Assembly: GCF_000153825.1 (NCBI RefSeq)
Contig: NZ_DS022299.1
Location: forward strand, 186,001 to 250,000
Direction: 5' to 3'
DNA from: Synechococcus sp. RS9916
GTDB lineage: Bacteria > Cyanobacteriota > Cyanobacteriia > PCC-6307 > Cyanobiaceae
Length of the DNA: 64,000 bases
Of this stretch, positions 1 through 64,000 are shown one piece after another. Both the position numbers and the translations under genes were made by a program. The stretch's first letter is position 1, and the number at the start of each line of letters is the position of its first letter. The notes beneath the pieces were generated by a model. It made no database searches and had not been told where the DNA came from. It saw only the letters and a list, made by a program, of their open reading frames with translations.

Positions 1-1
1 G

Positions 2-307
2 TCGCCATCGATCAGCAATCACATGGGTGCGTCTGTCACGGCCGGACTCACGGCGATTGGGCCTTTGGAAAGCCGCCCGAATGACAGCATTGGTGTTGGC
101 CTGGCCTGGGCTGAGATCAACCGAACTCAGCCATTTCTGGAGGCTGAGTTCAATGCCAATGAGTTGATGTTGCAGGGGTATGTGCAAGTCGCTCTTGCTG
201 ACTGGCTGTATCTGCAACCCACGATCACCGTGCTTCCTCTGGTGGGGGATCGCGATGCTGAGGATGACTCGCTGAGCGGCTTGCTTCAACTCACGATGCT
301 GTTTTAA
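2..307 (+). CDS. C-terminal end of an outer-membrane porin (OprB-like), 5' truncated
   Basis: The reading frame is open at the left window edge, so only about the last 100 residues are present; the first internal ATG at 23 is not a credible start. The fragment alternates hydrophobic and polar residues as beta-barrel strands do. It ends with a block of the type LQPTITVLPLVG followed by a terminal Phe, the usual C-terminal signature of outer-membrane barrels. The pattern fits the carbohydrate-selective porins (OprB/SLH-porin type) common in cyanobacteria, which let small solutes across the outer membrane. The subfamily is an inference from a short tail. An oppositely oriented rpoD follows, so this gene ends its own transcription unit. 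Confidence 0.55.
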   Translation, partial: SPSISNHMGASVTAGLTAIGPLESRPNDSIGVGLAWAEINRTQPFLEAEFNANELMLQGYVQVALADWLYLQPTITVLPLVGDRDAEDDSLSGLLQLTMLF

Positions 308-350
308 GTGGACGGTGAGTTTGGCCGATTTCTATTGTTTTCTAGGCATT

Positions 351-374
351 AAAAAACCCAGTGCATGACTGGGT
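351..374 (-). terminator. Rho-independent terminator of rpoD
   Basis: On the minus strand a perfect 7-bp stem (ACCCAGT / ACTGGGT) with a 5-base loop is followed directly by a run of six T. It lies 46 bases past the rpoD stop codon, where a terminator for that gene is expected. On the plus strand the T tract is absent, so it is unlikely to end the upstream porin transcript. Confidence 0.85.
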
Positions 375-419
375 GAAGTGGAGAGGATGGGAAGAGCCGG
401 GGTGGCTCTTGCTCCTTGA

Positions 420-1859
<1,440 letters not shown>

Positions 1860-2214
1860 AACGTCGAGAAGGTCAGCAGGGTTAGCGGTAACGACGGCTC
1901 CTGCCGAAACCAAGTTCGGCAGCAGGCCAGTTCAATGCAGTTCAGGCGTGCTTCAGCACCGAATCCAACGAGAAGCGGTGACGCAACTGAATTAACAAGG
2001 CTTGGCTGGTGTCTGGGACTGACGCAGGGCTGTCAGGGGCGTTCTTAGACCGGTCGACCGACGTGGGATGGATCCCTGGTTCGAGCTGCGCGTCTTCCCT
2101 CTGGACGGAACTCTGCTTGTTCCGACAACAGCGTAAAGCTGTCCAACTTCTCTATCTTAAAAAAAACTTGCGACACCTGCAACTCCACCTTTGTAGCGGT
2201 CGTGGGAGGCGAAG
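1860..2214. other. Divergent intergenic region between rpoD and priA
   Basis: About 355 bases without a credible gene. It holds a candidate rpoD promoter (annotated separately) and presumably the priA promoter, for which I see no convincing -35/-10 pair. Short frames here have no recognisable protein character. Confidence 0.5.
2154..2182 (-). promoter_or_regulatory. Candidate sigma-70 promoter for rpoD
   Basis: On the minus strand, TTGCAG (2182-2177) and TAAGAT (2159-2154) are separated by exactly 17 bases that include a T-rich tract. Both hexamers are close to consensus. Transcription would begin near 2147, giving an rpoD leader of nearly 290 bases to the ATG at 1859. This is read by eye; no start site is known. 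Confidence 0.45.
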
Positions 2215-4476
2215 GTGACCACTGTGCTTCCGACCGGGCGGATGATTGAGGTGGATGTGTGGCTGGAGGCGGGCCGAGACGGGCGTGCATTCAGCTATTG
2301 CGACCGCCAGCAGCTCGGTGTCGGTTTGGGGGATTTGGTGCGCGTTTCCCTGCGGGGCCGCCCTCTCCAGGGACTGGTGATCGCCTGCCGCGAGCAGGGC
2401 GACGCGTCGATCGATCCCAAGCTGCAGCCGGTGCAGGCCGTGATTCAGGCGGCTGCCGTTGACCCGGCCTGGCGGACCTGGCTGGATGCCATGGCTTGTC
2501 GTTGTCATACCAGCCCGTTCCGGATGTTGAAGGCGGCGCTGCCCCCCGGTTGGCTCGGGCAGCGTCCCAGGGCTCCGGTCGCAGAGCGGATGCGCTGGTG
2601 GGTGTCGGTGGTGGCGGCAGCGGGCCCAGACGCGACCGAGGCTGCGCTCCCCAGGCGGCAGCAGGACTTGTTTCGCCATCTCCAGGATGCAGACGGTTGC
2701 TGGCAGAGCCAGCTCCAGATGGAGGGATTCGGTGCCCACCTGATTCAGGCGCTGTTGAAGCGGGGGCTGGTGCAGCGCGAGCAGCGACCCGCATCCAGCG
2801 GCGATCAGGCGGACGCTGCTCCTGCTGCGCCATTGGAGGAGCCTCAGATGCTCACCCCTGAACAGCAGCAGGTGGTGGAGGCGTTCTCCTCGCAGCCCGA
2901 TGGGGGCGGAATGCTGCTCTGGGGCATCACGGGTTCCGGGAAAACGGAGGTCTATCTGCAGCTGGTGGCTCGGGAGTTGGCAGCGGGTCGCCATGCCCTT
3001 GTGCTCACACCGGAGATCGGTTTGATCCCGCAACTCGTTGACCGTTGCAGGCGGCGCTTCGGCGAGCGGGTCGTTGAATATCACAGTGGTTGCAGTGATC
3101 GGGACCGGGTGCGCGCTTGGCGCCGTGCTCTTGATGCCTCCCAGCAGGGCAGTGGCCCCCTGGTGGTCGTGGGAACCCGTTCCGCCGTGTTCCTGCCCCT
3201 GGCGCCTCTCGGGCTGATCGTGCTGGATGAGGAGCACGACAGCTCCTACAAGCAGGACTCACCGATGCCCTGCTATCACGCCCGAGACCTGGCCCTGGAG
3301 CGGGTGCGCTGTATGGGCGGTCGGGTTCTGCTAGGCAGCGCGACCCCCTCGCTCGAAACCTGGACACAGCTCTCTCCTGCAGGCCCTCTGGCCCTGGCAC
3401 GCCTCACCCGGCGGATTTCTCAGCAGGAGCTGCCCCCGGTGCATGTGATCGACATGCGCCTGGAGTTGGCTGATGGCCACAAGCGCTTGATCAGTCGCGC
3501 TCTGATGGACCGTCTGGCCCAGCTGCCCGAGAGCGGTGAGCAGGCCGTGGTGCTGGTCCCCCGGCGCGGTTACAGCAGTTTTCTCAGCTGCCGTAGTTGC
3601 GGTGAGGTGGTGATGTGCCCTCATTGCGATGTCGCCCTCACCGTTCACGGCAAACAGCCGGGGCGGCAATGGTTGCGTTGCCACTGGTGTGACCACCGCG
3701 CTGAGGTGGAATCCCGCTGCAGCCATTGCGGTTCCACAGCCTTCAAGCCTTTTGGTGCCGGAACGCAGCGGGTGCTGGAGCGGTTGGCGGACGAACTCGA
3801 GGGATTGCGGTTGTTGCGGTTTGACCGCGACACCACTGGTGGTCGCGATGGCCATCGCCGCCTGCTGGAACAGTTTGCGGCCGGTGAAGCGGATGTGCTG
3901 GTGGGAACCCAGATGCTCGCCAAGGGGATGGATCTTCCCCGGGTCACCCTGGCGGCGGTGTTGGCTGCGGATGGCTTGTTGCACCGTCCGGATCTGCGGG
4001 CCGGAGAACAGTGTTTGCAGTTGCTGTTGCAGCTGGCGGGTCGGGCTGGCCGCGGCGAGCGTCCCGGCCAGGTCTTGGTGCAGACCTATTCCCCCGATCA
4101 CCCAGTGATCCGCCACCTGGTGGATGGCCGCTACGAGCGATTTCTTGAAGAGGAGGTGTCCTTACGACGGGAGGCTGCACTCGTGCCGTTCAGTCGCGCC
4201 TGTCTGTTGCGTCTCTCCGGCGAGTCGGCCGCGGCGACGGCCACGGCTGCCAGCGTGCTGGCGGAACAGGTACGCCCGCTTTGTGCGGCTGCCAATTGGT
4301 GGTTGCTGGGGCCGGCTCCTGCTCCGGTGGCCCGGGTGGCCGGTCGCAGTCGCTGGCAACTGCTGCTGCATGGGCCAGCCGGCAGTGCCTTGCCCTTGCC
4401 CCCCGGGACGGCGCTCTGGGATTCCCTTCCCTCCGATGTGGCCCTGGCGGTGGACCCTGACCCTCTGCAGTTGTGA
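2215..4476 (+). CDS. priA: Primosomal replication restart helicase PriA
   Basis: PriA is a 3'-to-5' superfamily 2 helicase that reloads the replisome at stalled forks. The 753-residue product starts at GTG, after GGGAGGCGAAG. It has an N-terminal 3' DNA-binding domain, a Walker A motif (GITGSGKTE, near residue 240) and a DEEH Walker B box (LDEEHDSSYKQD). The helicase core is interrupted by a zinc-binding insert with eight cysteines in CxxC pairs (CRSCGEVVMCPHC ... CHWC ... CSHC, about residues 460-510). The motif VGTQMLAKGMD and the LLQLAGRAGRGERPG box are typical of PriA. Length is normal. The next gene converges, with a palindrome in the short gap. Confidence 0.96.
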   Translation: MTTVLPTGRMIEVDVWLEAGRDGRAFSYCDRQQLGVGLGDLVRVSLRGRPLQGLVIACREQGDASIDPKLQPVQAVIQAAAVDPAWRTWLDAMACRCHTSPFRMLKAALPPGWLGQRPRAPVAERMRWWVSVVAAAGPDATEAALPRRQQDLFRHLQDADGCWQSQLQMEGFGAHLIQALLKRGLVQREQRPASSGDQADAAPAAPLEEPQMLTPEQQQVVEAFSSQPDGGGMLLWGITGSGKTEVYLQLVARELAAGRHALVLTPEIGLIPQLVDRCRRRFGERVVEYHSGCSDRDRVRAWRRALDASQQGSGPLVVVGTRSAVFLPLAPLGLIVLDEEHDSSYKQDSPMPCYHARDLALERVRCMGGRVLLGSATPSLETWTQLSPAGPLALARLTRRISQQELPPVHVIDMRLELADGHKRLISRALMDRLAQLPESGEQAVVLVPRRGYSSFLSCRSCGEVVMCPHCDVALTVHGKQPGRQWLRCHWCDHRAEVESRCSHCGSTAFKPFGAGTQRVLERLADELEGLRLLRFDRDTTGGRDGHRRLLEQFAAGEADVLVGTQMLAKGMDLPRVTLAAVLAADGLLHRPDLRAGEQCLQLLLQLAGRAGRGERPGQVLVQTYSPDHPVIRHLVDGRYERFLEEEVSLRREAALVPFSRACLLRLSGESAAATATAASVLAEQVRPLCAAANWWLLGPAPAPVARVAGRSRWQLLLHGPAGSALPLPPGTALWDSLPSDVALAVDPDPLQL

Positions 4477-4482
4477 GGTGTG

Positions 4483-4500
4483 CGGCCACGCGCGTGGCCG
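4483..4500. terminator. Palindromic hairpin between convergent priA and DUF3153 gene
   Basis: CGGCCACGCGCGTGGCCG is an exact inverted repeat (7-bp stem, 4-base loop) in the 31-base gap between two converging genes. No T tract follows on either strand, so it is at best an atypical bidirectional terminator. Confidence 0.4.
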
Positions 4501-4507
4501 ATGGCAG

Positions 4508-5611
4508 CTAAGACGGCAGTTCTGGATAGCCGAAGCCCAACTTGAGACGGATCTGCTGCAGCACCAGTGTCAGGGCCAGCAGCAGCACCACCACCACGCT
4601 GCCCAGCCCGAGGGGGCTCCAGTGCCAGCGGCGCACAGTCAGTTGATTGCGGCTTCCCGCTTGAAGGGGCCACACCAGCCGGCCGTGGTCGACCGCGGCG
4701 GGCATGGGGTTGCTGCTGGAGTGGCCTGATCCCGGCAGGGGCGCCACGCTCACGCTCAGTGCGGGCAGTGGAAGGTCACCAAGCTCCTCGAGATTCACCA
4801 CCAACTCAAGCTGCTGCTGCACGCCCACCAACCAGTTGCGTTCCTTCAGCTGCAATTCAGGCGCAGGCAGTGTCAGCCCTGCCGCAGCTCCTGCTGCGGT
4901 GATCGTGGTGGCCAGGAGTTGTTCTGCGTCTGCAGCCCGCAACACAGGTGCCTCAAACCGCTGGGTCCCTGAAGGCACGCTGCCTGCTCCTTTGGACCAG
5001 GCCGATCCATCCGCCTTCAGTTTCTGCGCAAAGGTGGTTTGCCAGGGCAGCAGTCGTCCGGTGCCACTGTCACTGCTCCAGCCCAGCTTTACCCGGTCTG
5101 GACCCACGAGATCGATGTCGGCATTCAGCCGGCCGCAGCTGCCCAGCAGCAGGGTGAGCCCGACCAGTACCGCGATCACAACAACTGCAAACCCCGGTGC
5201 AGCGGCCTGGGTCGGTCCTGTCGGCGGCGGCGGTGGTGGTGGCGGCCCTTGGTTGCGGCGCCGGCGCATCGGCCGTGGGCGTTCCCCCATCTGGGCTGAC
5301 ATCTCCAGGGTGGGAAGCTGCATCGACCAGCTGGCCGGCCGCTGCAGGCTTGGCGCTTCCAGCACCTCCAGCAGCTGCTTGGCCCGCAGGCGGAGATCGC
5401 TGTCCCGGCAGCGGGTGAGCATCCGGCAGGTGCTCAGCGCCTTCGACTCCTGCCCCTGCCCCATCCAGGCGGTGACCATCAACATGCGGATGCGGGCTCC
5501 TTCGGGGTCCGTGATCGGATGCGCCTCAGCCAGAGGCTCCAGCAGCTCGAGGCACTGGCCGTAATCACCCCGGTCGAGGGCGGCTTCAGCCGGGGCCGTG
5601 GGCAAGCTCAT
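4508..5611 (-). CDS. Membrane protein with TPR-like N-terminus and DUF3153-like domain
   Basis: Function unknown. Residues 1-85 are helical and repeat-like (ALDRGDYGQCLELLEPLAEAHP resembles a tetratricopeptide unit). A basic, proline-rich linker follows with a run of eight prolines. Near residue 140 a hydrophobic segment ends in LLGSCG, either a transmembrane anchor or an internal lipobox-like site. The rest (ADIDLVGPDRVKLGW onward) resembles the cyanobacterial DUF3153 family, with a second transmembrane segment near the C-terminus (VVVLLLALTLVLQQI). So most of the protein should lie outside the cytoplasm, between two anchors. It starts 3 bases after the argB stop and is likely cotranscribed with argB. 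Confidence 0.75.
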   Translation of the reverse strand: MSLPTAPAEAALDRGDYGQCLELLEPLAEAHPITDPEGARIRMLMVTAWMGQGQESKALSTCRMLTRCRDSDLRLRAKQLLEVLEAPSLQRPASWSMQLPTLEMSAQMGERPRPMRRRRNQGPPPPPPPPTGPTQAAAPGFAVVVIAVLVGLTLLLGSCGRLNADIDLVGPDRVKLGWSSDSGTGRLLPWQTTFAQKLKADGSAWSKGAGSVPSGTQRFEAPVLRAADAEQLLATTITAAGAAAGLTLPAPELQLKERNWLVGVQQQLELVVNLEELGDLPLPALSVSVAPLPGSGHSSSNPMPAAVDHGRLVWPLQAGSRNQLTVRRWHWSPLGLGSVVVVLLLALTLVLQQIRLKLGFGYPELPS

Positions 5612-5614
5612 CGA

Positions 5615-6478
5615 TCAACCGCGACCCATCACCATCGTGCCGATGCCTGCATCGGTGAACACCTCCAGCAGCAGGGCGTGGGGCACACGGCCGTCGAGGA
5701 TATGGGCCGCGGCCACACCCTGGGCCAGGGCCCGAATGCAGCACTCGGTTTTCGGAGTCATGCCCCCCGCCACGACGCCGTCTTCGATCAGTTGGCGCGC
5801 TTCCGACAGACGCAGTTGGGGGATCAGAGACTCGGGATCGTCGCGATCCCGCAGGATCCCAGGGGTGTCGGTAAGCAGGATTAATTTCTCCGCCTCCAGC
5901 GCTGCCGCCAGTTCTCCGGCCACGGTGTCGGCATTGATGTTGTGGGCGGTGCCATCACGGGTGGCCGCCACACTGGAAATCACCGGCACGTAGCCCTTTT
6001 CCAGTAGTGGTTCGAGCACGTCAGGGTTGACCCGGGCCACGTCGCCCACGAGGCCATGGCTGCCATTGCCCCATGGGCGGGCTTCCACTAGCAATCCGTC
6101 GCTGCCGCTAAGGCCGACGGCCCGGGCGCCCAGCTTGTTCAAGCCGTTGACGATCTGTTTGTTGACCCGGCCGACCAGCACCATCTCCACCACATCCATG
6201 GTGTCGGGATCGGTGACACGGAGTCCGTCGCGAAACTCGGCAGGAATCTCCAGACGTTTCAGCCAGGTGTTGATCTCAGGGCCCCCGCCGTGGACCACCA
6301 CCGGTTGAACCCCCACGCTGGTCAGCAGGGCGAGGTCGCGAAAGACCGCTTCACGCAACTCGGCGTGCACCATGGCGGCCCCGCCGTATTTGACAACGAT
6401 CCGCCGCCCGGCGAAGCGCTGGATGTAGGGCAGGGCTTCACTGAGGACGGAGACTCTCAGGGTGTCGTCGCTGGCCAT
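5615..6478 (-). CDS. argB: Acetylglutamate kinase
   Basis: ArgB phosphorylates N-acetyl-L-glutamate in the second step of arginine synthesis; in cyanobacteria it is a known target of the nitrogen-signalling protein PII. The 287-residue length is usual. The ATP/substrate glycine-rich motifs are present (VVKYGGAAM near residue 28, [14 protein letters not shown] near residue 62). So are the C-terminal [10 protein letters not shown] and the [20 protein letters not shown] helix found in PII-responsive, arginine-inhibited kinases. The gene lies between a DUF2854 gene upstream (10-base gap) and the DUF3153-like gene downstream, all on the minus strand, so a three-gene operon is likely. Confidence 0.96.
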
Positions 6479-6487
6479 CGCTCGCGT

Positions 6488-7054
6488 TCACTGCCCTCCA
6501 TGCTGACCTGCGGCCGGAGCCGCCGCCTGCAGGAGTCGGAGATCGATGCGGTCTCCCCCCAGATCCTGGAGATCGGCATGAAGCCCTTTGGCGAAGAAAC
6601 GCCCTAGCCGCTCTTGCTTCTCGGTCCAGCGCTCAAGGCTCACTGCACCAAGCTCAAAGCGCAGTCGCAGTCCGTAGCCGTCGGCTCCATTCAGTTCTTC
6701 AATCTCCAGCAATTGAGGCGGGGTGTCGTCGTCCCAGAGCTTGAGAGCTTCCAGGGATGATTCCAGATGGGCTTTCTGGCCGTAGCGCCAACGGGTTACA
6801 TCGGCCAGCAACTTGCCCAGCTCGGGGGCTGCGGCTTCCCGCTGCGCCTTGAAGGTGTTCGCCGGCACCACCCGTTTGGCCGGTGGCAGCTCGGATGATT
6901 TCAAGGCCAGACCCCCCAGGAGAATCGGGATCCCGTAGAAAATGGTGGGAAGGCTGAGGTTGGCGTTGCCGGTGCCGTAGGCAACGGCTCCCACCACGGT
7001 GAGTACGCCGCCGGCAACGGTAATCAGGTTGCCTGGTGAGAACAGATCTTTCAT
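6488..7054 (-). CDS. DUF2854 family membrane protein
   Basis: Unknown function, conserved among cyanobacteria and chloroplast-bearing eukaryotes as DUF2854. With the start at ATG 7054 (MKDLFSPGNLITVAGG) the product is 188 residues. Two closely spaced transmembrane helices (VAGGVLTVVGAVAYG and IFYGIPILLGGLAL) fill residues 10-50, followed by a soluble C-terminal domain with FKAQREAAAPELGKLLADVTRWRYGQKAHLE. The frame stays open to 7555, but upstream codons overlap two other genes and look like shadow coding. It is the first gene of the likely operon with argB. Confidence 0.8.
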   Translation of the reverse strand: MKDLFSPGNLITVAGGVLTVVGAVAYGTGNANLSLPTIFYGIPILLGGLALKSSELPPAKRVVPANTFKAQREAAAPELGKLLADVTRWRYGQKAHLESSLEALKLWDDDTPPQLLEIEELNGADGYGLRLRFELGAVSLERWTEKQERLGRFFAKGLHADLQDLGGDRIDLRLLQAAAPAAGQHGGQ

Positions 7055-7129
7055 GGACGCCACTCTGATGCACGCGCCGCGCAACTGCGTCGCGCGCGCG
7101 AGAATGCCTGAAGACCCTGCACTGGCTTG

Positions 7130-7339
7130 ATGGAGAGCAGCTCCCCCGGCCGCGATCACCAACCGGACCTCGCCACGCTGATCAGCGATCTGGATCAGGA
7201 CCGGGCCTGGTTGCTTCAGCAGATTGACAGCGGTCGTTGGCCCGAGCTGCGTCTTGATCTTGCCGCTCTCGAACGGGAACTCGGGCAACTCCTGGTGCGC
7301 GCTGCAGAACGCCTGGAGGGCGATGCCCGGCGCACCTGA
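7130..7339 (+). CDS. Small acidic hypothetical protein
   Basis: A 69-residue product starting at ATG 7130 (a TTG lies just before it). It is rich in Leu, Asp, Glu and Arg and predicted to be two amphipathic helices (DLATLISDLDQDRAWLLQQID, LRLDLAALERELGQLLVRAAERLE). It has no membrane segment or known motif. It fits in the gap between divergent DUF2854 and convergent ssb without overlapping either, and its amino-acid make-up looks like a real soluble protein. No function can be assigned. Confidence 0.55.
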   Translation: MESSSPGRDHQPDLATLISDLDQDRAWLLQQIDSGRWPELRLDLAALERELGQLLVRAAERLEGDARRT

Positions 7340-7355
7340 TCGTTCCGTGCAGTCG

Positions 7356-7850
7356 TCAGAAGGGGATGTCGTCGGTGTCCGGCACCAGAGGGGCACTGTT
7401 CCACTGGGCTGCCTCAGGGGCTGGCGCTGGAGCTGCAGCGGCCGGAGGGTTCTGACGCACAGGTGCGGGTGCGGCCTGGCGCTGGCCCTGCGGGGCCATG
7501 CCAGCGTTCGGCGCTTGACCGCCACCCTGGGGTTGCGCGGGGGCGGCAGCGCCAACGGGGTGAAGTCGGGACAAGGTGAATTCGGCCCGTTTCTCCTTGG
7601 TGCCGTCCTGGCGGGGCACCGTGTTCATGCGCAGACGCCCTTCGATCAGCAGGCGCTGGCCTGGTTGCACCCGGTTCTGCAGATCCTGCGCCAGGTTGCC
7701 CCAACCCACAACTTTGAGCTGACCCGGTGGGTCATCGGGGCGCAGGCCGTCAAACCGCACCTCCATTTCGGCGATCGGTGTCTGGTTGTCCTGGGTGTAG
7801 CGAAGGGTGGGTGCCTGCATCACCTCTACTTCGAGCACGCAGTGATTCAT
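7356..7850 (-). CDS. ssb: Single-stranded DNA-binding protein (cyanobacterial type)
   Basis: Binds and protects single-stranded DNA during replication and repair. The first 105 residues form the cyanobacterial OB-fold, starting MNHCVLEVEVMQAPTLRYTQDNQTP and including LKVVGWGNLAQDLQ and LLIEGRLRMN. A long Gln/Pro/Ala/Gly-rich linker follows, and the acidic tip DTDDIPF, which in the family recruits partner proteins, closes the chain. The 164-residue length is usual. It diverges from cobK, with 35 bases between their start codons. Confidence 0.93.
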   Translation of the reverse strand: MNHCVLEVEVMQAPTLRYTQDNQTPIAEMEVRFDGLRPDDPPGQLKVVGWGNLAQDLQNRVQPGQRLLIEGRLRMNTVPRQDGTKEKRAEFTLSRLHPVGAAAPAQPQGGGQAPNAGMAPQGQRQAAPAPVRQNPPAAAAPAPAPEAAQWNSAPLVPDTDDIPF

Positions 7851-7885
7851 CGCCGTCCGGTGCGTTGAAAGAGAGCGCCATCCTG

Positions 7886-8668
7886 ATGCAAGAGCCGCGG
7901 AATCGCCAGTTGCATGTCTGGCTGCTCGCCGGAACAGGTGAGGGTCCTTCCCTGGCGAGCGCTTTGCTGGCCAGGGGTTTTCAGGTCAGCGTGAGTGTGG
8001 TGACTGAGGCAGCGCTTCGGCCCTACAACGCGCTGTCTCTCCACCATCGATGGGCTGGAGCCTTGTCCAGTGTCGGGGCGATCGTGGCCCGCATTCAGCA
8101 CGCCAGGATCGATCTGTTGGTCGATGCCACCCATCCCTTTGCCACCCAGGTGAGCGCTCAGCTGGTGCAAGCCGTCAATCAGGTCTCCTGCCCCTTGGTT
8201 CGCTTCGAGCGGGCGTTGGAACCAGCTCCTGCTGCGCAGGTGATTGAGCGGGTGGATGCCATACCCAGTGATGCTTTGGCAGGGAAAAGGGTGCTGTTAG
8301 CCCTGGGTGCCCGTCACCTTGCCGCTGTCGTGCCTCCCTTGCGGGCTGCTGGAGCCCAACCGCACGCCCGGGTGCTGCCCACCCCCCTGGCGCTGCGCCA
8401 GGCGGTGGCTGCTGGCCTGGCTGACGAGCACCTGGCTCTGCTGCAGCCGCTCCAGGGAACCGTGCCGGGTCGTCTGGAAACAGCGCTTTGCCGCCATTGG
8501 CAGATCGACGCCGTTGTCTGCCGGCAATCCGGTGGCGTCACCGAGCGCTGCTGGCACCAGGTGTGCTCTGAGCTGGGCCTCGACCTTTGGCTCCTGCGCC
8601 GCCCTGGCCCACCTGCCTCCGTGCCGGTGGTGCATAGCGTGGAGCAGATGCTCACCCTCTTGGGCTGA
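7886..8668 (+). CDS. cobK: Precorrin-6A reductase (CobK/CbiJ family)
   Basis: NADPH-dependent reduction of the macrocycle in (pseudo)cobalamin synthesis. The 260-residue product from ATG 7886 begins with a nucleotide-binding strand-loop (VWLLAGTGEGPSLASALLARG). It contains LLVDATHPFATQVSAQL, characteristic of CbiJ/CobK, and ends with VVCRQSGGVTE-type sequence, equivalent to the family's second-domain TKxSG region. The frame is open upstream to 7727, but that part overlaps ssb. cutA follows after 5 bases and is probably cotranscribed. Another cobalamin gene, cobO, lies at 30.7 kb, so the pathway genes are scattered. Confidence 0.87.
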   Translation: MQEPRNRQLHVWLLAGTGEGPSLASALLARGFQVSVSVVTEAALRPYNALSLHHRWAGALSSVGAIVARIQHARIDLLVDATHPFATQVSAQLVQAVNQVSCPLVRFERALEPAPAAQVIERVDAIPSDALAGKRVLLALGARHLAAVVPPLRAAGAQPHARVLPTPLALRQAVAAGLADEHLALLQPLQGTVPGRLETALCRHWQIDAVVCRQSGGVTERCWHQVCSELGLDLWLLRRPGPPASVPVVHSVEQMLTLLG

Positions 8669-8673
8669 TCGCC

Positions 8674-9009
8674 ATGGATGCCACCACTGCCGATCCTCTG
8701 GTTCTGGTGCTGACCACCGAAGCGGATGAAGGCAAGGCCGATGCTCTGGCGCAGGCGCTGGTGGAGCAGGGATTGGCCGCCTGCGTGAGTCGATTGCCAG
8801 TGCGTTCCACCTACCGCTGGCAAGGCCAATTGGAGTCTGCGCAGGAAGTGCAGTTGCTCATCAAAACCAGTCGTGCCGGCTGGCCCCGCCTCGAGCAGGG
8901 GTTGAGGGCGCTCCACAGCTACGACACCCCCGAACTTCTCCACTGGGAGGCCGAGGCTTCGGGGGCCTACGGCGCCTGGGTGTCGGAGGCTGTTGCCCAG
9001 GCGCCGTAG
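8674..9009 (+). CDS. cutA: Divalent-ion tolerance protein CutA
   Basis: A small trimeric protein of the CutA1 family, linked to copper tolerance in E. coli although its biochemical role is unsettled. The 111 residues show the family core: LVLVLTTEADEGKADALAQALVEQGLAACVS at the N-terminus, then STYRWQGQLESAQEVQLLIKTS and the HSYDTPELLHWEA block near residue 85, which contains the conserved Tyr-(Asp/Glu)-x-Pro-Glu. It follows cobK closely and converges on the PfkB kinase gene, with only four bases between the stop codons. Confidence 0.93.
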   Translation: MDATTADPLVLVLTTEADEGKADALAQALVEQGLAACVSRLPVRSTYRWQGQLESAQEVQLLIKTSRAGWPRLEQGLRALHSYDTPELLHWEAEASGAYGAWVSEAVAQAP

Positions 9010-9013
9010 GCGC

Positions 9014-10024
9014 TCAGTTGAGGTGGGTGCTCGCCAGGGTCTTGAGGCACTCCTTGGAGCGGGCGCCCAGCTGGGTGACGATCTGGCCGGCGCAGAGGGC
9101 CCCGAGCTGGCCGCAGCGCTCCAGGGAGTCTCCCTGGGTGTAGGCGTGCAGGAAGCCACCGGCATAGAGGTCGCCTGCCCCTGTGGTGTCCACCAGGTCG
9201 CCAAGGCTGTAGATGCCCACATCCCAGCGCTGATCACCGCTCAGCACCACGGATCCTTGGTCGCTGCGGGTCACGGCAATCACAGAACAACGGCCGCGCA
9301 CCTGCTCGAGGGCGGTTTCGAAGTCATCGGTTTGGTAGAGCGACTTGATTTCGACCTCATTGGCGAACAGCACGTCCACGTGGTTGTGGACCAGTTCAAG
9401 GAAGCTGTCGCGGTGGCGGTCGACGCAAAAGCCATCGGAGAGGGATAAAGCCACTTGGCCGCCTGCGGCCCGGCAGGCTTCAGCACCGGCAAGGAAGGCC
9501 CGCTTGGCAGCCGGGCTGTCCCACAGATAGCCCTCGAGATAAAGGACCTTGGTCTGCTTCACCATCGACAGATCAAGATCATCGGGTTCCAGCTGGGTGG
9601 AGGCCCCGAGGAAGGTGCACATCGTGCGCTCCGCGTCTGGAGTCACATAGATCAGGCAGCGGGCTGTGGTGGCGCCAGTGGTTGCCGCCGACGTTTCGAA
9701 GCGGGTGCCCACGGCCCGGATGTCATGGCTGAAGATTGTTCCGAGCTGGTCATCGCGCACGCGACCGATGAATCCGGTCCGCCCTCCCAGCTGAGCGATG
9801 CCCACCATGGTGTTCGCCACCGAGCCCCCAGAGGTCTCCTGGCCTGGGCCACTGGCTTGGTAGAGGGTTTCAGCCTGTTTCTCGTCAATTAGAGCCATCC
9901 CACCCTTCTGAAGGGAATGGGTGTTGAGGAATCCGTCGTCGGTCTGGACGAGCACATCAACAATGGCGTTGCCGATCCCCACGACATCGAGGGTGGCGTT
10001 GTTGTTGAAGCGGGAAGTGCTCAT
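9014..10024 (-). CDS. PfkB-family sugar/nucleoside kinase
   Basis: A ribokinase-fold kinase of 336 residues. Visible features are the N-terminal VVGIGNAIVDVLVQTDD strand, the substrate-loop GGSVANTMVGIAQLGGRTGFIGRV near residue 70, and the C-terminal signature DTTGAGDLYAGGFLHAYTQG, whose Asp is the catalytic base. Sequence of this kind is annotated as adenosine kinase or carbohydrate kinase in related cyanobacteria; the substrate cannot be fixed from sequence alone. It is monocistronic or the last gene after purA, with 54 bases between them. Confidence 0.88.
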   Translation of the reverse strand: MSTSRFNNNATLDVVGIGNAIVDVLVQTDDGFLNTHSLQKGGMALIDEKQAETLYQASGPGQETSGGSVANTMVGIAQLGGRTGFIGRVRDDQLGTIFSHDIRAVGTRFETSAATTGATTARCLIYVTPDAERTMCTFLGASTQLEPDDLDLSMVKQTKVLYLEGYLWDSPAAKRAFLAGAEACRAAGGQVALSLSDGFCVDRHRDSFLELVHNHVDVLFANEVEIKSLYQTDDFETALEQVRGRCSVIAVTRSDQGSVVLSGDQRWDVGIYSLGDLVDTTGAGDLYAGGFLHAYTQGDSLERCGQLGALCAGQIVTQLGARSKECLKTLASTHLN

Positions 10025-10078
10025 CAGGGGAGGCTGCGTCGTATGCGCAGTATCACCCTTGATAGTTCTCGGCCTTGA

Positions 10079-11398
10079 TCAGGCGCTCAGCAAGGCGCGT
10101 TTGGGGCCATGGATAGGGTCCTCCACCACAATCGTCTGGTCGCGGCCGGCACCGAGCGACACGATTGCAATCGGCACTTCCATCAGATCCGCGAGGAAGC
10201 GCAGATAGGCCATGGCCTTTTCGGGCAGGTCTTCAAGGGTGCGGCACTCAGCAGTGGAGCACTGCCAGCCGGGCAGGGTCACGAAGATCGGCTGGCAGCG
10301 GGCAAATTCCTCGGCGCAGGACGGGAAGTGTTCAATGCGCTCACCGTCGAGGTCATAGGCCACGCACACCTGGAGTTCATCCAGTTCGTCGAGCACGTCC
10401 AGCTTGGTGATGGCGAGGCAGTCGAGACCGTTCACGCCGACGGCGTAGCGGCCGATCACACCGTCGAACCAGCCACAGCGGCGCCGGCGGCCCGTTGTGG
10501 TGCCAAATTCACCGCCGCGGTCACACAGGTGGTCGTTGAGACTGCCCTCCAGTTCGGTGGGGAAAGGACCTTCGCCCACGCGAGTGGTGTAGGCCTTGGC
10601 CACGCCGATCACCCGGTCGATCAGGGTGGGGCCGACACCAGCACCAATGCAGGCTCCACCGGAAATGGGGTTGGAGGAGGTGACGTAGGGGTAGGTGCCG
10701 TGGTCCAGGTCGAGCAGGGTTCCTTGAGCACCCTCGAACAGGATGTTTTTGCGGTCGCGGGCGGCCTGATGGATCTCCCGGGTGCAGTCGACCACGTGGG
10801 GAGCGAGCCGCTTGCCGTAAGCGAGGTACTCGCTGATCACGTCCTCGGCATCAAGGGGTTCGACGCCGTAGATCGTCTGGAGCAGCTGATTCTTTTCCTG
10901 CAGGGGGCCGTCGAGGCGGTCGCGAAGGCGTGCCTCATCCAGTAGGTCAATCACCCGGATGCCGCTGCGCTGTGACTTGTCGGCATAGGTGGGGCCGATC
11001 CCCCGGCCTGTGGTGCCGATCTTGCGGTCGCCCCGCTGCTTCTCCATCGCCTCGTCGAGCAGGCGGTGGTAGGGCATGGTCACGTGGGCCGTGGACGACA
11101 GCTTCAGCCCAGAAATATCGATGCCGTTGGCGATGAGCATGTCGAGCTCACCCAACATCACTTTGGGATCCACAACCGTGCCTGAACCAATCAGGCAAAC
11201 GGTGTCGGGATAAAGGATGCCCGATGGAATTAGGTGCAGTTTCAGCACCTGCTCGTCCACAACGATTGTGTGCCCTGCGTTGACGCCGCCCTGATACCGG
11301 ACAACGACATCAGCGGAGCGGCTCAGGAGATCGGTGATCTTCCCTTTTCCCTCGTCACCCCACTGCGCACCGATGACGACAACGTTGGCCAAAGACAC
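10079..11398 (-). CDS. purA: Adenylosuccinate synthetase
   Basis: GTP-dependent condensation of IMP and aspartate, the first committed step to AMP. The 439-residue product has a GTG start and the family's glycine-rich P-loop at the N-terminus ([19 protein letters not shown], with the catalytic Asp). It also has the VNAGHTIV loop, the [17 protein letters not shown]-binding block, the [21 protein letters not shown] segment and the C-terminal guanine-recognition region. Length is normal. It lies downstream of psb27 on the same strand, but a strong stem-loop occupies the gap, so they may be separate transcripts. Confidence 0.97.
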
Positions 11399-11442
11399 TG
11401 CGGCCCGAAGCCGCCAATCTGCACAATCAAGGAGTTTCGCAG

Positions 11443-11476
11443 TTCCCCCTGCCTTCGGTCAAAAGGCTCGGGGGAA
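11443..11476 (-). terminator. Long stem-loop between psb27 and purA
   Basis: TTCCCCC (11443-11449) pairs with GGGGGAA (11470-11476), and inside it GCCTT pairs with AAGGC, giving about 12 bp of stem with a small bulge and a 7-base loop. It starts 23 bases past the psb27 stop. There is no clear T run, so it may be a terminator of the non-canonical kind seen in cyanobacteria or a 3'-end stabiliser. Confidence 0.5.
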
Positions 11477-11498
11477 TCGTTGCGAATCCGGTTGTGGG

Positions 11499-11924
11499 TC
11501 AGCTACCGCGTACCGCGGCCTTCTCCGCCTTGCCCAGTTCTTTGTCCACCCGTGCACGGAGGGTGTCGGGCAGAGGGCGATTGGCGTAGGTCTTGTAATG
11601 ACCCGCCAGGGAGTTCAGCGCTGTTTGCATCGTGGTGAAGGAGCTGAGGCCATTCACCTGGGGGCGGGGGCGGTAGCGCGACATGTAGTCGTTGATCAAA
11701 TCGGTCGCAGCGGTTTCCGCTTCTGCACGGCCTTCGTCGTCCTGCCCCATGGCAATCGTGGATTGCAGTGTGTGCACCACCGCCACCGTGTCTTCCACGT
11801 AATCCCCGGTGAGGGTTGAGGCCCCTGCGCCGGAACAGGCTGTGAGCATCAGGCAGAGACCCAGGCAGGCCGCCAGGGTCAGGCTCATCAGTTGTCTGGA
11901 CAGGCGTTGCAGGGCGGAAAACAT
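11499..11924 (-). CDS. psb27: Photosystem II assembly lipoprotein Psb27
   Basis: Psb27 binds the lumenal side of CP43 during photosystem II assembly and repair. The 141-residue precursor has a basic start, a hydrophobic stretch and a lipobox (LMLTAC, Cys about residue 30), so it should be lipid-anchored in the thylakoid lumen. The mature part is the expected four-helix bundle: GDYVEDTVAVVHTLQSTI, ETAATDLINDYMSRYRP, SFTTMQTALNSLAGHYKTY and the C-terminal RARVDKELGKAEKAA. It starts 16 bases after the proS stop, so it is probably transcribed with proS. Confidence 0.93.
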   Translation of the reverse strand: MFSALQRLSRQLMSLTLAACLGLCLMLTACSGAGASTLTGDYVEDTVAVVHTLQSTIAMGQDDEGRAEAETAATDLINDYMSRYRPRPQVNGLSSFTTMQTALNSLAGHYKTYANRPLPDTLRARVDKELGKAEKAAVRGS

Positions 11925-11940
11925 GGACGCTGCTCTGGAT

Positions 11941-13743
11941 TCAGTCGACTGTAGGGCTGGTGATGGTGTTCATCACCTGCCGAAGCGCTGTGATCGCCTC
12001 GGCGTGGGGAAGCACCTGGGTGTCGCGGGTGGCTCGCTCCACCAGTTCCACTTGGCCGTTGGCCGCATCGCGTCCCACGACAAGTCGCCAGGGGATACCA
12101 ATCAGATCGGCATCTTTGAATTTCACGCCGGCCCGTTCGCTGCGGTCATCGAGAAGCACGTCGATCCCGCTGGCTTGGAGGGTGCTGTAAAGCTGCTCGC
12201 CCAGCTGGAGCTGGGTGTCGTCCTGCATGTTCGCCACCACAATCACCACCTGGAAGGGGGCGATGGCCAGAGGCCAGCAGATGCCGGCCTTGTCGTGGTG
12301 TTGTTCCACGGCGGCCTGCGCCAGGCGGGAGACACCGATGCCGTAGCAACCCATCCAGAACGCGTCCTGACCGCCTTCGGCAGTGGTGAAGGTGGCGTCC
12401 ATGGCCTGGGAATACTTGCGTCCCAGCTGGAAGATGTGCCCCACTTCAATGCCACGACGGGCCACCAGGGTCTGGTCGGGAGATTGCAGGCAGCGGTCGC
12501 CGGCCTGCGCGTTGCGAAGGTCGATGGCCTTCGGGCTGCCATCGAGCCTGCTCCAGTTGCTTCCCCAACGGTGTTGATCGGGGGTGTTGGCGCCGCAGAC
12601 GAAGCGGTCAAGCTCCGCGGCGGTGGGATCGGCCAAGCGAAGGAACTGGGTGGTCCAGCTCTTGGCTCCCTCCAGCACGCTGTCGGGAAGGTCGGGGCCG
12701 AGGGCGCCAAAGGGCCAGGGTTCCAACCCTTGTTTGCTCACCTGCTCGGCGCTAATGGGAGTGATGTCGAGGACGCCACCGTCGAGAGTTGCGCAGACGG
12801 CATTGGCCAGCTTCACCTCGTTGAGTTCCTGATCACCGCGAAGGCTGATCAGCACAGGTTGTTGGCTCCCAGATTCCATCCGTGCCAACAGCGCCAGCAC
12901 TTTCACCACCTGGCTGGCGTCGAGATCCTGGCCGCTGCACAGTTCGTCGATGCTGGCTTGGTTGGGCGTGTCGATGACCCGCTCGTCTCCAGCTGGCAGG
13001 GGGGTCGCCGGCGTGGGGATGGAGACGGCTTTCTCCAGGTTGGCGGCATAACTACCGTCCTCACTGGTGAGAATGAGGTCTTCGCCGGCTTCCGCCGTCA
13101 CCATGAATTCCTGTGAGGCTGCTCCGCCAATGGCGCCACTGTCGGCCTCAACAGCCACTGCCTGAAGCCCGCAGCGTTCAAAAATGCGCCTGTAGGCAAG
13201 ATCCATCTCGCCGTAGCAGCGCCCCAGGTCCTGCTCGTCGGCGTGGAATGAATAGGCGTCTTTCATGATGAATTCGCGCCCACGCATCAGACCGAAGCGG
13301 GGGCGGATCTCATCTCTGAACTTGTTTTGGATCTGGTAAACCGTCACCGGTAACTGGCGGTAGGAGCGCAGCAACTCACCTGCCAGGGAGGTCACCACCT
13401 CTTCATGGGTTGGTCCGAGTCCGACCTGGCGCCCCTGGCGATCCTCCAGGTGGAACATGATCCCCTCGCCCGCGGTGTAGCCCTGCCAGCGACCGCTGCG
13501 TTCCCAGAGTTCGGCGGGTTGAAGCTGGGGAAGCAGAGTCTCCAGGGCCCCTGTGGCATCCATCTCCTGCTGCACGATCGCGCTGATCTTGCGCAGCACT
13601 CTCCACATCAGAGGGAGGTAGGCATAAATCCCGGAGCCGACTCGGCGGATGTAGCCCCCGCGCAACAGCAGCTGATGGGATGCGATCTCCGCGTCTGCGG
13701 GCACATCCCGCAGCGTCACCAGCATCAGGCGGGAGACGCGCAT
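11941..13743 (-). CDS. proS: Prolyl-tRNA synthetase (bacterial type)
   Basis: Charges tRNA-Pro. I use the ATG at 13743, giving 600 residues; the frame is open to 13779 but those codons are not family-like. Class II motifs are visible: LLRGGYIRRVGSGIYAYLPL (motif 1 region), EIRPRFGLMRGREFIMKDAYSFH (motif 2) and GCYGIGVSRLAQAAVEQ (motif 3). The middle contains the Ybak-like editing insertion (IDELCSGQDLDASQVVKVLAL), which hydrolyses Ala-tRNA-Pro. The C-terminal anticodon-binding domain closes with DLIGIPWRLVVGRDA. It leads the proS-psb27 unit. Confidence 0.96.
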   Translation of the reverse strand: MRVSRLMLVTLRDVPADAEIASHQLLLRGGYIRRVGSGIYAYLPLMWRVLRKISAIVQQEMDATGALETLLPQLQPAELWERSGRWQGYTAGEGIMFHLEDRQGRQVGLGPTHEEVVTSLAGELLRSYRQLPVTVYQIQNKFRDEIRPRFGLMRGREFIMKDAYSFHADEQDLGRCYGEMDLAYRRIFERCGLQAVAVEADSGAIGGAASQEFMVTAEAGEDLILTSEDGSYAANLEKAVSIPTPATPLPAGDERVIDTPNQASIDELCSGQDLDASQVVKVLALLARMESGSQQPVLISLRGDQELNEVKLANAVCATLDGGVLDITPISAEQVSKQGLEPWPFGALGPDLPDSVLEGAKSWTTQFLRLADPTAAELDRFVCGANTPDQHRWGSNWSRLDGSPKAIDLRNAQAGDRCLQSPDQTLVARRGIEVGHIFQLGRKYSQAMDATFTTAEGGQDAFWMGCYGIGVSRLAQAAVEQHHDKAGICWPLAIAPFQVVIVVANMQDDTQLQLGEQLYSTLQASGIDVLLDDRSERAGVKFKDADLIGIPWRLVVGRDAANGQVELVERATRDTQVLPHAEAITALRQVMNTITSPTVD

Positions 13744-13917
13744 GGGAGTGGGGATGCAAAGGAAGCGGGAAGCTATCACTGCTGAGCCGGATTCCCTCGG
13801 TCTGGAACGCCGTGCGTGGGCGATCAGTGAACTGGCACCACGGGCCGCAAGTAAGGCTGCAGCATGAGTCTCAACTGCTAACGTCCGCGAGACATCAAGC
13901 CTCAGAAGGCCTCCTGC

Positions 13918-14391
13918 ATGTTTCCCCGTTCGGTTGATCCCACTCTTTCTTCGCCCGGTCTCAGCGTTGAAGGTGGTGCCGACGTTGATGCCGTGATGGC
14001 CCGCTCCGAATCACTGGTGGGTATCGAGGAGGTTCAGAAATCCCTGAATCGCTCCCGCGCTTCGGTGTATCGCTACACCAACACCGACCCTCGCAATCTC
14101 AACCCTCCCTTCAATCCCCGCAAGCTCAACCCTGAGTACAGAAGCGATCAGAAGGATCCGCTTCTGTTCCACCCCAATGAGGTGGCTCGTTTTGCCAAGG
14201 ATGTGCTGCGGATTAAGGAAGTCACCGTTGAGGTGCTCAATTCCCCGTCGACGGCGACCCAACAGTGTCTGACGGCAATTCTCGAGGAATTGCGCATGAT
14301 TCGATCCCAGCTCGATGTCCTTCAGGTCAGTCCTGCCGATCCATCTGATCTGGCGGCGCGGCGTGAGCGTCAGGATCGACCTGCCGCCTGA
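13918..14391 (+). CDS. Small helix-turn-helix protein of unknown function
   Basis: A 157-residue protein. Residues about 30-60 (SLVGIEEVQKSLNRSRASVYRYTNTDPRNLNPPFN) look like a MerR- or resolvase-type helix-turn-helix followed by a wing, and the protein may bind DNA. A second conserved-looking block (LLFHPNEVARFAKDVLRIKEVTVEV) precedes a C-terminal helix suited to coiled-coil dimerisation (CLTAILEELRMIRSQLDVLQ). No catalytic residues of serine recombinases are present, so a resolvase label would be misleading. It diverges from proS, with a 174-base shared upstream region. Confidence 0.7.
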   Translation: MFPRSVDPTLSSPGLSVEGGADVDAVMARSESLVGIEEVQKSLNRSRASVYRYTNTDPRNLNPPFNPRKLNPEYRSDQKDPLLFHPNEVARFAKDVLRIKEVTVEVLNSPSTATQQCLTAILEELRMIRSQLDVLQVSPADPSDLAARRERQDRPAA

Positions 14392-14503
14392 TGCCGAAAA
14401 CGGTGTCATGATGATTTCAGCGCAGGTCGCTTTCCGGTCTGCGTCGCTCACTCCCGCCTCTTCCTTGTGAACGCCTGAGTGGGTTGTCCTTTTTCTCCCC
14501 TGC

Positions 14504-14764
14504 ATGGACCCCGAGCCTGCCAACGGTTCTCAACCCGAGCCCTCCCCGTCTGAGCCTCCTGGGGGTGACACCCTTGATCTCTCAGGCCCCTCGTTGCTGC
14601 TGATCGGCTTTTCAATTGCTCTTGCCACGCTTGGTTTTCCTGTGGCTGCTGTGATTGTCGATCGTCCGTCAGGATTAGTTCAAGCCCCCATTGCGCAGGA
14701 TCGCGATGGATCTTCACTCCCTTCTGCCCTCGCCGTCACCGGGTCTCGTCAACCTGGTGGTTGA
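14504..14764 (+). CDS. Small putative membrane protein overlapping ppa
   Basis: An 86-residue frame starting at ATG 14504. It has a Pro/Glu/Ser-rich acidic N-terminus and one strong hydrophobic helix ([22 protein letters not shown], residues 31-52). Its last 59 bases overlap ppa in another reading frame, which lowers confidence. A clear transmembrane helix after an acidic leader is unlikely by chance and suggests a small single-span protein. No function can be given. Confidence 0.45.
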
Positions 14765-15218
14765 GATTCCAGCGGGCAGCCGGAATAAATACGAATATCT
14801 CGAGTCTGCAGGGGTCATGGCCCTGGACCGAGTGCTTCATTCCTCGGTCCGCTACCCCTTCGACTACGGCTTCATCCCCAACACCCTGGCGGAAGATGGC
14901 TCGCCGCTCGACGCCATGGTGATCATGGAGGAGCCCACCTTTGCGGGTTGTTTGATTGTGGCCCGACCGATCGGTGTGCTCGACATGCACGACACTGGTC
15001 ATTACGACGGCAAGATCCTTTGCGTGCCGGTGGCGGATCCGCGTCAGAGAGGCATCGAGAGCATTCGGCAGATCGCCCCGAACCAACTCGAGGATGTGGC
15101 GGAATTCTTTCGGGTTTACAAAAACCTCGAGGGTCGGGTGACCTCGATTGGGGGGTGGCGTGATGTTGATGCCGTGCAGCCTTTGCTGAGGGACTGCATG
15201 GCAGCAGCCAGGACTTGA
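14706..15218 (+). CDS. ppa: Inorganic pyrophosphatase (class I)
   Basis: Hydrolyses pyrophosphate and so pulls biosynthetic reactions forward. I chose ATG 14706 ([11 protein letters not shown]), giving 170 residues. The family fold is clear: [15 protein letters not shown] with the substrate-binding Lys/Tyr near residue 30, [25 protein letters not shown] with the metal-binding Asp triad region, then [14 protein letters not shown] and the C-terminal [11 protein letters not shown]. Size is typical for bacterial soluble pyrophosphatases. The ferredoxin gene lies about 100 bases downstream. Confidence 0.95.
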
Positions 15219-15315
15219 ATCAGGCGCGACGATGTTCCGGATGGATTCGTTGCAGATGTGTCAGAAGGGGCCCACTTGCTTGTAAGTTGGTGCGCGCCCA
15301 GCATGTGAACGACCC

Positions 15316-15675
15316 GTGCCCACCATCCGTTTTGAGCAGGAAGGCCAGCAGGTCGGTTGCATCGAGGGAGCGAATCTTCGCAAGGCTGCTCTCTCTGCAG
15401 GTATCAACCCCTACAAGGGCCTCAACAACCTCAACAACTGTGGTGGCGTCGGTCAGTGCGGCACCTGTGTGGTGGAAGTCGTCGAAGGCGCTCAGAATCT
15501 TTCCCCCCGCAGCGATGTGGAAGAGGTGTATCTCGCAGATCGCCCCGCCAACTACCGCCTCAGCTGCCGCACCAGCGTCAACGGTGATGTGACCGTGCGC
15601 ACCCGCCCCTCCGACGGCGTCGGCAAGGGCTCCAACAGCCTGCTGGGTGCTGTGAAGAACCTCTTCGGCAAGTGA
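15316..15675 (+). CDS. 2Fe-2S ferredoxin of the adrenodoxin/plant-like superfamily
   Basis: A soluble electron carrier of 119 residues starting at GTG. The cluster-binding cysteines are in the pattern CGGVGQCGTC near residues 42-51, with the fourth in RLSCRTSV near residue 83. This is the C-x5-C-x2-C ... C arrangement of 2Fe-2S ferredoxins. A 35-residue tail rich in Gly and Ser follows (SDGVGKGSNSLLGAVKNLFGK). It differs from the main photosynthetic ferredoxin PetF (about 97 residues) and its redox partner is unknown. The ArsC-like gene begins 3 bases after the stop, so the two are likely cotranscribed. Confidence 0.88.
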   Translation: MPTIRFEQEGQQVGCIEGANLRKAALSAGINPYKGLNNLNNCGGVGQCGTCVVEVVEGAQNLSPRSDVEEVYLADRPANYRLSCRTSVNGDVTVRTRPSDGVGKGSNSLLGAVKNLFGK

Positions 15676-15678
15676 TTC

Positions 15679-16041
15679 TTGGCTGAACCGCTCCGCGTCT
15701 GGAGTTATTCCCGCTGCTCAACCTGCCGAAAGGCTTTGGCATGGCTCGAGCAGCAGGGAATAGATGTCACCGTGATTGACATCACTGAAACTCCCCCTTC
15801 CCGCGCCCTCCTTGCCGAGGCCGCCGATCATCTCGGCACTCGTGCTCCTCTGTTCAATACCAGCGGTCTCAGCTATCGCGCTCTCGGCTCTGCTGTCGTC
15901 AAAGCCATGAGCGACGAGGAGGCTCTGGATGCACTCGCTGCCGATGGCAAGTTGATCAAACGTCCATTTCTGGCTTTGCCAGAGGGCAAGTTCTTGGTGG
16001 GCTTCAAGCTGGATCAGTGGACTGAGGCATTTCAGGGCTGA
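15679..16041 (+). CDS. ArsC/Spx-family thioredoxin-fold protein
   Basis: A 120-residue product with a TTG start and the ArsC/Spx fold. A redox CxxC motif (YSRCSTCRKALAWLEQQG) lies at about residues 11-14, and the conserved IKRPFLAL segment near residue 93 matches the family's (L/I)xRP motif. The CxxC is more like Spx/YffB than classical glutaredoxin-dependent arsenate reductase, so arsenate activity is not assured. It may instead act as a thiol-redox protein alongside the ferredoxin encoded 3 bases upstream. Its last 38 bases overlap the convergent membrane-protein gene. Confidence 0.85.
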   Translation: MAEPLRVWSYSRCSTCRKALAWLEQQGIDVTVIDITETPPSRALLAEAADHLGTRAPLFNTSGLSYRALGSAVVKAMSDEEALDALAADGKLIKRPFLALPEGKFLVGFKLDQWTEAFQG

Positions 16042-17509
16042 AGCTCAGGCCGTCCAGTTCGGTAATTAATTCGTTCACACCGCCCTGCTGACGCAGCTGA
16101 CGAACACCCGAGCGTTTCAGTTCCTCGAGGAAGGCTGACACCAGCTCCTGGCTCCGTTCCAGGACTGGTCCCTGTTCGAGGGTGTGCGCCAGCTCATCCC
16201 AGAAGCGGTCGAGAACATCGATCGAGAGGTCTTCCATCGTGATGTCCCGTTGTCCCAAGCGGTCTCCTGCGGTTCGGGAGAGTCCCAGCAAGGCATCCAC
16301 CATGCCTCCAGCCAGCTGGCGACTGAATTCTGTTTCCGCCCGTTGAAACGGTGCCAGATCCCTCAGCGGTGCTGGGACCACCACATCATTGACACTGCGT
16401 TGCAGGGCATGGCCGAACAGCGCGACAAGCTGAGGTCGCATGCCTGGCCCCACCTGGGTCAGCAGCAAGGGAAGCCACAGGCGCAGCAGTTCCGCCAGTT
16501 CCCGCTCGCCGTTGTCGTCGAGGCTCTGGTGGCTGCGTAATTTGCGGATCCGTTGCGGTAACTCCGGCGAACGCACCAGCTGTTGCATCGCATCAAGCAG
16601 GCGCACCGTCAGCACCTCGAACAGCTCCAGGGCCAAGACGGCAACAACGGCGCGACTCACTGCCGTGCGCAGAGGCTCGAGTTGGATCAGTTGCGCGTTG
16701 GAGAGGCGTTCAGTGACGGGAACCACCCGCAACACGCGCCAGAACGGCAGCAGGAGGGGGAGGTCGATCCAGCGCCGCAACAGGGCATCGCGCCACCGAA
16801 TCCTTGGGTAGCGCCGTTTCAGGCGAAAAGTGCGCAGCAGAATATCGAGCAGAAACAGGATCTGGAACGGGACGTCGATGCGCCAGGAATGGTCGATCGG
16901 TAATCCGCTCTCATTGATGCCGCGCCAGTAATTGGTGGCTGCCAAAGGCAGGATTCGACGGTTCCAGAACGCCCGTTCCTGCTCCCAGTTCGTGCTGTTG
17001 AGGTAGGAGTCGCTCAGGAGATAAGCGGCGGCTTGTTTGGGTGAATCCCTGCCGGCTCTGGCTCTCAGGCGGTTCTTCAGTTTTTCTAGTGTGCCCGCAT
17101 TGCCGGAGCTCACGAAGGGGTTTTCATCGATCAACTGACTGTTGTGCACCACCATCTCCAGCCGGCGCTGCCGCGCCGCATTGCTGTCGATGCCCTGCTC
17201 AGCCGCGATTTGCTCCAGTTCGCGGAAGTGGGCGATGTATGCCGCGGTGTCTCGGTGGGCTTCGATCCCCTTCACAGGGTCGTAGATCGGTGTGATGTCA
17301 GGCAGCCAGGGCAGGGGGATCCCCAAGCTGACGGAGGGCAGCGGATACAGGGTGCGTTGCAGCCAGAAGCTGCGCAGCGGCACATAGGTGACGTCGAACA
17401 ACACCCAGGCGAGATTGGCCGCTGCCACCAGGGCCACTGCCTGGTCCCAGCGATGCCAGAAGCGGCCCGCCGCAGTGGTCTGCAATCCTTGCCAGCGGGG
17501 GCGGACCAT
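16004..17509 (-). CDS. Large conserved-type membrane-associated protein of unknown function
   Basis: 501 residues, not matched to a known enzyme family by eye. The N-terminus has one hydrophobic helix (AVALVAAANLAWVLFDVTYVPL), and a second hydrophobic region lies near residues 210-225 (PFQILFLLDILLRTF). The region between these is soluble, with EAHRDTAAYIAHFRELEQIA. The C-terminal half is helical and rich in Leu/Arg/Glu (ELAELLRLWLPLLLTQVGPGMRPQLVALFG). RWIDLPLLLPFWRVLRVVPV recalls the voltage-sensor-like helices of ion channels, a weak resemblance. It overlaps the ArsC-like gene at its 3' end and is oriented away from lepB. Confidence 0.75.
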   Translation of the reverse strand: MVRPRWQGLQTTAAGRFWHRWDQAVALVAAANLAWVLFDVTYVPLRSFWLQRTLYPLPSVSLGIPLPWLPDITPIYDPVKGIEAHRDTAAYIAHFRELEQIAAEQGIDSNAARQRRLEMVVHNSQLIDENPFVSSGNAGTLEKLKNRLRARAGRDSPKQAAAYLLSDSYLNSTNWEQERAFWNRRILPLAATNYWRGINESGLPIDHSWRIDVPFQILFLLDILLRTFRLKRRYPRIRWRDALLRRWIDLPLLLPFWRVLRVVPVTERLSNAQLIQLEPLRTAVSRAVVAVLALELFEVLTVRLLDAMQQLVRSPELPQRIRKLRSHQSLDDNGERELAELLRLWLPLLLTQVGPGMRPQLVALFGHALQRSVNDVVVPAPLRDLAPFQRAETEFSRQLAGGMVDALLGLSRTAGDRLGQRDITMEDLSIDVLDRFWDELAHTLEQGPVLERSQELVSAFLEELKRSGVRQLRQQGGVNELITELDGLSFSPEMPQSTDPA

Positions 17510-17589
17510 GGAATATTTCGCTGACTTCCAGGCTAGAAGCGGTCGCGAGTCACGCCTATCCTGCTCACAACATTATTTTCTGAGCCGAG

Positions 17590-18333
17590 TTGGCCGACGA
17601 GCAGAAGGACGGGCAATCCAACGGACAACGGTCATTGGATCAACACCCTCAGGGCCAACCTGTAGAACACGAGGTTTCCAAGTCTCCAAAGGCGCATCCC
17701 TTTTGGGATTTCTGGGCTCCCGTTCTGTTCACCATTGCGCTCTATTTCGGCTTGCGGCACTACGTCGCTGAGGCCCGCTTCATTCCTTCCGGTTCCATGC
17801 TGCCCGGATTGCAGATCAATGATCGGCTGTTGGTGGAGAAGCTCAGTTACCTCACGCGCAAACCTAAACGGGGCGAGATCGTTGTCTTCAACGCTCCCCA
17901 TGCTTTTGACCCAGCGTTGCGCAGCCCGAATCAACCGTCGGGTCTGCAGTGCACATTGGCCAATATCCCTTTGATCGGTCTGATTCCTGGCCTCAGGCAT
18001 AACGCCTGCGATGCCTACATCAAGCGGGTGGTTGCACTCCCTGGCGACCAGGTTGTGGTGAACCCTCGGGGCGAAGTGACCCTCAACGGTGAGCCATTGA
18101 AAGAGCCCTATGTCACCAATTACTGCAGCTTGGATGACCAGGGGATGAGTCGTTGCGGCACCCTCAATGTGACCGTCCCCAAAGGCCATGTGCTGGTTCT
18201 TGGCGATAACCGGGCCAACAGCTGGGATGGTCGCTACTGGCCTGGTGGACCGTTCTTGCCTGAGGACGAGATCCTCGGTCGGGCCACGTGGAGGTTCTGG
18301 CCTTTTAAGCGGTCGGGCGCACTGGGCTCCTGA
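17590..18333 (+). CDS. lepB: Signal peptidase I
   Basis: Removes signal peptides from exported proteins. The 247-residue product starts at TTG and has a polar Gln-rich N-terminus followed by one membrane anchor (WAPVLFTIALYFGLRHYV). It carries the catalytic Ser in IPSGSMLPGLQINDRLLVEKL (near residue 75) and the catalytic Lys in AYIKRVVALPGDQV (near residue 145). The box LGDNRANSWDGRYWPGG completes the family signature. An insertion with two cysteines (LQCTLANIPLIGLIPGLRHNACDA) sits between boxes. Its last 29 bases overlap the convergent dihydroorotase-like gene. Confidence 0.95.
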   Translation: MADEQKDGQSNGQRSLDQHPQGQPVEHEVSKSPKAHPFWDFWAPVLFTIALYFGLRHYVAEARFIPSGSMLPGLQINDRLLVEKLSYLTRKPKRGEIVVFNAPHAFDPALRSPNQPSGLQCTLANIPLIGLIPGLRHNACDAYIKRVVALPGDQVVVNPRGEVTLNGEPLKEPYVTNYCSLDDQGMSRCGTLNVTVPKGHVLVLGDNRANSWDGRYWPGGPFLPEDEILGRATWRFWPFKRSGALGS

Positions 18334-19585
18334 GGCCACAAGCCACCACAGCTCCATGCAGCACCTGGTCCAGCAGCGGGTGGTTGGCACCGCGTGCTGC
18401 GTTGGGGTGATCGAGTGATGCGGTCCATTGGTGATGGGGATCGAACAGCACCCAGCGGTTGCTACCGATTTGCAGCTGTTCTTCCGGCTGCTGGAGCAGT
18501 CGCGAGGGGCCGAAGCTGAGGGCGTCCCAGAGTTGGGGGATCGACCAGCCCCGTTCCTGAATGAGCCGTTGCCAGAGCGTGGGCAGCACCAGTTGGTGCC
18601 CCACCAGTCCAGTTCGTCGCTGCCCTGGAGGGAGAAGGCAGTCTTCGCGGTCGAGGGGGACGGCGTGCACGCTTACGGCCGTGATCACATCGTTTTCCAG
18701 CGCTTCGATTAGAGCAATGCGATCGTTCGGGCCTCCAAGAGAAGGCCTCACGCACCATCCCTGGGCCGTGGGGCTGAGCTGGTTGCGGTCCGTCACCAGG
18801 TGCCACCAGTGCACGCTGGCCTGGGGACGGACAGTCGCCTCATGCAGAAGGGCCACCCCTTCGGCTGTGGACAGATTCATCGCCACCAACCGTGGCTTGG
18901 GGAACAAACGCTGGAGTTCGAGCAGTTGCCCCAGCGGCAGGGTCTCGCTGGCGACGGGATCCATCGGCCATCCGGCCCGCAGGGTCTCGACCCCTTCGCG
19001 CACCATGCCGCCGCCTTGGATCTGGGGATCCCGCGGGGCCACCAGCACGGGTGCAGTCCCCATCTCGTTGAGCAACAGGCTGCGTTGCAGCAGGCCTGCT
19101 GCAGGCATGGCATCGCCGTCGCAGAAGCCGACGGCCCCTTGCTCCAGCAGATCGCCATGGCAGCTCAGCTGGTCGCCGGCACCATCCAGGGTCAACGCAC
19201 CCCAGAGGTGGATGCGCACGTCGTTGTCGGGGCTGCTGCTGAAGCCATGCAAGCGTTCGACCCTGTCGCGCCAGGCTTTGGCACGTGGCAATAAGGCCAC
19301 CTGGCCGTAGCCAGCCCTTGCTGCGGCATGGCGCAGGCTGACCACATTTTCATGGTGTTCGCAGAACGGTTCCTCCAGCACGGAGTGGGGATCGACCAAA
19401 CAAGGAGCCAGCAGTTGATCGGCCGCGCTCTGCACGGGCACCGCCTGCGTTGCCCCCTGAGAGCGAGCCTCCTCCCCGAGGGCAACCAGCTCGCCGTCGA
19501 TCAGTAGAGCAGCTCCGTTGTGGATGACGTCCTGACCGCTGCCAACCAGGACCCTGACGGGATCGAGCAGAACGGTCAGGGACAT
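18305..19585 (-). CDS. Dihydroorotase-like protein lacking the metal site (pseudo-dihydroorotase)
   Basis: The 426-residue amidohydrolase-fold protein (ATG 19585) aligns by eye with dihydroorotase: an N-terminal beta-sandwich, LLAPCLVDPHSVLEEP at the first metal motif, then MNLSTAEGVALLHEA and SVHAVPLDRED at later motifs. Established active enzymes have DxHxH, HLS and DHAP at these places. Here the second His, the His before LS and the Asp are replaced, so zinc binding and catalysis are unlikely. Inactive PyrC homologues in some bacteria scaffold aspartate transcarbamoylase, which is a plausible role. It starts 4 bases after the upstream phosphatase gene and overlaps lepB at its 3' end. Confidence 0.8.
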   Translation of the reverse strand: MSLTVLLDPVRVLVGSGQDVIHNGAALLIDGELVALGEEARSQGATQAVPVQSAADQLLAPCLVDPHSVLEEPFCEHHENVVSLRHAAARAGYGQVALLPRAKAWRDRVERLHGFSSSPDNDVRIHLWGALTLDGAGDQLSCHGDLLEQGAVGFCDGDAMPAAGLLQRSLLLNEMGTAPVLVAPRDPQIQGGGMVREGVETLRAGWPMDPVASETLPLGQLLELQRLFPKPRLVAMNLSTAEGVALLHEATVRPQASVHWWHLVTDRNQLSPTAQGWCVRPSLGGPNDRIALIEALENDVITAVSVHAVPLDREDCLLPPGQRRTGLVGHQLVLPTLWQRLIQERGWSIPQLWDALSFGPSRLLQQPEEQLQIGSNRWVLFDPHHQWTASLDHPNAARGANHPLLDQVLHGAVVACGLRSPVRPTA

Positions 19586-19589
19586 CAGC

Positions 19590-20921
19590 TCAGAGGGCTC
19601 CAGCAGCGGTGTGATCCAGCACCCCACCCAGATGGGAGGTGAGGTTGAGACAGGTCACTACCGCAGGCTGGCCCGGAACGGTCGGCATGTCGACCACTGT
19701 CACGCCACCGTTGCCCTGCTTCACCGCCCAGATGTCAGCGGGGGTGAGACCCAACAAGTGACAGAGGATCGTTTTGTTGACAGCGTCATGGGCCACCACC
19801 AGGGCTGTTTCCGAGGGATCGAGGCTGTTCGCAATCGTGGTCCAGGTGTTGACCGACCGCTGCCACACGTCCTGGATGGTCTCCCCTTCCGGCATCTGAA
19901 CCGTTTCAGGCGTGCGCTTCCACTCCTCCAGCAGGTCACCCCATTCGGCTTTGATTTCCTCCTCAAGCTTCCCTTCCCAGAGGCCATGGCCGATCTCCAC
20001 CAGGCCCCGCGTCACCGTCATGGGCACACCAGGGTGGGAGCGCAGGATGCCTTCCGCGGTCTGGCGGGGGCGCGACATGGAGCTGCTGTAGGCCCGCTGC
20101 AATGAAACGCCTTCGAGGAATCCTCGGGCGGCTTCCGCCTGGGCATGGCCGTTTTCATTGAGGGGGATGTCGATCTGACCCTGGAAGCGGCCCTGGCGAT
20201 TCCAGTTGGTTTCCCCGTGGCGCACCAGCACCAGTCGTGCACCCTGACCTTTCTTGGGCAGGGACTGCCCAAGATGCGCGGTGTTGTTCAGACACTCGAT
20301 CTGCACCTGCCGGCCACCGCCGCTCTTGGGGCTCAGGTTGAACACCGACAGGGAAGCGTTATCGATTTGCAGCCGGCGGAAGCCTTGTTCGGGCTCACCC
20401 AGCAGCACCAGCATCATGCAGCGGAGGATGGCGTTGTGGCCGACCACCAACACCGTGTCATTGCTGTCGATGCTGTGGCGCTCCAGTAGGCGGCTCAGAA
20501 AATCCCTCGCCTGCGCCATCAGCTCTGGCAGCGGTCGATAGCGACTGCCGTCCTTCCGGGTCAGTTCCAGCTCTTCCGGACATTGCTTCCAGGTCTTGAA
20601 GCCATCGGGGTCCTGGGCCGCGCGCTCATCGGCGCTCATGCCGCTCCAGGGTTCCAGATCAATTTCCAGCAGACCGTCGTCCATCACGGGATTCAGCACT
20701 CCACCCCAGGCCTGCAACAGGCCCTCACACGTGGAGGCGGCCCGGCGCAGTGGTGAGCTGTAGGCGGCTGTGATTGACACATCCTTCAGTGCCGAGCCGG
20801 TGCGGCGAGCCTGCTCCTGGCCTTCCGGGGTGAGGACGGAAAGGTCATCCCTCCCCTGGATACGGCGCTCCACGTTGAAGCTGCTCAGGCCGTGGCGCAC
20901 CAGGAGGAGACGGAGAGACAA
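19590..20921 (-). CDS. Tandem two-domain histidine phosphatase (phosphoglycerate-mutase-like)
   Basis: 443 residues with two complete histidine-phosphatase domains. The N-terminal domain has LLVRHGLSSFN, SSPLRRA, LLEIDLEPWSG and VLVVGHNAILR. The C-terminal domain (from about residue 228) has LVLVRHGETNWN, SSMSRPRQTAE, LVEIGHGLWEG and ALVVAHDAVNK. Both thus retain the phosphorylated His, both Arg, the acid Glu and the second His. Such proteins are variously annotated as phosphoglycerate mutase, phosphoserine phosphatase or alpha-ribazole phosphatase; the substrate is open. It is cotranscribed with the pseudo-dihydroorotase 4 bases downstream. Confidence 0.88.
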   Translation of the reverse strand: MSLRLLLVRHGLSSFNVERRIQGRDDLSVLTPEGQEQARRTGSALKDVSITAAYSSPLRRAASTCEGLLQAWGGVLNPVMDDGLLEIDLEPWSGMSADERAAQDPDGFKTWKQCPEELELTRKDGSRYRPLPELMAQARDFLSRLLERHSIDSNDTVLVVGHNAILRCMMLVLLGEPEQGFRRLQIDNASLSVFNLSPKSGGGRQVQIECLNNTAHLGQSLPKKGQGARLVLVRHGETNWNRQGRFQGQIDIPLNENGHAQAEAARGFLEGVSLQRAYSSSMSRPRQTAEGILRSHPGVPMTVTRGLVEIGHGLWEGKLEEEIKAEWGDLLEEWKRTPETVQMPEGETIQDVWQRSVNTWTTIANSLDPSETALVVAHDAVNKTILCHLLGLTPADIWAVKQGNGGVTVVDMPTVPGQPAVVTCLNLTSHLGGVLDHTAAGAL

Positions 20922-20989
20922 CGGTTGTGAGGTCGAGGCGGGGCCATCGTATTGGGGGGTGAGAATCGGTTCATCTCGCTCTGGATCTG

Positions 20990-22369
20990 TTGACGTCCAC
21001 GCCGACTGGTCGCCGGTTGTCTTCCAAAGGACTGCTGGCCCTGATCTCCCTGGTTCTGGCGATGAGCGTGTGGGTGCTTGGCCTTCGAGACAGCCTCAGC
21101 CGTGACTCCGTGGCACCGGCGCTGTCTCTACAGCAACAGGAGAAAGCACTGCTGGCCGAGCCGGCTCTGCCGGAGCCGCTCAAGCCCCTGCTGGTGGGTG
21201 CTGATCCGTCTGCGCAGCTGCTGGATGCCCTGTTGGAAGTGCCCCTGGATCGGCTGGATGACCGTCAGCGTTTGCTGCTCGCGTCTCTGACCGGCGATGC
21301 GGTCCAGCGTCAGCAGGCCCTTGCCCTGCCAATCCAGAGCTCTGATCTTCAGGATTTGCAGCAGGCCTTGATTCGGCATCAGGCAGATGCGTCCCTGTCT
21401 GAGGCCAATGCCGCCCTGCTGAAGGCTCCACAGTTCGACCCCCTGCTTCGAACGCTGGGGTGTCGTGGGTTGGGTGGCACGGCTGCGCAGTGCATTGATC
21501 CTCGCGCAGCTGAGGTGGCGGCTCTGGCGAGTCGTCGATTGCTCCTGGCGGAACTGCTTCCGATCTCTGCGTTGCTCCTTGGTGCGCTGCTGTTGCTCAG
21601 GCACCTTTGGTTGCGGGTTCGCGGACGCATTCCCAGTTGGCCTCCCTTGGTCGGTCCTCTGCTGACGCCTGCCGATATGGCGATTCTCGTGGCCGGGGGC
21701 TTTGTGTTGCTCGGTGAGGTGCTGTTGCCGGTGTTGGTCAGTCCGCTGATCATGGTGATTTCACAGGGCCTATCGGGTGGCCTCGGCCAAGCGGTGGTGG
21801 TGCTGGTGGGATACGTCAGCCTGGCGATCCCGCCCCTGGCAATCCTCAAGCTGCAGCTGCAAGGGTTGGGTGATGAGGAGGTCCCTGCAGGTGGCTGGTT
21901 GCAATGGCGCCCCTCGCCGGTGTTCCCCGCCCTGCTTCAGGGCGCGAGGGGCTGGTTGATGGTGATGCCGCCGGTGGTGTTCACCGGGTGGTTGATGGGC
22001 AAGCTGCTCGGCGATCAAGGCGGCAGCAACCCTCTGCTGGAAATGGTGCTGCGCAGCGACAACCCTCTCGCGCTTCTGCTGCTGGCCCTCACCGCCGTGG
22101 TGCTGGCACCGCTGTTTGAGGAGCTGGTCTTCCGGGGGGTGATGTTGCCTGTGCTGGCGCGATGGCTCGGCCGTGGCTGGGGGGTTGTTCTCAGTGGTTT
22201 GGTGTTCGCCGTCGCCCACCTGAGCATTGGGGAGCTACCGCCCCTGCTGGTGCTGGGGATCGGTCTGGCCATGCTGCGTTTGAGCAGTGGCCGACTGCTG
22301 CCCTGTGTGGTGATGCATGCCTGTTGGAACGGCGCCACGTTCATCAACCTGATCCTGCTGGGCTCTTGA
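20990..22369 (+). CDS. CPBP-family intramembrane glutamic protease
   Basis: A polytopic membrane protein of 459 residues with a TTG start. The N-terminal third is a single membrane anchor (LLALISLVLAMSVWVLGL) followed by a soluble domain outside the membrane (about residues 35-180). The C-terminal half has multiple transmembrane helices and the CAAX-protease/bacteriocin-processing (CPBP) motifs: FEELVFRGVMLPVL, FAVAHLSIGELPPLLVLGIGLAML and VMHACWNGATFINL. These supply the Glu-Glu, His and Asn expected at the active site. The substrate is unknown. It diverges from the tandem phosphatase gene; an unknown gene and ftsI follow on the same strand. Confidence 0.88.
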   Translation: MTSTPTGRRLSSKGLLALISLVLAMSVWVLGLRDSLSRDSVAPALSLQQQEKALLAEPALPEPLKPLLVGADPSAQLLDALLEVPLDRLDDRQRLLLASLTGDAVQRQQALALPIQSSDLQDLQQALIRHQADASLSEANAALLKAPQFDPLLRTLGCRGLGGTAAQCIDPRAAEVAALASRRLLLAELLPISALLLGALLLLRHLWLRVRGRIPSWPPLVGPLLTPADMAILVAGGFVLLGEVLLPVLVSPLIMVISQGLSGGLGQAVVVLVGYVSLAIPPLAILKLQLQGLGDEEVPAGGWLQWRPSPVFPALLQGARGWLMVMPPVVFTGWLMGKLLGDQGGSNPLLEMVLRSDNPLALLLLALTAVVLAPLFEELVFRGVMLPVLARWLGRGWGVVLSGLVFAVAHLSIGELPPLLVLGIGLAMLRLSSGRLLPCVVMHACWNGATFINLILLGS

Positions 22370-22454
22370 TCCGTCAATCCCTTCCCAGCAGAGGGTTTGC
22401 GGGCTTGCGGGAGGCCTTTGTGGGTGGTTCACTGACCCCAATGACTTCTATGTC

Positions 22455-22910
22455 GTGAGCGCCCTTCCCCAGCCACGCATCGTCCCGGCCGAGCGCGCCT
22501 CGACCTCTGGCGCTTTTGAGCTGATTCAGGGGTCGATGTCGGCCCAGAAAGTGGCGCGCCAGTCACCTCTTCTGGCTGGTCTGCATCGGGTTGCCGATGG
22601 GTCACTCTGCGGGGTTGTGTTGGCCGTGGTGGCCCTTTCTGGGCTCACGCTTCACTGGCAGCACCGCTGGACCGTGGCCTTCCGGCAGCTGGAGGACACC
22701 CGCAACCTCTCCCATCGCCTCACTGAATCCACGGCGAATCTCGAACGTCACTTGCTGGAGAAAGCCAGTCACCCCGGCACGCTGGTGCCCACGAAAGTGT
22801 CCAACCTGGTTTATCTCGATCGCCCGCAGGTGGAATCCACTGTTTCGGAAGCTGATCATCTGGCCATGATTCAGTCCTGGATGGATCAGCCGATCCAGCA
22901 GGGGTACTGA
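22455..22910 (+). CDS. Bitopic membrane protein, FtsL-like candidate
   Basis: 151 residues, GTG start. The topology is a roughly 45-residue cytoplasmic N-terminus, one transmembrane helix (SLCGVVLAVVALSGLTLHW), and a periplasmic helical region (FRQLEDTRNLSHRLTESTANLERHLLE) suited to a coiled coil. This size and layout, and its position 4 bases upstream of ftsI, match the divisome protein FtsL, which is very divergent in sequence. The identification is by topology and context only. The gene pair is evidently an operon. Confidence 0.7.
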   Translation: MSALPQPRIVPAERASTSGAFELIQGSMSAQKVARQSPLLAGLHRVADGSLCGVVLAVVALSGLTLHWQHRWTVAFRQLEDTRNLSHRLTESTANLERHLLEKASHPGTLVPTKVSNLVYLDRPQVESTVSEADHLAMIQSWMDQPIQQGY

Positions 22911-22914
22911 AGCC

Positions 22915-24741
22915 ATGGGGGACTCCCAGGATGAGGGCCGTCGCCGGCGACGTCGTTCGCGCCAGCGCGTGATCGCCCTGGAGACGGTTCCGGCATCACG
23001 GATGCGTTGGGTGTTTGCTCTGCTCTGCCTGGGCCTTGTGGGGCTCATGGGGCGGATGGCCTGGCTTCAGGTGTTCCAGGCATCCACGCTGGAGGCACGG
23101 GCCCGCAGTTTTCAGACTCAGCAGACGGATCCGCTCGGGACGCGGCGCCCCATCGTCGATCGGGCAGGACGGTTGGTGGCCCTCGATGAAGAGCGCTTTC
23201 GCCTCTGGGCCCATCCCAACAACTTCCGTTTCCCCGGAGACGAGCCCACCCTGGTGCGTCCGCCCCTGGATATCGCCCGCCGTCTTTCTGGTCTGCTGGC
23301 CGTTCCGATGGCAGAGCTGGTGCAGCGTATGGGCGATCGCCCCTCGGGGATCCGCCTTGCCGAAGGCATTGATCCGGAGACGGCGGCAGAGATTCGCCGT
23401 TTGGCGATCAGTGGTGTTGACCTTGAGCCCTATCCCTACCGCGTGTATCCCCAGGGGGATCTGTTCGCGAACGTGGTTGGCTTCCTGAATCTGGAGCGGG
23501 TCCCTCAGGCCGGTCTGGAGCAAAGCCGCGATCGCGATCTTCAGCGGCATGAGCAGGCCCGGAGCCTGCGGCGCGGTGCCGATGGAACCCCTTTGCCCGA
23601 CAACCTGGCCCCCGGCACCTTTTTCGGCGATGACCTGCGTCTGCAGCTCACCCTGGATGCCCGTCTTCAGGAGCTGGCTGCCAAGGCCCTGGCTGCGCAG
23701 GTGAAGGAGTGGAAGGCCAAGAAGGGAGTGGCCATCGTGATGGATGTGCGCAATGGCGAATTGCTGGCCCTCGCCTCGACGCCCACTTACGACCCCAACC
23801 GCTACTGGAAGTTCCCTGCGGCTCGTTTCCGCGAGTGGTCTGTGCAGGATCTTTATGAACCTGGGTCCACCTTCAAACCGATCAACCTGGCCATCGCTCT
23901 CCAGGAGGGTGTGATTCAGGCGAATGGCAAGGTCAATGACATCGGCCAGCTGCAGATCGGTGGTTGGCCGATCAACAACCACGACCGTCAAGCCAACGGT
24001 GTGATCGACTTCCCCACCGTGCTGCAGGTGTCGAGCAATGTCGGCATGGTTCAGGCGATGCGCAATCTCCGGTCGTCGCTCTATTGGGATTGGCTCGCGA
24101 AGCTCGGGATTGAAGCGCGACCGGATACCGATCTTCCCGGTGCCATTGGTGGGCAGCTCAAGACGAAGGAACAGTTCACCACCCAACCGATTGAGCCAGC
24201 GACCGCGTCCTTCGGCCAGGGCTTCAATTTGACCCCTCTCAAGTTGGCTCAGTTGCATGCCTTGCTTGCCAACGGAGGGCGTCTGATCAGTCCTCACATC
24301 ACCCGTGGTCTGCGCTCCGGTGATGGGTTGGCGCGGGTTGATCGCGCCAAGGGGTTGCCATTGATGCGCCCTGATGTCACCCGCACGGTGTTGGCCTGGA
24401 TGGAGTCGGTGGTGCAGAAGGGCAGCGGCAAAGGGGCTTTCACCCCTGGCTATCGGATCGGTGGCAAGACCGGTACGGCCCAGAAAGCACAAAACGGCAT
24501 CTACGTGCCGGGCGCCAAGATCTGCAGCTTCGTGGCCACATTGCCGATCGAAGATCCGCGTTATGTGGTGCTCGTGGTGGTGGATGAGCCCCAGGGGGAG
24601 AACGCCTACGGATCCACCGTGGCGGTGCCGGTGGCCAAACAGATCATCGATGGCTTGTTGGTGATCGAAAAGATCCCCCCCACCGGTGCCCATACAGCCC
24701 TTGAACCCGCATTGGAGCCGGCGGTGAAACCAGCTGGTTAG
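22915..24741 (+). CDS. ftsI: Septal peptidoglycan transpeptidase FtsI (class B penicillin-binding protein)
   Basis: 608 residues from ATG 22915. A very basic N-terminus ([14 protein letters not shown] type) precedes a single membrane anchor ([23 protein letters not shown]). The PBP dimerisation domain ([21 protein letters not shown]) comes next, then the transpeptidase domain with the active-site SxxK ([15 protein letters not shown], near residue 320), SxN ([13 protein letters not shown]) and KTG ([13 protein letters not shown]). Length and motif spacing are normal for FtsI/PBP3, which crosslinks septal peptidoglycan. It lies immediately downstream of the FtsL-like gene. Transaldolase follows after 62 bases. 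Confidence 0.95.
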
Positions 24742-24803
24742 CGGGGGGATGCCAGTTCGTGAGGGCTGGCTACGTTACGGGCCTAGAGCCTTCCTGTGCA
24801 TCC

Positions 24804-25976
24804 ATGGCTTCTCTTCTTGAACAGCTGTCCGCCATGACCGTGGTCGTGGCCGACACCGGTGACCTTGAGGCCATCCGTCGGTTCACCCCTCGGGACGCCA
24901 CCACCAATCCCTCTCTGATCCTGGCGGCTGCACAGATTCCCGCTTATCAGAATCTGATCGATGAGGCGCTGCGTTCGTCGCGCAAGCTGATCGGCGAGAA
25001 CGCCCCCGTCGAAGACGTGGTGCATGAAGCGCTCGACGAGATCAGTGTGATCTTCGGCAAAGAAATCCTCAAGATCGTGCCCGGCCGCGTGTCCACGGAG
25101 GTGGATGCGCGTCTCAGCTTTGACACCGAGGCCACCATCGCCAAGGGCCGCAAACTGATTCGTCTCTACAACGATGCTGGCATCAGCAACGATCGTGTGC
25201 TGATCAAGATCGCCTCCACCTGGGAAGGCATCAAGGCGGCTGAGGTGCTGGAGAAAGAGGGCATTCACTGCAACCTCACCCTGCTGTTCGGCTTCGGTCA
25301 GGCCGTGGCCTGCGCTGAAGCAGGGGTCACCCTGATCTCCCCCTTTGTCGGTCGCATCCTGGATTGGTACAAGGCCGAAACCGGTCGGGACATGTACCCC
25401 GGTCCAGAAGACCCCGGCGTGCTCTCGGTCACCCGCATCTTCAACTACTTCAAGACCTACGGCTACAAGACCGAGGTGATGGGAGCCAGCTTCCGCAACA
25501 CCGATGAAATTGTTGAGCTGGCCGGCTGTGATCTGCTCACCATCTCACCCAAGCTGCTGGATCAGTTGCGCGGCATGGATGCACCCCTGACCCGCAAATT
25601 GGATGGTGCCAATCCCAGCAGCAGCGAGGCTCAGATCCATGTGGATCGCTCCCGTTTCGATGCTCTGATGGCTGATGACCGCATGGCCACCGACAAGCTC
25701 GGCGAAGGCATCAAGGGCTTCAGCAAGGCGATCGAAACCCTGGAGGCCCAGTTGGCCCACCGCCTGGCAGAACTGGAGGGCGGCGCAGCCTTCCGGCATG
25801 CCGTGCAGGAGATCTTCCTGCTCAACGACATGAACGGCGACGGCTGCATCACCCGTGATGAATGGATGGGCAGCGATGCCGTGTTTGATGCACTTGATCT
25901 CGACCATGACGGCCGTCTCACCCCCGAGGATGTGCGCAAAGGATTCGGTGCCGCGTTGACGCTGACGACGGCCTGA
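24804..25976 (+). CDS. tal: Transaldolase with C-terminal EF-hand pair
   Basis: Pentose phosphate pathway enzyme moving a three-carbon unit between sugar phosphates. From ATG 24804 the product is 390 residues. The TalB-type core has [16 protein letters not shown], the Schiff-base Lys in [20 protein letters not shown], and [34 protein letters not shown]. The core ends near residue 320. The last 60 residues add two EF-hand-like loops, [12 protein letters not shown] (near 342) and [12 protein letters not shown] (near 366), which have the Asp/Asn spacing for calcium. A strong terminator follows, so the unit ends here. Calcium binding is an inference from the motif. Confidence 0.95.
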
Positions 25977-26019
25977 TTTCCCTGGTCATGGACTGCATCA
26001 CGCTTGGTGGTGATGCACA

Positions 26020-26048
26020 GGCTCCCTTGCACGTTGGGAGCCTTTTTT
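26020..26048 (+). terminator. Rho-independent terminator after tal
   Basis: A perfect 7-bp stem GGCTCCC / GGGAGCC with a 9-base loop is followed by six T. It lies 44 bases past the transaldolase stop. Confidence 0.88.
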
Positions 26049-26081
26049 CGTTTAAATGCGGAGACTCGCGGGGCAGAGAGA

Positions 26082-26468
26082 TTGAACGCACTCGACACCA
26101 TGCGGGCACTTGCGGCCAAACGCGAAGTTCATGTCGCCGAAGCCGGGGAAGTGATCTTTGCTGCTGGTGAAGCAGGTGCGTCGATGTTTGGCCTGCTTGA
26201 AGGTCGTGTGCGTTTGGTCTGGACGACCGAGAACGGTCAGGAAGGGTATGAGCTGATCTCTGCGGGTGATGTGTTTGGTGCAGGAGCGCTGGTGACACCT
26301 GACCACCGCCGTTTGAGCACAGCAACAGCGGAAACGGCTTGTCGGCTGATTGAGATGAATCGGGAGAAGTTCCTGTTTGCCGTTCAGGAATCGCCCATGT
26401 TCGCGATCGAACTGCTGGCGTCGGTGGATGAACGCCTGCGTGACCTGAAGATGCACGACAGCACCTGA
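26082..26468 (+). CDS. Cyclic-nucleotide-binding-domain protein (Crp-like sensor without HTH)
   Basis: About 128 residues. The core (VHVAEAGEVIFAAGEAGASMFGLLEGRVRLVWTT ... YELISAGDVFGAGALVTPDHRRLSTATAE) is the beta-roll of the Crp/Fnr cyclic-nucleotide-binding family. The phosphate-binding cassette normally has an R-(S/T)-A element; here the matching RRLSTATAET is present in altered form. No DNA-binding helix-turn-helix follows, so it is either a stand-alone sensor or a partner protein. The start is uncertain: TTG 26082 has an AGAG just upstream, ATG 26100 is the alternative. It starts right after the tal terminator and probably shares a transcript with the photolyase gene 8 bases on. Confidence 0.72.
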   Translation: MNALDTMRALAAKREVHVAEAGEVIFAAGEAGASMFGLLEGRVRLVWTTENGQEGYELISAGDVFGAGALVTPDHRRLSTATAETACRLIEMNREKFLFAVQESPMFAIELLASVDERLRDLKMHDST

Positions 26469-26476
26469 CTTGGGGT

Positions 26477-28000
26477 ATGGCGGATCTGCAGGCTCAGCCC
26501 CAGTTGGTGTGGTTCAAGCGTGATCTACGCACCGTCGACAACCGCCCCCTGCTCGAGGCCTGTGCCCATGGGCCAGTGCTGCCTCTTTACATCGTTGAAC
26601 CTGAGTATTGGCGGCAACCGGATGCCTCTGCCCGCCAGTGGGAGTTCTGTCGGGAATCGTTGGAGCATCTTCGCCGCGAGCTGGCGGCGCTGGGACAACC
26701 CCTGGTGGTGCGTTGCGGTGAGGCTGTCACTGTGCTGGAGCGGGCGAGACGGTCTCTCGGTATCGCCGCCATTTGGAGCCATGAGGAAACCGGCAACGGC
26801 TTCACTTACGACCGGGACCGTGCGGTGCTCGCGTGGACGCGGGATCGAGGAATTCCCTGGATCCAGATTCCCCAGTTTGGTGTGACCCGGGGGTTGAAAC
26901 GACGCGAGGGTTGGGCCCGGCGCTGGGAGGAGCGCATGGCCGAACCGTTGGCACCCGAGCCCCCCAAGCTGCTGCCGCTCTCTGATCTGGCTCTCGGGGA
27001 GATACCCACCGCTGAGGCGTTGCAGTTGTCTCCGGATCCTTGCCCTCTGCGCCAGCGGGGTGGGCGGGAGTCAGGGCTGCAGGAGCTGAGTGATTTCCTG
27101 ACGTCCAGGGTGCAGCGCTATGCGCGCAGCATCTCCAGCCCAGTGGTGGCCTTTCGGGGCTGTTCCCGTCTGTCTCCTTACCTGACCTGGGGCTGCCTGT
27201 CGATGCGGGAGGTGGTGCAGGCCAGTCGCACCCTCACTGGTCGTGGTGTCAGCAGTTTTGGCTCGCGTTTGCATTGGCACTGTCATTTCATTCAGAAGCT
27301 GGAAAGTGAGCCAGCGATTGAATTTCACGACTTCCATCCCTTCATGCGGGGGATTCGGCCGATGGATTCGGAGCGGTTTCAGGCCTGGAAGGAGGGCCGC
27401 ACTGGCGTTCCATTTGTGGATGCCTGCATGCGTGCCCTCCTGGCCCATGGCTGGATCAACTTCCGGATGCGGGCGATGTTGATGTCCTTCGCCAGTTATC
27501 ACCTCTGGCTGCCTTGGAGGGAAAGCGGTTTACACCTTGCGCGTCAGTTTGTTGATTACGAGCCGGGTATCCATTGGAGTCAGTGCCAGATGCAGTCGGG
27601 CAGCACGGCGATCAACACGATCCGCATTTACAACCCTGTCAAGCAGGGGCAGGACCATGACCCCAACGGCCGCTTCATTCGTGAGTGGTGCCCTGAGCTG
27701 GCCTCGCTTCCCAATGTGTATCTGCATGAACCCTGGAAGCTGGATGCCCGGCGTGCGGAACAGTTGGGTTGCCGTCTTGGTGTTGATTACCCCGCTCCGG
27801 TTGTGGATCCAACGGCCGCGGCGCGGGAAGCGAAGGATCGGATCTGGGAGATTCGCCGAGCTGCGGGGTTTGATCGCATCGCCGATGGCATTCAGCAGCG
27901 CCATGGATCCCGACGGGCCGGTCTCTCCCCTGTGACGACCCGTCGCCGCTCCCGCAGTGAGCAGAAGGGGGGCGATCAGCAACTGCAGCTGGAGCTTTAG
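26477..28000 (+). CDS. Photolyase/cryptochrome-family flavoprotein
   Basis: 507 residues. The N-terminal alpha/beta antenna domain starts LVWFKRDLRTVDNRPLLEA. The C-terminal FAD-binding domain includes SRLSPYLTWGCLSMREV, LHWHCHFIQKLE, PFVDACMRALLAHGWINFRMRAMLMSF and GIHWSQCQMQSGSTAINTIRIYNP, the helices that bind FAD and damaged DNA. The tail after about residue 470 is basic (TRRRSRSEQKGG). It could be a cyclobutane-pyrimidine-dimer photolyase or a related cryptochrome; the subclass cannot be settled by eye. It follows the Crp-like gene, and its stop codon overlaps that of the convergent flavoprotein gene by 2 bases (TTAG). Confidence 0.88.
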   Translation: MADLQAQPQLVWFKRDLRTVDNRPLLEACAHGPVLPLYIVEPEYWRQPDASARQWEFCRESLEHLRRELAALGQPLVVRCGEAVTVLERARRSLGIAAIWSHEETGNGFTYDRDRAVLAWTRDRGIPWIQIPQFGVTRGLKRREGWARRWEERMAEPLAPEPPKLLPLSDLALGEIPTAEALQLSPDPCPLRQRGGRESGLQELSDFLTSRVQRYARSISSPVVAFRGCSRLSPYLTWGCLSMREVVQASRTLTGRGVSSFGSRLHWHCHFIQKLESEPAIEFHDFHPFMRGIRPMDSERFQAWKEGRTGVPFVDACMRALLAHGWINFRMRAMLMSFASYHLWLPWRESGLHLARQFVDYEPGIHWSQCQMQSGSTAINTIRIYNPVKQGQDHDPNGRFIREWCPELASLPNVYLHEPWKLDARRAEQLGCRLGVDYPAPVVDPTAAAREAKDRIWEIRRAAGFDRIADGIQQRHGSRRAGLSPVTTRRRSRSEQKGGDQQLQLEL

Positions 28001-29160
28001 CCCCGCTTCAGCAGGAGACGTTTGATCACCCGCTGGGCGATGTCGCCGTAGCCCATATCGCCGGAAAGGATCTGGGCGATCCGTTGGGGTGCCGTTGGTC
28101 GTTTGATCCCCAGCTGATAGCCCACTTTGGGGAAGCGATAGAAGACCTGGGCGATGCGCCGTCCCCAGGCCATTGAGTCGCCCCAGCGTTCGCGCATCCG
28201 CTTGGAGTATTGGCTCAGATCCTTGGCCTCACCACGCAGCCATTGATCGAGGCAGGAGGCGGCTTCGCACCCGCTCATCAAGGCGGGGCGCAAGCCCTCG
28301 GCCAGGAACGGATCACACAGCGAAGCGGAATCGCCGACGGCAAGGATTCCCTCTCCGTGCAAGGGCTGATGGCCATTCCACACCCGCAATGCTGCCTTCT
28401 GGCGCAGACCAGCATCAGCAGCAAAGCCGAGGTCAGGCAGCAGCTGGCGCAGGATTGTGTCGCTGTCGGCGCCATGGCGGCCGATGAAGGTGCCCACACC
28501 CACGTTGACGCCATCGCCCATGGGGAAGGCCCAGGCGAATCCGTGGTGCACCAGTCCGAATTCGAATCGCGCTGATCCCTGCTTCAAGTTGCCGCGACCC
28601 TCCAGACGCACCGATGTGGTGCTGGCTAGATGCAGACTGCTTGGGCCCAACCCGAACCGGGCTGGCCAAGGGGATCCAGAACCATCGGCAATCACCACGG
28701 CACGGGCCGCCTGGGTGCGTCCGTCAGCCGCGCACACCTGCCATTGGCCCTGGGGGTCGCGTTGCAGGTCAGTGACCTCAAAACCACTCCGCAGTTCGGC
28801 GCCGTTCTCGATCGCTTTGTCGATGAGCAGTGCATCGAGACGTTCTCGGCGCACGATCCAAAAGGGAGCGGAGCCCGGGAGTTCGGCGACCACCGGATCG
28901 GTGAGGCACCAGCTGAATTCCACCCGCTCGATCACCTCGTCGACGGCGGGGGAGAGGGAGAAGGGAAACCATTGCTGCACGGAAGCGGCCATGCCGCCGC
29001 CGCAGGGTTTGATTCGACAGACGCCGCTGTCCTGGGAACCGCCATCAGCGCGGGAATCACGCTCAAGCAGCGTGACCCGATGGCCGGCATGACTGAGATG
29101 AAAGGCAGCTGCAGCGCCAGCAGCGCCGGCGCCGATCACCACCACGTCGGAGCTGCTCAC
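27997..29160 (-). CDS. FAD-dependent oxidoreductase, geranylgeranyl-reductase family
   Basis: 387 residues. The N-terminal Rossmann motif VVVIGAGAAGAAAAFHLSHAGHRVTLLERD binds FAD. KPCGGGMAA near residue 52 matches the KxCGG element of geranylgeranyl reductases, and GILAVGDSASLCDPFLAEGLRPALMSG is the family's second FAD-binding block. ChlP itself, which reduces the chlorophyll side chain, is longer and begins differently, so this is more likely a paralogue acting on another isoprenoid or a related substrate. Frr and pyrH lie upstream on the same strand with 14- and 8-base gaps, an apparent operon. Confidence 0.83.
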   Translation of the reverse strand: MSSSDVVVIGAGAAGAAAAFHLSHAGHRVTLLERDSRADGGSQDSGVCRIKPCGGGMAASVQQWFPFSLSPAVDEVIERVEFSWCLTDPVVAELPGSAPFWIVRRERLDALLIDKAIENGAELRSGFEVTDLQRDPQGQWQVCAADGRTQAARAVVIADGSGSPWPARFGLGPSSLHLASTTSVRLEGRGNLKQGSARFEFGLVHHGFAWAFPMGDGVNVGVGTFIGRHGADSDTILRQLLPDLGFAADAGLRQKAALRVWNGHQPLHGEGILAVGDSASLCDPFLAEGLRPALMSGCEAASCLDQWLRGEAKDLSQYSKRMRERWGDSMAWGRRIAQVFYRFPKVGYQLGIKRPTAPQRIAQILSGDMGYGDIAQRVIKRLLLKRG

Positions 29161-29174
29161 CCTGTGTTCCGCGA

Positions 29175-29723
29175 TCAGACCTTGAGGATGTCGGCTTCCT
29201 TCTCGGCCAGATGCTTCTCAAGAATGCCGATGTACTTGTCCAAGGTCTTCTGAACGCTGTCCTGTTCGTCGTGGCTCTGATCTTCCGAAAAGTCGCCGTC
29301 TTTTTCCTGCTTCTTGATCTTGTCGATCGCGTCGCGACGGATGTTGCGCAAAGCCACCTTGCCTTCTTCGGCGTATTTGGAGGCGAGCTTGCAGAACTCC
29401 TTACGCCGTTCCTCGGTCAGGGGCGGCACGTTGATGCGGATGAGCTTGCCGTCGTTGTTGGGGGTGAAGCCCAGTTCGCTCATCGCAATCGCCTTTTCGA
29501 TCGAGGCGAGGGCGCCCATGTCGAACGGCTGAATCTGAATGGTCTGGGAATCGGGGGTGGTGAGCGTCGCCAGGGATTTCAGAGGGGTGTCGGCGCCGTA
29601 GTACTCCACCGAGATGCGATCCAACAGCGAAGAGTTGGCCCGTCCGGTGCGGATGGTGTTGAACATGCGTTGGGTGGCTTCCACCGACTTCTGCATGCTT
29701 GCTTCGAGGTCTTGCTTCGACAT
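29175..29723 (-). CDS. frr: Ribosome recycling factor
   Basis: Splits post-termination ribosomes together with EF-G. The 182-residue product is full length, starting [34 protein letters not shown]. It holds the family blocks [44 protein letters not shown] and [21 protein letters not shown]. It lies 8 bases after pyrH, the order pyrH-frr being very widespread in bacteria. Confidence 0.97.
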
Positions 29724-29731
29724 GACGAGAT

Positions 29732-30439
29732 TCAGTTGCTGATCCGGGAACCGATGGGCTCACCAGCCACGGCTTTGCCGATGTTGCCAGGTTCGAACAA
29801 ATTGAAGACCACGATGGGGATGTTGTTGTCTTTGCAGAGGGCGATGGCCGTGCTGTCCATCACCGCCAACTCGCCGCTCAAGACCTGCTGGAACGTGAGG
29901 TGCTCATGCTTCACCGCGTCGGCGTGCTTTGCGGGATCCTTGTCGTAGACCCCGTCCACCTTGGTGGCCTTGAACACCACGTCGGCGCTGATTTCTGCAG
30001 CACGCAGGGCGGCGGTGGTGTCAGTCGTGAAAAAGGGATTGCCGCAGCCTGCGCCGAAGACCACGACGCGTCCCTTCTCAAGATGGCGGATGGCTTTGCG
30101 GCGGATATAAGGCTCTGCCACTTCCTGCATTTCGATGGCGGTTTGCACCCGTGTTTCCACTCCAGCGCGCTCCAGACCGTCCTGAAGGGTGATGGCATTC
30201 ATCACCGTGGCCAGCATGCCGACGTAGTCGGCGGTGGCTCGGTCCATCCCTGCGGCAGAACCCTTCAATCCCCGGAAGATGTTGCCGCCACCCACCACAA
30301 TGGCGAGCTCAGTGCCACCGGCCATCACCTTGGCAACGTCGGAGGCGATGGATTGAACGATGGCGGGATCGATTCCATATCCCTGATCACCCATCAGCGC
30401 CTCGCCGCTGAGTTTGAGCAGGGCACGCTTGTAGGCCAT
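29732..30439 (-). CDS. pyrH: UMP kinase
   Basis: Phosphorylates UMP to UDP; an amino-acid-kinase-fold hexamer. The ATG at 30439 ([15 protein letters not shown]) gives about 235 residues. The frame is open to 30469, but upstream residues are not family-like. Motifs: [45 protein letters not shown] and [22 protein letters not shown]. First gene of the pyrH-frr-flavoprotein unit, diverging from a small unknown gene. Confidence 0.96.
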
Positions 30440-30551
30440 TCGTCCACCAGATCTTTTTGACAGTAGCAAGGGCCTTTTCGCCTGCCTTGAGCTGCATCAG
30501 CACTGGTCACTGCTGGAAAACGCGCTTGGATAGAGCAACTGGGATCAGTCC

Positions 30552-30737
30552 ATGCCAGACGACGGCACACCGCGCAGTGGCGTGATTGCCCGGCTGACCC
30601 TTTCGGCGCTCGACCGTGCCAGTCAGGATCCGTCCTGCTGGAAGGATCCGATCGTGCACCGTGCCCTGTTGGTGAGCGGTCTCTCCGTCCTCACCGCAGC
30701 ACTCGGAGTCTTGACGAACGATCTCGAGCAGTCCTGA
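30552..30737 (+). CDS. Small hypothetical protein
   Basis: 61 residues from ATG 30552. A polar N-terminus leads to an amphipathic and then hydrophobic C-terminal helix (VHRALLVSGLSVLTAALGVLTND), possibly membrane-inserting. It is the only plausible gene between divergent pyrH and convergent cobO, and it fits exactly without overlap. No family recognised. Confidence 0.5.
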   Translation: MPDDGTPRSGVIARLTLSALDRASQDPSCWKDPIVHRALLVSGLSVLTAALGVLTNDLEQS

Positions 30738-30752
30738 GGCTTTTGGTCACGC

Positions 30753-31418
30753 TCAGAACTCAATACCGGCCTGAGCTTTGACGCCCTGTTCCCGGAAAGG
30801 GTGGTGGATCAGCGTCATTTCCGTGACCAGGTCGGCGCTCTCTACAAGGCTGGCGGGGGCCCCCCGACCGGTCACGGCCACATGGCAGAGCTCCGGCCGC
30901 TCGCGCAAGCCCTGGATCACGGTGTCGGCCTCGATGTAGCCCAGTTTCAAGGCCACGTTCAGCTCATCCAGCAGCACGAGTTTGTAAGTGCTGTCGCGCA
31001 GGTAGCCCAGGGCGGTCTGCCAGGCCTCCGCCACCAGCTGTTGATCGCGTTCGCGGTCTTGGGTTTCCCAGGTGAAGCCTTCCCCTAGGGCATGCCAGGC
31101 CACCTGGTCCCCGAAGGCCTTCAGGGCTCGGGCCTCGCCAGGCTCCCATCCTCCTTTGATGAACTGCACGATCGCCACCCGTTCGCCATGGCCGAGGGTG
31201 CGCAACACCAGTCCGAGACCGGCCGTGGTCTTGCCCTTGCCCTGGCCGGTGAACACCAGCACCAGACCCTTCTCCTTGTTGCGTTCCTCCACCCGCTGAC
31301 GCTGCACTTCCTGGCGGCGTTCCATCCGTTTGCGGTAGCCGCTGTCGTCGGTTTCGGGGGCGAGTTTGCCACCCATCCCCAGTTCAGCGGCTGCCTGATC
31401 GAGATTGTTGTTGCTCAT
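30753..31418 (-). CDS. cobO: Cob(I)alamin adenosyltransferase (CobO/BtuR type)
   Basis: Transfers adenosyl from ATP to the cobalt of corrinoids. The 221-residue product has a polar N-terminus, the modified P-loop LVFTGQGKGKTTAGLGLVLRTLGHG (ATP used in reversed orientation in this family) and VAIVQFIKGGWEPGEARAL. It also has YKLVLLDELNVALKLGYI (acidic Asp-Glu pair) and VAVTGRGAPASLVESADLVTEM. It overlaps the upstream methyltransferase stop by 4 bases (ATGA), so translation of the two is probably coupled. cobK at 7.9 kb belongs to the same pathway. Confidence 0.94.
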   Translation of the reverse strand: MSNNNLDQAAAELGMGGKLAPETDDSGYRKRMERRQEVQRQRVEERNKEKGLVLVFTGQGKGKTTAGLGLVLRTLGHGERVAIVQFIKGGWEPGEARALKAFGDQVAWHALGEGFTWETQDRERDQQLVAEAWQTALGYLRDSTYKLVLLDELNVALKLGYIEADTVIQGLRERPELCHVAVTGRGAPASLVESADLVTEMTLIHHPFREQGVKAQAGIEF

Positions 31419-32062
31419 GCAGTGACGGATGCGGTGGGACGGGAGGCGGTGATGCGCTGCAGGGCCTCCCCTGCCAGCAGCTCCTGCTCCACGGAACAGA
31501 AGCCAAGCTCCTGAAGCTGGGCGGGCAGGTTGTCCTCCAGCATGGCGAGGGCGGTGTTGGTTTCAAACAGGGCGCAGAACAGCTGCTGAGGAATGCGCAG
31601 CCAGGGCCCTGCCGGATGCAAATCCACCAGCACCAGCCAGCCACCTGGACGAAGCAGTCGCAGGCATTGACGCAACACAAGCTCCCGTTCCCGCCGCGGA
31701 AACTCGTGCAGAGCGACGCTCAGCTGAATGGCATCAAAGCTGCCGTTCTCCAGTGGCGGGTCCTCTGCCAGCCCTTCCACCCGTTGCATTCCGGGATGGC
31801 GTTTTTCCGCCAGTTCCAGAGCCAGTGGTGAGACATCCAGGCCAGTGACCTGGAATCCGGCATCGAGCCACGGTGCTGCCGCTTCGCCGCTGCCGCAGCA
31901 GAGATCGAGCACCGCGGCGCTGGGCTGGAGCCTGGAGCGCAAGGCGTCGACGCCCAGGCCTCGCAAGCGCTCCACGCCTCCCACACTGAGGGACGACACC
32001 GCCGTGACCGTGTCGTAGATCCAGCGGTAGCGGTAGGCCAGTGGCCTCAGAAAGGACGACAT
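31415..32062 (-). CDS. SAM-dependent class I methyltransferase
   Basis: 215 residues with a seven-strand methyltransferase fold. Motif I is VLDLCCGSGEAAAPWLDAG near residue 50, with the acidic motif II LDVSPLALELAEKRHP. GSFDAIQLSVALHEFP is the motif IV-type segment and LRPGGWLVLVDLHPAG motif VI-like. The sequence resembles ubiquinone/menaquinone-type C-methyltransferases (UbiE superfamily), but the substrate is unknown. It is coupled to cobO by a 4-base overlap and starts 4 bases after the recombinase stop. Confidence 0.87.
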   Translation of the reverse strand: MSSFLRPLAYRYRWIYDTVTAVSSLSVGGVERLRGLGVDALRSRLQPSAAVLDLCCGSGEAAAPWLDAGFQVTGLDVSPLALELAEKRHPGMQRVEGLAEDPPLENGSFDAIQLSVALHEFPRRERELVLRQCLRLLRPGGWLVLVDLHPAGPWLRIPQQLFCALFETNTALAMLEDNLPAQLQELGFCSVEQELLAGEALQRITASRPTASVTA

Positions 32063-32066
32063 TCAG

Positions 32067-33278
32067 TTAGGCCAGATGGCGGGCGAGGGCCGCATCCACC
32101 GCCTGTTGCTGGTCGCGACGGGTGATCCAGTGGTGGTAGGTGCGGGTGTGAATCGCAACGGAGTGGCCCATCATTCTCGCGGCCACCGTGTCGGGGAGGC
32201 CGATGTGAATTGTGCGCACAGCCCAGGCGTGCCGCAGGTCGTAAGGGGTGAGTGGCAGCTCATAACGGCGGAACTGCTCCGCAACCCGTCGCCCGACCTG
32301 CTGCAACGTTGTGTGACGCAGATCGGTGCAGACGTCTGGCAATAACCCCGGCTCCCGTCCGAGTTCGCCGAGGTGAAAGCGGTCCACCCATTCGGGGTGG
32401 AAAGGCCACACCTGGTGCTCTCCGGTTTTGGTGGTGGGGAGGACGCGCAGCACTTGATCGCTTCTGGGGGATAGGGCACTGAGGTCGGCAAAGAACACTT
32501 CGTGATTGCGCAGCCCATAGGTGGCCATCAGCCCGAAGGCAAGCCTCCATTTGGGGTTTGGGATCTTCAGCACTGCTTCCAGAATCTCCCCGTCACTGGG
32601 CAGTTGGCGGAACCGGGCGCGGTGCAGGCCATACCCCCCTGCTTCCGCGCGCCAGTTCTCCGGTAAGGCAATGTTCAGGTGCCGTGCCAGAGCCGCGAGG
32701 GTGGTGGCGCACTGCTGGCGGCTGCGACTGCCGTCGCTGTAGCTGCCGAGGGTGAGTGACAACAGCTCACTGCTGAGGGTGAGTTGGCGTTCGCTGCCGA
32801 TCGCTTCAAGCCGTCGCAGATATGGGCGATAGGCGGACGTCCAGGTGGTGCGACTTCCGGCGGGTGACCGACGACGCTGTGGGTCATTGAAGAAAGCCTG
32901 CTCGAAGCGTTCCAGTTCAGAGCGCAGCGGGGTGTTGGCGGTGGTGGTCTTGCCATGGCTGGAGGTGGCCGCTGGACCCTCTGAAGGGGGTTTCTCCGGT
33001 TCGCTAGGGCTCCATTGCGCCCAGTCGAACTGCTCCCGACGCAGCTGCAGATCCACCAGTTGCAGCAGTTGGCGCGCCTCCTCCAGCCCCGTCGCTGTGG
33101 CACTCACCCCAAGACTCAGTCGTTGGGTGCGGTTCTTCCCGGGAGTGGTGCGGCAGGGAAGGGGGCCGCGCAGATTGAGTCGACGCCCGCGTTGCTCGAG
33201 GCGGAGGCGGATGCCCTCCGCACTCAGAGAGGCATTGATAGCGGCTAGATCAGCACTGAGATCCACGCTCGCAGTCAT
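32067..33278 (-). CDS. Tyrosine recombinase (phage-integrase family), chromosomal
   Basis: 403 residues. Active-site residues are in order: Arg257 (ATYGLRNHE), Lys284 (PTTKTGE), the Arg of the HxxR box at 349 (PYDLRHAW, with Tyr346 where His is usual), His372 ([12 protein letters not shown]) and nucleophile Tyr381. The first 120 residues form an AP2-like arm and core-binding domain ([17 protein letters not shown] resembles arm-binding domains). No phage, tRNA, excisionase or direct repeats surround it. It sits tightly in a set of housekeeping genes, 4 bases from the methyltransferase gene, with base use like its neighbours. It may be a domesticated recombinase. Confidence 0.88.
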
Positions 33279-33359
33279 TGGGCTGCAGTCAGCACGATGG
33301 CGTCACCTTGGCGTCAATGGGGGTTACGCTCAAGCCCAATTTCTAAGAGCGGCTCTTCC

Positions 33360-34535
33360 ATGGCCCGGGTCGGCGTTCTTCTGCTCAATCTCGGAGGCCC
33401 GGAACGGATTCAGGATGTGGGGCCGTTCCTCTACAACCTGTTTGCGGATCCGGAGATCATCCGACTGCCGATTCCGGCTCTGCAGAAGCCTTTGGCTTGG
33501 TTGATCAGCACCCTGCGCAGCAGCAAGTCGCAGGAGGCCTACCGCTCGATTGGTGGCGGCTCACCTCTGCGCCGCATCACGGAACAGCAGGCTCGTGAGC
33601 TGCAAAGCGAGCTGCGCCAGCGCGGTATCGAAGCCACCTCTTATGTGGCGATGCGTTACTGGCATCCCTTCACGGAATCCGCTGTTGCCGACATCAAGGC
33701 GGATGGCATTGAGCAGGTGGTGGTCCTGCCCCTGTACCCCCACTTCTCCATCAGCACCAGCGGCTCCAGCTTCCGAGAGCTGCAGCGCCTTCGTCAGCTG
33801 GATTCCTCCTTCCAGCAACTTCCCCTTCGCTGCATTCGCAGCTGGTACGACCATCCTGGCTATGTGCGCTCGATGGCCGAGCTGATTGCGGAGGAGATTC
33901 GCGCCTCGGATGTTCCTGAAGAAGCACACGTCTTCTTCAGTGCCCATGGCGTTCCCAAGAGCTATGTGGAAGAAGCGGGTGATCCCTATCAACAGGAGAT
34001 CGAGGCCTGCACCGCGTTGATCATGAAGGAGCTGGAAACCATCCTTGGCTCCAGCAATCCCCACACCCTCGCCTACCAAAGTCGGGTGGGTCCGGTGGAG
34101 TGGCTGAAGCCTTACACCGAAGAAGCGCTCGAGGCACTGGGTGAAGCCAAAACCAGGGATCTGGTGGTGGTGCCGATCAGTTTTGTGAGCGAGCACATCG
34201 AGACCCTCGAGGAAATCGACATCGAATACCGCGAGCTGGCCACCGAGTCAGGTGTGGTCAATTTTCGCCGGGTGCGGGCTCTGGACACCTATGGCCCCTT
34301 CATCCAGGGCTTAGCCGACATGGTGGCGTCGAGCCTGGAGGGCCCGGAGGTCAATCTCGATCAGGCTGCCGAGTTGCCCAACACGGTGAAGCTGTATCCC
34401 CAGGAAAAATGGGAATGGGGCTGGAACAACAGCTCAGAGGTCTGGAATGGTCGCCTGGCGATGTTGGGCTTCTCCGCTTTCCTCCTGGAGCTGATTACCG
34501 GCCACGGTCCTCTGCATGCCCTCGGCCTGCTTTGA
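33360..34535 (+). CDS. hemH: Ferrochelatase with C-terminal chlorophyll-binding-type helix
   Basis: Inserts iron into protoporphyrin IX. From ATG 33360 the product is 391 residues. Core motifs are [24 protein letters not shown], the ferrochelatase signature around [20 protein letters not shown] (His ligand) and [23 protein letters not shown]. After a linker, residues about 350-391 form one hydrophobic helix carrying a light-harvesting-like motif ([19 protein letters not shown]). This CAB/high-light-inducible-like tail is established for cyanobacterial and plastid ferrochelatase II. It diverges from the recombinase gene. Confidence 0.96.
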
Positions 34536-34625
34536 GCTGACCGTCGCAACAGCCTCTCCGTAGCGTGATACCGCCGCTTGGCGGATGGGCCCTTAATCTG
34601 AGGGTTGGCCCTGTGTGACGACGCT

Positions 34626-36479
34626 GTGACCCTGACTTCTGCGCCAACGGTCTCCGGTGCTTCCCTCGCGGACGGCAAGCAACGGATCACCGGTGCTGAA
34701 GCACTGATGGATGCTCTGCGCCGCCACGGCGTGGACACGATTTTTGGGTACCCCGGCGGGGCCATCCTCCCCATCTATGACGCCCTTCACGTGGCCGAAG
34801 AGCAGGGCTGGGTGCGTCACATCCTGGTGCGCCACGAACAGGCGGGCACCCATGCGGCTGATGCCTATGCCCGTGCCACGGGCAAGGTGGGTGTCTGTTT
34901 CGGCACGTCAGGCCCCGGGGCCACCAACCTGGTCACCGGCATTGCCACCGCCCAGATGGACTCCGTGCCGATGGTGGTGATCACGGGCCAGGTGCCCCGT
35001 CCTGCTATCGGCACGGATGCCTTCCAGGAAACGGACATCTTTGGCATCACCCTCCCGATCGTGAAGCACTCCTGGGTGGTGCGCGATCCCGCTGATATTG
35101 CCTCAGTGGTGGCCCAAGCTTTCTTCATCGCAGCCTCCGGTCGTCCGGGCCCGGTGCTGATTGACATCCCCAAGGATGTGGGCCAGGAGCAGTTCGACTA
35201 CCTACCGGCGGAACCCGGTTCCGTGGTGCCGGCCGGTTTCCGTCTCCCTCCCCAGGCCGACCCCGCGTCCCTGGATACAGCCCTCGACCTGATCCAAGAC
35301 GCGCAGCGCCCCCTTCTGTATGTGGGTGGTGGAGCGATCTCCGCGGGCATTCACCAATCGTTGGCGGAGCTGGCCCATCGTCATCAGCTGCCGGTCACCA
35401 CCACCCTCATGGGGAAAGGTGCCTTTGATGAAAATGATTCCCTCTCGGTGGGCATGCTCGGCATGCATGGCACCGCTTACGCCAATTTTGCGGTCACGGA
35501 GTGTGACTTGCTGATTGCGGTCGGGGCCCGTTTCGACGATCGCGTTACCGGCAAGCTCGACACCTTTGCGCCTCGTGCGCGGGTGATCCACTTCGAGATT
35601 GATCCAGCGGAAGTGGGTAAAACCCGCCGCGCTGAGGTGGCGGTGCTGGGCGATCTGGCCCAGAGCATGGCGCAGCTGGTGGAACGCAGCCGCCAGCGCG
35701 ATATTCGCCCCACCACTGCAGCCTGGTTGGCCAAGATCACCACGTGGAAGGAGCAGTATCCCCTCACCGTGCCAACGCCGGAGGGTGAGATCTACCCCCA
35801 GGAAGTGCTGATTGCTTTGCGCGATCTCAGTGTCGGGGCGATCGTCACCACCGATGTCGGCCAGCATCAGATGTGGTCGGCGCAATATCTCCGCAATGGA
35901 CCCCGCCAGTGGATCAGCAGTGCTGGTCTGGGCACGATGGGCTTCGGTATGCCTGCAGCCATGGGCGCCCAGGCGGCCTGTCCCGACACCAAGGTGGTGT
36001 GCGTGGCGGGTGACGCCAGCATCCTGATGAACATTCAGGAGCTGGGAACCCTGGCTCAGTACCAGCTGCCGGTGAAGGTGGTGATCGTCAACAACCAGTG
36101 GCAGGGAATGGTGCGCCAGTGGCAGGAGAGCTTCTACGACGAGCGCTACTCCGCGTCGAATATGCAGACAGGCATGCCTGATTTCGTCGCCCTGGCTCAG
36201 TCCTTCGGCGTTGGAGGTGTGCGCATTGATGATCGCGACAACCTGGTGTCTGGGCTGCGAGACGCGCTGGCTGCTCCAGGCCCGATGGTGATCGATGTGA
36301 GGGTGCGTCGCGGCGAGAACTGCTACCCGATGGTTCCCCCCGGTTGCAGCAATGCCCAGATGGTTGGTCTTCCGACCCACCCGGAGTTGGCCATGGATGC
36401 CACCCGCAGCTGTGGCTCCTGCGGTGCCGTCACGAGCCATGAGCATCGCTTCTGCCCCTCCTGCGGAGCTTCGCTTTGA
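34626..36479 (+). CDS. ilvB: Acetolactate synthase large subunit with zinc-ribbon tail
   Basis: Thiamine-diphosphate enzyme starting branched-chain amino-acid synthesis. A GTG at 34626 gives 617 residues. The ThDP catalytic Glu is in [23 protein letters not shown]. The central FAD-binding domain follows, and the ThDP-magnesium motif [35 protein letters not shown] is present. The usual end ([18 protein letters not shown]) is extended by about 30 residues ending in [19 protein letters not shown], a CxxC-x10-CxxC zinc ribbon of the kind found in regulatory or protein-binding tails. The next gene overlaps the stop or begins just after it. Confidence 0.96.
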
Positions 36480-36499
36480 GCGTCAGGGGATCTGTCTTG

Positions 36500-36865
36500 G
36501 TGACCTGGATTCAACGCTGCGTGGCCGCCCTCTCCCTTGTGGTGCTGGCCTTGATGGCGATGGCTCCTCAGGTGGAGGCCGCTGAGGTGCTGCAGGTGCG
36601 CTCGTCGTCCTTGCTGCAGATCGGTGATCGCAACCGCAACTACACCGTGCAATTGGCCTGCCTTGAGGTGGCGGATGCTGATGAGCAGGCGGCAGTGACC
36701 TACCTGCGCCAGGCGCTGCCCCGTCGTCAGCGGGTGAACCTGCGACCCGAAGGCTCCGTGGATGGCACCCTGCTGGCTCGCGTCACTCCCCTGGGTTCTG
36801 ATCAGGATCTGAGCGCGGCCCTAGCTGAGGCCGGCTTGGCCCGCCTCAGCTGCGGGGCAGCCTGA
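36500..36865 (+). CDS. Secreted small protein with degenerate nuclease-like fold
   Basis: About 121 residues from GTG 36500; a TTG at 36476 overlapping the ilvB stop is an alternative (129 residues). A cleavable signal peptide is clear (CVAALSLVVLALMAMAPQVEA / AEVL). The rest (LLQIGDRNRNYTVQLACLEVAD ... LAEAGLARLSC) resembles the beta-barrel of staphylococcal nucleases (SNase). The usual Asp and Arg catalytic positions are not visible, so nuclease activity is doubtful. Two Cys could form a disulfide. It is close to ilvB and to the next small membrane gene (2-base gap), so all three may be cotranscribed. Confidence 0.65.
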   Translation: MTWIQRCVAALSLVVLALMAMAPQVEAAEVLQVRSSSLLQIGDRNRNYTVQLACLEVADADEQAAVTYLRQALPRRQRVNLRPEGSVDGTLLARVTPLGSDQDLSAALAEAGLARLSCGAA

Positions 36866-36867
36866 CG

Positions 36868-37086
36868 ATGGCGCGCAACACCGTTGCAGCAGGTGTGGTG
36901 ATGGTGCCGTGTCTGCTCCTGGGCGCGGCGTTCATGAGTACTGCCCTCTGGACTGATGCTGCTGGTCCCAATCGCCCACTGGCCTTAGGTCTCGGGGCGA
37001 TGCTGTCGGGAGCTGGTCTGCTGGCCTATTTCCTGCCGGGGTCAGAGCCTGTGACAAATCAGGACGAGTCGGAGCGCGATCCCTAG
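36868..37086 (+). CDS. Small membrane protein of unknown function
   Basis: 72 residues with two transmembrane helices (VAAGVVMVPCLLLGAAFMSTAL and ALGLGAMLSGAGLLAYFLPG) joined by a short loop, and an acidic soluble tail. It follows the nuclease-like gene after 2 bases. No family recognised. Confidence 0.65.
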   Translation: MARNTVAAGVVMVPCLLLGAAFMSTALWTDAAGPNRPLALGLGAMLSGAGLLAYFLPGSEPVTNQDESERDP

Positions 37087-37112
37087 CTTGAAGTGGCTGG
37101 GATTGCACCCCC

Positions 37113-38339
37113 ATGGCCCTCTTGATCAAGACCTTTCTCGTCTCCGCAGTGCAGCGGTGTCGCGAAAGGTCGCTCCGTTGGCGTCCCCTGCTGTTGGTGC
37201 TGGCCAGTGTGGTCGGATGTCAGGCCATGGCTGCCAGCCGACAGATCACGGCACCGGTTGCTTTGGTCATCCCCAGGGGACTTGAGGGGGCACGTCAATC
37301 GTTCCTGCAAGGGTTATCGCTTGGGGAACAGGCCGTGCGTGCCTGTGGTGCCACCCCGGCCCCTTTGATGATTCAGTCGCTGGGTTGGGATGGTGACCCT
37401 CGGGCTCTCTTCCCCACCAATGGCGAGGGAGAACCCTTGCTTCCGTCTCTGGTGGTGGCTCCCTATGCCGCTGATCTGCGCACCTACAGCCAACTGGCGC
37501 AGGACGGTGATGCACGGGTGTTGCTTGCCCATCAGCGGGGATCGTCGTTGGATGGATTAACCGGTCTTGATGAACAGGGGCGGTTATGGCCGTTGCTTCC
37601 ATCCCGGGACGATGATCTGCGTGCGCTGGCGCAAGGGGCGCTCGATCGCGGCTTCAAGCGGGTGATGGTAGTGAGTGATCCTTCGAGCCATGAAGGGGAT
37701 TGGTCTTCTGCATTCGTGACGCAGTTCGAGGGGGTGGGAGGCAAGGTTCTCTCCTATACCCAGGAGAAGGTGCAGGAGCTGGATGGCACCGATTCCAAGC
37801 GCCTGGTCCTGCTTCAGAAGGATGTGGACTGGCTCGGACCTGATGCGATTGTGCTGGCGGCAGCGCCGCAGGGTCGGCTGGCGGGGCTGCTGAGCGAGCA
37901 GCAGCGCCAGGGTCGCGTGGGCTCGCGGCCAGCCTGGGTTTGGTTGATCAGCCCAGCGCGAACCGCTGACGTGCCTGCGCAGTCTTGGCCCCAACTGGTT
38001 CTGGAGACCCCGGCCCATGGGCCGGGGTGGGCAGGTTTTTCCAAGCGTTTCCAGCAGCGTTGGGGTTATGCCCCCGATTTGGTCGCTGCTGCTGGTTATG
38101 AGACGGCTGGCGTGTTGGCGCTCACCACCGCCGGACCGGTGCCCCTGGCCAGTGATGGCACGCAGGATCCGCTGGCCTGGGTGAACCCCACGGCGGATCC
38201 ATTGCCTTTGTGCGAGGCGATCGAGCGCCGCCGCAAGGGTGAATCAGCCCGTTTGGAGGGGGTGGCGAGCGATTTTGCGCTACGACCAGGCAAGGCCCCG
38301 ACCGGTGTGGCCTCATCCCGTCTGATCGCGCCTCAGTAA
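37113..38339 (+). CDS. Periplasmic-binding-protein-like lipoprotein (LpoA/ABC-substrate fold)
   Basis: 408 residues from ATG 37113. A basic N-terminus and a hydrophobic stretch end in LASVVGCQAM, with Cys about residue 35, a plausible lipobox. The remainder has a type I periplasmic-binding fold: PVALVIPRGLEGARQSFLQGLSLGEQAV (the AARSFxxG-type start), LGWDGDPRALF, FKRVMVVSDPSSHEGDW and VQFEGVGGKVLSY-like segments, then DAIVLAAAPQ. Related folds occur in branched-chain amino-acid binding proteins and in LpoA, the activator of penicillin-binding proteins. No ABC permease or ATPase lies next to it, so a regulatory role is as likely as transport. Confidence 0.72.
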   Translation: MALLIKTFLVSAVQRCRERSLRWRPLLLVLASVVGCQAMAASRQITAPVALVIPRGLEGARQSFLQGLSLGEQAVRACGATPAPLMIQSLGWDGDPRALFPTNGEGEPLLPSLVVAPYAADLRTYSQLAQDGDARVLLAHQRGSSLDGLTGLDEQGRLWPLLPSRDDDLRALAQGALDRGFKRVMVVSDPSSHEGDWSSAFVTQFEGVGGKVLSYTQEKVQELDGTDSKRLVLLQKDVDWLGPDAIVLAAAPQGRLAGLLSEQQRQGRVGSRPAWVWLISPARTADVPAQSWPQLVLETPAHGPGWAGFSKRFQQRWGYAPDLVAAAGYETAGVLALTTAGPVPLASDGTQDPLAWVNPTADPLPLCEAIERRRKGESARLEGVASDFALRPGKAPTGVASSRLIAPQ

Positions 38340-38372
38340 GGTTTTTGAGCAAGCCCGGGGCAGTGGACGCAG

Positions 38373-40040
38373 GTGTTGCGCTTGAGCGAGGTTCGGCTGC
38401 CTCTCGATCATGGGCAGGAAGATCTGGAGCAGGCGATTTTGCGCCGATTGCGCATTCCGCCGGAACGGCTGTTGAGCCATCGCCTGATCAAGCGCAGCAT
38501 TGATGCACGACGGCGCGAACGCATTCAGCTGATTTACAGCCTTGATGTGGAGGTGCGGGGCGAATCGGCTGTGTTGCGCAAGCATCGGGCCGATCAACGG
38601 CTCCGGGTTGCCCCCGACACCCGCTATCGCCCAGTGGCCAAGGCCCCTGAGGGATTTGGGATTGAGGGAACCACACGGCCCGTGGTGGTGGGGGCAGGTC
38701 CCTGCGGTTATTTCGCTGCGCTCTTGCTGGCGCAGATGGGCTTTCGCCCGTTGCTGCTGGAACGGGGTCAGGCCGTGAAGCAACGCACCGCTGACACCTT
38801 CGGTTTCTGGCGGGGCAACAGCCCTTTCAACCCAGAATCCAATGCCCAATTTGGTGAGGGTGGAGCGGGAACGTTCTCTGACGGCAAGCTCTACAGCCAG
38901 GTCAGTGATCCTGAGCACTATGGCCGCAAGGTGCTGGAGGAGCTGGTGGCTTGTGGCGCCAGCGAGGAGATCCTTACGGTGCATCGCCCCCATATCGGCA
39001 CGTTCAAGCTCGCCACGGTTGTTCGCGGCCTCCGTGCTCGGATTGAAGCCTTGGGAGGTGAAGTGCGGTTCAACAGCCGCGTGACACGCCTTCAGCTCAG
39101 CGATGGCAGCGCTGAGAAGCCGTATCAACTCGATGGGTTGGTGTTGGCCGATGGAACGAAGATTCCCTGTCGCCATCTGGTGCTGGCTCCCGGTCATTCA
39201 GCGCGGGACTGCTTTGAAATGCTGGAGGAGATCGGTGTGCAGCTGCAGCGCAAACCGTTTTCCGTCGGCGTGCGGATTGAGCACCCGCAGCATCTGATTG
39301 ATGCAGCCCGTTGGGGGGAGGCGGCGGGTCATCCGCGCCTCGGGGCCGCCGAGTACAAGCTTGTGCACCATGCCGAGAACGGACGCTGCGTTTACAGCTT
39401 CTGCATGTGTCCGGGTGGATTTGTGGTGGGGGCAACGTCGGAAGAAGGCCGGGTTGTCACCAATGGCATGAGCCAGCATTCCCGCAACGAGCGCAACGCC
39501 AACAGCGGTTTGGTCGTGGCCCTGGACGCCGATGATCTGGCCCCATTTGAGCGCTTCCCCGGTGACCCATTGGCGGGGATTGCCCTGCAACGGGAGTTAG
39601 AAGAGCGCGCCTTCAGGCTGGGCGGCAGCTGTTATGCCGCACCGGCGCAGCGTCTGGAGGATTTCCTCGCGTCCCGGCCATCGACCCGTCTTGGTGCCAT
39701 CGCAGCGTCGTATCAGCCGGGCGTGCATCCCGCCGATCTGGATGATTTGCTGCCCACGCCCATCGTTGAGGCCTTGCGGGAAGCGTTGCCGGCCTTTGCC
39801 CGCAAGTTGAAGGGTTACGACCACCCTGATGCAGTGCTCACTGGCGTGGAAACGCGCACGTCATCGCCTGTGCGGATTCCCAGGGATGACGCGCTCGAAT
39901 CGCTCAATGTGCGGGGGCTGGTGCCGGCGGGTGAGGGGGCGGGATACGCCGGCGGCATCCTGTCCGCTGGAATTGACGGCATTCGGGCCGCTGAGGCCTT
40001 AGCCCTCCAAATCCTCGCAACGGGTCCGCAGCCCAATTGA
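38373..40040 (+). CDS. NAD(P)/FAD-dependent dehydrogenase (COG2509-like)
   Basis: 555 residues, GTG start. An N-terminal domain of about 90 residues (LRLSEVRLPLDHGQEDLEQAILRRLRI) comes before the FAD Rossmann motif PVVVGAGPCGYFAALLLAQMGFRPLLLERG near residue 108. The central part has FGEGGAGTFSDGKLYSQVSD, and a final FAD box (LVPAGEGAGYAGGILSAGIDGIRAAEALA) closes the fold. This matches the widespread but uncharacterised flavin dehydrogenases. The substrate is unknown. It is on the same strand as the lipoprotein gene (33-base gap). Confidence 0.88.
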   Translation: MLRLSEVRLPLDHGQEDLEQAILRRLRIPPERLLSHRLIKRSIDARRRERIQLIYSLDVEVRGESAVLRKHRADQRLRVAPDTRYRPVAKAPEGFGIEGTTRPVVVGAGPCGYFAALLLAQMGFRPLLLERGQAVKQRTADTFGFWRGNSPFNPESNAQFGEGGAGTFSDGKLYSQVSDPEHYGRKVLEELVACGASEEILTVHRPHIGTFKLATVVRGLRARIEALGGEVRFNSRVTRLQLSDGSAEKPYQLDGLVLADGTKIPCRHLVLAPGHSARDCFEMLEEIGVQLQRKPFSVGVRIEHPQHLIDAARWGEAAGHPRLGAAEYKLVHHAENGRCVYSFCMCPGGFVVGATSEEGRVVTNGMSQHSRNERNANSGLVVALDADDLAPFERFPGDPLAGIALQRELEERAFRLGGSCYAAPAQRLEDFLASRPSTRLGAIAASYQPGVHPADLDDLLPTPIVEALREALPAFARKLKGYDHPDAVLTGVETRTSSPVRIPRDDALESLNVRGLVPAGEGAGYAGGILSAGIDGIRAAEALALQILATGPQPN

Positions 40041-40059
40041 CCCTCATCCGTCCCGGCGA

Positions 40060-40671
40060 TCAATACCAGGAAAAGGGAACGGAGGAGTGGTGCACCACGA
40101 TGCGTAAGGCACCCGAATCATCACGCACGTAGCCGAAGGTTTTGTCGACCTTGCTGGTGGTGCCGTCAGCCGCTTCAACAACCACCCAGCCCATGGCATT
40201 GGCGGTGTTGCCAAAGATCTGAATCACGGCCATGTCAGGCTCACATTTCACCCAGGGGCTGCGCTTGGCCCCGGGTGTGCCAATGGCGAAACCAGGGTCG
40301 TCAAAGGCAGGATTGCCCCCCACGAAATACGACAACGCACCACTGCGGGTGTCCCGGAACGTGACGTCACCCTTGGCCCAGGTGGGGTTAAAGGCCACGG
40401 GACCGAACTGATAGCCGTAGGCCGCATCAATGATTTCGCCTGCCAGGGGCTTGGATTTGGCCAGCCCTCCCTCGGAGTGGGCTTTGCTGATGCTGACGAG
40501 GGCGTTGCACCAGGCGTCTTGGGCCGCCTTCACGTCGCTGACACTGATGGTTGCTTCCATCACCGATGGCTGGGCATCGGCGGCAACTGCACCCATGAGC
40601 AAAGGTGTAAGAGACGCTGCGCCGGCCAGTCCCAGGCGAAGAATCGATTGGAACATCGTGAAAGCTGACAT
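40060..40671 (-). CDS. Secreted SnoaL-like (CaMKII-association-fold) protein
   Basis: 203 residues from ATG 40671 (TTG 40701 would add 10). A signal peptide ends near AVAADAQPS. The mature part begins SVMEATISVSDVKAAQDAWCNALVSISKAHSEGG and ends FGYVRDDSGALRIVVHHSSVPFSWY. This layout is that of the NTF2-like/SnoaL fold, including the C-terminal strand pair with conserved VHHSS. Relatives are sometimes mislabelled phosphoribosyl-AMP cyclohydrolase; none of that enzyme's metal-binding cysteines are visible. The ligand is unknown. The gene is monocistronic. Confidence 0.7.
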   Translation of the reverse strand: MSAFTMFQSILRLGLAGAASLTPLLMGAVAADAQPSVMEATISVSDVKAAQDAWCNALVSISKAHSEGGLAKSKPLAGEIIDAAYGYQFGPVAFNPTWAKGDVTFRDTRSGALSYFVGGNPAFDDPGFAIGTPGAKRSPWVKCEPDMAVIQIFGNTANAMGWVVVEAADGTTSKVDKTFGYVRDDSGALRIVVHHSSVPFSWY

Positions 40672-40739
40672 GCTTTCTTCAAATTGGCTCTTGGTTGACA
40701 ATTCGTCAGCCCTAGCCCTTCATCTGTGAGTGGCCTGGC

Positions 40740-41582
40740 TCAGATTGGCGCTTGCGCCACGATCCCGCTCCACTGAACCGCTTTGACCTGATCACGACGC
40801 CAGGAGTGGAATAACTCGGGTTCACTGACCGTGCAGAGCGGGCAGTGGGCGATGCGTTCGCTGGCCAGGCCTGAACTCTGGAGTTGCAATCTGGCGGCCG
40901 CACGGATGTCCAGGCGGTGCCGTCCCTGCTGCTCATCCGGCAGCAGGACTCCGCTGTCCCGCAGGGCGGCAGTGGAGTCTCCAGCGGCTGCGGAAGTGTC
41001 TGGGATCGCAGCGGCGATCGCGTTCACCACCTCTTCTCCCACCTGGTAGCACTCTCCGCTGACGGCCGGGCCGAGGGCAATGACCAGCTCATCATGCCGG
41101 GCCCCGCGTTCCACTAACCGGTTCATGGCTTCGATCAAGATGCCAGAGGCCACGCCGCGCCAGCCGGCATGGCAGGCCGCGGCATGCCCCGTTCCTGGGT
41201 CAGCAATCAGAACCGGTGTGCAGTCGGCGCCGCAGACCCACAAACTTTGACTGCCTCGGTTGCTCACCAGGCCATCAGCTTCAGGCCACGGGGCGCGATC
41301 GGCGTCCGATGCTTCGAGCACAAGGGAGCCATGCACCTGCTTGGGGCGATGCACCGTGATCCCGGCTGAAAGGTAGGTGGCGAGTTCATCGGGTTCTCGC
41401 CCCTGCCATCGGCGGGTGAAAAACCCATGTTCAAAGCCGTTGGCCTCCAGCAGGTCGCAGCTGAGGTAATAGCCCCCGTAGCAACCGATCCATGTCCATC
41501 CTTCAACGGTGTTGAAAGCGTTGTCGGGGACGGCAAACGGATCGGTGTTGAGCGGGTCGCCAGGCAAGCCCGCTTCGGTCAT
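40740..41582 (-). CDS. pgeF: PgeF/YfiH-family peptidoglycan editing factor (polyphenol-oxidase-like)
   Basis: 280 residues. The copper/zinc site signature of the YfiH (DUF152) family is visible: KQVHGSLVLEA, the metal-binding Cys-Gly-x-Asp-Cys (CGADCTPVLIADPGTG), HAGWRGVASGIL and the Cys-rich C-terminal part with HCPLCTVSEPELFHSWRRD. In E. coli this family removes mis-incorporated residues from peptidoglycan precursors. The ATG overlaps the Tab2 stop by 4 bases, which supports this start and points to translational coupling. Confidence 0.88.
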   Translation of the reverse strand: MTEAGLPGDPLNTDPFAVPDNAFNTVEGWTWIGCYGGYYLSCDLLEANGFEHGFFTRRWQGREPDELATYLSAGITVHRPKQVHGSLVLEASDADRAPWPEADGLVSNRGSQSLWVCGADCTPVLIADPGTGHAAACHAGWRGVASGILIEAMNRLVERGARHDELVIALGPAVSGECYQVGEEVVNAIAAAIPDTSAAAGDSTAALRDSGVLLPDEQQGRHRLDIRAAARLQLQSSGLASERIAHCPLCTVSEPELFHSWRRDQVKAVQWSGIVAQAPI

Positions 41583-42478
41583 GGCTCGGGCTGATCACGG
41601 AGCATCCAGAACCCTTCGAAACGGGGATGATCCGGCGTGGTCTGCACGGCGATGAATTGCAAGCCGGAGGCTGTGGTGCGGGTCTCGGCGAGGGCTTGCT
41701 TGGCTGCTTCGGCACTCGCTGGGTCCAGATCGGTCACCAGCCAGCTGTCGTCCTGGCCGGCGTCAAGGATCAGCTGACGCCCATCGATCCTCAGACGCAC
41801 GGGCTCGAGGCCGCCGAGCCAGCCCGCCAGAGCGAGAGCGCGTGTGCTGCTGAACAGGCGAAGACCCGGGATGGGTTGGGCTGGATCGAGGCCTTCCGGA
41901 ATCGGCAGCAAGCCGTTGAACCCGAGAGGCCATTCCTTGGCCTCGGCAAGGCTGCCCAGAGGGAGGTTCGCCCAGCTCAACGCATCGCCGCGAACCGCTT
42001 CGGGGAGTGGGATGGCGGGGGTGCTTACGGCCACGGGTGGTGGGGCGAGGGGGCCTGCCATGTAGCCCTCTTCCTTGGGATACACCTCGCGGTCCCGCTC
42101 GGCCATCCAATCGATCAGCGCGTAAGTGCGGCGACTCGGAACCATTTCCAGATCCAGGGCCGCAGCTGCGCGCTGCACCATCGTGCGCATGGCACTGCGC
42201 CAGGAGCGCAGCCGCCGGGGTGCTCGCCATCCATCCGCTTCGGCTGCGGTCATGGCGTCACGCAGTGCTTCCGTCAGCCAGGTGGAATTCACCTCCCCCG
42301 CAGGGCAGCGACGGGCGTAGCGGAATGCTTCACCTCCGCCCAACTCCGGGGTGCTGCTGATCAGCAATTCCCAGCGCTTTTTGCCATCAGGCTCAAGGAT
42401 CGGCCTTGAATAGAAGTCGAGCTCCCAGTCGGCTTGCCGGTCGAGGGTTGGGTTGCGAGGCGGGTCGGCCGCGATCAT
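41579..42478 (-). CDS. Tab2/Atab2-family RNA-binding protein
   Basis: 299 residues. The N-terminal WELDFYSRPILEPDGKKRWELLISS is diagnostic of the Tab2/Atab2 (DUF1092) family. In algae and plants these proteins bind psaB mRNA and are needed for its translation and for photosystem I assembly. Family blocks follow: WRSAMRTMVQRAAAALDLEMVPSRRTYALIDWM and EREVYPKEEGYM-like sequence. The role in cyanobacteria is by homology. It is overlapped by 4 bases on both sides, by the S1-domain gene upstream and pgeF downstream. Confidence 0.92.
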   Translation of the reverse strand: MIAADPPRNPTLDRQADWELDFYSRPILEPDGKKRWELLISSTPELGGGEAFRYARRCPAGEVNSTWLTEALRDAMTAAEADGWRAPRRLRSWRSAMRTMVQRAAAALDLEMVPSRRTYALIDWMAERDREVYPKEEGYMAGPLAPPPVAVSTPAIPLPEAVRGDALSWANLPLGSLAEAKEWPLGFNGLLPIPEGLDPAQPIPGLRLFSSTRALALAGWLGGLEPVRLRIDGRQLILDAGQDDSWLVTDLDPASAEAAKQALAETRTTASGLQFIAVQTTPDHPRFEGFWMLRDQPEP

Positions 42479-43794
42479 CCGGCTGATTGTTCTTGTTGTC
42501 TGAGGACGTTACGAGCACGATTGGCCCGATCGACGGCTTCCGCCATCACTTTGTCTTTTTCAACCAACAGTTCGCCGGGCTGACCTTCGAGCATGGCGGT
42601 GTTGAGGGCAATGCGTCCTCGGCCCGGGTCGAGCTCAGTGATCAGTGCCTTCACTAGGTCGCCGTGGTCAAACACTTCGCGCAGGGATCGGAGGCTGCCG
42701 CCGGTAATCACCGACTGATGCAACAGACCACTGATCCCCCCAAGGTCGACGAAGAAGCCATAAGGCTTCACCGCCACAACGTGGCCTTCCACCAGCTGAC
42801 CCACTTCCAGCTCAGAGAAGCGGGCTGCCGTGGCGGCTCTCTTCTCCGACAGCACGAGCTTGCGGGTTTCTGAATTCACCTCGAGGAATGCCACCCCAAG
42901 GGTTTTGCCCACCAAGGATTCGTGGTTTTCACCATCCTGCAACTGGGAACGAGGAATGAAGCCCCGCAGCCCTTCCAGATCGCAGGTGACGCCGCCGCGG
43001 TTGAAGCCGCTCACCTTGACCTGCACCACCTTGCCTTCTTTCTCCAGCACCTTCACCTTGTCCCAGCTCTGGCGCAGGGCCAGGGCGCGACAGCTGATGG
43101 TGACCATGCCATCCGCGTTCTGCTCACGGGTGACCAGCACATCGATCTCAAGTCCTTTCGGAAAGCGTTCCTTGAGGTTGGTGATCACCCCGAGGCCGCA
43201 TTCGCTTTTGGGCATGAAGCCGGGGGCTTTGCCGCCGATGTCGACATAGACGCCATCGCTTTCAAGGCCGATGACGGTGCCGTGGACCACGTCACCCGTG
43301 GTCCCCACCGGTTCGTTTTCATCCAGGGCAGCCAGGAAGGCTTCTTCGTCGAAATCAAAGTCGTCGACACTGCGGCTGCGGGCGGCTGGCTGCGCGCTAC
43401 CGCCCTGGGCACCTGCTGGGCTGCCCGTGCTGGATCCTTTGGAGCGGGGCTTGCGATCGGCAGGACCGAGGAGGTCGGCCATGGTGAGACCCTCCAGATC
43501 GGAGGTGTCGAACAGGTCGTCGTCCCCTTGAGCAGGTGCCTTGGCCGTGGCGGGGCGACTTGGGGCCGTTGGTGCGTTGGCAGCCGCGGGAGCACCAGCC
43601 TGTTGCGCGGCTTGCTCCAGTTCACGGGCCCGCTGAAGAGCCTGTTCAGCGGCAGCACGTGCTGCGTCCGCTTCGCGACGCAGACGCTCTTGCTCGTCCT
43701 TGCGGGTGATCTGCATCACCTGCGGGGGTTTGAGATCGGCGGAAGGCTTCGGCGCCTTGGGTTGTTTTGGCTGCGGGCTGCCTGATCCGGCCAT
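42475..43794 (-). CDS. S1-domain RNA-binding protein (ribosomal protein S1 paralogue)
   Basis: 439 residues. The first 150 are low-complexity (Ala/Gln/Lys/Pro-rich, with EQALQRARELEQAAQQAG helical). Three S1-type OB-fold domains follow: GDVVHGTVIGLESDGVYVDIGGKAPGFMPKSECG, then a second (VQVKVSGFNRGGVTCDLEGLRGFIPRSQL) and a third (GQLVEGHVVAVKPYGFFVDLGGISGLLHQSVITGG). Cyanobacteria carry more than one S1-like protein; this one may be the short form that binds mRNA or nucleic acid. It leads the S1-Tab2-PgeF unit, with 4-base overlaps. Confidence 0.9.
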   Translation of the reverse strand: MAGSGSPQPKQPKAPKPSADLKPPQVMQITRKDEQERLRREADAARAAAEQALQRARELEQAAQQAGAPAAANAPTAPSRPATAKAPAQGDDDLFDTSDLEGLTMADLLGPADRKPRSKGSSTGSPAGAQGGSAQPAARSRSVDDFDFDEEAFLAALDENEPVGTTGDVVHGTVIGLESDGVYVDIGGKAPGFMPKSECGLGVITNLKERFPKGLEIDVLVTREQNADGMVTISCRALALRQSWDKVKVLEKEGKVVQVKVSGFNRGGVTCDLEGLRGFIPRSQLQDGENHESLVGKTLGVAFLEVNSETRKLVLSEKRAATAARFSELEVGQLVEGHVVAVKPYGFFVDLGGISGLLHQSVITGGSLRSLREVFDHGDLVKALITELDPGRGRIALNTAMLEGQPGELLVEKDKVMAEAVDRANRARNVLRQQEQSAG

Positions 43795-43864
43795 GGACCC
43801 CTGTGAGTCGTCGATAGCGCAGTCTGACAGGCAGGGTGGGATGGTGCCGACGAAGTGCGCATCG

Positions 43865-44686
43865 ATGATCAGTTCTCAGCACTGCCTCGATCGTCTGCCC
43901 TGGCCGGAGGTGGTGGATGGGCTTCAGCGCCCTGGCTCCACGGTGGTTTGGCCATTCGGTGCCATTGAGCAGCACGGACCCCACTTACCCCTAGCCACCG
44001 ATGCCTTATTCGCTGATCGCATGTTGGATCGGGTGTTGGCGCAGTTGCCATCCGACCTGCCGATCTGGCGTTTGCCTGTTCAGGCCTTGGGGTTTTCACC
44101 CGAACATGCTGGCTTCCCGGGCACGCTTTCCTTACCTGCAGACCTGCTGATCCGATTGGTGGAGACGGTGGGTCTTCAGTTGGCCGCTCTGGGCGTCCGC
44201 CGCCTGGTGTTGTTCAACGCCCATGGCGGCCAGATCGGCCTGTTGCAGGCTGCGGCGAGAGAGCTGCGCGCCCAGGCCCCTGGCATGGCCGTACTGCCCT
44301 GCTTCCTCTGGAGTGGGGTCAGCGGGCTCAGAGAGCTGTTGCCGTCGCCAGAGCTGGCGAACGGCCTGCATGCGGGCCTGGCTGAAACCAGTCTCATGCT
44401 GGCTTTGGAGCCATCTCTGGTGGGTCCGCAGCGGCCGGTGGATGGTGAGCATGGCAATCCTTCAGTGGCTGCCACCCCTCCGGAAGGTTGGAGCTTGGAG
44501 GGGGCTGCTCCCTGCGCCTGGTTGACCTCCGATCTCAGTGTCAGTGGGGTTGTGGGTGATAGCCGAGCTGCCAATGCCGAGCTGGGGCAGCAGCTTGAGC
44601 ACCGGGTCGTGGATCACTGGCAGCGCTTGTTTCGCAGCCTTCTGGCCAGCGACTGGCCACCGGTCGACTCTGTGCTCAGCTCGTGA
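43865..44686 (+). CDS. Creatininase-family amidohydrolase
   Basis: 273 residues from ATG 43865; an ATG at 43841 is an alternative. The family signature is visible: VWPFGAIEQHGPHLPLATDALFAD (Glu and His metal ligands), LGFSPEHAGFPGTLSL and LVLFNAHGGQIGLLQAAARELR. The C-terminal DGEHGNPSVAA follows. Members hydrolyse cyclic or formamide-type substrates; the substrate here is unknown. It diverges from the S1-Tab2-PgeF unit. The ADO gene is about 80 bases downstream. Confidence 0.85.
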   Translation: MISSQHCLDRLPWPEVVDGLQRPGSTVVWPFGAIEQHGPHLPLATDALFADRMLDRVLAQLPSDLPIWRLPVQALGFSPEHAGFPGTLSLPADLLIRLVETVGLQLAALGVRRLVLFNAHGGQIGLLQAAARELRAQAPGMAVLPCFLWSGVSGLRELLPSPELANGLHAGLAETSLMLALEPSLVGPQRPVDGEHGNPSVAATPPEGWSLEGAAPCAWLTSDLSVSGVVGDSRAANAELGQQLEHRVVDHWQRLFRSLLASDWPPVDSVLSS

Positions 44687-44767
44687 TTTGAAAGGACCTA
44701 AATGGTCCAAATGAGGTTGTGCTGGTTACAGTCGTTCGCATTGCCTGTTTATGGGAACGATCGATCC

Positions 44768-45499
44768 ATGCCGACCCTCAACTCGCCTGAGGTCGCTGCC
44801 ATCAGTGATCAGGACGGATCTGCTTCGCAACTGCCTGACTTCAGCAGCGCGGCTTACAAGGACGCATACAGCCGCATCAACGCGATTGTGATTGAGGGTG
44901 AACAGGAAGCTCACGACAACTACATCTCTCTGGGAACCCTGATCCCTGATCAGGCTGACGAGCTCAAGGGGCTGGCCCGCATGGAGATGAAGCACATGAA
45001 AGGCTTCACCGCGTGCGGCAACAACCTCGGCGTCACCGCTGATATGGATTTCGCCCGCACCTTCTTTGCCCCTCTCCACGGCAACTTCCAGAAGGCCATG
45101 AAGGAAGGCAAGGTGGTGACCTGTCTCCTGATTCAGGCCCTCTTGATCGAGGCCTTCGCCATTTCCGCGTATCACATCTATATCCCTGTAGCCGACCCCT
45201 TCGCCCGCAAGATCACCGAAGGTGTGGTCAAGGACGAATACACCCACCTCAACTACGGCCAGGAGTGGCTCAAAGCCAATTTCGAAGCCAGTAAGGACGA
45301 GCTCATGGAGGCCAACAAGGTCAACCTCCCCTTGATCCGCTCCATGCTCGAAGAGGTGGCCAAGGATGCGGCTGTGCTGCACATGGAAAAAGAAGATCTG
45401 ATCGAGGATTTCCTGATCGCATACCAGGAAGCACTGAACGAAATCGGTTTCAGTTCCCGTGATATCGCCCGTATGGCGGCCGCTGCTCTGGCGGTCTGA
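44768..45499 (+). CDS. Aldehyde-deformylating oxygenase (alkane-forming)
   Basis: 243 residues from ATG 44768. A ferritin-like di-iron enzyme turning fatty aldehydes into alkanes (mainly heptadecane-type) plus formate. The six metal ligands are all present: Glu45 ([10 protein letters not shown]), Glu73 and His76 (RMEMKHMKG), Glu128 (ALLIEAFA), Glu157 and His160 ([11 protein letters not shown]). This matches the numbering known from marine picocyanobacteria. It is followed by the acyl-ACP reductase gene, the established partner in the hydrocarbon pathway. The 139-base spacer holds three stem-loops. Confidence 0.96.
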
Positions 45500-45508
45500 T
45501 CGGTACGA

Positions 45509-45576
45509 CCACCCTGGTTGTTCGACCAACTGGGGTGGCGTCACGTAGCTTCCGCTACATGCTTTCGTGAGAGCAT
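45509..45576 (+). other. Three consecutive stem-loops in the ADO-AAR spacer
   Basis: CCACCC-T-GGTTG / CCAAC-T-GGGTGG (45509-45538), then GTAGC TTCC GCTAC (45545-45558), then ATGCTTT / AGAGCAT (45559-45576). They lie in the spacer between the ADO and AAR genes and end 62 bases before the AAR start. No T run follows, so they may be a processing or stability element or a weak attenuator. Function is inferred. Confidence 0.45.
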
Positions 45577-45638
45577 GGCGGCACCAGGCCTCAGCGGTTG
45601 CGGCCAGGGATCCTCAACCTGTTGATCGTCGGCGGTAC

Positions 45639-46679
45639 ATGTTTGGTCTGATCGGACACTCCACCAGCTTTGAGGCCGCAAGGCGCAAGGCCTCTGAGCT
45701 CGGGTTCGATCACATCGCCGAAGGTGATCTGGATGTTTGGTGCAGTGCGCCTCCCCAGCTTGTTGAGCACGTCGAGGTGACCAGCGCCACTGGCAAGACG
45801 ATCACCGGTGCCTACATTGATTCCTGCTTCGTGCCGGAGATGTTGAGCCGCTTCAAAACGGCGCGGCGCAAGGTGCTCAATGCGATGGAGCTGGCTCAGA
45901 AGAAGGGCATCAACATCACGGCTCTGGGGGGCTTCACCTCCATCATTTTCGAGAATTTCAACCTGCTGCAGCACCAGCATGTGCGCAGCACAACCTTGGA
46001 GTGGGAGCGGTTCACCACCGGCAACACCCACACCGCCTGGGTGATCAGTCGTCAGGTGGAGAACAACGCGCCCTTGCTGGGCATTGATCTGTCCTCAGCC
46101 AAGGTGGCCGTGGTTGGTGCCACCGGTGATATCGGCAGCGCTGTGTGCCGATGGCTTTCGCAGCGCACTGGTGTTGGTGAGTTGCTTTTGGTGGCACGCC
46201 AGCAACAGCCTTTGCTCGATCTTCAGCAGGAGCTTGGCGGTGGTCGCATCCTGAGTCTGGATGAGGCTTTGCCCGAGGCTGATGTGGTGGTGTGGGTGGC
46301 CAGCATGCCGCGCACGCTTGAAATCGATGCCGCATCGCTCCGTAAGCCCTGTTTGATGATTGATGGGGGCTACCCGAAGAACCTGGATGCCAAGGTCGCC
46401 AGTGCAGGGGTGCATGTGCTCAAGGGCGGCATTGTCGAGTTCGGCAGTGATATCGGCTGGTCGATGATGGAAATTGCTGAGATGGAGAAGCCTCAGCGCC
46501 AGATGTTTGCCTGTTTCGCAGAGGCAATGCTGCTTGACTTCGAGGAGTGCCACACCAACTTCAGTTGGGGGCGCAACAACATCACCCTTGAAAAAATGGA
46601 TTTCATCGGTGAAGCCTCTGTGAGACACGGGTTCTCCACCCTCAATCTCAACCCCCAGCCTCAGGCTGCCGTCGCCTGA
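45639..46679 (+). CDS. Long-chain acyl-ACP reductase (AAR)
   Basis: 346 residues from ATG 45639, starting [20 protein letters not shown]-dependent reduction of acyl-ACP to fatty aldehyde, feeding ADO upstream. The Rossmann nucleotide motif [15 protein letters not shown] lies near residue 160, and the candidate acyl-thioester Cys292 sits in [11 protein letters not shown]; the family's catalytic Cys is at the corresponding place. Frames upstream of 45639 are not family-like. The cluster continues with accA and a fatty-acid-type SDR, consistent with lipid metabolism. Confidence 0.95.
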
Positions 46680-46701
46680 CTTTTTCTCCCCTAACGCTGC
46701 T

Positions 46702-47691
46702 ATGGCCCGTCGTCATCTGCTCGAATTCGAGAAGCCTCTGGTTGAACTGGAGCAGCAGATCGAGCAGATCCGCGAGCTGGCCCGCAGCTCTGAAGTGGAT
46801 GTGAGCCAGCAGCTTCTGCAGCTGGAAACCCTGGCCGCCCGCCGCCGAGAGGAGATTTTCTCCAATCTCACACCGGCGCAGAAAATTCAGGTGGCGCGGC
46901 ATCCCCATCGCCCCAGCACCCTGGATTACATCCAGATGTTCTGTGATGACTGGGTTGAGCTCCATGGCGATCGCCGCGGCAGCGATGATCAGGCGCTGGT
47001 GGGAGGCGTCGGTCGGATCGGTGACCGTTCCGTGCTGCTCTTGGGGCATCAGAAAGGGCGCGACACGAAAGAAAATGTCGCCCGCAACTTCGGCATGGCC
47101 ACCCCTGGCGGCTATCGCAAAGCCTTGCGGCTGATGGATCACGCCGATCGCTTCCGCCTGCCAATTCTGTCGTTCATCGACACCCCTGGTGCCTATGCGG
47201 GGCTGCTGGCCGAGGAGCAGGGTCAGGGTGAGGCGATTGCTGTAAACCTGCGCGAAATGTTCCGGTTGAGGGTGCCCATCATCGCCACGGTGATTGGCGA
47301 AGGTGGTTCCGGTGGTGCCCTCGGGATTGGTGTAGCGGATCGTCTGCTGATGTTCGAGCACAGCGTCTACACCGTGGCCAGCCCGGAAGCCTGTGCCTCG
47401 ATTCTCTGGCGTGATGCTGCAAAGGCTCCGGAAGCCGCCGCAGCTCTGCGGATCACTGGTCCGGATCTGCGCAGCCTGGGCGTCGTGGATGAAGTGCTGC
47501 CGGAGCCTGCTGGTGGCAACAACTGGGCTCCACTTCAGGCAGGCGAGGTGCTGCGAGAGGCCATTGAGCGCCATCTGAATGACCTCGACCGTCTGTCTGA
47601 ACAGGAGCTGCGCGATCAGCGCTACAGCAAGTTCCGTGCCATGGGTCGCGTGTTGACCGTTGGCTCAACAGAAAACGATCTGGCTGTTTAA
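46702..47691 (+). CDS. accA: Acetyl-CoA carboxylase carboxyltransferase subunit alpha
   Basis: Part of the multi-subunit enzyme making malonyl-CoA, the first step of fatty-acid synthesis. 329 residues with an N-terminal helical region ([22 protein letters not shown]) and [27 protein letters not shown]. The [32 protein letters not shown] block is followed by [37 protein letters not shown], the acetyl-CoA binding and crotonase-type oxyanion region. The ordering AAR-accA is usual in picocyanobacteria. Confidence 0.97.
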
Positions 47692-47715
47692 GGTCAATAA
47701 GTCTGCTGAGGCTCT

Positions 47716-48423
47716 TTGCCGTCTGTTCTGATTACCGGGGCGTCACGAGGCATTGGTCGGGCTGCTGCTTTGGCTTTTGCTCAAGCTGGCTGGGATCTGC
47801 TCTTGCTGTCTCGTAGCGAAGCCGCACTTCAAGCTCTCTCCTCCGAGATTGCCAGTCTTGGCCGTCGGGTGAGATTCCAAGCCTGTGATCTTGCCGATCC
47901 AGCGGCCATTGCACCTGCTGTGGAGCAACTCCTTAGCCATGGTCAACACCCTTCGGTGCTGATCAACAACGCAGGTGCGGCCTACACGGGTGATTTGCTG
48001 GCCATGCCGCTCGAACGGTGGCAGTGGTTGCTTCAGCTCAACCTCACGAGCGTGTTCCAGCTTTGCTCCGCTGTGGTTCCGTCCATGCGTGGTGCTGGCG
48101 GACTCGTGATCAACGTGAGCAGCCATGCTGCTCGCAACGCCTTTCCAAGCTGGGGTGCTTACTGCACCACCAAAGCTGCTCTTGCCAGTTTTACGCGCTG
48201 CTTGGCGGAGGAGGAGCGGGCCAACGGGATTCGTGCCTGCACCCTCACCCTTGGTGCAGTGGATTCGTCCCTCTGGGATTCCCCCACGGTCGACAGTTCC
48301 TTCGACCGGCGTGCCATGCTGCCACTCGAGCAAGCTTCTGCAGCACTTCTTCACCTTGCCGAGCAACCGGCCACCCAGGTGATTGAGGACCTCACCCTGA
48401 TGCCCGCTGTGGGCGCCTTTTAA
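47716..48423 (+). CDS. Short-chain dehydrogenase/reductase
   Basis: 235 residues, TTG start. Nucleotide-binding motif VLITGASRGIGRAAALAFAQAG at the N-terminus, NNAGAAYTG as the structural NNAG box, INVSSHAARNAFPSWGAYCTTKAALASF with the catalytic Ser, Tyr and Lys (YxxxK). It could serve fatty-acid or alcohol metabolism given its neighbours, but the substrate is not defined by sequence. It lies 24 bases after accA and 11 before folE on the same strand. Confidence 0.87.
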   Translation: MPSVLITGASRGIGRAAALAFAQAGWDLLLLSRSEAALQALSSEIASLGRRVRFQACDLADPAAIAPAVEQLLSHGQHPSVLINNAGAAYTGDLLAMPLERWQWLLQLNLTSVFQLCSAVVPSMRGAGGLVINVSSHAARNAFPSWGAYCTTKAALASFTRCLAEEERANGIRACTLTLGAVDSSLWDSPTVDSSFDRRAMLPLEQASAALLHLAEQPATQVIEDLTLMPAVGAF

Positions 48424-48434
48424 TTACGCCTTCA

Positions 48435-49190
48435 ATGACTTCAACGCTCCCAGCCACCAGTAACGGCCTCAGTGGCGGCAACGTGCAAGCTACGGACGGC
48501 GTCGTCCAGACCGTCTCGGCCCAGATCAGTGCCCGTCTGAAGGCAGCCGGTGTCTCGTTCCTGGCGAATGACAACATTGCCGACTTCATCCTTCCTGGAG
48601 AAATGCAGGCCCTCGAGGCCGAAGTAGGCGACCGTGTGCGTGATCTTCTGCGCAGCCTGGTGATCGATATCGAGAACGATCACAACACGGAGGAAACGGC
48701 CGAGCGCGTGGCTCGGATGTACCTGCACGAAGTGTTCAAGGGGCGTTACCACCAGCAGCCCAAGGTGGCCAGCTTCCCCAACGTCAAAGAGCTCGACGAG
48801 ATCTACACCGTTGGTCCGATCACCGTTCGCTCAGCTTGTTCACACCACCTGGTGCCGATCATGGGCAACTGCTGGATTGGCATCAAGCCTGGTAGCAGGG
48901 TGATCGGTCTCTCCAAGTTCACCCGCGTTGCCGATTGGGTGTTTTCCCGTCCTCATATCCAGGAGGAAGCGGTGATGATTTTGGCTGATGAGATCGAGCG
49001 CCTTTGTGAGCCCAAAGGACTTGGCATCATCGTGAAGGCTCAGCACTACTGCATGAAGTGGAGAGGTGTGCGCGAACCGCAAACCAGCATGGTGAATTCC
49101 GTGGTGCGTGGTGATTTCCGACACGACCCCAGCCTTAAGCAGGAGTTCTTTGAGCTGGTGCGTCAGCAAGAAGCCCTGCTGAGCACCTGA
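48435..49190 (+). CDS. folE: GTP cyclohydrolase I
   Basis: First step of folate and pterin synthesis. 251 residues with an N-terminal extension of about 40 residues before the conserved fold. Zinc-binding and catalytic blocks are PITVRSACSHHLVPIMGNCWIGIKPG (Cys, His, His) and IVKAQHYCMKWRGVREP (second Cys). EDVVIDIENDHNTEETAERVARMYLHEVFKG-like sequence marks the GTP site. It is the last gene of the run from the ADO gene. Confidence 0.96.
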   Translation: MTSTLPATSNGLSGGNVQATDGVVQTVSAQISARLKAAGVSFLANDNIADFILPGEMQALEAEVGDRVRDLLRSLVIDIENDHNTEETAERVARMYLHEVFKGRYHQQPKVASFPNVKELDEIYTVGPITVRSACSHHLVPIMGNCWIGIKPGSRVIGLSKFTRVADWVFSRPHIQEEAVMILADEIERLCEPKGLGIIVKAQHYCMKWRGVREPQTSMVNSVVRGDFRHDPSLKQEFFELVRQQEALLST

Positions 49191-49203
49191 GGCCTGCTGT
49201 CCG

Positions 49204-49719
49204 TTAGGGCCCCTCGATGGGGCCCACAGCATTGCTGTTGGTCTTCAGCACCTTGCCTTGATCCGTGGTCACTGTGAGCACGGCCATGACTGAGCTGCCA
49301 GCGTCGTCGGCATTGATCACGTAAGTCCGTTCGCCAGCGGAATCGATCAGTTGCCAGTGGCCTTTCGCGGAGCGTCGATACCAGTGGATCGTCAGCGTCT
49401 CGATTGTGCTGTCGTTGAACTCAAGCTCTGCTTTGAGAAGCGCTCTTTGACGTGCCTCACCGACCACCGCAAAGTGTTTCAGGCCCGCGATGGCCTGAAC
49501 GATCCGCCCCTCCGCTTGCTGGTCGCGAGTGATTTCGCCATCCAGCACCTGAATTTGTTGCTGGGGGGTGGCGGTTAAGCCCGGAACGCATTGAAGACTG
49601 CCATTCTCCAGTCGGCAGCCGGGGAGCATGCCCTGACCTCGCACCGCGCTGGTGGTGCTCAACAGCAGGCTCCCCGTGAGTGCCCAACCGATCAGCGCAC
49701 CTGCCGATCGCGTCTTCAT
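49204..49719 (-). CDS. Exported protein of unknown function
   Basis: 171 residues using ATG 49719 (an upstream ATG at 49788 gives a non-signal-like extension). It has a signal peptide (ALIGWALTGSLLLSTTSAVRG), then a mature domain with two Cys (GCRLENGSLQC), a helical segment and beta-rich sequence (LKHFAVVGEARQRALLKAELEF and TLTIHWYRRSAKGHWQLIDSAG). No known family was recognised. It converges with folE and lies downstream of trpF. Confidence 0.65.
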   Translation of the reverse strand: MKTRSAGALIGWALTGSLLLSTTSAVRGQGMLPGCRLENGSLQCVPGLTATPQQQIQVLDGEITRDQQAEGRIVQAIAGLKHFAVVGEARQRALLKAELEFNDSTIETLTIHWYRRSAKGHWQLIDSAGERTYVINADDAGSSVMAVLTVTTDQGKVLKTNSNAVGPIEGP

Positions 49720-49784
49720 CGGACTGGTTGGTTGGCCGCTGCGGGAGGACGGAAGAAAACGCACCATGGTGCTGGGGTCTTGGC

Positions 49785-50462
49785 TCAAGCTAGATCTGCT
49801 GTAGCAGTGGCCTCGATTAAGTCACGCACTTTGGTGAGGTCTTTGACGCCTGGTGCGGTCTCCAGCCGGCTGGAGGCATCGAGGCCGTCGGGACGCACCT
49901 GGCTGAGTAAGTCAGGAATCCATTCAGCACTGATCCCTCCTGCGAGCCACCAGGGCATGGCTGAAGGCAGCTGGCGTTCCAGTTGCTGAAGCCAGCTCAG
50001 CTCCAGTCGATGCCCCGTACCGCCAAGCTGTTCGGCACTCCAGGCATCCAGCAGCAGAGCATCCACGCAGGCTTCGTAGCGCTGCAGGCATTCGAGGTCT
50101 TGGGGTTGACGTAAGCGCAGGGCCTTCCACCAGCGGGTTTGCGGGTGGCGCTGGCGCAGGGTTGAACATCGCTCCGGTGTTTCGTTGCCATGAAGCTGCA
50201 CCACTGTGGGGATCCCCTCTCCCCTCAGCGCTTCGTTCAACTGGGCATCGTCGGCATCTGCCACCACCCACACCCGCTCCACACTGGGATGGTGGTGATG
50301 CAGATGGGCAAACAGGTCCCTGCGCTGCTGCTCAGGGATGAAACGGGGGGTGGCGGCGACACCGATCACGCCGATCGCTTTCGCCCCCATCGCTGCAATG
50401 GCGCAGGCTTGTTCGACGGTGGTCAGGCCGCAGATCTTGACGGCCACAGCTGAATCGTTCAT
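49785..50462 (-). CDS. trpF: Phosphoribosylanthranilate isomerase
   Basis: Third step specific to tryptophan synthesis. 225 residues, a (beta/alpha)8 barrel. KICGLTTVEQACAIAAMGAKAIGVI has the catalytic Cys near residue 11, VVQLHGNETPERCSTL is the middle block, LLLDAWSAEQLGGTGHRL supplies the acid Asp, and the C-terminal WLAGGI and GLDASSRLETAPGVKD bind phosphate. It stands alone, not in a trp operon, as is common in cyanobacteria. Confidence 0.95.
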   Translation of the reverse strand: MNDSAVAVKICGLTTVEQACAIAAMGAKAIGVIGVAATPRFIPEQQRRDLFAHLHHHHPSVERVWVVADADDAQLNEALRGEGIPTVVQLHGNETPERCSTLRQRHPQTRWWKALRLRQPQDLECLQRYEACVDALLLDAWSAEQLGGTGHRLELSWLQQLERQLPSAMPWWLAGGISAEWIPDLLSQVRPDGLDASSRLETAPGVKDLTKVRDLIEATATADLA

Positions 50463-50523
50463 GGATGGCTCCTGCAGCCCGTTGAAATGCAGTTTCTAGG
50501 ATTAGGAGGAAGAAGGCCCTGCT

Positions 50524-51825
50524 GTGGCCTCGCGGAGGAGTCCTGTGGGTGAAGGCTGGCAGCTGATGCGCATCCGGGGAATTCCCTTGCGGGTGCACCC
50601 CAGTTGGTTCCTGATCGTTTCCCTGATCACCGTGGTGGCCCAGCCCAACTGGTCATCCTTACCCGAGGTGCAGGCGCTGGGGGTTTGGAGTTCCTGGCTG
50701 TTCAGCCTGCTCACCGCGTTGCTTCTGTTCGTGTCCGTGCTGCTCCATGAGCTCGGTCATTCCCTGGTGGCGCTTCGAGAAGGCGTGCAGGTGCGCAGCA
50801 TCACGTTGTTCCTCCTGGGAGGCGTGGCCCGGGTGGAACGCGAATGCCCGACAGCCATGGGGGCCTTTCGGGTGGCTGCGGCCGGCCCATTGGTCAGTTT
50901 CGTTCTTGGGGCTGCTCTGCTGTTGGGCGTTCACTCCGCGGATCACATCAGCCCGATCCTGGGACGCCTGGTGTCAGAACTGGCGGTGGTCAATGTCGTT
51001 TTGGCGTTGTTCAACCTGCTTCCTGGCCTGCCCCTTGATGGGGGGTTGATCCTCAAGGCTCTGGTGTGGCACTTCACCGGCAGCCAACGCAAAGGCATTC
51101 AGGTGGCAACGGCCACCGGTCGTTTCCTCTCGCTGTTTGCGATTTTCATGGGGGTGTGGCTGTTCTTGGCCAAGGGAGGCGGCATCGGGGCGTTGTGGTT
51201 GGTGATGCTCGGTTGGTTCGGCCTGGGTGCATCCCGCAATCAAACCCAGGTGCTGATGCTGCAGAACGTTTTGCGCAAGCTCACGGTGCAGGCGGCCACG
51301 GCCCGGCGTTTCCGGGTGCTGGAGGCGGATCAGCCTCTGCGCCGTTTGAGTGAATTGCGCTTGGGCGGCCAACAGGAGGGGATCGACGGCGATGCTCGGC
51401 CGGCGGACTGGGTGTTGGTCACCCGTGGCGGTCGATGGTTGGGCACCATTGACGATGCGCCGTTGCGTGATCTGCCAGTTCAGCAATGGGATCGGCAGAT
51501 CCTGGCGGATCATCTGCAGCCGCTGGACACTCTTCCCTCGATTGCGGAAACCGAACCGTTGTGGAAAGCCGTGCCTGCCCTGGAAGCCAGTGCTCAAGGT
51601 CGCTTGCTGGTGATCAACCGCGCCGGATTGCCCGCTGGCACCCTGGAGAGGGGCGATGTGGGTGAGGCGGTTCTCAAGGCCCTCAATCTGCGCTTGCCGC
51701 CTCCAATGCTGGAGGCGGCCCGTCGTCAGAACGGCTATCCGTTCGGCTTACCCCTGGTGCAGGCCGTTGCGTCGATGCAGGCCTCAGGGTTGCTCGAGGA
51801 AGAGCCATCTCCAAAGACGCGATAA
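50524..51825 (+). CDS. Site-2-protease-type (M50) membrane metalloprotease
   Basis: 433 residues, GTG start. It begins IRGIPLRVHPSWFLIVSLITVVAQ, has the zinc motif LLHELGHSLVALREG near residue 76, then GGVARVERECPTAMGAFRVAAAGPLVSFVLG. The second active-site region NLLPGLPLDGGLILKAL contains the NxxPxxxxDG element. Multiple membrane helices precede a C-terminal soluble part of 170 residues that may be a degenerate CBS pair. Family members cleave membrane-bound regulators. Its last 91 bases overlap the convergent lipoate-ligase gene. Confidence 0.88.
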   Translation: MASRRSPVGEGWQLMRIRGIPLRVHPSWFLIVSLITVVAQPNWSSLPEVQALGVWSSWLFSLLTALLLFVSVLLHELGHSLVALREGVQVRSITLFLLGGVARVERECPTAMGAFRVAAAGPLVSFVLGAALLLGVHSADHISPILGRLVSELAVVNVVLALFNLLPGLPLDGGLILKALVWHFTGSQRKGIQVATATGRFLSLFAIFMGVWLFLAKGGGIGALWLVMLGWFGLGASRNQTQVLMLQNVLRKLTVQAATARRFRVLEADQPLRRLSELRLGGQQEGIDGDARPADWVLVTRGGRWLGTIDDAPLRDLPVQQWDRQILADHLQPLDTLPSIAETEPLWKAVPALEASAQGRLLVINRAGLPAGTLERGDVGEAVLKALNLRLPPPMLEAARRQNGYPFGLPLVQAVASMQASGLLEEEPSPKTR

Positions 51826-52577
51826 AGGCTCACTTGCTTCCTGATCTCATCCCATTGGGACGTCTCGAGCTGATGGGGCATCCAGCTCAGCCCAGGCCAG
51901 AGCAGCGGCAATGCGTCTTTCAGTGCGGCCACGATGGGCTCGCGGGTTAGGCCCTCTAGCGGTGATGGCGGGTCGCTCTGGAAGAGGTCTCGCCAGAGTG
52001 CGGCAGGAGGTTGCAGCACGATTTCACCATGCTGGAGCAGGTGCCCGCGGCGCCAGAACTGAGCGCTCCCAATGCGTTTGCTTCTGTTCCCATCCATCAG
52101 ATCAGCACTGGTGGAGCTGGCAAAGCAGTGCGCTGACCCCGCCGTCGCCTCGGCTTCTCCTGCCTGGAGTGTCACCCCCAGCTTCGCGAATCCTTCGACG
52201 AGCCACTGACTGGTGGCTTGATAGGCCTGCCGCCGGCTTCGTGGTGCATGGGGCCAGATCAGTGCGTAGGTCAGGCCGCCGGCATGAAGCACGCCCCCAC
52301 CACCACTGGGGCGTCGGACGCGCTGCAAAGCGCCTCTCTGCTCCAGCCTCGTCCAGCGACCAGGCAGCTCTTGCTGATGATGCCCCAGGGACAGCCAGGC
52401 CCCAGGCCAGGTGTAGAAGCGAAGCACCGGCGACGTCAGGGCTCCTTGCACGCATTGCTCCAGGAGCCAGGCATCGAGCGCCATCTGTTCAGGGCCTTGG
52501 AGCTCCAGCTGCGGCAACAGCAGGCCGCTGCGCGCTGGGGCGGGCGGGCAGGATGCATTGGTTGGCGTGATGGGCAT
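51735..52577 (-). CDS. Lipoate/octanoate protein-ligase-family protein
   Basis: 280 residues from ATG 52577; the start is not certain because the frame is open to 52649. Motifs of the biotin/lipoate A/B ligase family are visible: FYTWPGAWLSLGHHQQELP, RRPSGGGGVLHAGGLTYALIWP, and SKRIGSAQFWRRGHLLQHGEIVLQ, whose Lys binds the acyl group. CFASST precedes it and could supply the cysteine used by LipM-type octanoyltransferases. Substrate and step are inferred. It starts 8 bases inside the divergent TauE gene. Confidence 0.83.
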   Translation of the reverse strand: MPITPTNASCPPAPARSGLLLPQLELQGPEQMALDAWLLEQCVQGALTSPVLRFYTWPGAWLSLGHHQQELPGRWTRLEQRGALQRVRRPSGGGGVLHAGGLTYALIWPHAPRSRRQAYQATSQWLVEGFAKLGVTLQAGEAEATAGSAHCFASSTSADLMDGNRSKRIGSAQFWRRGHLLQHGEIVLQPPAALWRDLFQSDPPSPLEGLTREPIVAALKDALPLLWPGLSWMPHQLETSQWDEIRKQVSLYRVFGDGSSSSNPEACIDATACTRGKPNG

Positions 52578-53346
52578 GGAGCTGGGTGATCTGCTGGTGG
52601 CGGTGCCCCTCGGTCTCCTCGCCGGAGCCCTCGCAGGCCTGTTGGGCATTGGCGGCGGTCTGATTTTCGCGCCTTTGCTGCTGTGGATGGGGCTGCCGCC
52701 TCACCAGGCCCTGGCCACCAGCACATTTGCGATCGTTCCCACTGCCCTCGGTGGCACGGTCACCCACCTGCGTCAGCGCGCCATCCCAGCCCAGCAAGGC
52801 CTGGCGATCGGCCTGGCGGCCTTTCTATCGGCATTGCTGTTCAGCCAATTAGGTCGCTTCGCGGAGGGCTGGCATTTGTTGTTGCTCCAGTGCCTGATGT
52901 ATCTGGTGCTGACTGTGACGATCCGGGCCGAAACGGACGACGCTGAACTGCAAGCGTCACAGTCGCTGCCGTGGGCCGGTCTGATGCTGATCGGTGGTGT
53001 GGCCGGCCTGGCTGGCGGAATGCTCGGGTTGGGTGGCGGTTTGGTGATGGTGCCTCTGATGGTGCGCACGCTGGCGGTGCCCATTCGTCTGGCCATCCGC
53101 TTCAGCACCCTGGCGGTGGCCTGCTCGGCCTCGGCGGCCTCCTTGCAGTTTCTGGTGGAACAGCGTGGTGATCCCTCCATGGGCTTGTTGCTGGGGTTCA
53201 CGGCAGCCCTGGCTGCCCAGTGGAGTGCCTCCCGGTTGGATCGTGCGAAGCCCGGCACCCTGGCGGCTTTGCTGCGGGCCTTGGCGCTGATCCTTGCTCT
53301 CGACAGTGGCAGGCGTGCTCTTCAGCTCGCCTTGCATCTCAGCTGA
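52570..53346 (+). CDS. TauE/SafE-family anion permease
   Basis: 258 residues from ATG 52570; a TTG at 52558 is possible. A polytopic membrane protein with the glycine-rich loops of the family: LLAGALAGLLGIGGGLIFAPLLL near the N-terminus, repeated as GGVAGLAGGMLGLGGGLVMVPLM in the second half, showing the internal duplication. About eight helices. The family exports sulfite or sulfonate-type anions; the specific cargo is unknown. It diverges from the lipoate-ligase gene. Confidence 0.88.
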   Translation: MGMELGDLLVAVPLGLLAGALAGLLGIGGGLIFAPLLLWMGLPPHQALATSTFAIVPTALGGTVTHLRQRAIPAQQGLAIGLAAFLSALLFSQLGRFAEGWHLLLLQCLMYLVLTVTIRAETDDAELQASQSLPWAGLMLIGGVAGLAGGMLGLGGGLVMVPLMVRTLAVPIRLAIRFSTLAVACSASAASLQFLVEQRGDPSMGLLLGFTAALAAQWSASRLDRAKPGTLAALLRALALILALDSGRRALQLALHLS

Positions 53347-53353
53347 TTGTTGA

Positions 53354-54352
53354 TCAGTGAACCGTCCATGCGATCAGGGGCTGCAAGCCCAGGGCAACGA
53401 CCAGACTCACCACCAAGGCGACAGTTGCTTTCCCGAGGTCGCTCCCCATGCCTAGGAGCACAACGGTTCCACTGCGGGCGTTGTTCAACGCTTCCCACGG
53501 CTGCTTTCTGCTGAGCAGGGCCAATTCCCTCCCGGCCAAGACACCCAGAAACACCCAGGTGGTGCTGAGGGGAAAACTGCTGAGCAACCCCTGGGCGAGC
53601 AGACACAGCCCGAATACGCAATCAATCACCGTTGCAGAGCGCAGATCAGTGGTGTCGGTCTTGGATCGGATCACGGTCTGGATCGGCCCGCCCCCCAGAG
53701 CGATCAGGATGCAGAGCCCCAGGCAGAGGATCAGCGTGGTGCTGGCCATCGCTGGCCCGTTCAGCGTTCTCGGGAGATAGACAAAAATGTTGCCCATGTC
53801 CTGAACCATCCACAGGCTCCACAGAACTGCTGTGGAGCCCCACTGCAGGGCAAGCCAGATGGTGTTGATCGGAGCGCCACGCCGGGGGCTGCGCAACACC
53901 CAGCGTTCAAGCACCCAGAGCCCGAAGCCCCAGCTGATCAGTGCGATCACGAGGGCCAGCCCATAGCCGCAGATAGAGCTCTGGATCAGCCTGGTGCTTT
54001 GACTGGGAACGAAGCTCGACAACACCAAAAAGGAGGTGCTGACAGGGGCGCCCCAGGCTGTCAGGGCCAGGACGACAAGCGGTGGAATGACATAGACCCA
54101 GGTGAATGGGGCTGGCATGGGGAACAGGGCGAGTCGTCCCCAGGAGGGGTCGCCACCATGGACACGCCAACCCACTAGCAGCACCGCAGTGGTGATGGCG
54201 CTGATAAACGCCATCTGGATCCACTTCGGCGTCGTTCCGTCGTTGGATGTGATGTAGGTGCCCAGGGTCTGGAGGGAGTCGTTGGCCACCAAGGCATAGG
54301 CCGCGATCAGGAACCCGATCACCATCCAGAGGTTGATGGTTGCTCCCTCCAT
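53354..54352 (-). CDS. PiT-like inorganic phosphate transporter family membrane protein
   Basis: 332 residues with many transmembrane helices. LIAAYALVANDSLQTLGTYITSN corresponds to the PiT signature (ANDxxNxxGT), in altered form. GAPVSTSFLVLSSF matches the first GxPVSTTH element, and FPLSTTWVFLGVLAGRELAL the duplicated C-terminal one. Both repeats deviate at polar positions that carry substrate in PiT phosphate/sodium transporters, so transport of phosphate is not assured. It lies 11 bases downstream of the CRR6 gene on the same strand. Confidence 0.75.
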   Translation of the reverse strand: MEGATINLWMVIGFLIAAYALVANDSLQTLGTYITSNDGTTPKWIQMAFISAITTAVLLVGWRVHGGDPSWGRLALFPMPAPFTWVYVIPPLVVLALTAWGAPVSTSFLVLSSFVPSQSTRLIQSSICGYGLALVIALISWGFGLWVLERWVLRSPRRGAPINTIWLALQWGSTAVLWSLWMVQDMGNIFVYLPRTLNGPAMASTTLILCLGLCILIALGGGPIQTVIRSKTDTTDLRSATVIDCVFGLCLLAQGLLSSFPLSTTWVFLGVLAGRELALLSRKQPWEALNNARSGTVVLLGMGSDLGKATVALVVSLVVALGLQPLIAWTVH

Positions 54353-54363
54353 CGGCAGGCGGA

Positions 54364-54858
54364 CTAGGGGTGTTGATCAAGCAGGGCCCAGAAGCCCGGG
54401 TCGAGTTCGTAACCAAGGGTGGCGGCCATCTGATTGAGGTTGCCCCGTTGCGATTGCTGCTGCCCGCGGTTGAGGTGGTCCAGCAACATCAGCCGCTGGG
54501 TCACCCAAAGCTCAAGGGCTTGTGGATCAAAACGGATCCCCTCGCTCGGGCTGAAATCGTGGGGCACAAGCATGGCCACATGTTGCGCGAGGTTTCCTCC
54601 GGAACGCTCCAGCAGCAACGGCAGCCAGGGATGCTGCGCATCGGCTCGCAGCGCCCAGAGCCGTGGTTCAGGGCATTCACTTAATTCGCGGGGATCATCG
54701 GCATCCCTGGGCCACGCGTAACGGAGTTCCACCACGGCGCCTGCCTTCAGACGCTCAGGTAAAGGCTGCTCCATCCAGGCTTGGAGAGGGCTGAGGTCGA
54801 GCTCCTGGATCGCGCGGGCATCGATGTTGATGACGTGATCGAGGGGTCCGGCGTTCAT
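54364..54858 (-). CDS. CRR6-like NDH-1 assembly factor (DUF1817)
   Basis: 164 residues. The conserved run PRDADDPRELSECPEPRLWALRADAQ and the block AMLVPHDFSPSEGIRFDPQALELWVTQRLML identify the DUF1817/CRR6 family. In plants and cyanobacteria this protein helps mature NdhI of the photosynthetic NDH-1 complex. The gene starts 79 bases from divergent psaM and is followed by the PiT-like gene. The assignment is by recognition of the family pattern. Confidence 0.88.
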   Translation of the reverse strand: MNAGPLDHVINIDARAIQELDLSPLQAWMEQPLPERLKAGAVVELRYAWPRDADDPRELSECPEPRLWALRADAQHPWLPLLLERSGGNLAQHVAMLVPHDFSPSEGIRFDPQALELWVTQRLMLLDHLNRGQQQSQRGNLNQMAATLGYELDPGFWALLDQHP

Positions 54859-54937
54859 GGGGGTGTGACAGGCCTTTGCGAATGATGGCGTCTTGCCGTG
54901 TCAGGCAGGAAGAATGAGACCGTTTCCAGGGATTCCC

Positions 54938-55042
54938 ATGGCCAGCGCCCTCACCCAGTCCGAGATCTTCATCGCCCTCGTGGTTGCTGCCCATGCGGGC
55001 ATTCTGGCTGTGCGTCTTTGCGTCAGCCTCTACCGCGCCTGA
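54938..55042 (+). CDS. psaM: Photosystem I reaction centre subunit XII (PsaM)
   Basis: A 34-residue gene easily missed because of its size: MASALTQSEIFIALVVAAHA continuing to a Leu-Cys-Val-Ser-Leu-Tyr-Arg-Ala end. One transmembrane helix (IFIALVVAAHAGILAVRLCV) matches the PsaM family, which stabilises the photosystem I trimer interface. An AGGGA lies 6 bases before the ATG. A GC-rich stem-loop follows the stop by 8 bases. Confidence 0.88.
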   Translation: MASALTQSEIFIALVVAAHAGILAVRLCVSLYRA

Positions 55043-55050
55043 TCGTTTCA

Positions 55051-55067
55051 GGGGGCGTCTTGCCCCC
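55051..55067 (+). terminator. Candidate terminator after psaM
   Basis: GGGGGC / GCCCCC stem (6 bp, 5-base loop) 8 bases past the psaM stop. Only two T follow, so it is a weak terminator at best. Confidence 0.5.
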
Positions 55068-55179
55068 TTGGCATCGCTCGCCCGCTGCGTTACAAGCGGG
55101 CATTCGATTCATCACTTTGGCCACTCCCTCGGCTGATGTTGTTGCCCGACGCCGTTTCGGTCGCGCTGAGTCGACGACG

Positions 55180-55590
55180 ATGAGGCCTGCGGGCAGCGCT
55201 GTAAGGCGTCGCAGTCGTCAGAGTCCTGTCCAAGAGAGGTCGGCTCAGCCGCCATCGACAGCGGCGTCTCAGGTTGATGCAGCAACCTTGGCTGCTGAGC
55301 TGCAGCTTCAGGTCGAGCGTCGTGAAAAGCTCTGCAGTGCCTTGGCACTGGCAGTCAAGTTGGGATTGGTGGCTCTTGGTGGAGTCAGTCTCGTCAAACT
55401 CTCGTTCGCTTATCAGGAACGCCTTGACCGTCATGGGGAACTAGCGGCTGTTGTCGAGGTGGAGTCGAGCAAGTTGAACCAGCTTCAGCAGCGGTTTGAT
55501 CGACTCTTCACCCTTGGCGGCGATCGTCGTCTGATGGATGAGCAGGATCAATGGATTGCTCCGAACCGGCTGCGGGTGATCTGGCGCTGA
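55180..55590 (+). CDS. Basic coiled-coil protein of unknown function
   Basis: 136 residues from ATG 55180. A Ser/Arg-rich N-terminus (RPAGSAVRRRSRQSPVQERS) leads to a helix rich in Glu/Leu/Gln (LAAELQLQVERREKLCSALALAVKLGLVALGGVSLVKLSF), which includes a hydrophobic segment. A second helix (LAAVVEVESSKLNQLQQRFDRLFTL) follows. The C-terminus WIAPNRLRVIWR is distinctive. The protein may be membrane-attached through the middle helix. It lies upstream of por on the same strand (66-base gap). Confidence 0.65.
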   Translation: MRPAGSAVRRRSRQSPVQERSAQPPSTAASQVDAATLAAELQLQVERREKLCSALALAVKLGLVALGGVSLVKLSFAYQERLDRHGELAAVVEVESSKLNQLQQRFDRLFTLGGDRRLMDEQDQWIAPNRLRVIWR

Positions 55591-55614
55591 GATTCGTGAC
55601 CACACGACGACTGA

Positions 55615-56616
<1,002 letters not shown>

Positions 56617-56664
56617 AGGTAGGGCCCGATGTTGCTGCCTCCCTGATGGGGAGGCAGTGCTGCA

Positions 56665-57764
<1,100 letters not shown>

Positions 57765-59360
57765 TCAAGCGCTGAAGTGGGCTTTGGCGTCGTAGAGCGT
57801 TTCGCTGTCGATTTGACCTCTTCCCTGCTCGCGGGCATAGGTCTCCGTGTTGCGGCGAACTTTTCCGCGCACAAAGAAGGGGATTTTCTTCAATTCCGCT
57901 TCGCCATCTGCGGTCCAGGTGAGCGTTGTCTCCCCTGACACATCGCCAGCGACAGCGGTCATAGCCGGAGCCGCGTTGGGTTCGGGTTGCCCCGACTGCA
58001 GCCCACCGAGATGGCCGAGATGGCTCTGGTGACCATCCACGAATTCAAAATCGTGGCGGAACATGCCAATCAGGTGTTCCTCCAGGCCCATCATCAGCGG
58101 ATGCACCCAGGTGTCGAAGATCACATTCGCGCCTTCCCATCCCATCTGAGGGCTATACCGGGCGGGCACATCCTGCACATGCATGGGCGTGCTGATCACG
58201 GCGCAGGGGATCCCCAGTCGCTTGGCGCTGTGGCGTTCCATCTGGGTGCCCAGCACGAGTTCTGGGGCCGCCTCCGCCATGGCCGCCTCCACTGCCAGGT
58301 AGTCGTCACTGATCAGTGCTTCCAAACCCAGCTCCTTGGCTTTGGCCCGCACGGGGCGGGCCATTTCCCGGCTGTAGGTGCCGAGCCCAACCACCTCAAA
58401 GCCAAGTTCACGCCTGGCGATCCGTGCGGCCGCAAGCACATGGGTGCCGTCGCCGAAGATGAACACCCGTTTGCCAGTGAGGTAAGTGGAATCCACCGAT
58501 TCGGAATACCAGGGCAGGCGCGACTGTTGGGCTCCCTCGTCGCTGGCCGGGGGCTCCATGCCGAGCAGTGCGCGCAGCTCCGCGAGGAAGTCGGTGGTGG
58601 CGCCAACCCCGATCGGCACCGTGCGGGTGAAGGGTTGGCCGAAGGTTCGCTCCAGCCAGCTGCAGCTGGATTCGGCGATTTCCGGATAGAGGCACACATT
58701 CACATCAGCGTCCGGCAGTCGCATCACATCAGCCACCGACGCATCTAGAGGCATCACCACGGCCACCTCAATGCCATGGCGATCCAGCAGTTTGCGCACT
58801 TCAAGCACGTCGTCGCGGCAGCGGAAGCCCAGTAGGGATGGGCCCAGCAGGTTTACCCGCGGTCGGCGTTGTTCCTCCTTCCAGGCTGTCGGGTTGTGGG
58901 CGCCCGGGTTGGCGGGCTGTTGCTTTAGCAGTCCTCGCACCAGCTGATAGAGCGTTTCGGCAGCTCCCCAGTTCTCTTTCTTGCTGTAGGCAGGCAGTTC
59001 CAGGGTCACAACCGGCAGATTCAGCCCCATGCCGCAGGCCAGTGCACCGGGCTGGTCTTGGATCAATTCCGCTGTACAGCTTTCCCCCACGAGCAGTGCA
59101 TCGGGTTCAAACCGCTCCACGGCTTCCCGCACGTGACGTTTCACCAGCTCGGCTGTGTCACCGCCGAGATCGCGGGCCTGAAAGGTGGTGTAGGTGACCG
59201 GAGGCCGTTGTCCGCGGCGCTCGATCATGGTGAACAGCAGATCCGCGTAGGTGTCGCCTTGCGGCGCGTGCAGCACGTAATGCACTCCCTTCATCGAGGC
59301 TGCGATGCGCATCGCTCCCACATGGGGTGGGCCTTCATACGTCCAGAGCGTGAGGTCCAT
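57765..59360 (-). CDS. chlB: Dark-operative protochlorophyllide reductase subunit ChlB
   Basis: 531 residues. Catalytic NB-component subunit, nitrogenase MoFe-like. It begins [18 protein letters not shown]. The cluster cysteine is in [23 protein letters not shown], and the conserved block LEDRHGIEV-like sequence and [18 protein letters not shown] follow. The C-terminal [25 protein letters not shown] matches the ChlB end that binds the substrate. Length is typical. It lies 83 bases after chlN and before chlL in the order chlN-chlB-chlL, all on the minus strand. Confidence 0.97.
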
Positions 59361-59443
59361 AACGGCGAATCAGAGAGAAACGGGACGGGGATCGGGGGAA
59401 AACAAAGGATGCTGGGGTGGCTGGGCTCGCAAGAGAGGCGCCG

Positions 59444-60817
<1,374 letters not shown>

Positions 60818-60826
60818 TCAAAATCC

Positions 60827-61351
60827 TTGGCACTCGCGCGATTTCTGCCTGCCGTCATGGTCATGGGCCTCACACTTGCGGCGTGTCAGTCCCCCGCCGA
60901 CAAAGCGGTTGATGATGAACTGAAGGTTGCCGCCGGAGTGGAGGCTGTTTGTGCTGCCCGCTCTGATGTGGATGCAGCCGTGGCATCCGTTGCTGCGCTC
61001 ACTCCGGAGTCGACGGTTGGCGATGCAGAACAGGCCGGTGAAAAACTGCGCGCTGCGCTCGCCAAACTTGATGGCGCGGAAGGGGAGCTGAGTAAGGCCG
61101 AAGTCAAGGAGTACCGCGATCAGGTCGCCTTGTTCCAAGAGGAGGTGGAGAAGGTCCGCAAGGACAAATCCCTCACACTGAAAGAGGCGTCTGAGCAGCT
61201 GCAGGGCAAGGTGGCTCCTTTGGTGGTTGCCCGGGCTCAGCTGGCGTCAGCCACCGTGTGTGTGGAGATTGACGAGGAGCCGACGGCCAACAAAAAAGCC
61301 GATGCTGATGGTCCCGACGGGACCAACGACACCGACAAAACAGACAATTGA
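60827..61351 (+). CDS. Putative lipoprotein with helical bundle
   Basis: 174 residues, TTG start; an ATG at 60857 would drop the basic residue. The N-terminus is signal-like with a lipobox (LTLAAC, Cys near residue 20). The mature part is helical (VKEYRDQVALFQEEVEKVRKDKSLTLKEASEQLQGKVAPLVVARAQLA), and the tail is acidic and Asp/Asn/Thr-rich. No family recognised. It diverges from chlN, sharing a 135-base region. Confidence 0.65.
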   Translation: MALARFLPAVMVMGLTLAACQSPADKAVDDELKVAAGVEAVCAARSDVDAAVASVAALTPESTVGDAEQAGEKLRAALAKLDGAEGELSKAEVKEYRDQVALFQEEVEKVRKDKSLTLKEASEQLQGKVAPLVVARAQLASATVCVEIDEEPTANKKADADGPDGTNDTDKTDN

Positions 61352-61389
61352 AGGGAGACGTGTTGATGGCTCTCTCTTAATCCCTGACT

Positions 61390-61791
61390 TCAGAGCCGGC
61401 GGCGGAAGCGGTCATCCCGGAAGCTGTTGCTCTCTGCGTTGTCGTCGACACGGCTCAGTCGCCAGACGTTGCGGCTGATGCGTCGGGCTTTGAGTCCACC
61501 CCGCTCCACGGTGTCTGCTGCGGGCCGTGCACCGAGGAGAAGGCTGACTTCCGTTGTGGTGAGCGGGGCACCGGTGTCGATGGCGAGAGCGGTCAGTTCC
61601 AGGCGCTGACGCATCTGTCGCATGGAATCGGCAGCTTCCCGACCGGGCATCTCCAGCCAGGGGAGTTCAGCTTGGCCTTCGTTGGCCAGACGTTGCATCA
61701 GGCCATAGCTCACGAGTCCGAGCGCCTGTTCCGCATTGAGCTCGGTGGCCAGCTCGCTGGACGGGGCGGGGCTTTGCTTGGAAGAAGCCAT
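61390..61791 (-). CDS. Hypothetical protein near the carboxysome locus
   Basis: 133 residues from ATG 61791. Mostly helical (LNAEQALGLVSYGLMQRLANEGQAELPWLEM, AADSMRQMRQRLELTALAID), then a short mixed part with a possible helix-turn-helix-like LTTTEVSLLLGARPAADTVERGGLKARRISRNVWRL. No function assigned. It lies between a lipoprotein gene and csoS1D, facing away from csoS1D. Confidence 0.6.
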   Translation of the reverse strand: MASSKQSPAPSSELATELNAEQALGLVSYGLMQRLANEGQAELPWLEMPGREAADSMRQMRQRLELTALAIDTGAPLTTTEVSLLLGARPAADTVERGGLKARRISRNVWRLSRVDDNAESNSFRDDRFRRRL

Positions 61792-61887
61792 AGGCCAGAA
61801 CGCGGATGCGCGGAAGGTATCGGCTCTGTGCCACAAAGCAAGCTGTGACCGACAGTTTCTTGATCACCTTCCGTTAAGATCCGCCCC

Positions 61888-62673
61888 ATGAATCGTTTCG
61901 CCGGCTTGGACAACCGGGAGCGGCGACGCGGAGGGAGCGCGCTGGTCACTGGAACGGAGGTGCACGCCTCCGCCGGCGGAGCCAGCTGCGTTGTGACGAC
62001 AGATTCTGAATCTCCGCGTTTGTTGCGGCAGAACAGCCATGTGCAGTCGATTGAACTGCGCACCTATGTGTTCATTGATTCCCTGCAGCCACAACTGGCG
62101 GCCTACATGGGAACGGTGAGCCAGGGTTTCTTGCCGATCCCAGGTGATGCCTGCCTCTGGATGGAGGTGTCCCCGGGGATGGCGGTGCACCGGGTGACCG
62201 ACATCGCACTGAAAGCCAGCAATGTTCGCCTCGGACAGATGGTGGTGGAACGGGCCTTCGGTTCGATGGCTCTTTATCACCGCGATCAGAGCACCGTGAT
62301 CCACTCCGGTGATGTCGTTCTCGAAGCGATTGGCAGCTCGGTCGAACAACGCACCCCTGCAGACGTCAGTTGGACAGAAGTGATCAGGGCGATCACCCCT
62401 GACCATGCGGTTCTGATCAATCGACAAAATCGCCGCGGTTCGATGATCGAAGCCGGGATGAGCATGTTCATCCTGGAAACCGAGCCGGCGGGCTATGTGC
62501 TCATTGCCGCCAATGAAGCCGAAAAAGCGTCCAACATCACCTTGGTGGATGTGAAAGCTGTCGGAGCTTTCGGTCGTCTCACCCTGGCAGGCCGGGAAGG
62601 TGATGTGGAGGAAGCTGCTGCTGCAGCCATGCGGGCCATCGAGATGATCAACCGACGTTCAGCATTGCGTTAA
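61888..62673 (+). CDS. csoS1D: Carboxysome shell protein CsoS1D (tandem BMC domain)
   Basis: 261 residues. After a basic, low-complexity N-terminus of about 50 residues, two BMC domains follow. In the first, [20 protein letters not shown] ... [30 protein letters not shown]; in the second, [83 protein letters not shown]. The family forms gated pseudohexamers in the alpha-carboxysome shell. Position just upstream of the rdgB-csoS1 region is the usual one in picocyanobacteria. Confidence 0.95.
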
Positions 62674-62700
62674 CGCGCTGCTGCAGGGCTTGGGTTTCGA

Positions 62701-63285
62701 TCAGTCGAGCTTCAGCCGCTGACGCAGCCGTGGAGCGAGGGCGCGTGCGGCTTTCCCGCGACTGCCAAGCCGTGCAAGCTGGGAGTCATTGAGTTGGCCG
62801 TAGCTGCAGCGGGCTTCACGCACCCAGAAGAGGGATTCAATTCCTGCGCCCGGGTAAGCGGGGACGGTGAGTAATTCCCCCCAGCAGACCCCTTCGGCTT
62901 CCTCAACACAAACGCCTTCCGGGTTGCACAACACCATTGCGCTGCGGAAGCAGGCGGTGCGGTAGGGCTCGTCGCCCAATGCCTCGATCAACCTCTGGAG
63001 TTTTGCCTCGTTGTTGGGAGCGAAGCGCGCGGTGTAAAGGCCGGGGGCTCCATTGAGGGCATCCACTTCAAGGCCGGAGTCATCGGCGAGAGTCCACGTT
63101 CCTGTGTGCTGGGCTGCAGCCTCAGCTTTGAGGCGTGCATTTTCGAGGTACGTGCTGCCCGTTTCTTCCACATCAAGGTGGTCGGGTTGACGCCTCACCT
63201 CAACCGGAAGAGGACCAAGCATGTGCTCGATCTCCGCCACTTTGTAGGGATTGCCACTGGCAATGGTGAGAACGGGATGACCCAA
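62701..63285 (-). CDS. rdgB: XTP/dITP diphosphatase (HAM1/RdgB)
   Basis: 194 residues. Removes non-canonical purine nucleotides. Motifs: LTIASGNPYKVAEIEHML; ETGSTYLENARLKAEAAAQHTGTWTLADDSGLEVDALNGAPGLYTARF, with the conserved Asp-Asp-Ser-Gly-Leu; and a C-terminal AYPGAGIESLFW-SYGQLNDSQLARLGSRGKAARALAPRL. It sits between csoS1D and csoS1 on the opposite strand, the order usual in alpha-cyanobacteria, and so is unrelated in function to the carboxysome. Confidence 0.95.
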   Translation of the reverse strand: MGHPVLTIASGNPYKVAEIEHMLGPLPVEVRRQPDHLDVEETGSTYLENARLKAEAAAQHTGTWTLADDSGLEVDALNGAPGLYTARFAPNNEAKLQRLIEALGDEPYRTACFRSAMVLCNPEGVCVEEAEGVCWGELLTVPAYPGAGIESLFWVREARCSYGQLNDSQLARLGSRGKAARALAPRLRQRLKLD

Positions 63286-63378
63286 TCCGAAGCTGATGCG
63301 GCTTCCATTGTGTGGTCTAGGGGTAGGAAACGTCTGAGTTGATAAGCGGTCGGTCGCGAAGCGGCGTCAGAACGGGTT

Positions 63379-63393
63379 GAACATTCCACCCCT
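63379..63393 (+). repeat. Direct repeat copy 1 (GAACATTCCACCCCT)
   Basis: First copy of an exact 15-bp repeat upstream of csoS1; the second copy lies 229 bases further on. Flanking bases differ between the two copies. Confidence 0.85.
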
Positions 63394-63607
63394 GCAGGCG
63401 CAGGGAACTGACGCCAGGGTGAATTTATGCACTGTGGGCCGGCTTGCAACCGAATGTTCACGGCTCCACACCTGGCTTCCAACAGCCCTGGCAAACAGTC
63501 ACTGACTGGGGTATTAGTCCCACTTATCAAGTTCACTATGGACAGTGATGCGGGAAGTCGTCCAAATCTCTTGACGAGTTCCGGCTTGAGGAAGCAATGT
63601 CGCCAGC

Positions 63608-63622
63608 GAACATTCCACCCCT
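63608..63622 (+). repeat. Direct repeat copy 2 (GAACATTCCACCCCT), next to the csoS1 start
   Basis: Second exact copy, ending 14 bases before the csoS1 ATG at 63637, so it would overlap a ribosome-binding or operator position. Confidence 0.85.
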
Positions 63623-63636
63623 TTCCCCGGTAGGCA

Positions 63637-63948
63637 ATGGCTAACGAAACCATGGGCATCGCTCTCGGCATGATCGAGACCCGCGGCCTGGTCCCCGCGA
63701 TCGAAGCAGCTGACGCCATGACCAAGGCTGCCGAAGTGCGCCTGATCGGTCGTGAGTTCGTCGGCGGCGGTTACGTCACCGTTCTGGTGCGCGGCGAAAC
63801 CGGTGCTGTGAACGCAGCTGTTCGCGCTGGTGCTGATGCTTGCGAGCGCGTCGGCGACGGTCTCGTGGCTGCTCACATCATTGCCCGCCCCCACCGCGAA
63901 GTTGAGCCTGCTCTGGGCAACGGCAACTTCCTCGGCCAGAAGGACTGA
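63637..63948 (+). CDS. csoS1: Major carboxysome shell protein CsoS1 (BMC-H)
   Basis: 103 residues, complete. A single BMC domain: GIALGMIETRGLVPAIEAADAMTKAAEVRLIGREFVGGGYVTVLVRGETGAVNAAVRAGADACERVGDGLVAAHIIARPHREVEPAL. It forms hexamers that tile the alpha-carboxysome shell. In related genomes it begins the operon with rbcL, rbcS and csoS2; the window ends shortly after it, so the downstream genes are not visible here. Confidence 0.96.
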   Translation: MANETMGIALGMIETRGLVPAIEAADAMTKAAEVRLIGREFVGGGYVTVLVRGETGAVNAAVRAGADACERVGDGLVAAHIIARPHREVEPALGNGNFLGQKD

Positions 63949-64000
63949 GATCTGACGCTGAACCTCTGACGAGGTAGCGCTTCTCTCCATTCTTCACCGA

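What the first reader, a model, noticed from the sequence alone, without database searches (positions are those of the whole stretch)
32067..33278. Lone tyrosine recombinase that looks like a housekeeping gene
All catalytic positions are filled (with Tyr at the His position of HxxR), but no repeats, tRNA, excisionase or phage genes are nearby. It is locked between a methyltransferase gene and hemH, with base use like its neighbours. A domesticated role in chromosome or dimer resolution, or a control role in tetrapyrrole genes, is possible. An XerC/D-type function would be worth testing since cyanobacterial dimer resolution is poorly known.
Basis: partly seen in the sequence, partly recalled or inferred. 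Interest (0 to 1): 0.55.

Follow-up and report, generated by a model that had tools for sequence, protein, structure and literature searches.

The report
Cyanobacterial chromosome-resolving recombinase and its site
A DNA-cutting-and-rejoining enzyme kept by nearly all well-sequenced relatives of marine Synechococcus and Prochlorococcus examined here, though it looks like a virus integrase, is probably a housekeeping enzyme that separates joined chromosome copies at a newly recognised DNA site near the replication terminus, a site that some phages also carry.

Summary
The gene is real (403 aa, minus strand): a three-domain tyrosine recombinase with a lambda-type arm-binding domain. It is present in 88 of 88 Cyanobiaceae genomes of the class sample (219 of 388 in the class), mostly divergent from hemH; its active site is invariant in 141 of 141 orthologues. 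It is not XerC/D by family models. The own genome has no FtsK match and no XerC/D-like match at the thresholds used.

Comparing terminus regions of three genomes exposed a candidate dif: GCGTACCTG-N9-CAGGTACGC, a co-varying inverted repeat. It occurs exactly once in each of 34 genomes found by pattern (0 control matches in 388), and in 61 of 88 with covariance models, but was not found in high-light Prochlorococcus. It lies 4-6 kb from the GC-skew maximum in two genomes, 106 kb in a third. One flank carries GTCCA direct repeats (56 of 57 loci), often at helical spacing, as expected of arm sites. The same composite pattern occurs in 68 viral stretches (0 for the reversed pattern) that encode no detectable relative of the enzyme.

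Best reading: a FtsK-independent single-recombinase dif system, probably exploited by phages. That the enzyme acts on this site is inferred, not shown.

The parts
32067..33278 (-). arm-domain tyrosine recombinase gene, 403 aa (P0001)
33009..33278 (-). N-terminal arm-binding-type domain, residues 1-90 (helix, three strands, helix)
   Evidence: AlphaFold2 model, pLDDT 80 in the first ten residues and 94-98 in the rest; weak Pfam Arm-DNA-bind_2 hits in 24 of 77 orthologues; R30, R37, Q52, R53 invariant in 77 of 77
32634..32930 (-). core-binding domain, about residues 117-215
   Evidence: most structural matches begin at about residue 111-123
32070..32594 (-). catalytic domain, about residues 229-403 (R257, K284, Y346, R349, H372, Y381)
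   Evidence: PF00589 E=1.4e-6; conservation
32136..32138 (-). codon of the predicted nucleophile Tyr381
   Evidence: invariant in 141 of 141 orthologues
33304..33333 (-). conserved block between recombinase and hemH (TTGAGCGTAACCCCCATTGACGCCAAGGTG), one copy in this genome at <=3 mismatches; most likely the recombinase promoter, not the recombination site
33360..34535 (+). hemH (ferrochelatase), divergent partner, conserved neighbour
   Evidence: immediately upstream and divergent in 129 of 141 orthologue loci
31415..32062 (-). methyltransferase-like gene downstream on the same strand (context only)
   Evidence: named by eye

Best explanation
The gene encodes a domesticated, vertically inherited tyrosine recombinase that resolves chromosome dimers in Cyanobiaceae without FtsK. 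Shown here: it is near-universal in the family, with an intact active site and a predicted arm-binding domain. A single-copy composite site exists near the replication terminus, made of a 9-9-9 inverted repeat (GCGTANCTG-N9-CAGNTACGC, arms co-varying) with, on one side only, usually two or more GTCCA direct repeats, most often spaced 11 or 21-23 bp, the nearest usually about 55 bp from the core. In this genome the core is C1:729669-729695, about 0.5 Mb outside the window. Inferred: two protomers bind the two core arms through the core-binding and catalytic domains and exchange strands within the centre by Tyr381 chemistry, while the arm domains bind the GTCCA repeats. This second set of contacts would supply the directionality and timing that FtsK supplies to XerCD, much as the accessory repeats of the TnpI/IRS resolution site of Tn4430 do (recalled). 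Also inferred: phages carrying the same composite site without a recombinase of this family use the host enzyme (IMEX-like).
For: Presence: 88 of 88 Cyanobiaceae in the class sample (genomes >=90% complete), 219 of 388 overall. Synteny: hemH divergent in 129 of 141 loci, including 11 of 21 outside Cyanobiaceae. Vertical descent: distance correlation with hemH r=0.90 over 77 loci; dN/dS 0.13 over 58 pairs; the orthologues with one viral row form a fully supported clade (SH-aLRT). Catalytic constraint 141/141. Arm domain (lambda Int aligned over residues 8-395). Only PF00589 match in 8 of 25 genomes; in two of these, G040 and G061, a search with the protein itself also finds no second relative and the site is present. 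FtsK gamma over cut-off in 0 of 20 genomes, FtsK motor in 1 of 20; own genome has neither. Site: found by comparing three 400-kb terminus regions without a query; exactly one copy in 34 of 34 matching genomes, none outside the family, 0 control matches in 388; 27 more genomes by covariance models; 34 of 57 cores are perfect 9/9 repeats in five different arm sequences; changes on both sides of a pair 34 cells versus 15.2 shuffled, 0 of 500 shuffles as high. Terminus: GC-skew maximum 6 kb away in G000 and 4 kb in G006. Arm repeats: 112 GTCCA in the flanking 100 bp versus 4 on the other side; 56 of 57 loci; spacing. Viral stretches with the composite pattern: 68 versus 0 for the reversed pattern, with no relative of the enzyme among 5,103 open frames of 116 stretches.
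Against: No experiment links protein and site; it is a co-occurrence inside one family, where nearly every genome has the gene, so presence or absence of the gene cannot be tested against the site. Other families that have the gene: first model, 3 of 23 genomes at E 0.002-0.01; broader model, 21 genomes, best E 0.027; not convincing. In an earlier scan of 91 genomes of the family, drafts included, 12 lacked a clear orthologue, two of them (G055, G078) over 90% complete. PF00589 misses some relatives (it missed the paralogue), and G006 has a second relative by protein search, so 'only tyrosine recombinase' holds for few genomes. In G020 the site lies 106 kb from the skew maximum; G074 and G054 have the site on the other side of the gene (arithmetic). 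The site keeps the same J-domain gene neighbour in 56 loci, so it is not shown to be independent of that gene. This genome's own GTCCA copies (-79, -63, -57, -41) do not show the 11/22-bp spacing. The pair counts lean on sites partly chosen by a model with that structure; on the pattern-chosen sites alone the excess is smaller (13 versus 7.8, 4 of 500). The gene is absent from 169 of 388 genomes of the class and only 31 of these have the 'Cyan' Xer-like protein searched for. The gene evolves faster than its neighbours (dN/dS 0.13 versus 0.044-0.05).
Confidence: 0.72

Rival explanations
1. The recombinase is a conserved housekeeping enzyme with a different job (for example plasmid, phage or rearrangement control), and the terminus element belongs to another system such as a fork trap, a nucleoid protein or another recombinase.
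For: Protein and site are linked only by co-occurrence and by matched anatomy; no recombination was observed. The gene lies about 0.2 of the genome away from the site (arithmetic), unlike XerS and XerH, which lie next to their sites (review PMC5357621, passages seen).
Against: The element has the anatomy of a tyrosine-recombinase target with arm sites, and in G040 and G061 this is the only relative found by two searches. Viral contigs carry the whole composite, which a fork trap would not predict.
Confidence: 0.16
2. The inverted repeat is an RNA hairpin or bidirectional terminator between convergent genes.
For: Compensatory changes; in G000 it lies between a J-domain gene and an apcF-like gene that converge (named by eye).
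Against: No Rfam match at E<=1 in five loci. It lies hundreds of bases from the neighbouring conserved open frames in most loci. Four of twelve pairs never vary in 43 sequences. GTCCA repeats lie on one side, often at helical spacing. The same composite occurs next to unrelated phage genes.
Confidence: 0.06
3. The terminus element is an attB kept by temperate phages with their own integrases, and the host gene is an old prophage integrase without a role there.
For: Relatives of the protein occur in viral contigs (38 loci, 26-47% identity), and viral contigs carry the site.
Against: The host site itself has arm repeats, which an attB normally lacks (recalled); gene and site are found in 88 and 61 of 88 genomes; none of 116 viral stretches carrying the core, nor the complete phage genome, encodes a relative by profile (positive control 46 loci); every genome matched by pattern has exactly one copy, so no lysogens were seen.
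Confidence: 0.05
4. The gene controls hemH or tetrapyrrole synthesis.
For: Divergent pair conserved across families with a conserved block in the short shared promoter region.
Against: Complete conservation of all six catalytic residues is not needed for a repressor; hemH was not seen beside the gene within the fetched flanks in 10 of the 21 non-Cyanobiaceae loci.
Confidence: 0.01

Closest known systems
Single-recombinase Xer systems: XerS/difSL, XerH/difH, archaeal XerA/dif, Legionella XerL/dif
   Same: one tyrosine recombinase; near-symmetric site near the terminus; XerA is described as independent of FtsK (PMC5357621, passages); XerL was likewise found in a group thought to lack Xer, through a mobile element carrying a dif mimic (PMC9765430, abstract)
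   Different: here the protein has an arm-binding domain and the site has a one-sided array of arm-like repeats; gene and site are far apart; XerS and XerH work with FtsK
Arm-binding-domain integrases (lambda Int, Tn1549/Tn916 type)
   Same: three-domain architecture; lambda Int aligns over residues 8-395; nearest sequence relatives outside the clade are viral or mobile-type
   Different: no mobile element around it, vertical inheritance, near-universal in the family
TnpI / IRS resolution module of Tn4430 (recalled; only a search listing was seen)
   Same: tyrosine recombinase whose core site is flanked on one side by direct repeats bound by the same protein to select resolution
   Different: transposon-borne; here chromosomal, near the replication terminus
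'Cyan' simple recombinase subgroup and slr0733-type XerC of cyanobacteria (PMC8138268 and PMC5101192, passages)
   Same: proposed stand-ins for Xer in cyanobacteria
   Different: simple two-domain proteins; the L163-type protein, which I take for this group from recall of its sequence, occurs in 41 of 388 genomes, 31 of them lacking the present gene
IMEX phages such as CTXphi (recalled; PMC5357621 passages)
   Same: element carries a dif mimic and no recombinase of its own
   Different: tailed phages with T7-like genes among them here; integration not observed

Membership tests
XerC/XerD recombinases | score over NCBIfam XerC/XerD/XerA/XerS equivalog or subfamily cut-offs | tested here: not met
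   best 17.1 bits against 267 (XerS); XerD 12.5 against 329.6
XerC/XerD recombinases | two-domain protein without arm-binding domain | tested here: not met
   additional N-terminal helix-strands-helix domain, residues 1-90
XerC/XerD recombinases | activation by FtsK (gamma domain) | tested here: not met
   FtsK_gamma over cut-off in 0 of 20 genomes (weak hits in 4); FtsK motor over cut-off in 1 of 20 (weaker in 2 more); none in own genome; controls over cut-off in 8 of 14
Tyrosine recombinases | R-K-(H/other)-R-H-Y active site | tested here: met
   R257 K284 Y346 R349 H372 Y381 in 141 of 141
Arm-binding-domain tyrosine recombinases | N-terminal arm-binding domain | tested here: met
   AlphaFold2 topology, weak PF12167 in 24 of 77, lambda Int alignment 8-395 (rmsd 19, probably because domains are oriented differently)
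Arm-binding-domain tyrosine recombinases | carried by a mobile element | tested here: not met
   conserved core locus; no match at 1e-5 in 50,697 phage records
Single-recombinase dif systems | one symmetric site per chromosome near the terminus | tested here: met
   34 of 34 genomes with exactly one pattern match; 61 of 88 in all; skew tested in 3 genomes only: 6, 4 and 106 kb from the maximum
Single-recombinase dif systems | site next to the recombinase gene (XerS, XerH hallmark) | tested here: not met
   gene and site about 0.18-0.22 of the genome apart in eight genomes (arithmetic)
Single-recombinase dif systems | recombinase recombines the site; mutants form dimers and filaments | not testable with these tools
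   needs bench work
IMEX | element without recombinase carries a dif mimic | tested here: met
   68 viral stretches with the composite pattern; no relative of the enzyme by profile at E<=10 in 116 stretches or in the complete phage AP013539, which has the core and two GTCCA copies at other distances. Other kinds of recombinase were sought only by Pfam in 9 proteins of that phage, none found, and the 116 stretches are mostly parts of contigs
IMEX | integration at host dif | tested here: inconclusive
   no host neighbour gene among 116 viral stretches; no host genome with two sites by pattern

The most novel reading that the evidence does not exclude
Cyanobiaceae resolve chromosome dimers with a domesticated integrase that carries its own topological control: arm domains bind one-sided GTCCA repeats, phased to the helix, next to a symmetric core near the terminus, so that no FtsK pump is needed. 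T7-like and other phages, presumably of these cyanobacteria, carry copies of the whole composite site and integrate, or resolve their genomes, with the host enzyme.
Probability: 0.5. Interest if true: 0.92.

Novelty: new variant of a known kind. Interest (0 to 1): 0.85.

Why it matters
How cyanobacteria resolve chromosome dimers is an open question: dif prediction failed in all five cyanobacteria tried (PMC3025954, passages), xerC is called rare in the phylum (PMC5101192, passages), and FtsK is mostly missing (PMC7766704 passages). This work names a concrete enzyme and a concrete site in very abundant ocean phototrophs. It also goes against the view that arm-binding domains mark mobile elements (PMC8138268, passages), and suggests that T7-like phages, often thought of as lytic, may use the host's chromosome-resolution enzyme.

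Tried and rejected
The recombinase-hemH intergenic block was first considered as the recombination site. It is conserved and single-copy at <=3 mismatches in 7 of the 9 genomes searched (no match in the other 2), but it reads as a -35 box with a 17-bp spacer and a weak -10, it lies mid-replichore (about 28-33% of the genome from the origin here, 29% in G173), its halves match as an inverted repeat only with a 1-bp gap, and its pattern was not found in viral contigs. Rejected as dif; kept as a likely promoter.

XerC/D in the same genomes: NF001399 at E<=1e-10 matched 77 of 149 genomes, only one over the cut-off, and not the own genome. Several hits in Cyanobiaceae read to me like integron-type integrases (by eye). 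Complementarity with the 'Cyan' Xer-like protein is partial: 41 of 388 genomes have it, 10 of these also have the present gene (overlap counted by hand). Two of the 219 genomes counted as having the gene, G176 and G315, score near the paralogue range (1.4e-67, 4.0e-63).

High-light Prochlorococcus: no site with either model; palindromes in the sampled stretches of G173 gave nothing convincing. Other families: hits in G120, G171 and G204 are weak, and at several places in the first two; S. elongatus-like genomes gave 15-16 bits. Not claimed.

Named phages: three queries from phage sites found no second record with a similar site among 50,697; a chance-level hit (E=8) led to the uncultured phage AP013539. 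That phage's GTCCA copies lie at -42 and -70, not -55 (read), so it is not one of the 68 composite matches. Plasmids: nothing relevant. In the structural second look, families not listed are not excluded. Literature: ten searches; the core sequence string is in no paper of that library, which lacks most subscription journals.

Rows dropped: 10 of 151 relatives (under 290 bits) were treated as paralogues; 8 of 141 orthologues lacked a clear start and 77 of the remaining 133 were kept at under 80% identity. Of the 34 pattern sites 30 were fetched; A3 used 19 of those 30 plus 24 others; the three hits outside the family (L379, L384, L387) were left out of A3 and of the flank counts. Viral flank counts used 62 of 68 stretches. 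The tree is a quick search with several long branches. The profile search printed no hit table because of my own output filter; it was repeated with a positive control, and only that is used.

Full report
What was checked. The finding's open reading frame is real, but on the minus strand (33278 down to 32067, 403 aa). Pfam recognises a tyrosine recombinase catalytic domain (PF00589, E=1.4e-6). XerC/D, XerA and XerS models score far below their cut-offs. The best phage family is a general integrase group (5e-13). The window has no tRNA, and base composition matches the neighbours.

Distribution and descent. The class sample held 388 genomes at least 90% complete. A match at E<=1e-60 is present in 219 of them, including all 88 of the window's own family. 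I take this family to be Cyanobiaceae from the named Synechococcus, Prochlorococcus and Cyanobium loci. In an earlier scan of 91 genomes of the family, drafts included, 79 had a clear orthologue; of the 12 without, two (G055, G078) are over 90% complete drafts. The gene is kept in genomes of 1.6-1.7 Mb. It lies next to and divergent from hemH in 129 of 141 loci, including 11 of 21 loci from other families. Pairwise distances correlate with those of hemH (r=0.90, 77 loci), and dN/dS is 0.13 over 58 pairs, against 0.044-0.05 for hemH, pyrH and ilvB. In a quick tree of 73 rows the orthologues form a fully supported clade with one divergent phage copy inside; around it lie viral and paralogous rows. 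This looks like an old capture of a mobile integrase that became a core gene; the direction of capture is inferred, because the tree is unrooted.

The protein. All six catalytic residues are invariant in 141 of 141 orthologues, so catalysis, not only DNA binding, is under selection. The Tyr at the usual His position is a family trait. A high-confidence model (mean pLDDT 91) shows a lambda-type three-domain protein: an N-terminal helix-three strands-helix domain (residues 1-90), a flexible linker, a core-binding domain and a catalytic domain. Structural relatives are XerA, XerH, IntI, Cre and lambda Int; full-length lambda Int aligns over residues 8-395. Pfam's arm-binding family is matched weakly by 24 of 77 orthologues.

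No ordinary Xer machinery. The own genome has no match to the XerC/D model at E<=1e-10, no FtsK motor match at E<=0.001 and no FtsK gamma match at E<=0.1. Over cut-off, the motor was found in 1 and the gamma domain in 0 of 20 cyanobacteria; each was over cut-off in 8 of 14 control genomes. In 8 of 25 genomes scanned for PF00589 the gene studied here is the only match. That scan is not exhaustive: it missed the paralogue of this genome, and G006, one of the eight, has a second relative by protein search.

Finding the site. Sampled GC skew placed the origin of this genome between 2.0 and 2.13 Mb and the terminus roughly opposite; the gene itself lies about 28-33% of the genome from the origin here and 29% from dnaN in G173. 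I then compared 400 kb around the expected terminus of three Synechococcus-type genomes, masking coding sequence. Only four non-coding elements were conserved at 23 of 29 bases or better in all three. Two are tRNA genes by their sequence, one is an unexplained element (G000:C1:560960), and one is an inverted repeat with diverged surroundings, G000:C1:729659-729705. Its core is GCGTACCTG CTGTAGACA CAGATACGC. It lies 6 kb from the cumulative GC-skew maximum in G000, 4 kb in G006 and 106 kb in G020 (the maximum was sought only within the 400 kb). In G000 it is 0.48-0.52 of the genome from the sampled skew minimum (arithmetic).

The site is a family with one copy per chromosome. The pattern with up to three mismatches hits 34 of 388 genomes, each exactly once, all in the family; the control pattern hits none of 388. 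Covariance models add 23 genomes at E<=0.01, then G085 at E=0.11 and G424, G033 and G068 (G068 at 0.011); these last four have the same J-domain neighbour. That makes 61 of 88. The arms change in step: C/G, T/A and A/T pairs at one position and two further compensated variants, 34 of 57 cores being perfect 9/9 repeats. Changes on both sides number 34 cells against 15.2 in shuffles, 13 against 7.8 on the pattern-chosen sites alone. The 9-bp centre varies. The site lies 0.18-0.22 of the genome from the recombinase gene, on the same side, in G000, G006, G020, G085, G061, G040, G033 and G068, and on the other side in G074 and G054 (arithmetic).

Arm repeats. Orienting 57 loci by the neighbouring J-domain gene, GTCCA occurs 112 times in the 100 bp on one side of the core, 6 times in the next 150 bp and 4 times in 100 bp on the other side; 56 of 57 loci have it within 40-110 bp. 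47 of 57 loci have two or more copies, and the nearest starts at -55 to -57 in 49. Spacings are 11 bp (20 cases), 21-23 bp (19 cases) and others (5-6 bp nine times, 15-16 bp four times, 12, 20, 33 and 42 bp once each); this genome's own four copies have spacings of 16, 6 and 16. Between repeats and core lie a conserved A-run near -31 and T-run near -10. This is what one would expect for arm-type sites read by an arm-binding domain. The domain was seen in the protein model before the repeats were found in the DNA.

Phages. The composite pattern (GTCCA, 48-54 bases, core) occurs in 68 stretches of viral contigs; the same pattern reversed occurs in none. Of the 116 stretches fetched, 66 hold a large-terminase-like frame and 31 a ThyX-like frame, both named by eye. 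A profile of the recombinase finds no match at E<=10 among their 5,103 open frames, while it finds 46 loci in a positive-control set; the host neighbour genes are absent too. Of 62 viral sites with enough flank, 58 have two or more GTCCA, 138 copies on the repeat side against 3 on the other; the pattern itself forces one copy each. Of 45 stretches chosen by core alone, 11 have two or more. A complete annotated genome, uncultured phage MedDCM-OCT-S28-C3 (AP013539, Autographiviridae), has the core in a gap beside its T7-type terminase gene, with two GTCCA copies at other distances, and no relative of the recombinase by profile; Pfam found no integrase in nine of its proteins. Exploitation of the host enzyme is the simplest reading; the phages' hosts are not known, and integration was not seen, since every host genome matched by pattern has one site.

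How it most likely works. Shown: protein anatomy and conservation, the site, its repeats, its near-terminal position in three genomes, its viral copies. Inferred: the protein binds and recombines the site; the arm repeats select resolution of dimers and replace FtsK. The main weaknesses are that co-occurrence cannot be tested inside a family where nearly every genome has the gene, that high-light Prochlorococcus has the gene but no detected site, and that other families with the gene gave no convincing site.

Comparison with what is known. It works like a single-recombinase Xer/dif system (XerS, XerH, XerA, XerL; PMC5357621 passages, PMC9765430 abstract), but it is not a member of XerC/D by models, domain content or FtsK partnership. 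By architecture it is an arm-domain recombinase, yet not mobile, against the trend described in PMC8138268 (passages). I saw no paper describing this system in the listings, and the core sequence is in no paper of the library.

Noticed in passing
L191:2947-3861 (IMG/VR 3300044701_002647): A phage carries a relative that falls inside the orthologue clade but lacks the arm domain and the Lys284, Tyr346 and His372 positions (read by eye); it sits beside helicase-like and nuclease-like genes. It could be a dominant-negative inhibitor of the host enzyme.
   Followed up: partly
window 33304-33333: Strongly conserved 30-bp block in the short (mostly 57-85 bp) recombinase-hemH gap of many marine Synechococcus and Prochlorococcus; probably overlapping divergent promoters.
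   Followed up: partly
G000:C1:560960-561006: Another conserved non-coding element in three terminus regions, upstream of an open frame; unexplained.
   Followed up: no
G000:C1:57208, 806111 (L002), 2101903, 2480806: Four further tyrosine recombinase genes in this genome (three PF00589 matches, one paralogue at 34%), probably on mobile elements.
   Followed up: no
L162, L164, L165, L166: XerC/D-model hits in Cyanobiaceae that read to me like integron-type integrases.
   Followed up: no
G118:C1:2296845-2297123: A genome of family f26 with only a broken piece of the gene (stop inside); other genomes of that genus keep an intact copy.
   Followed up: no
G055 and G078: Two draft genomes of the family, 95 and 94% complete, without a clear orthologue; assembly gap or true loss not resolved.
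   Followed up: no
L152: In G147 a true XerC-like gene (the only one over the model cut-off) lies next to a hemC-like gene; possible contamination.
   Followed up: no
G143: One genome has 14 XerC/D-model matches, five of them of nearly equal score.
   Followed up: no
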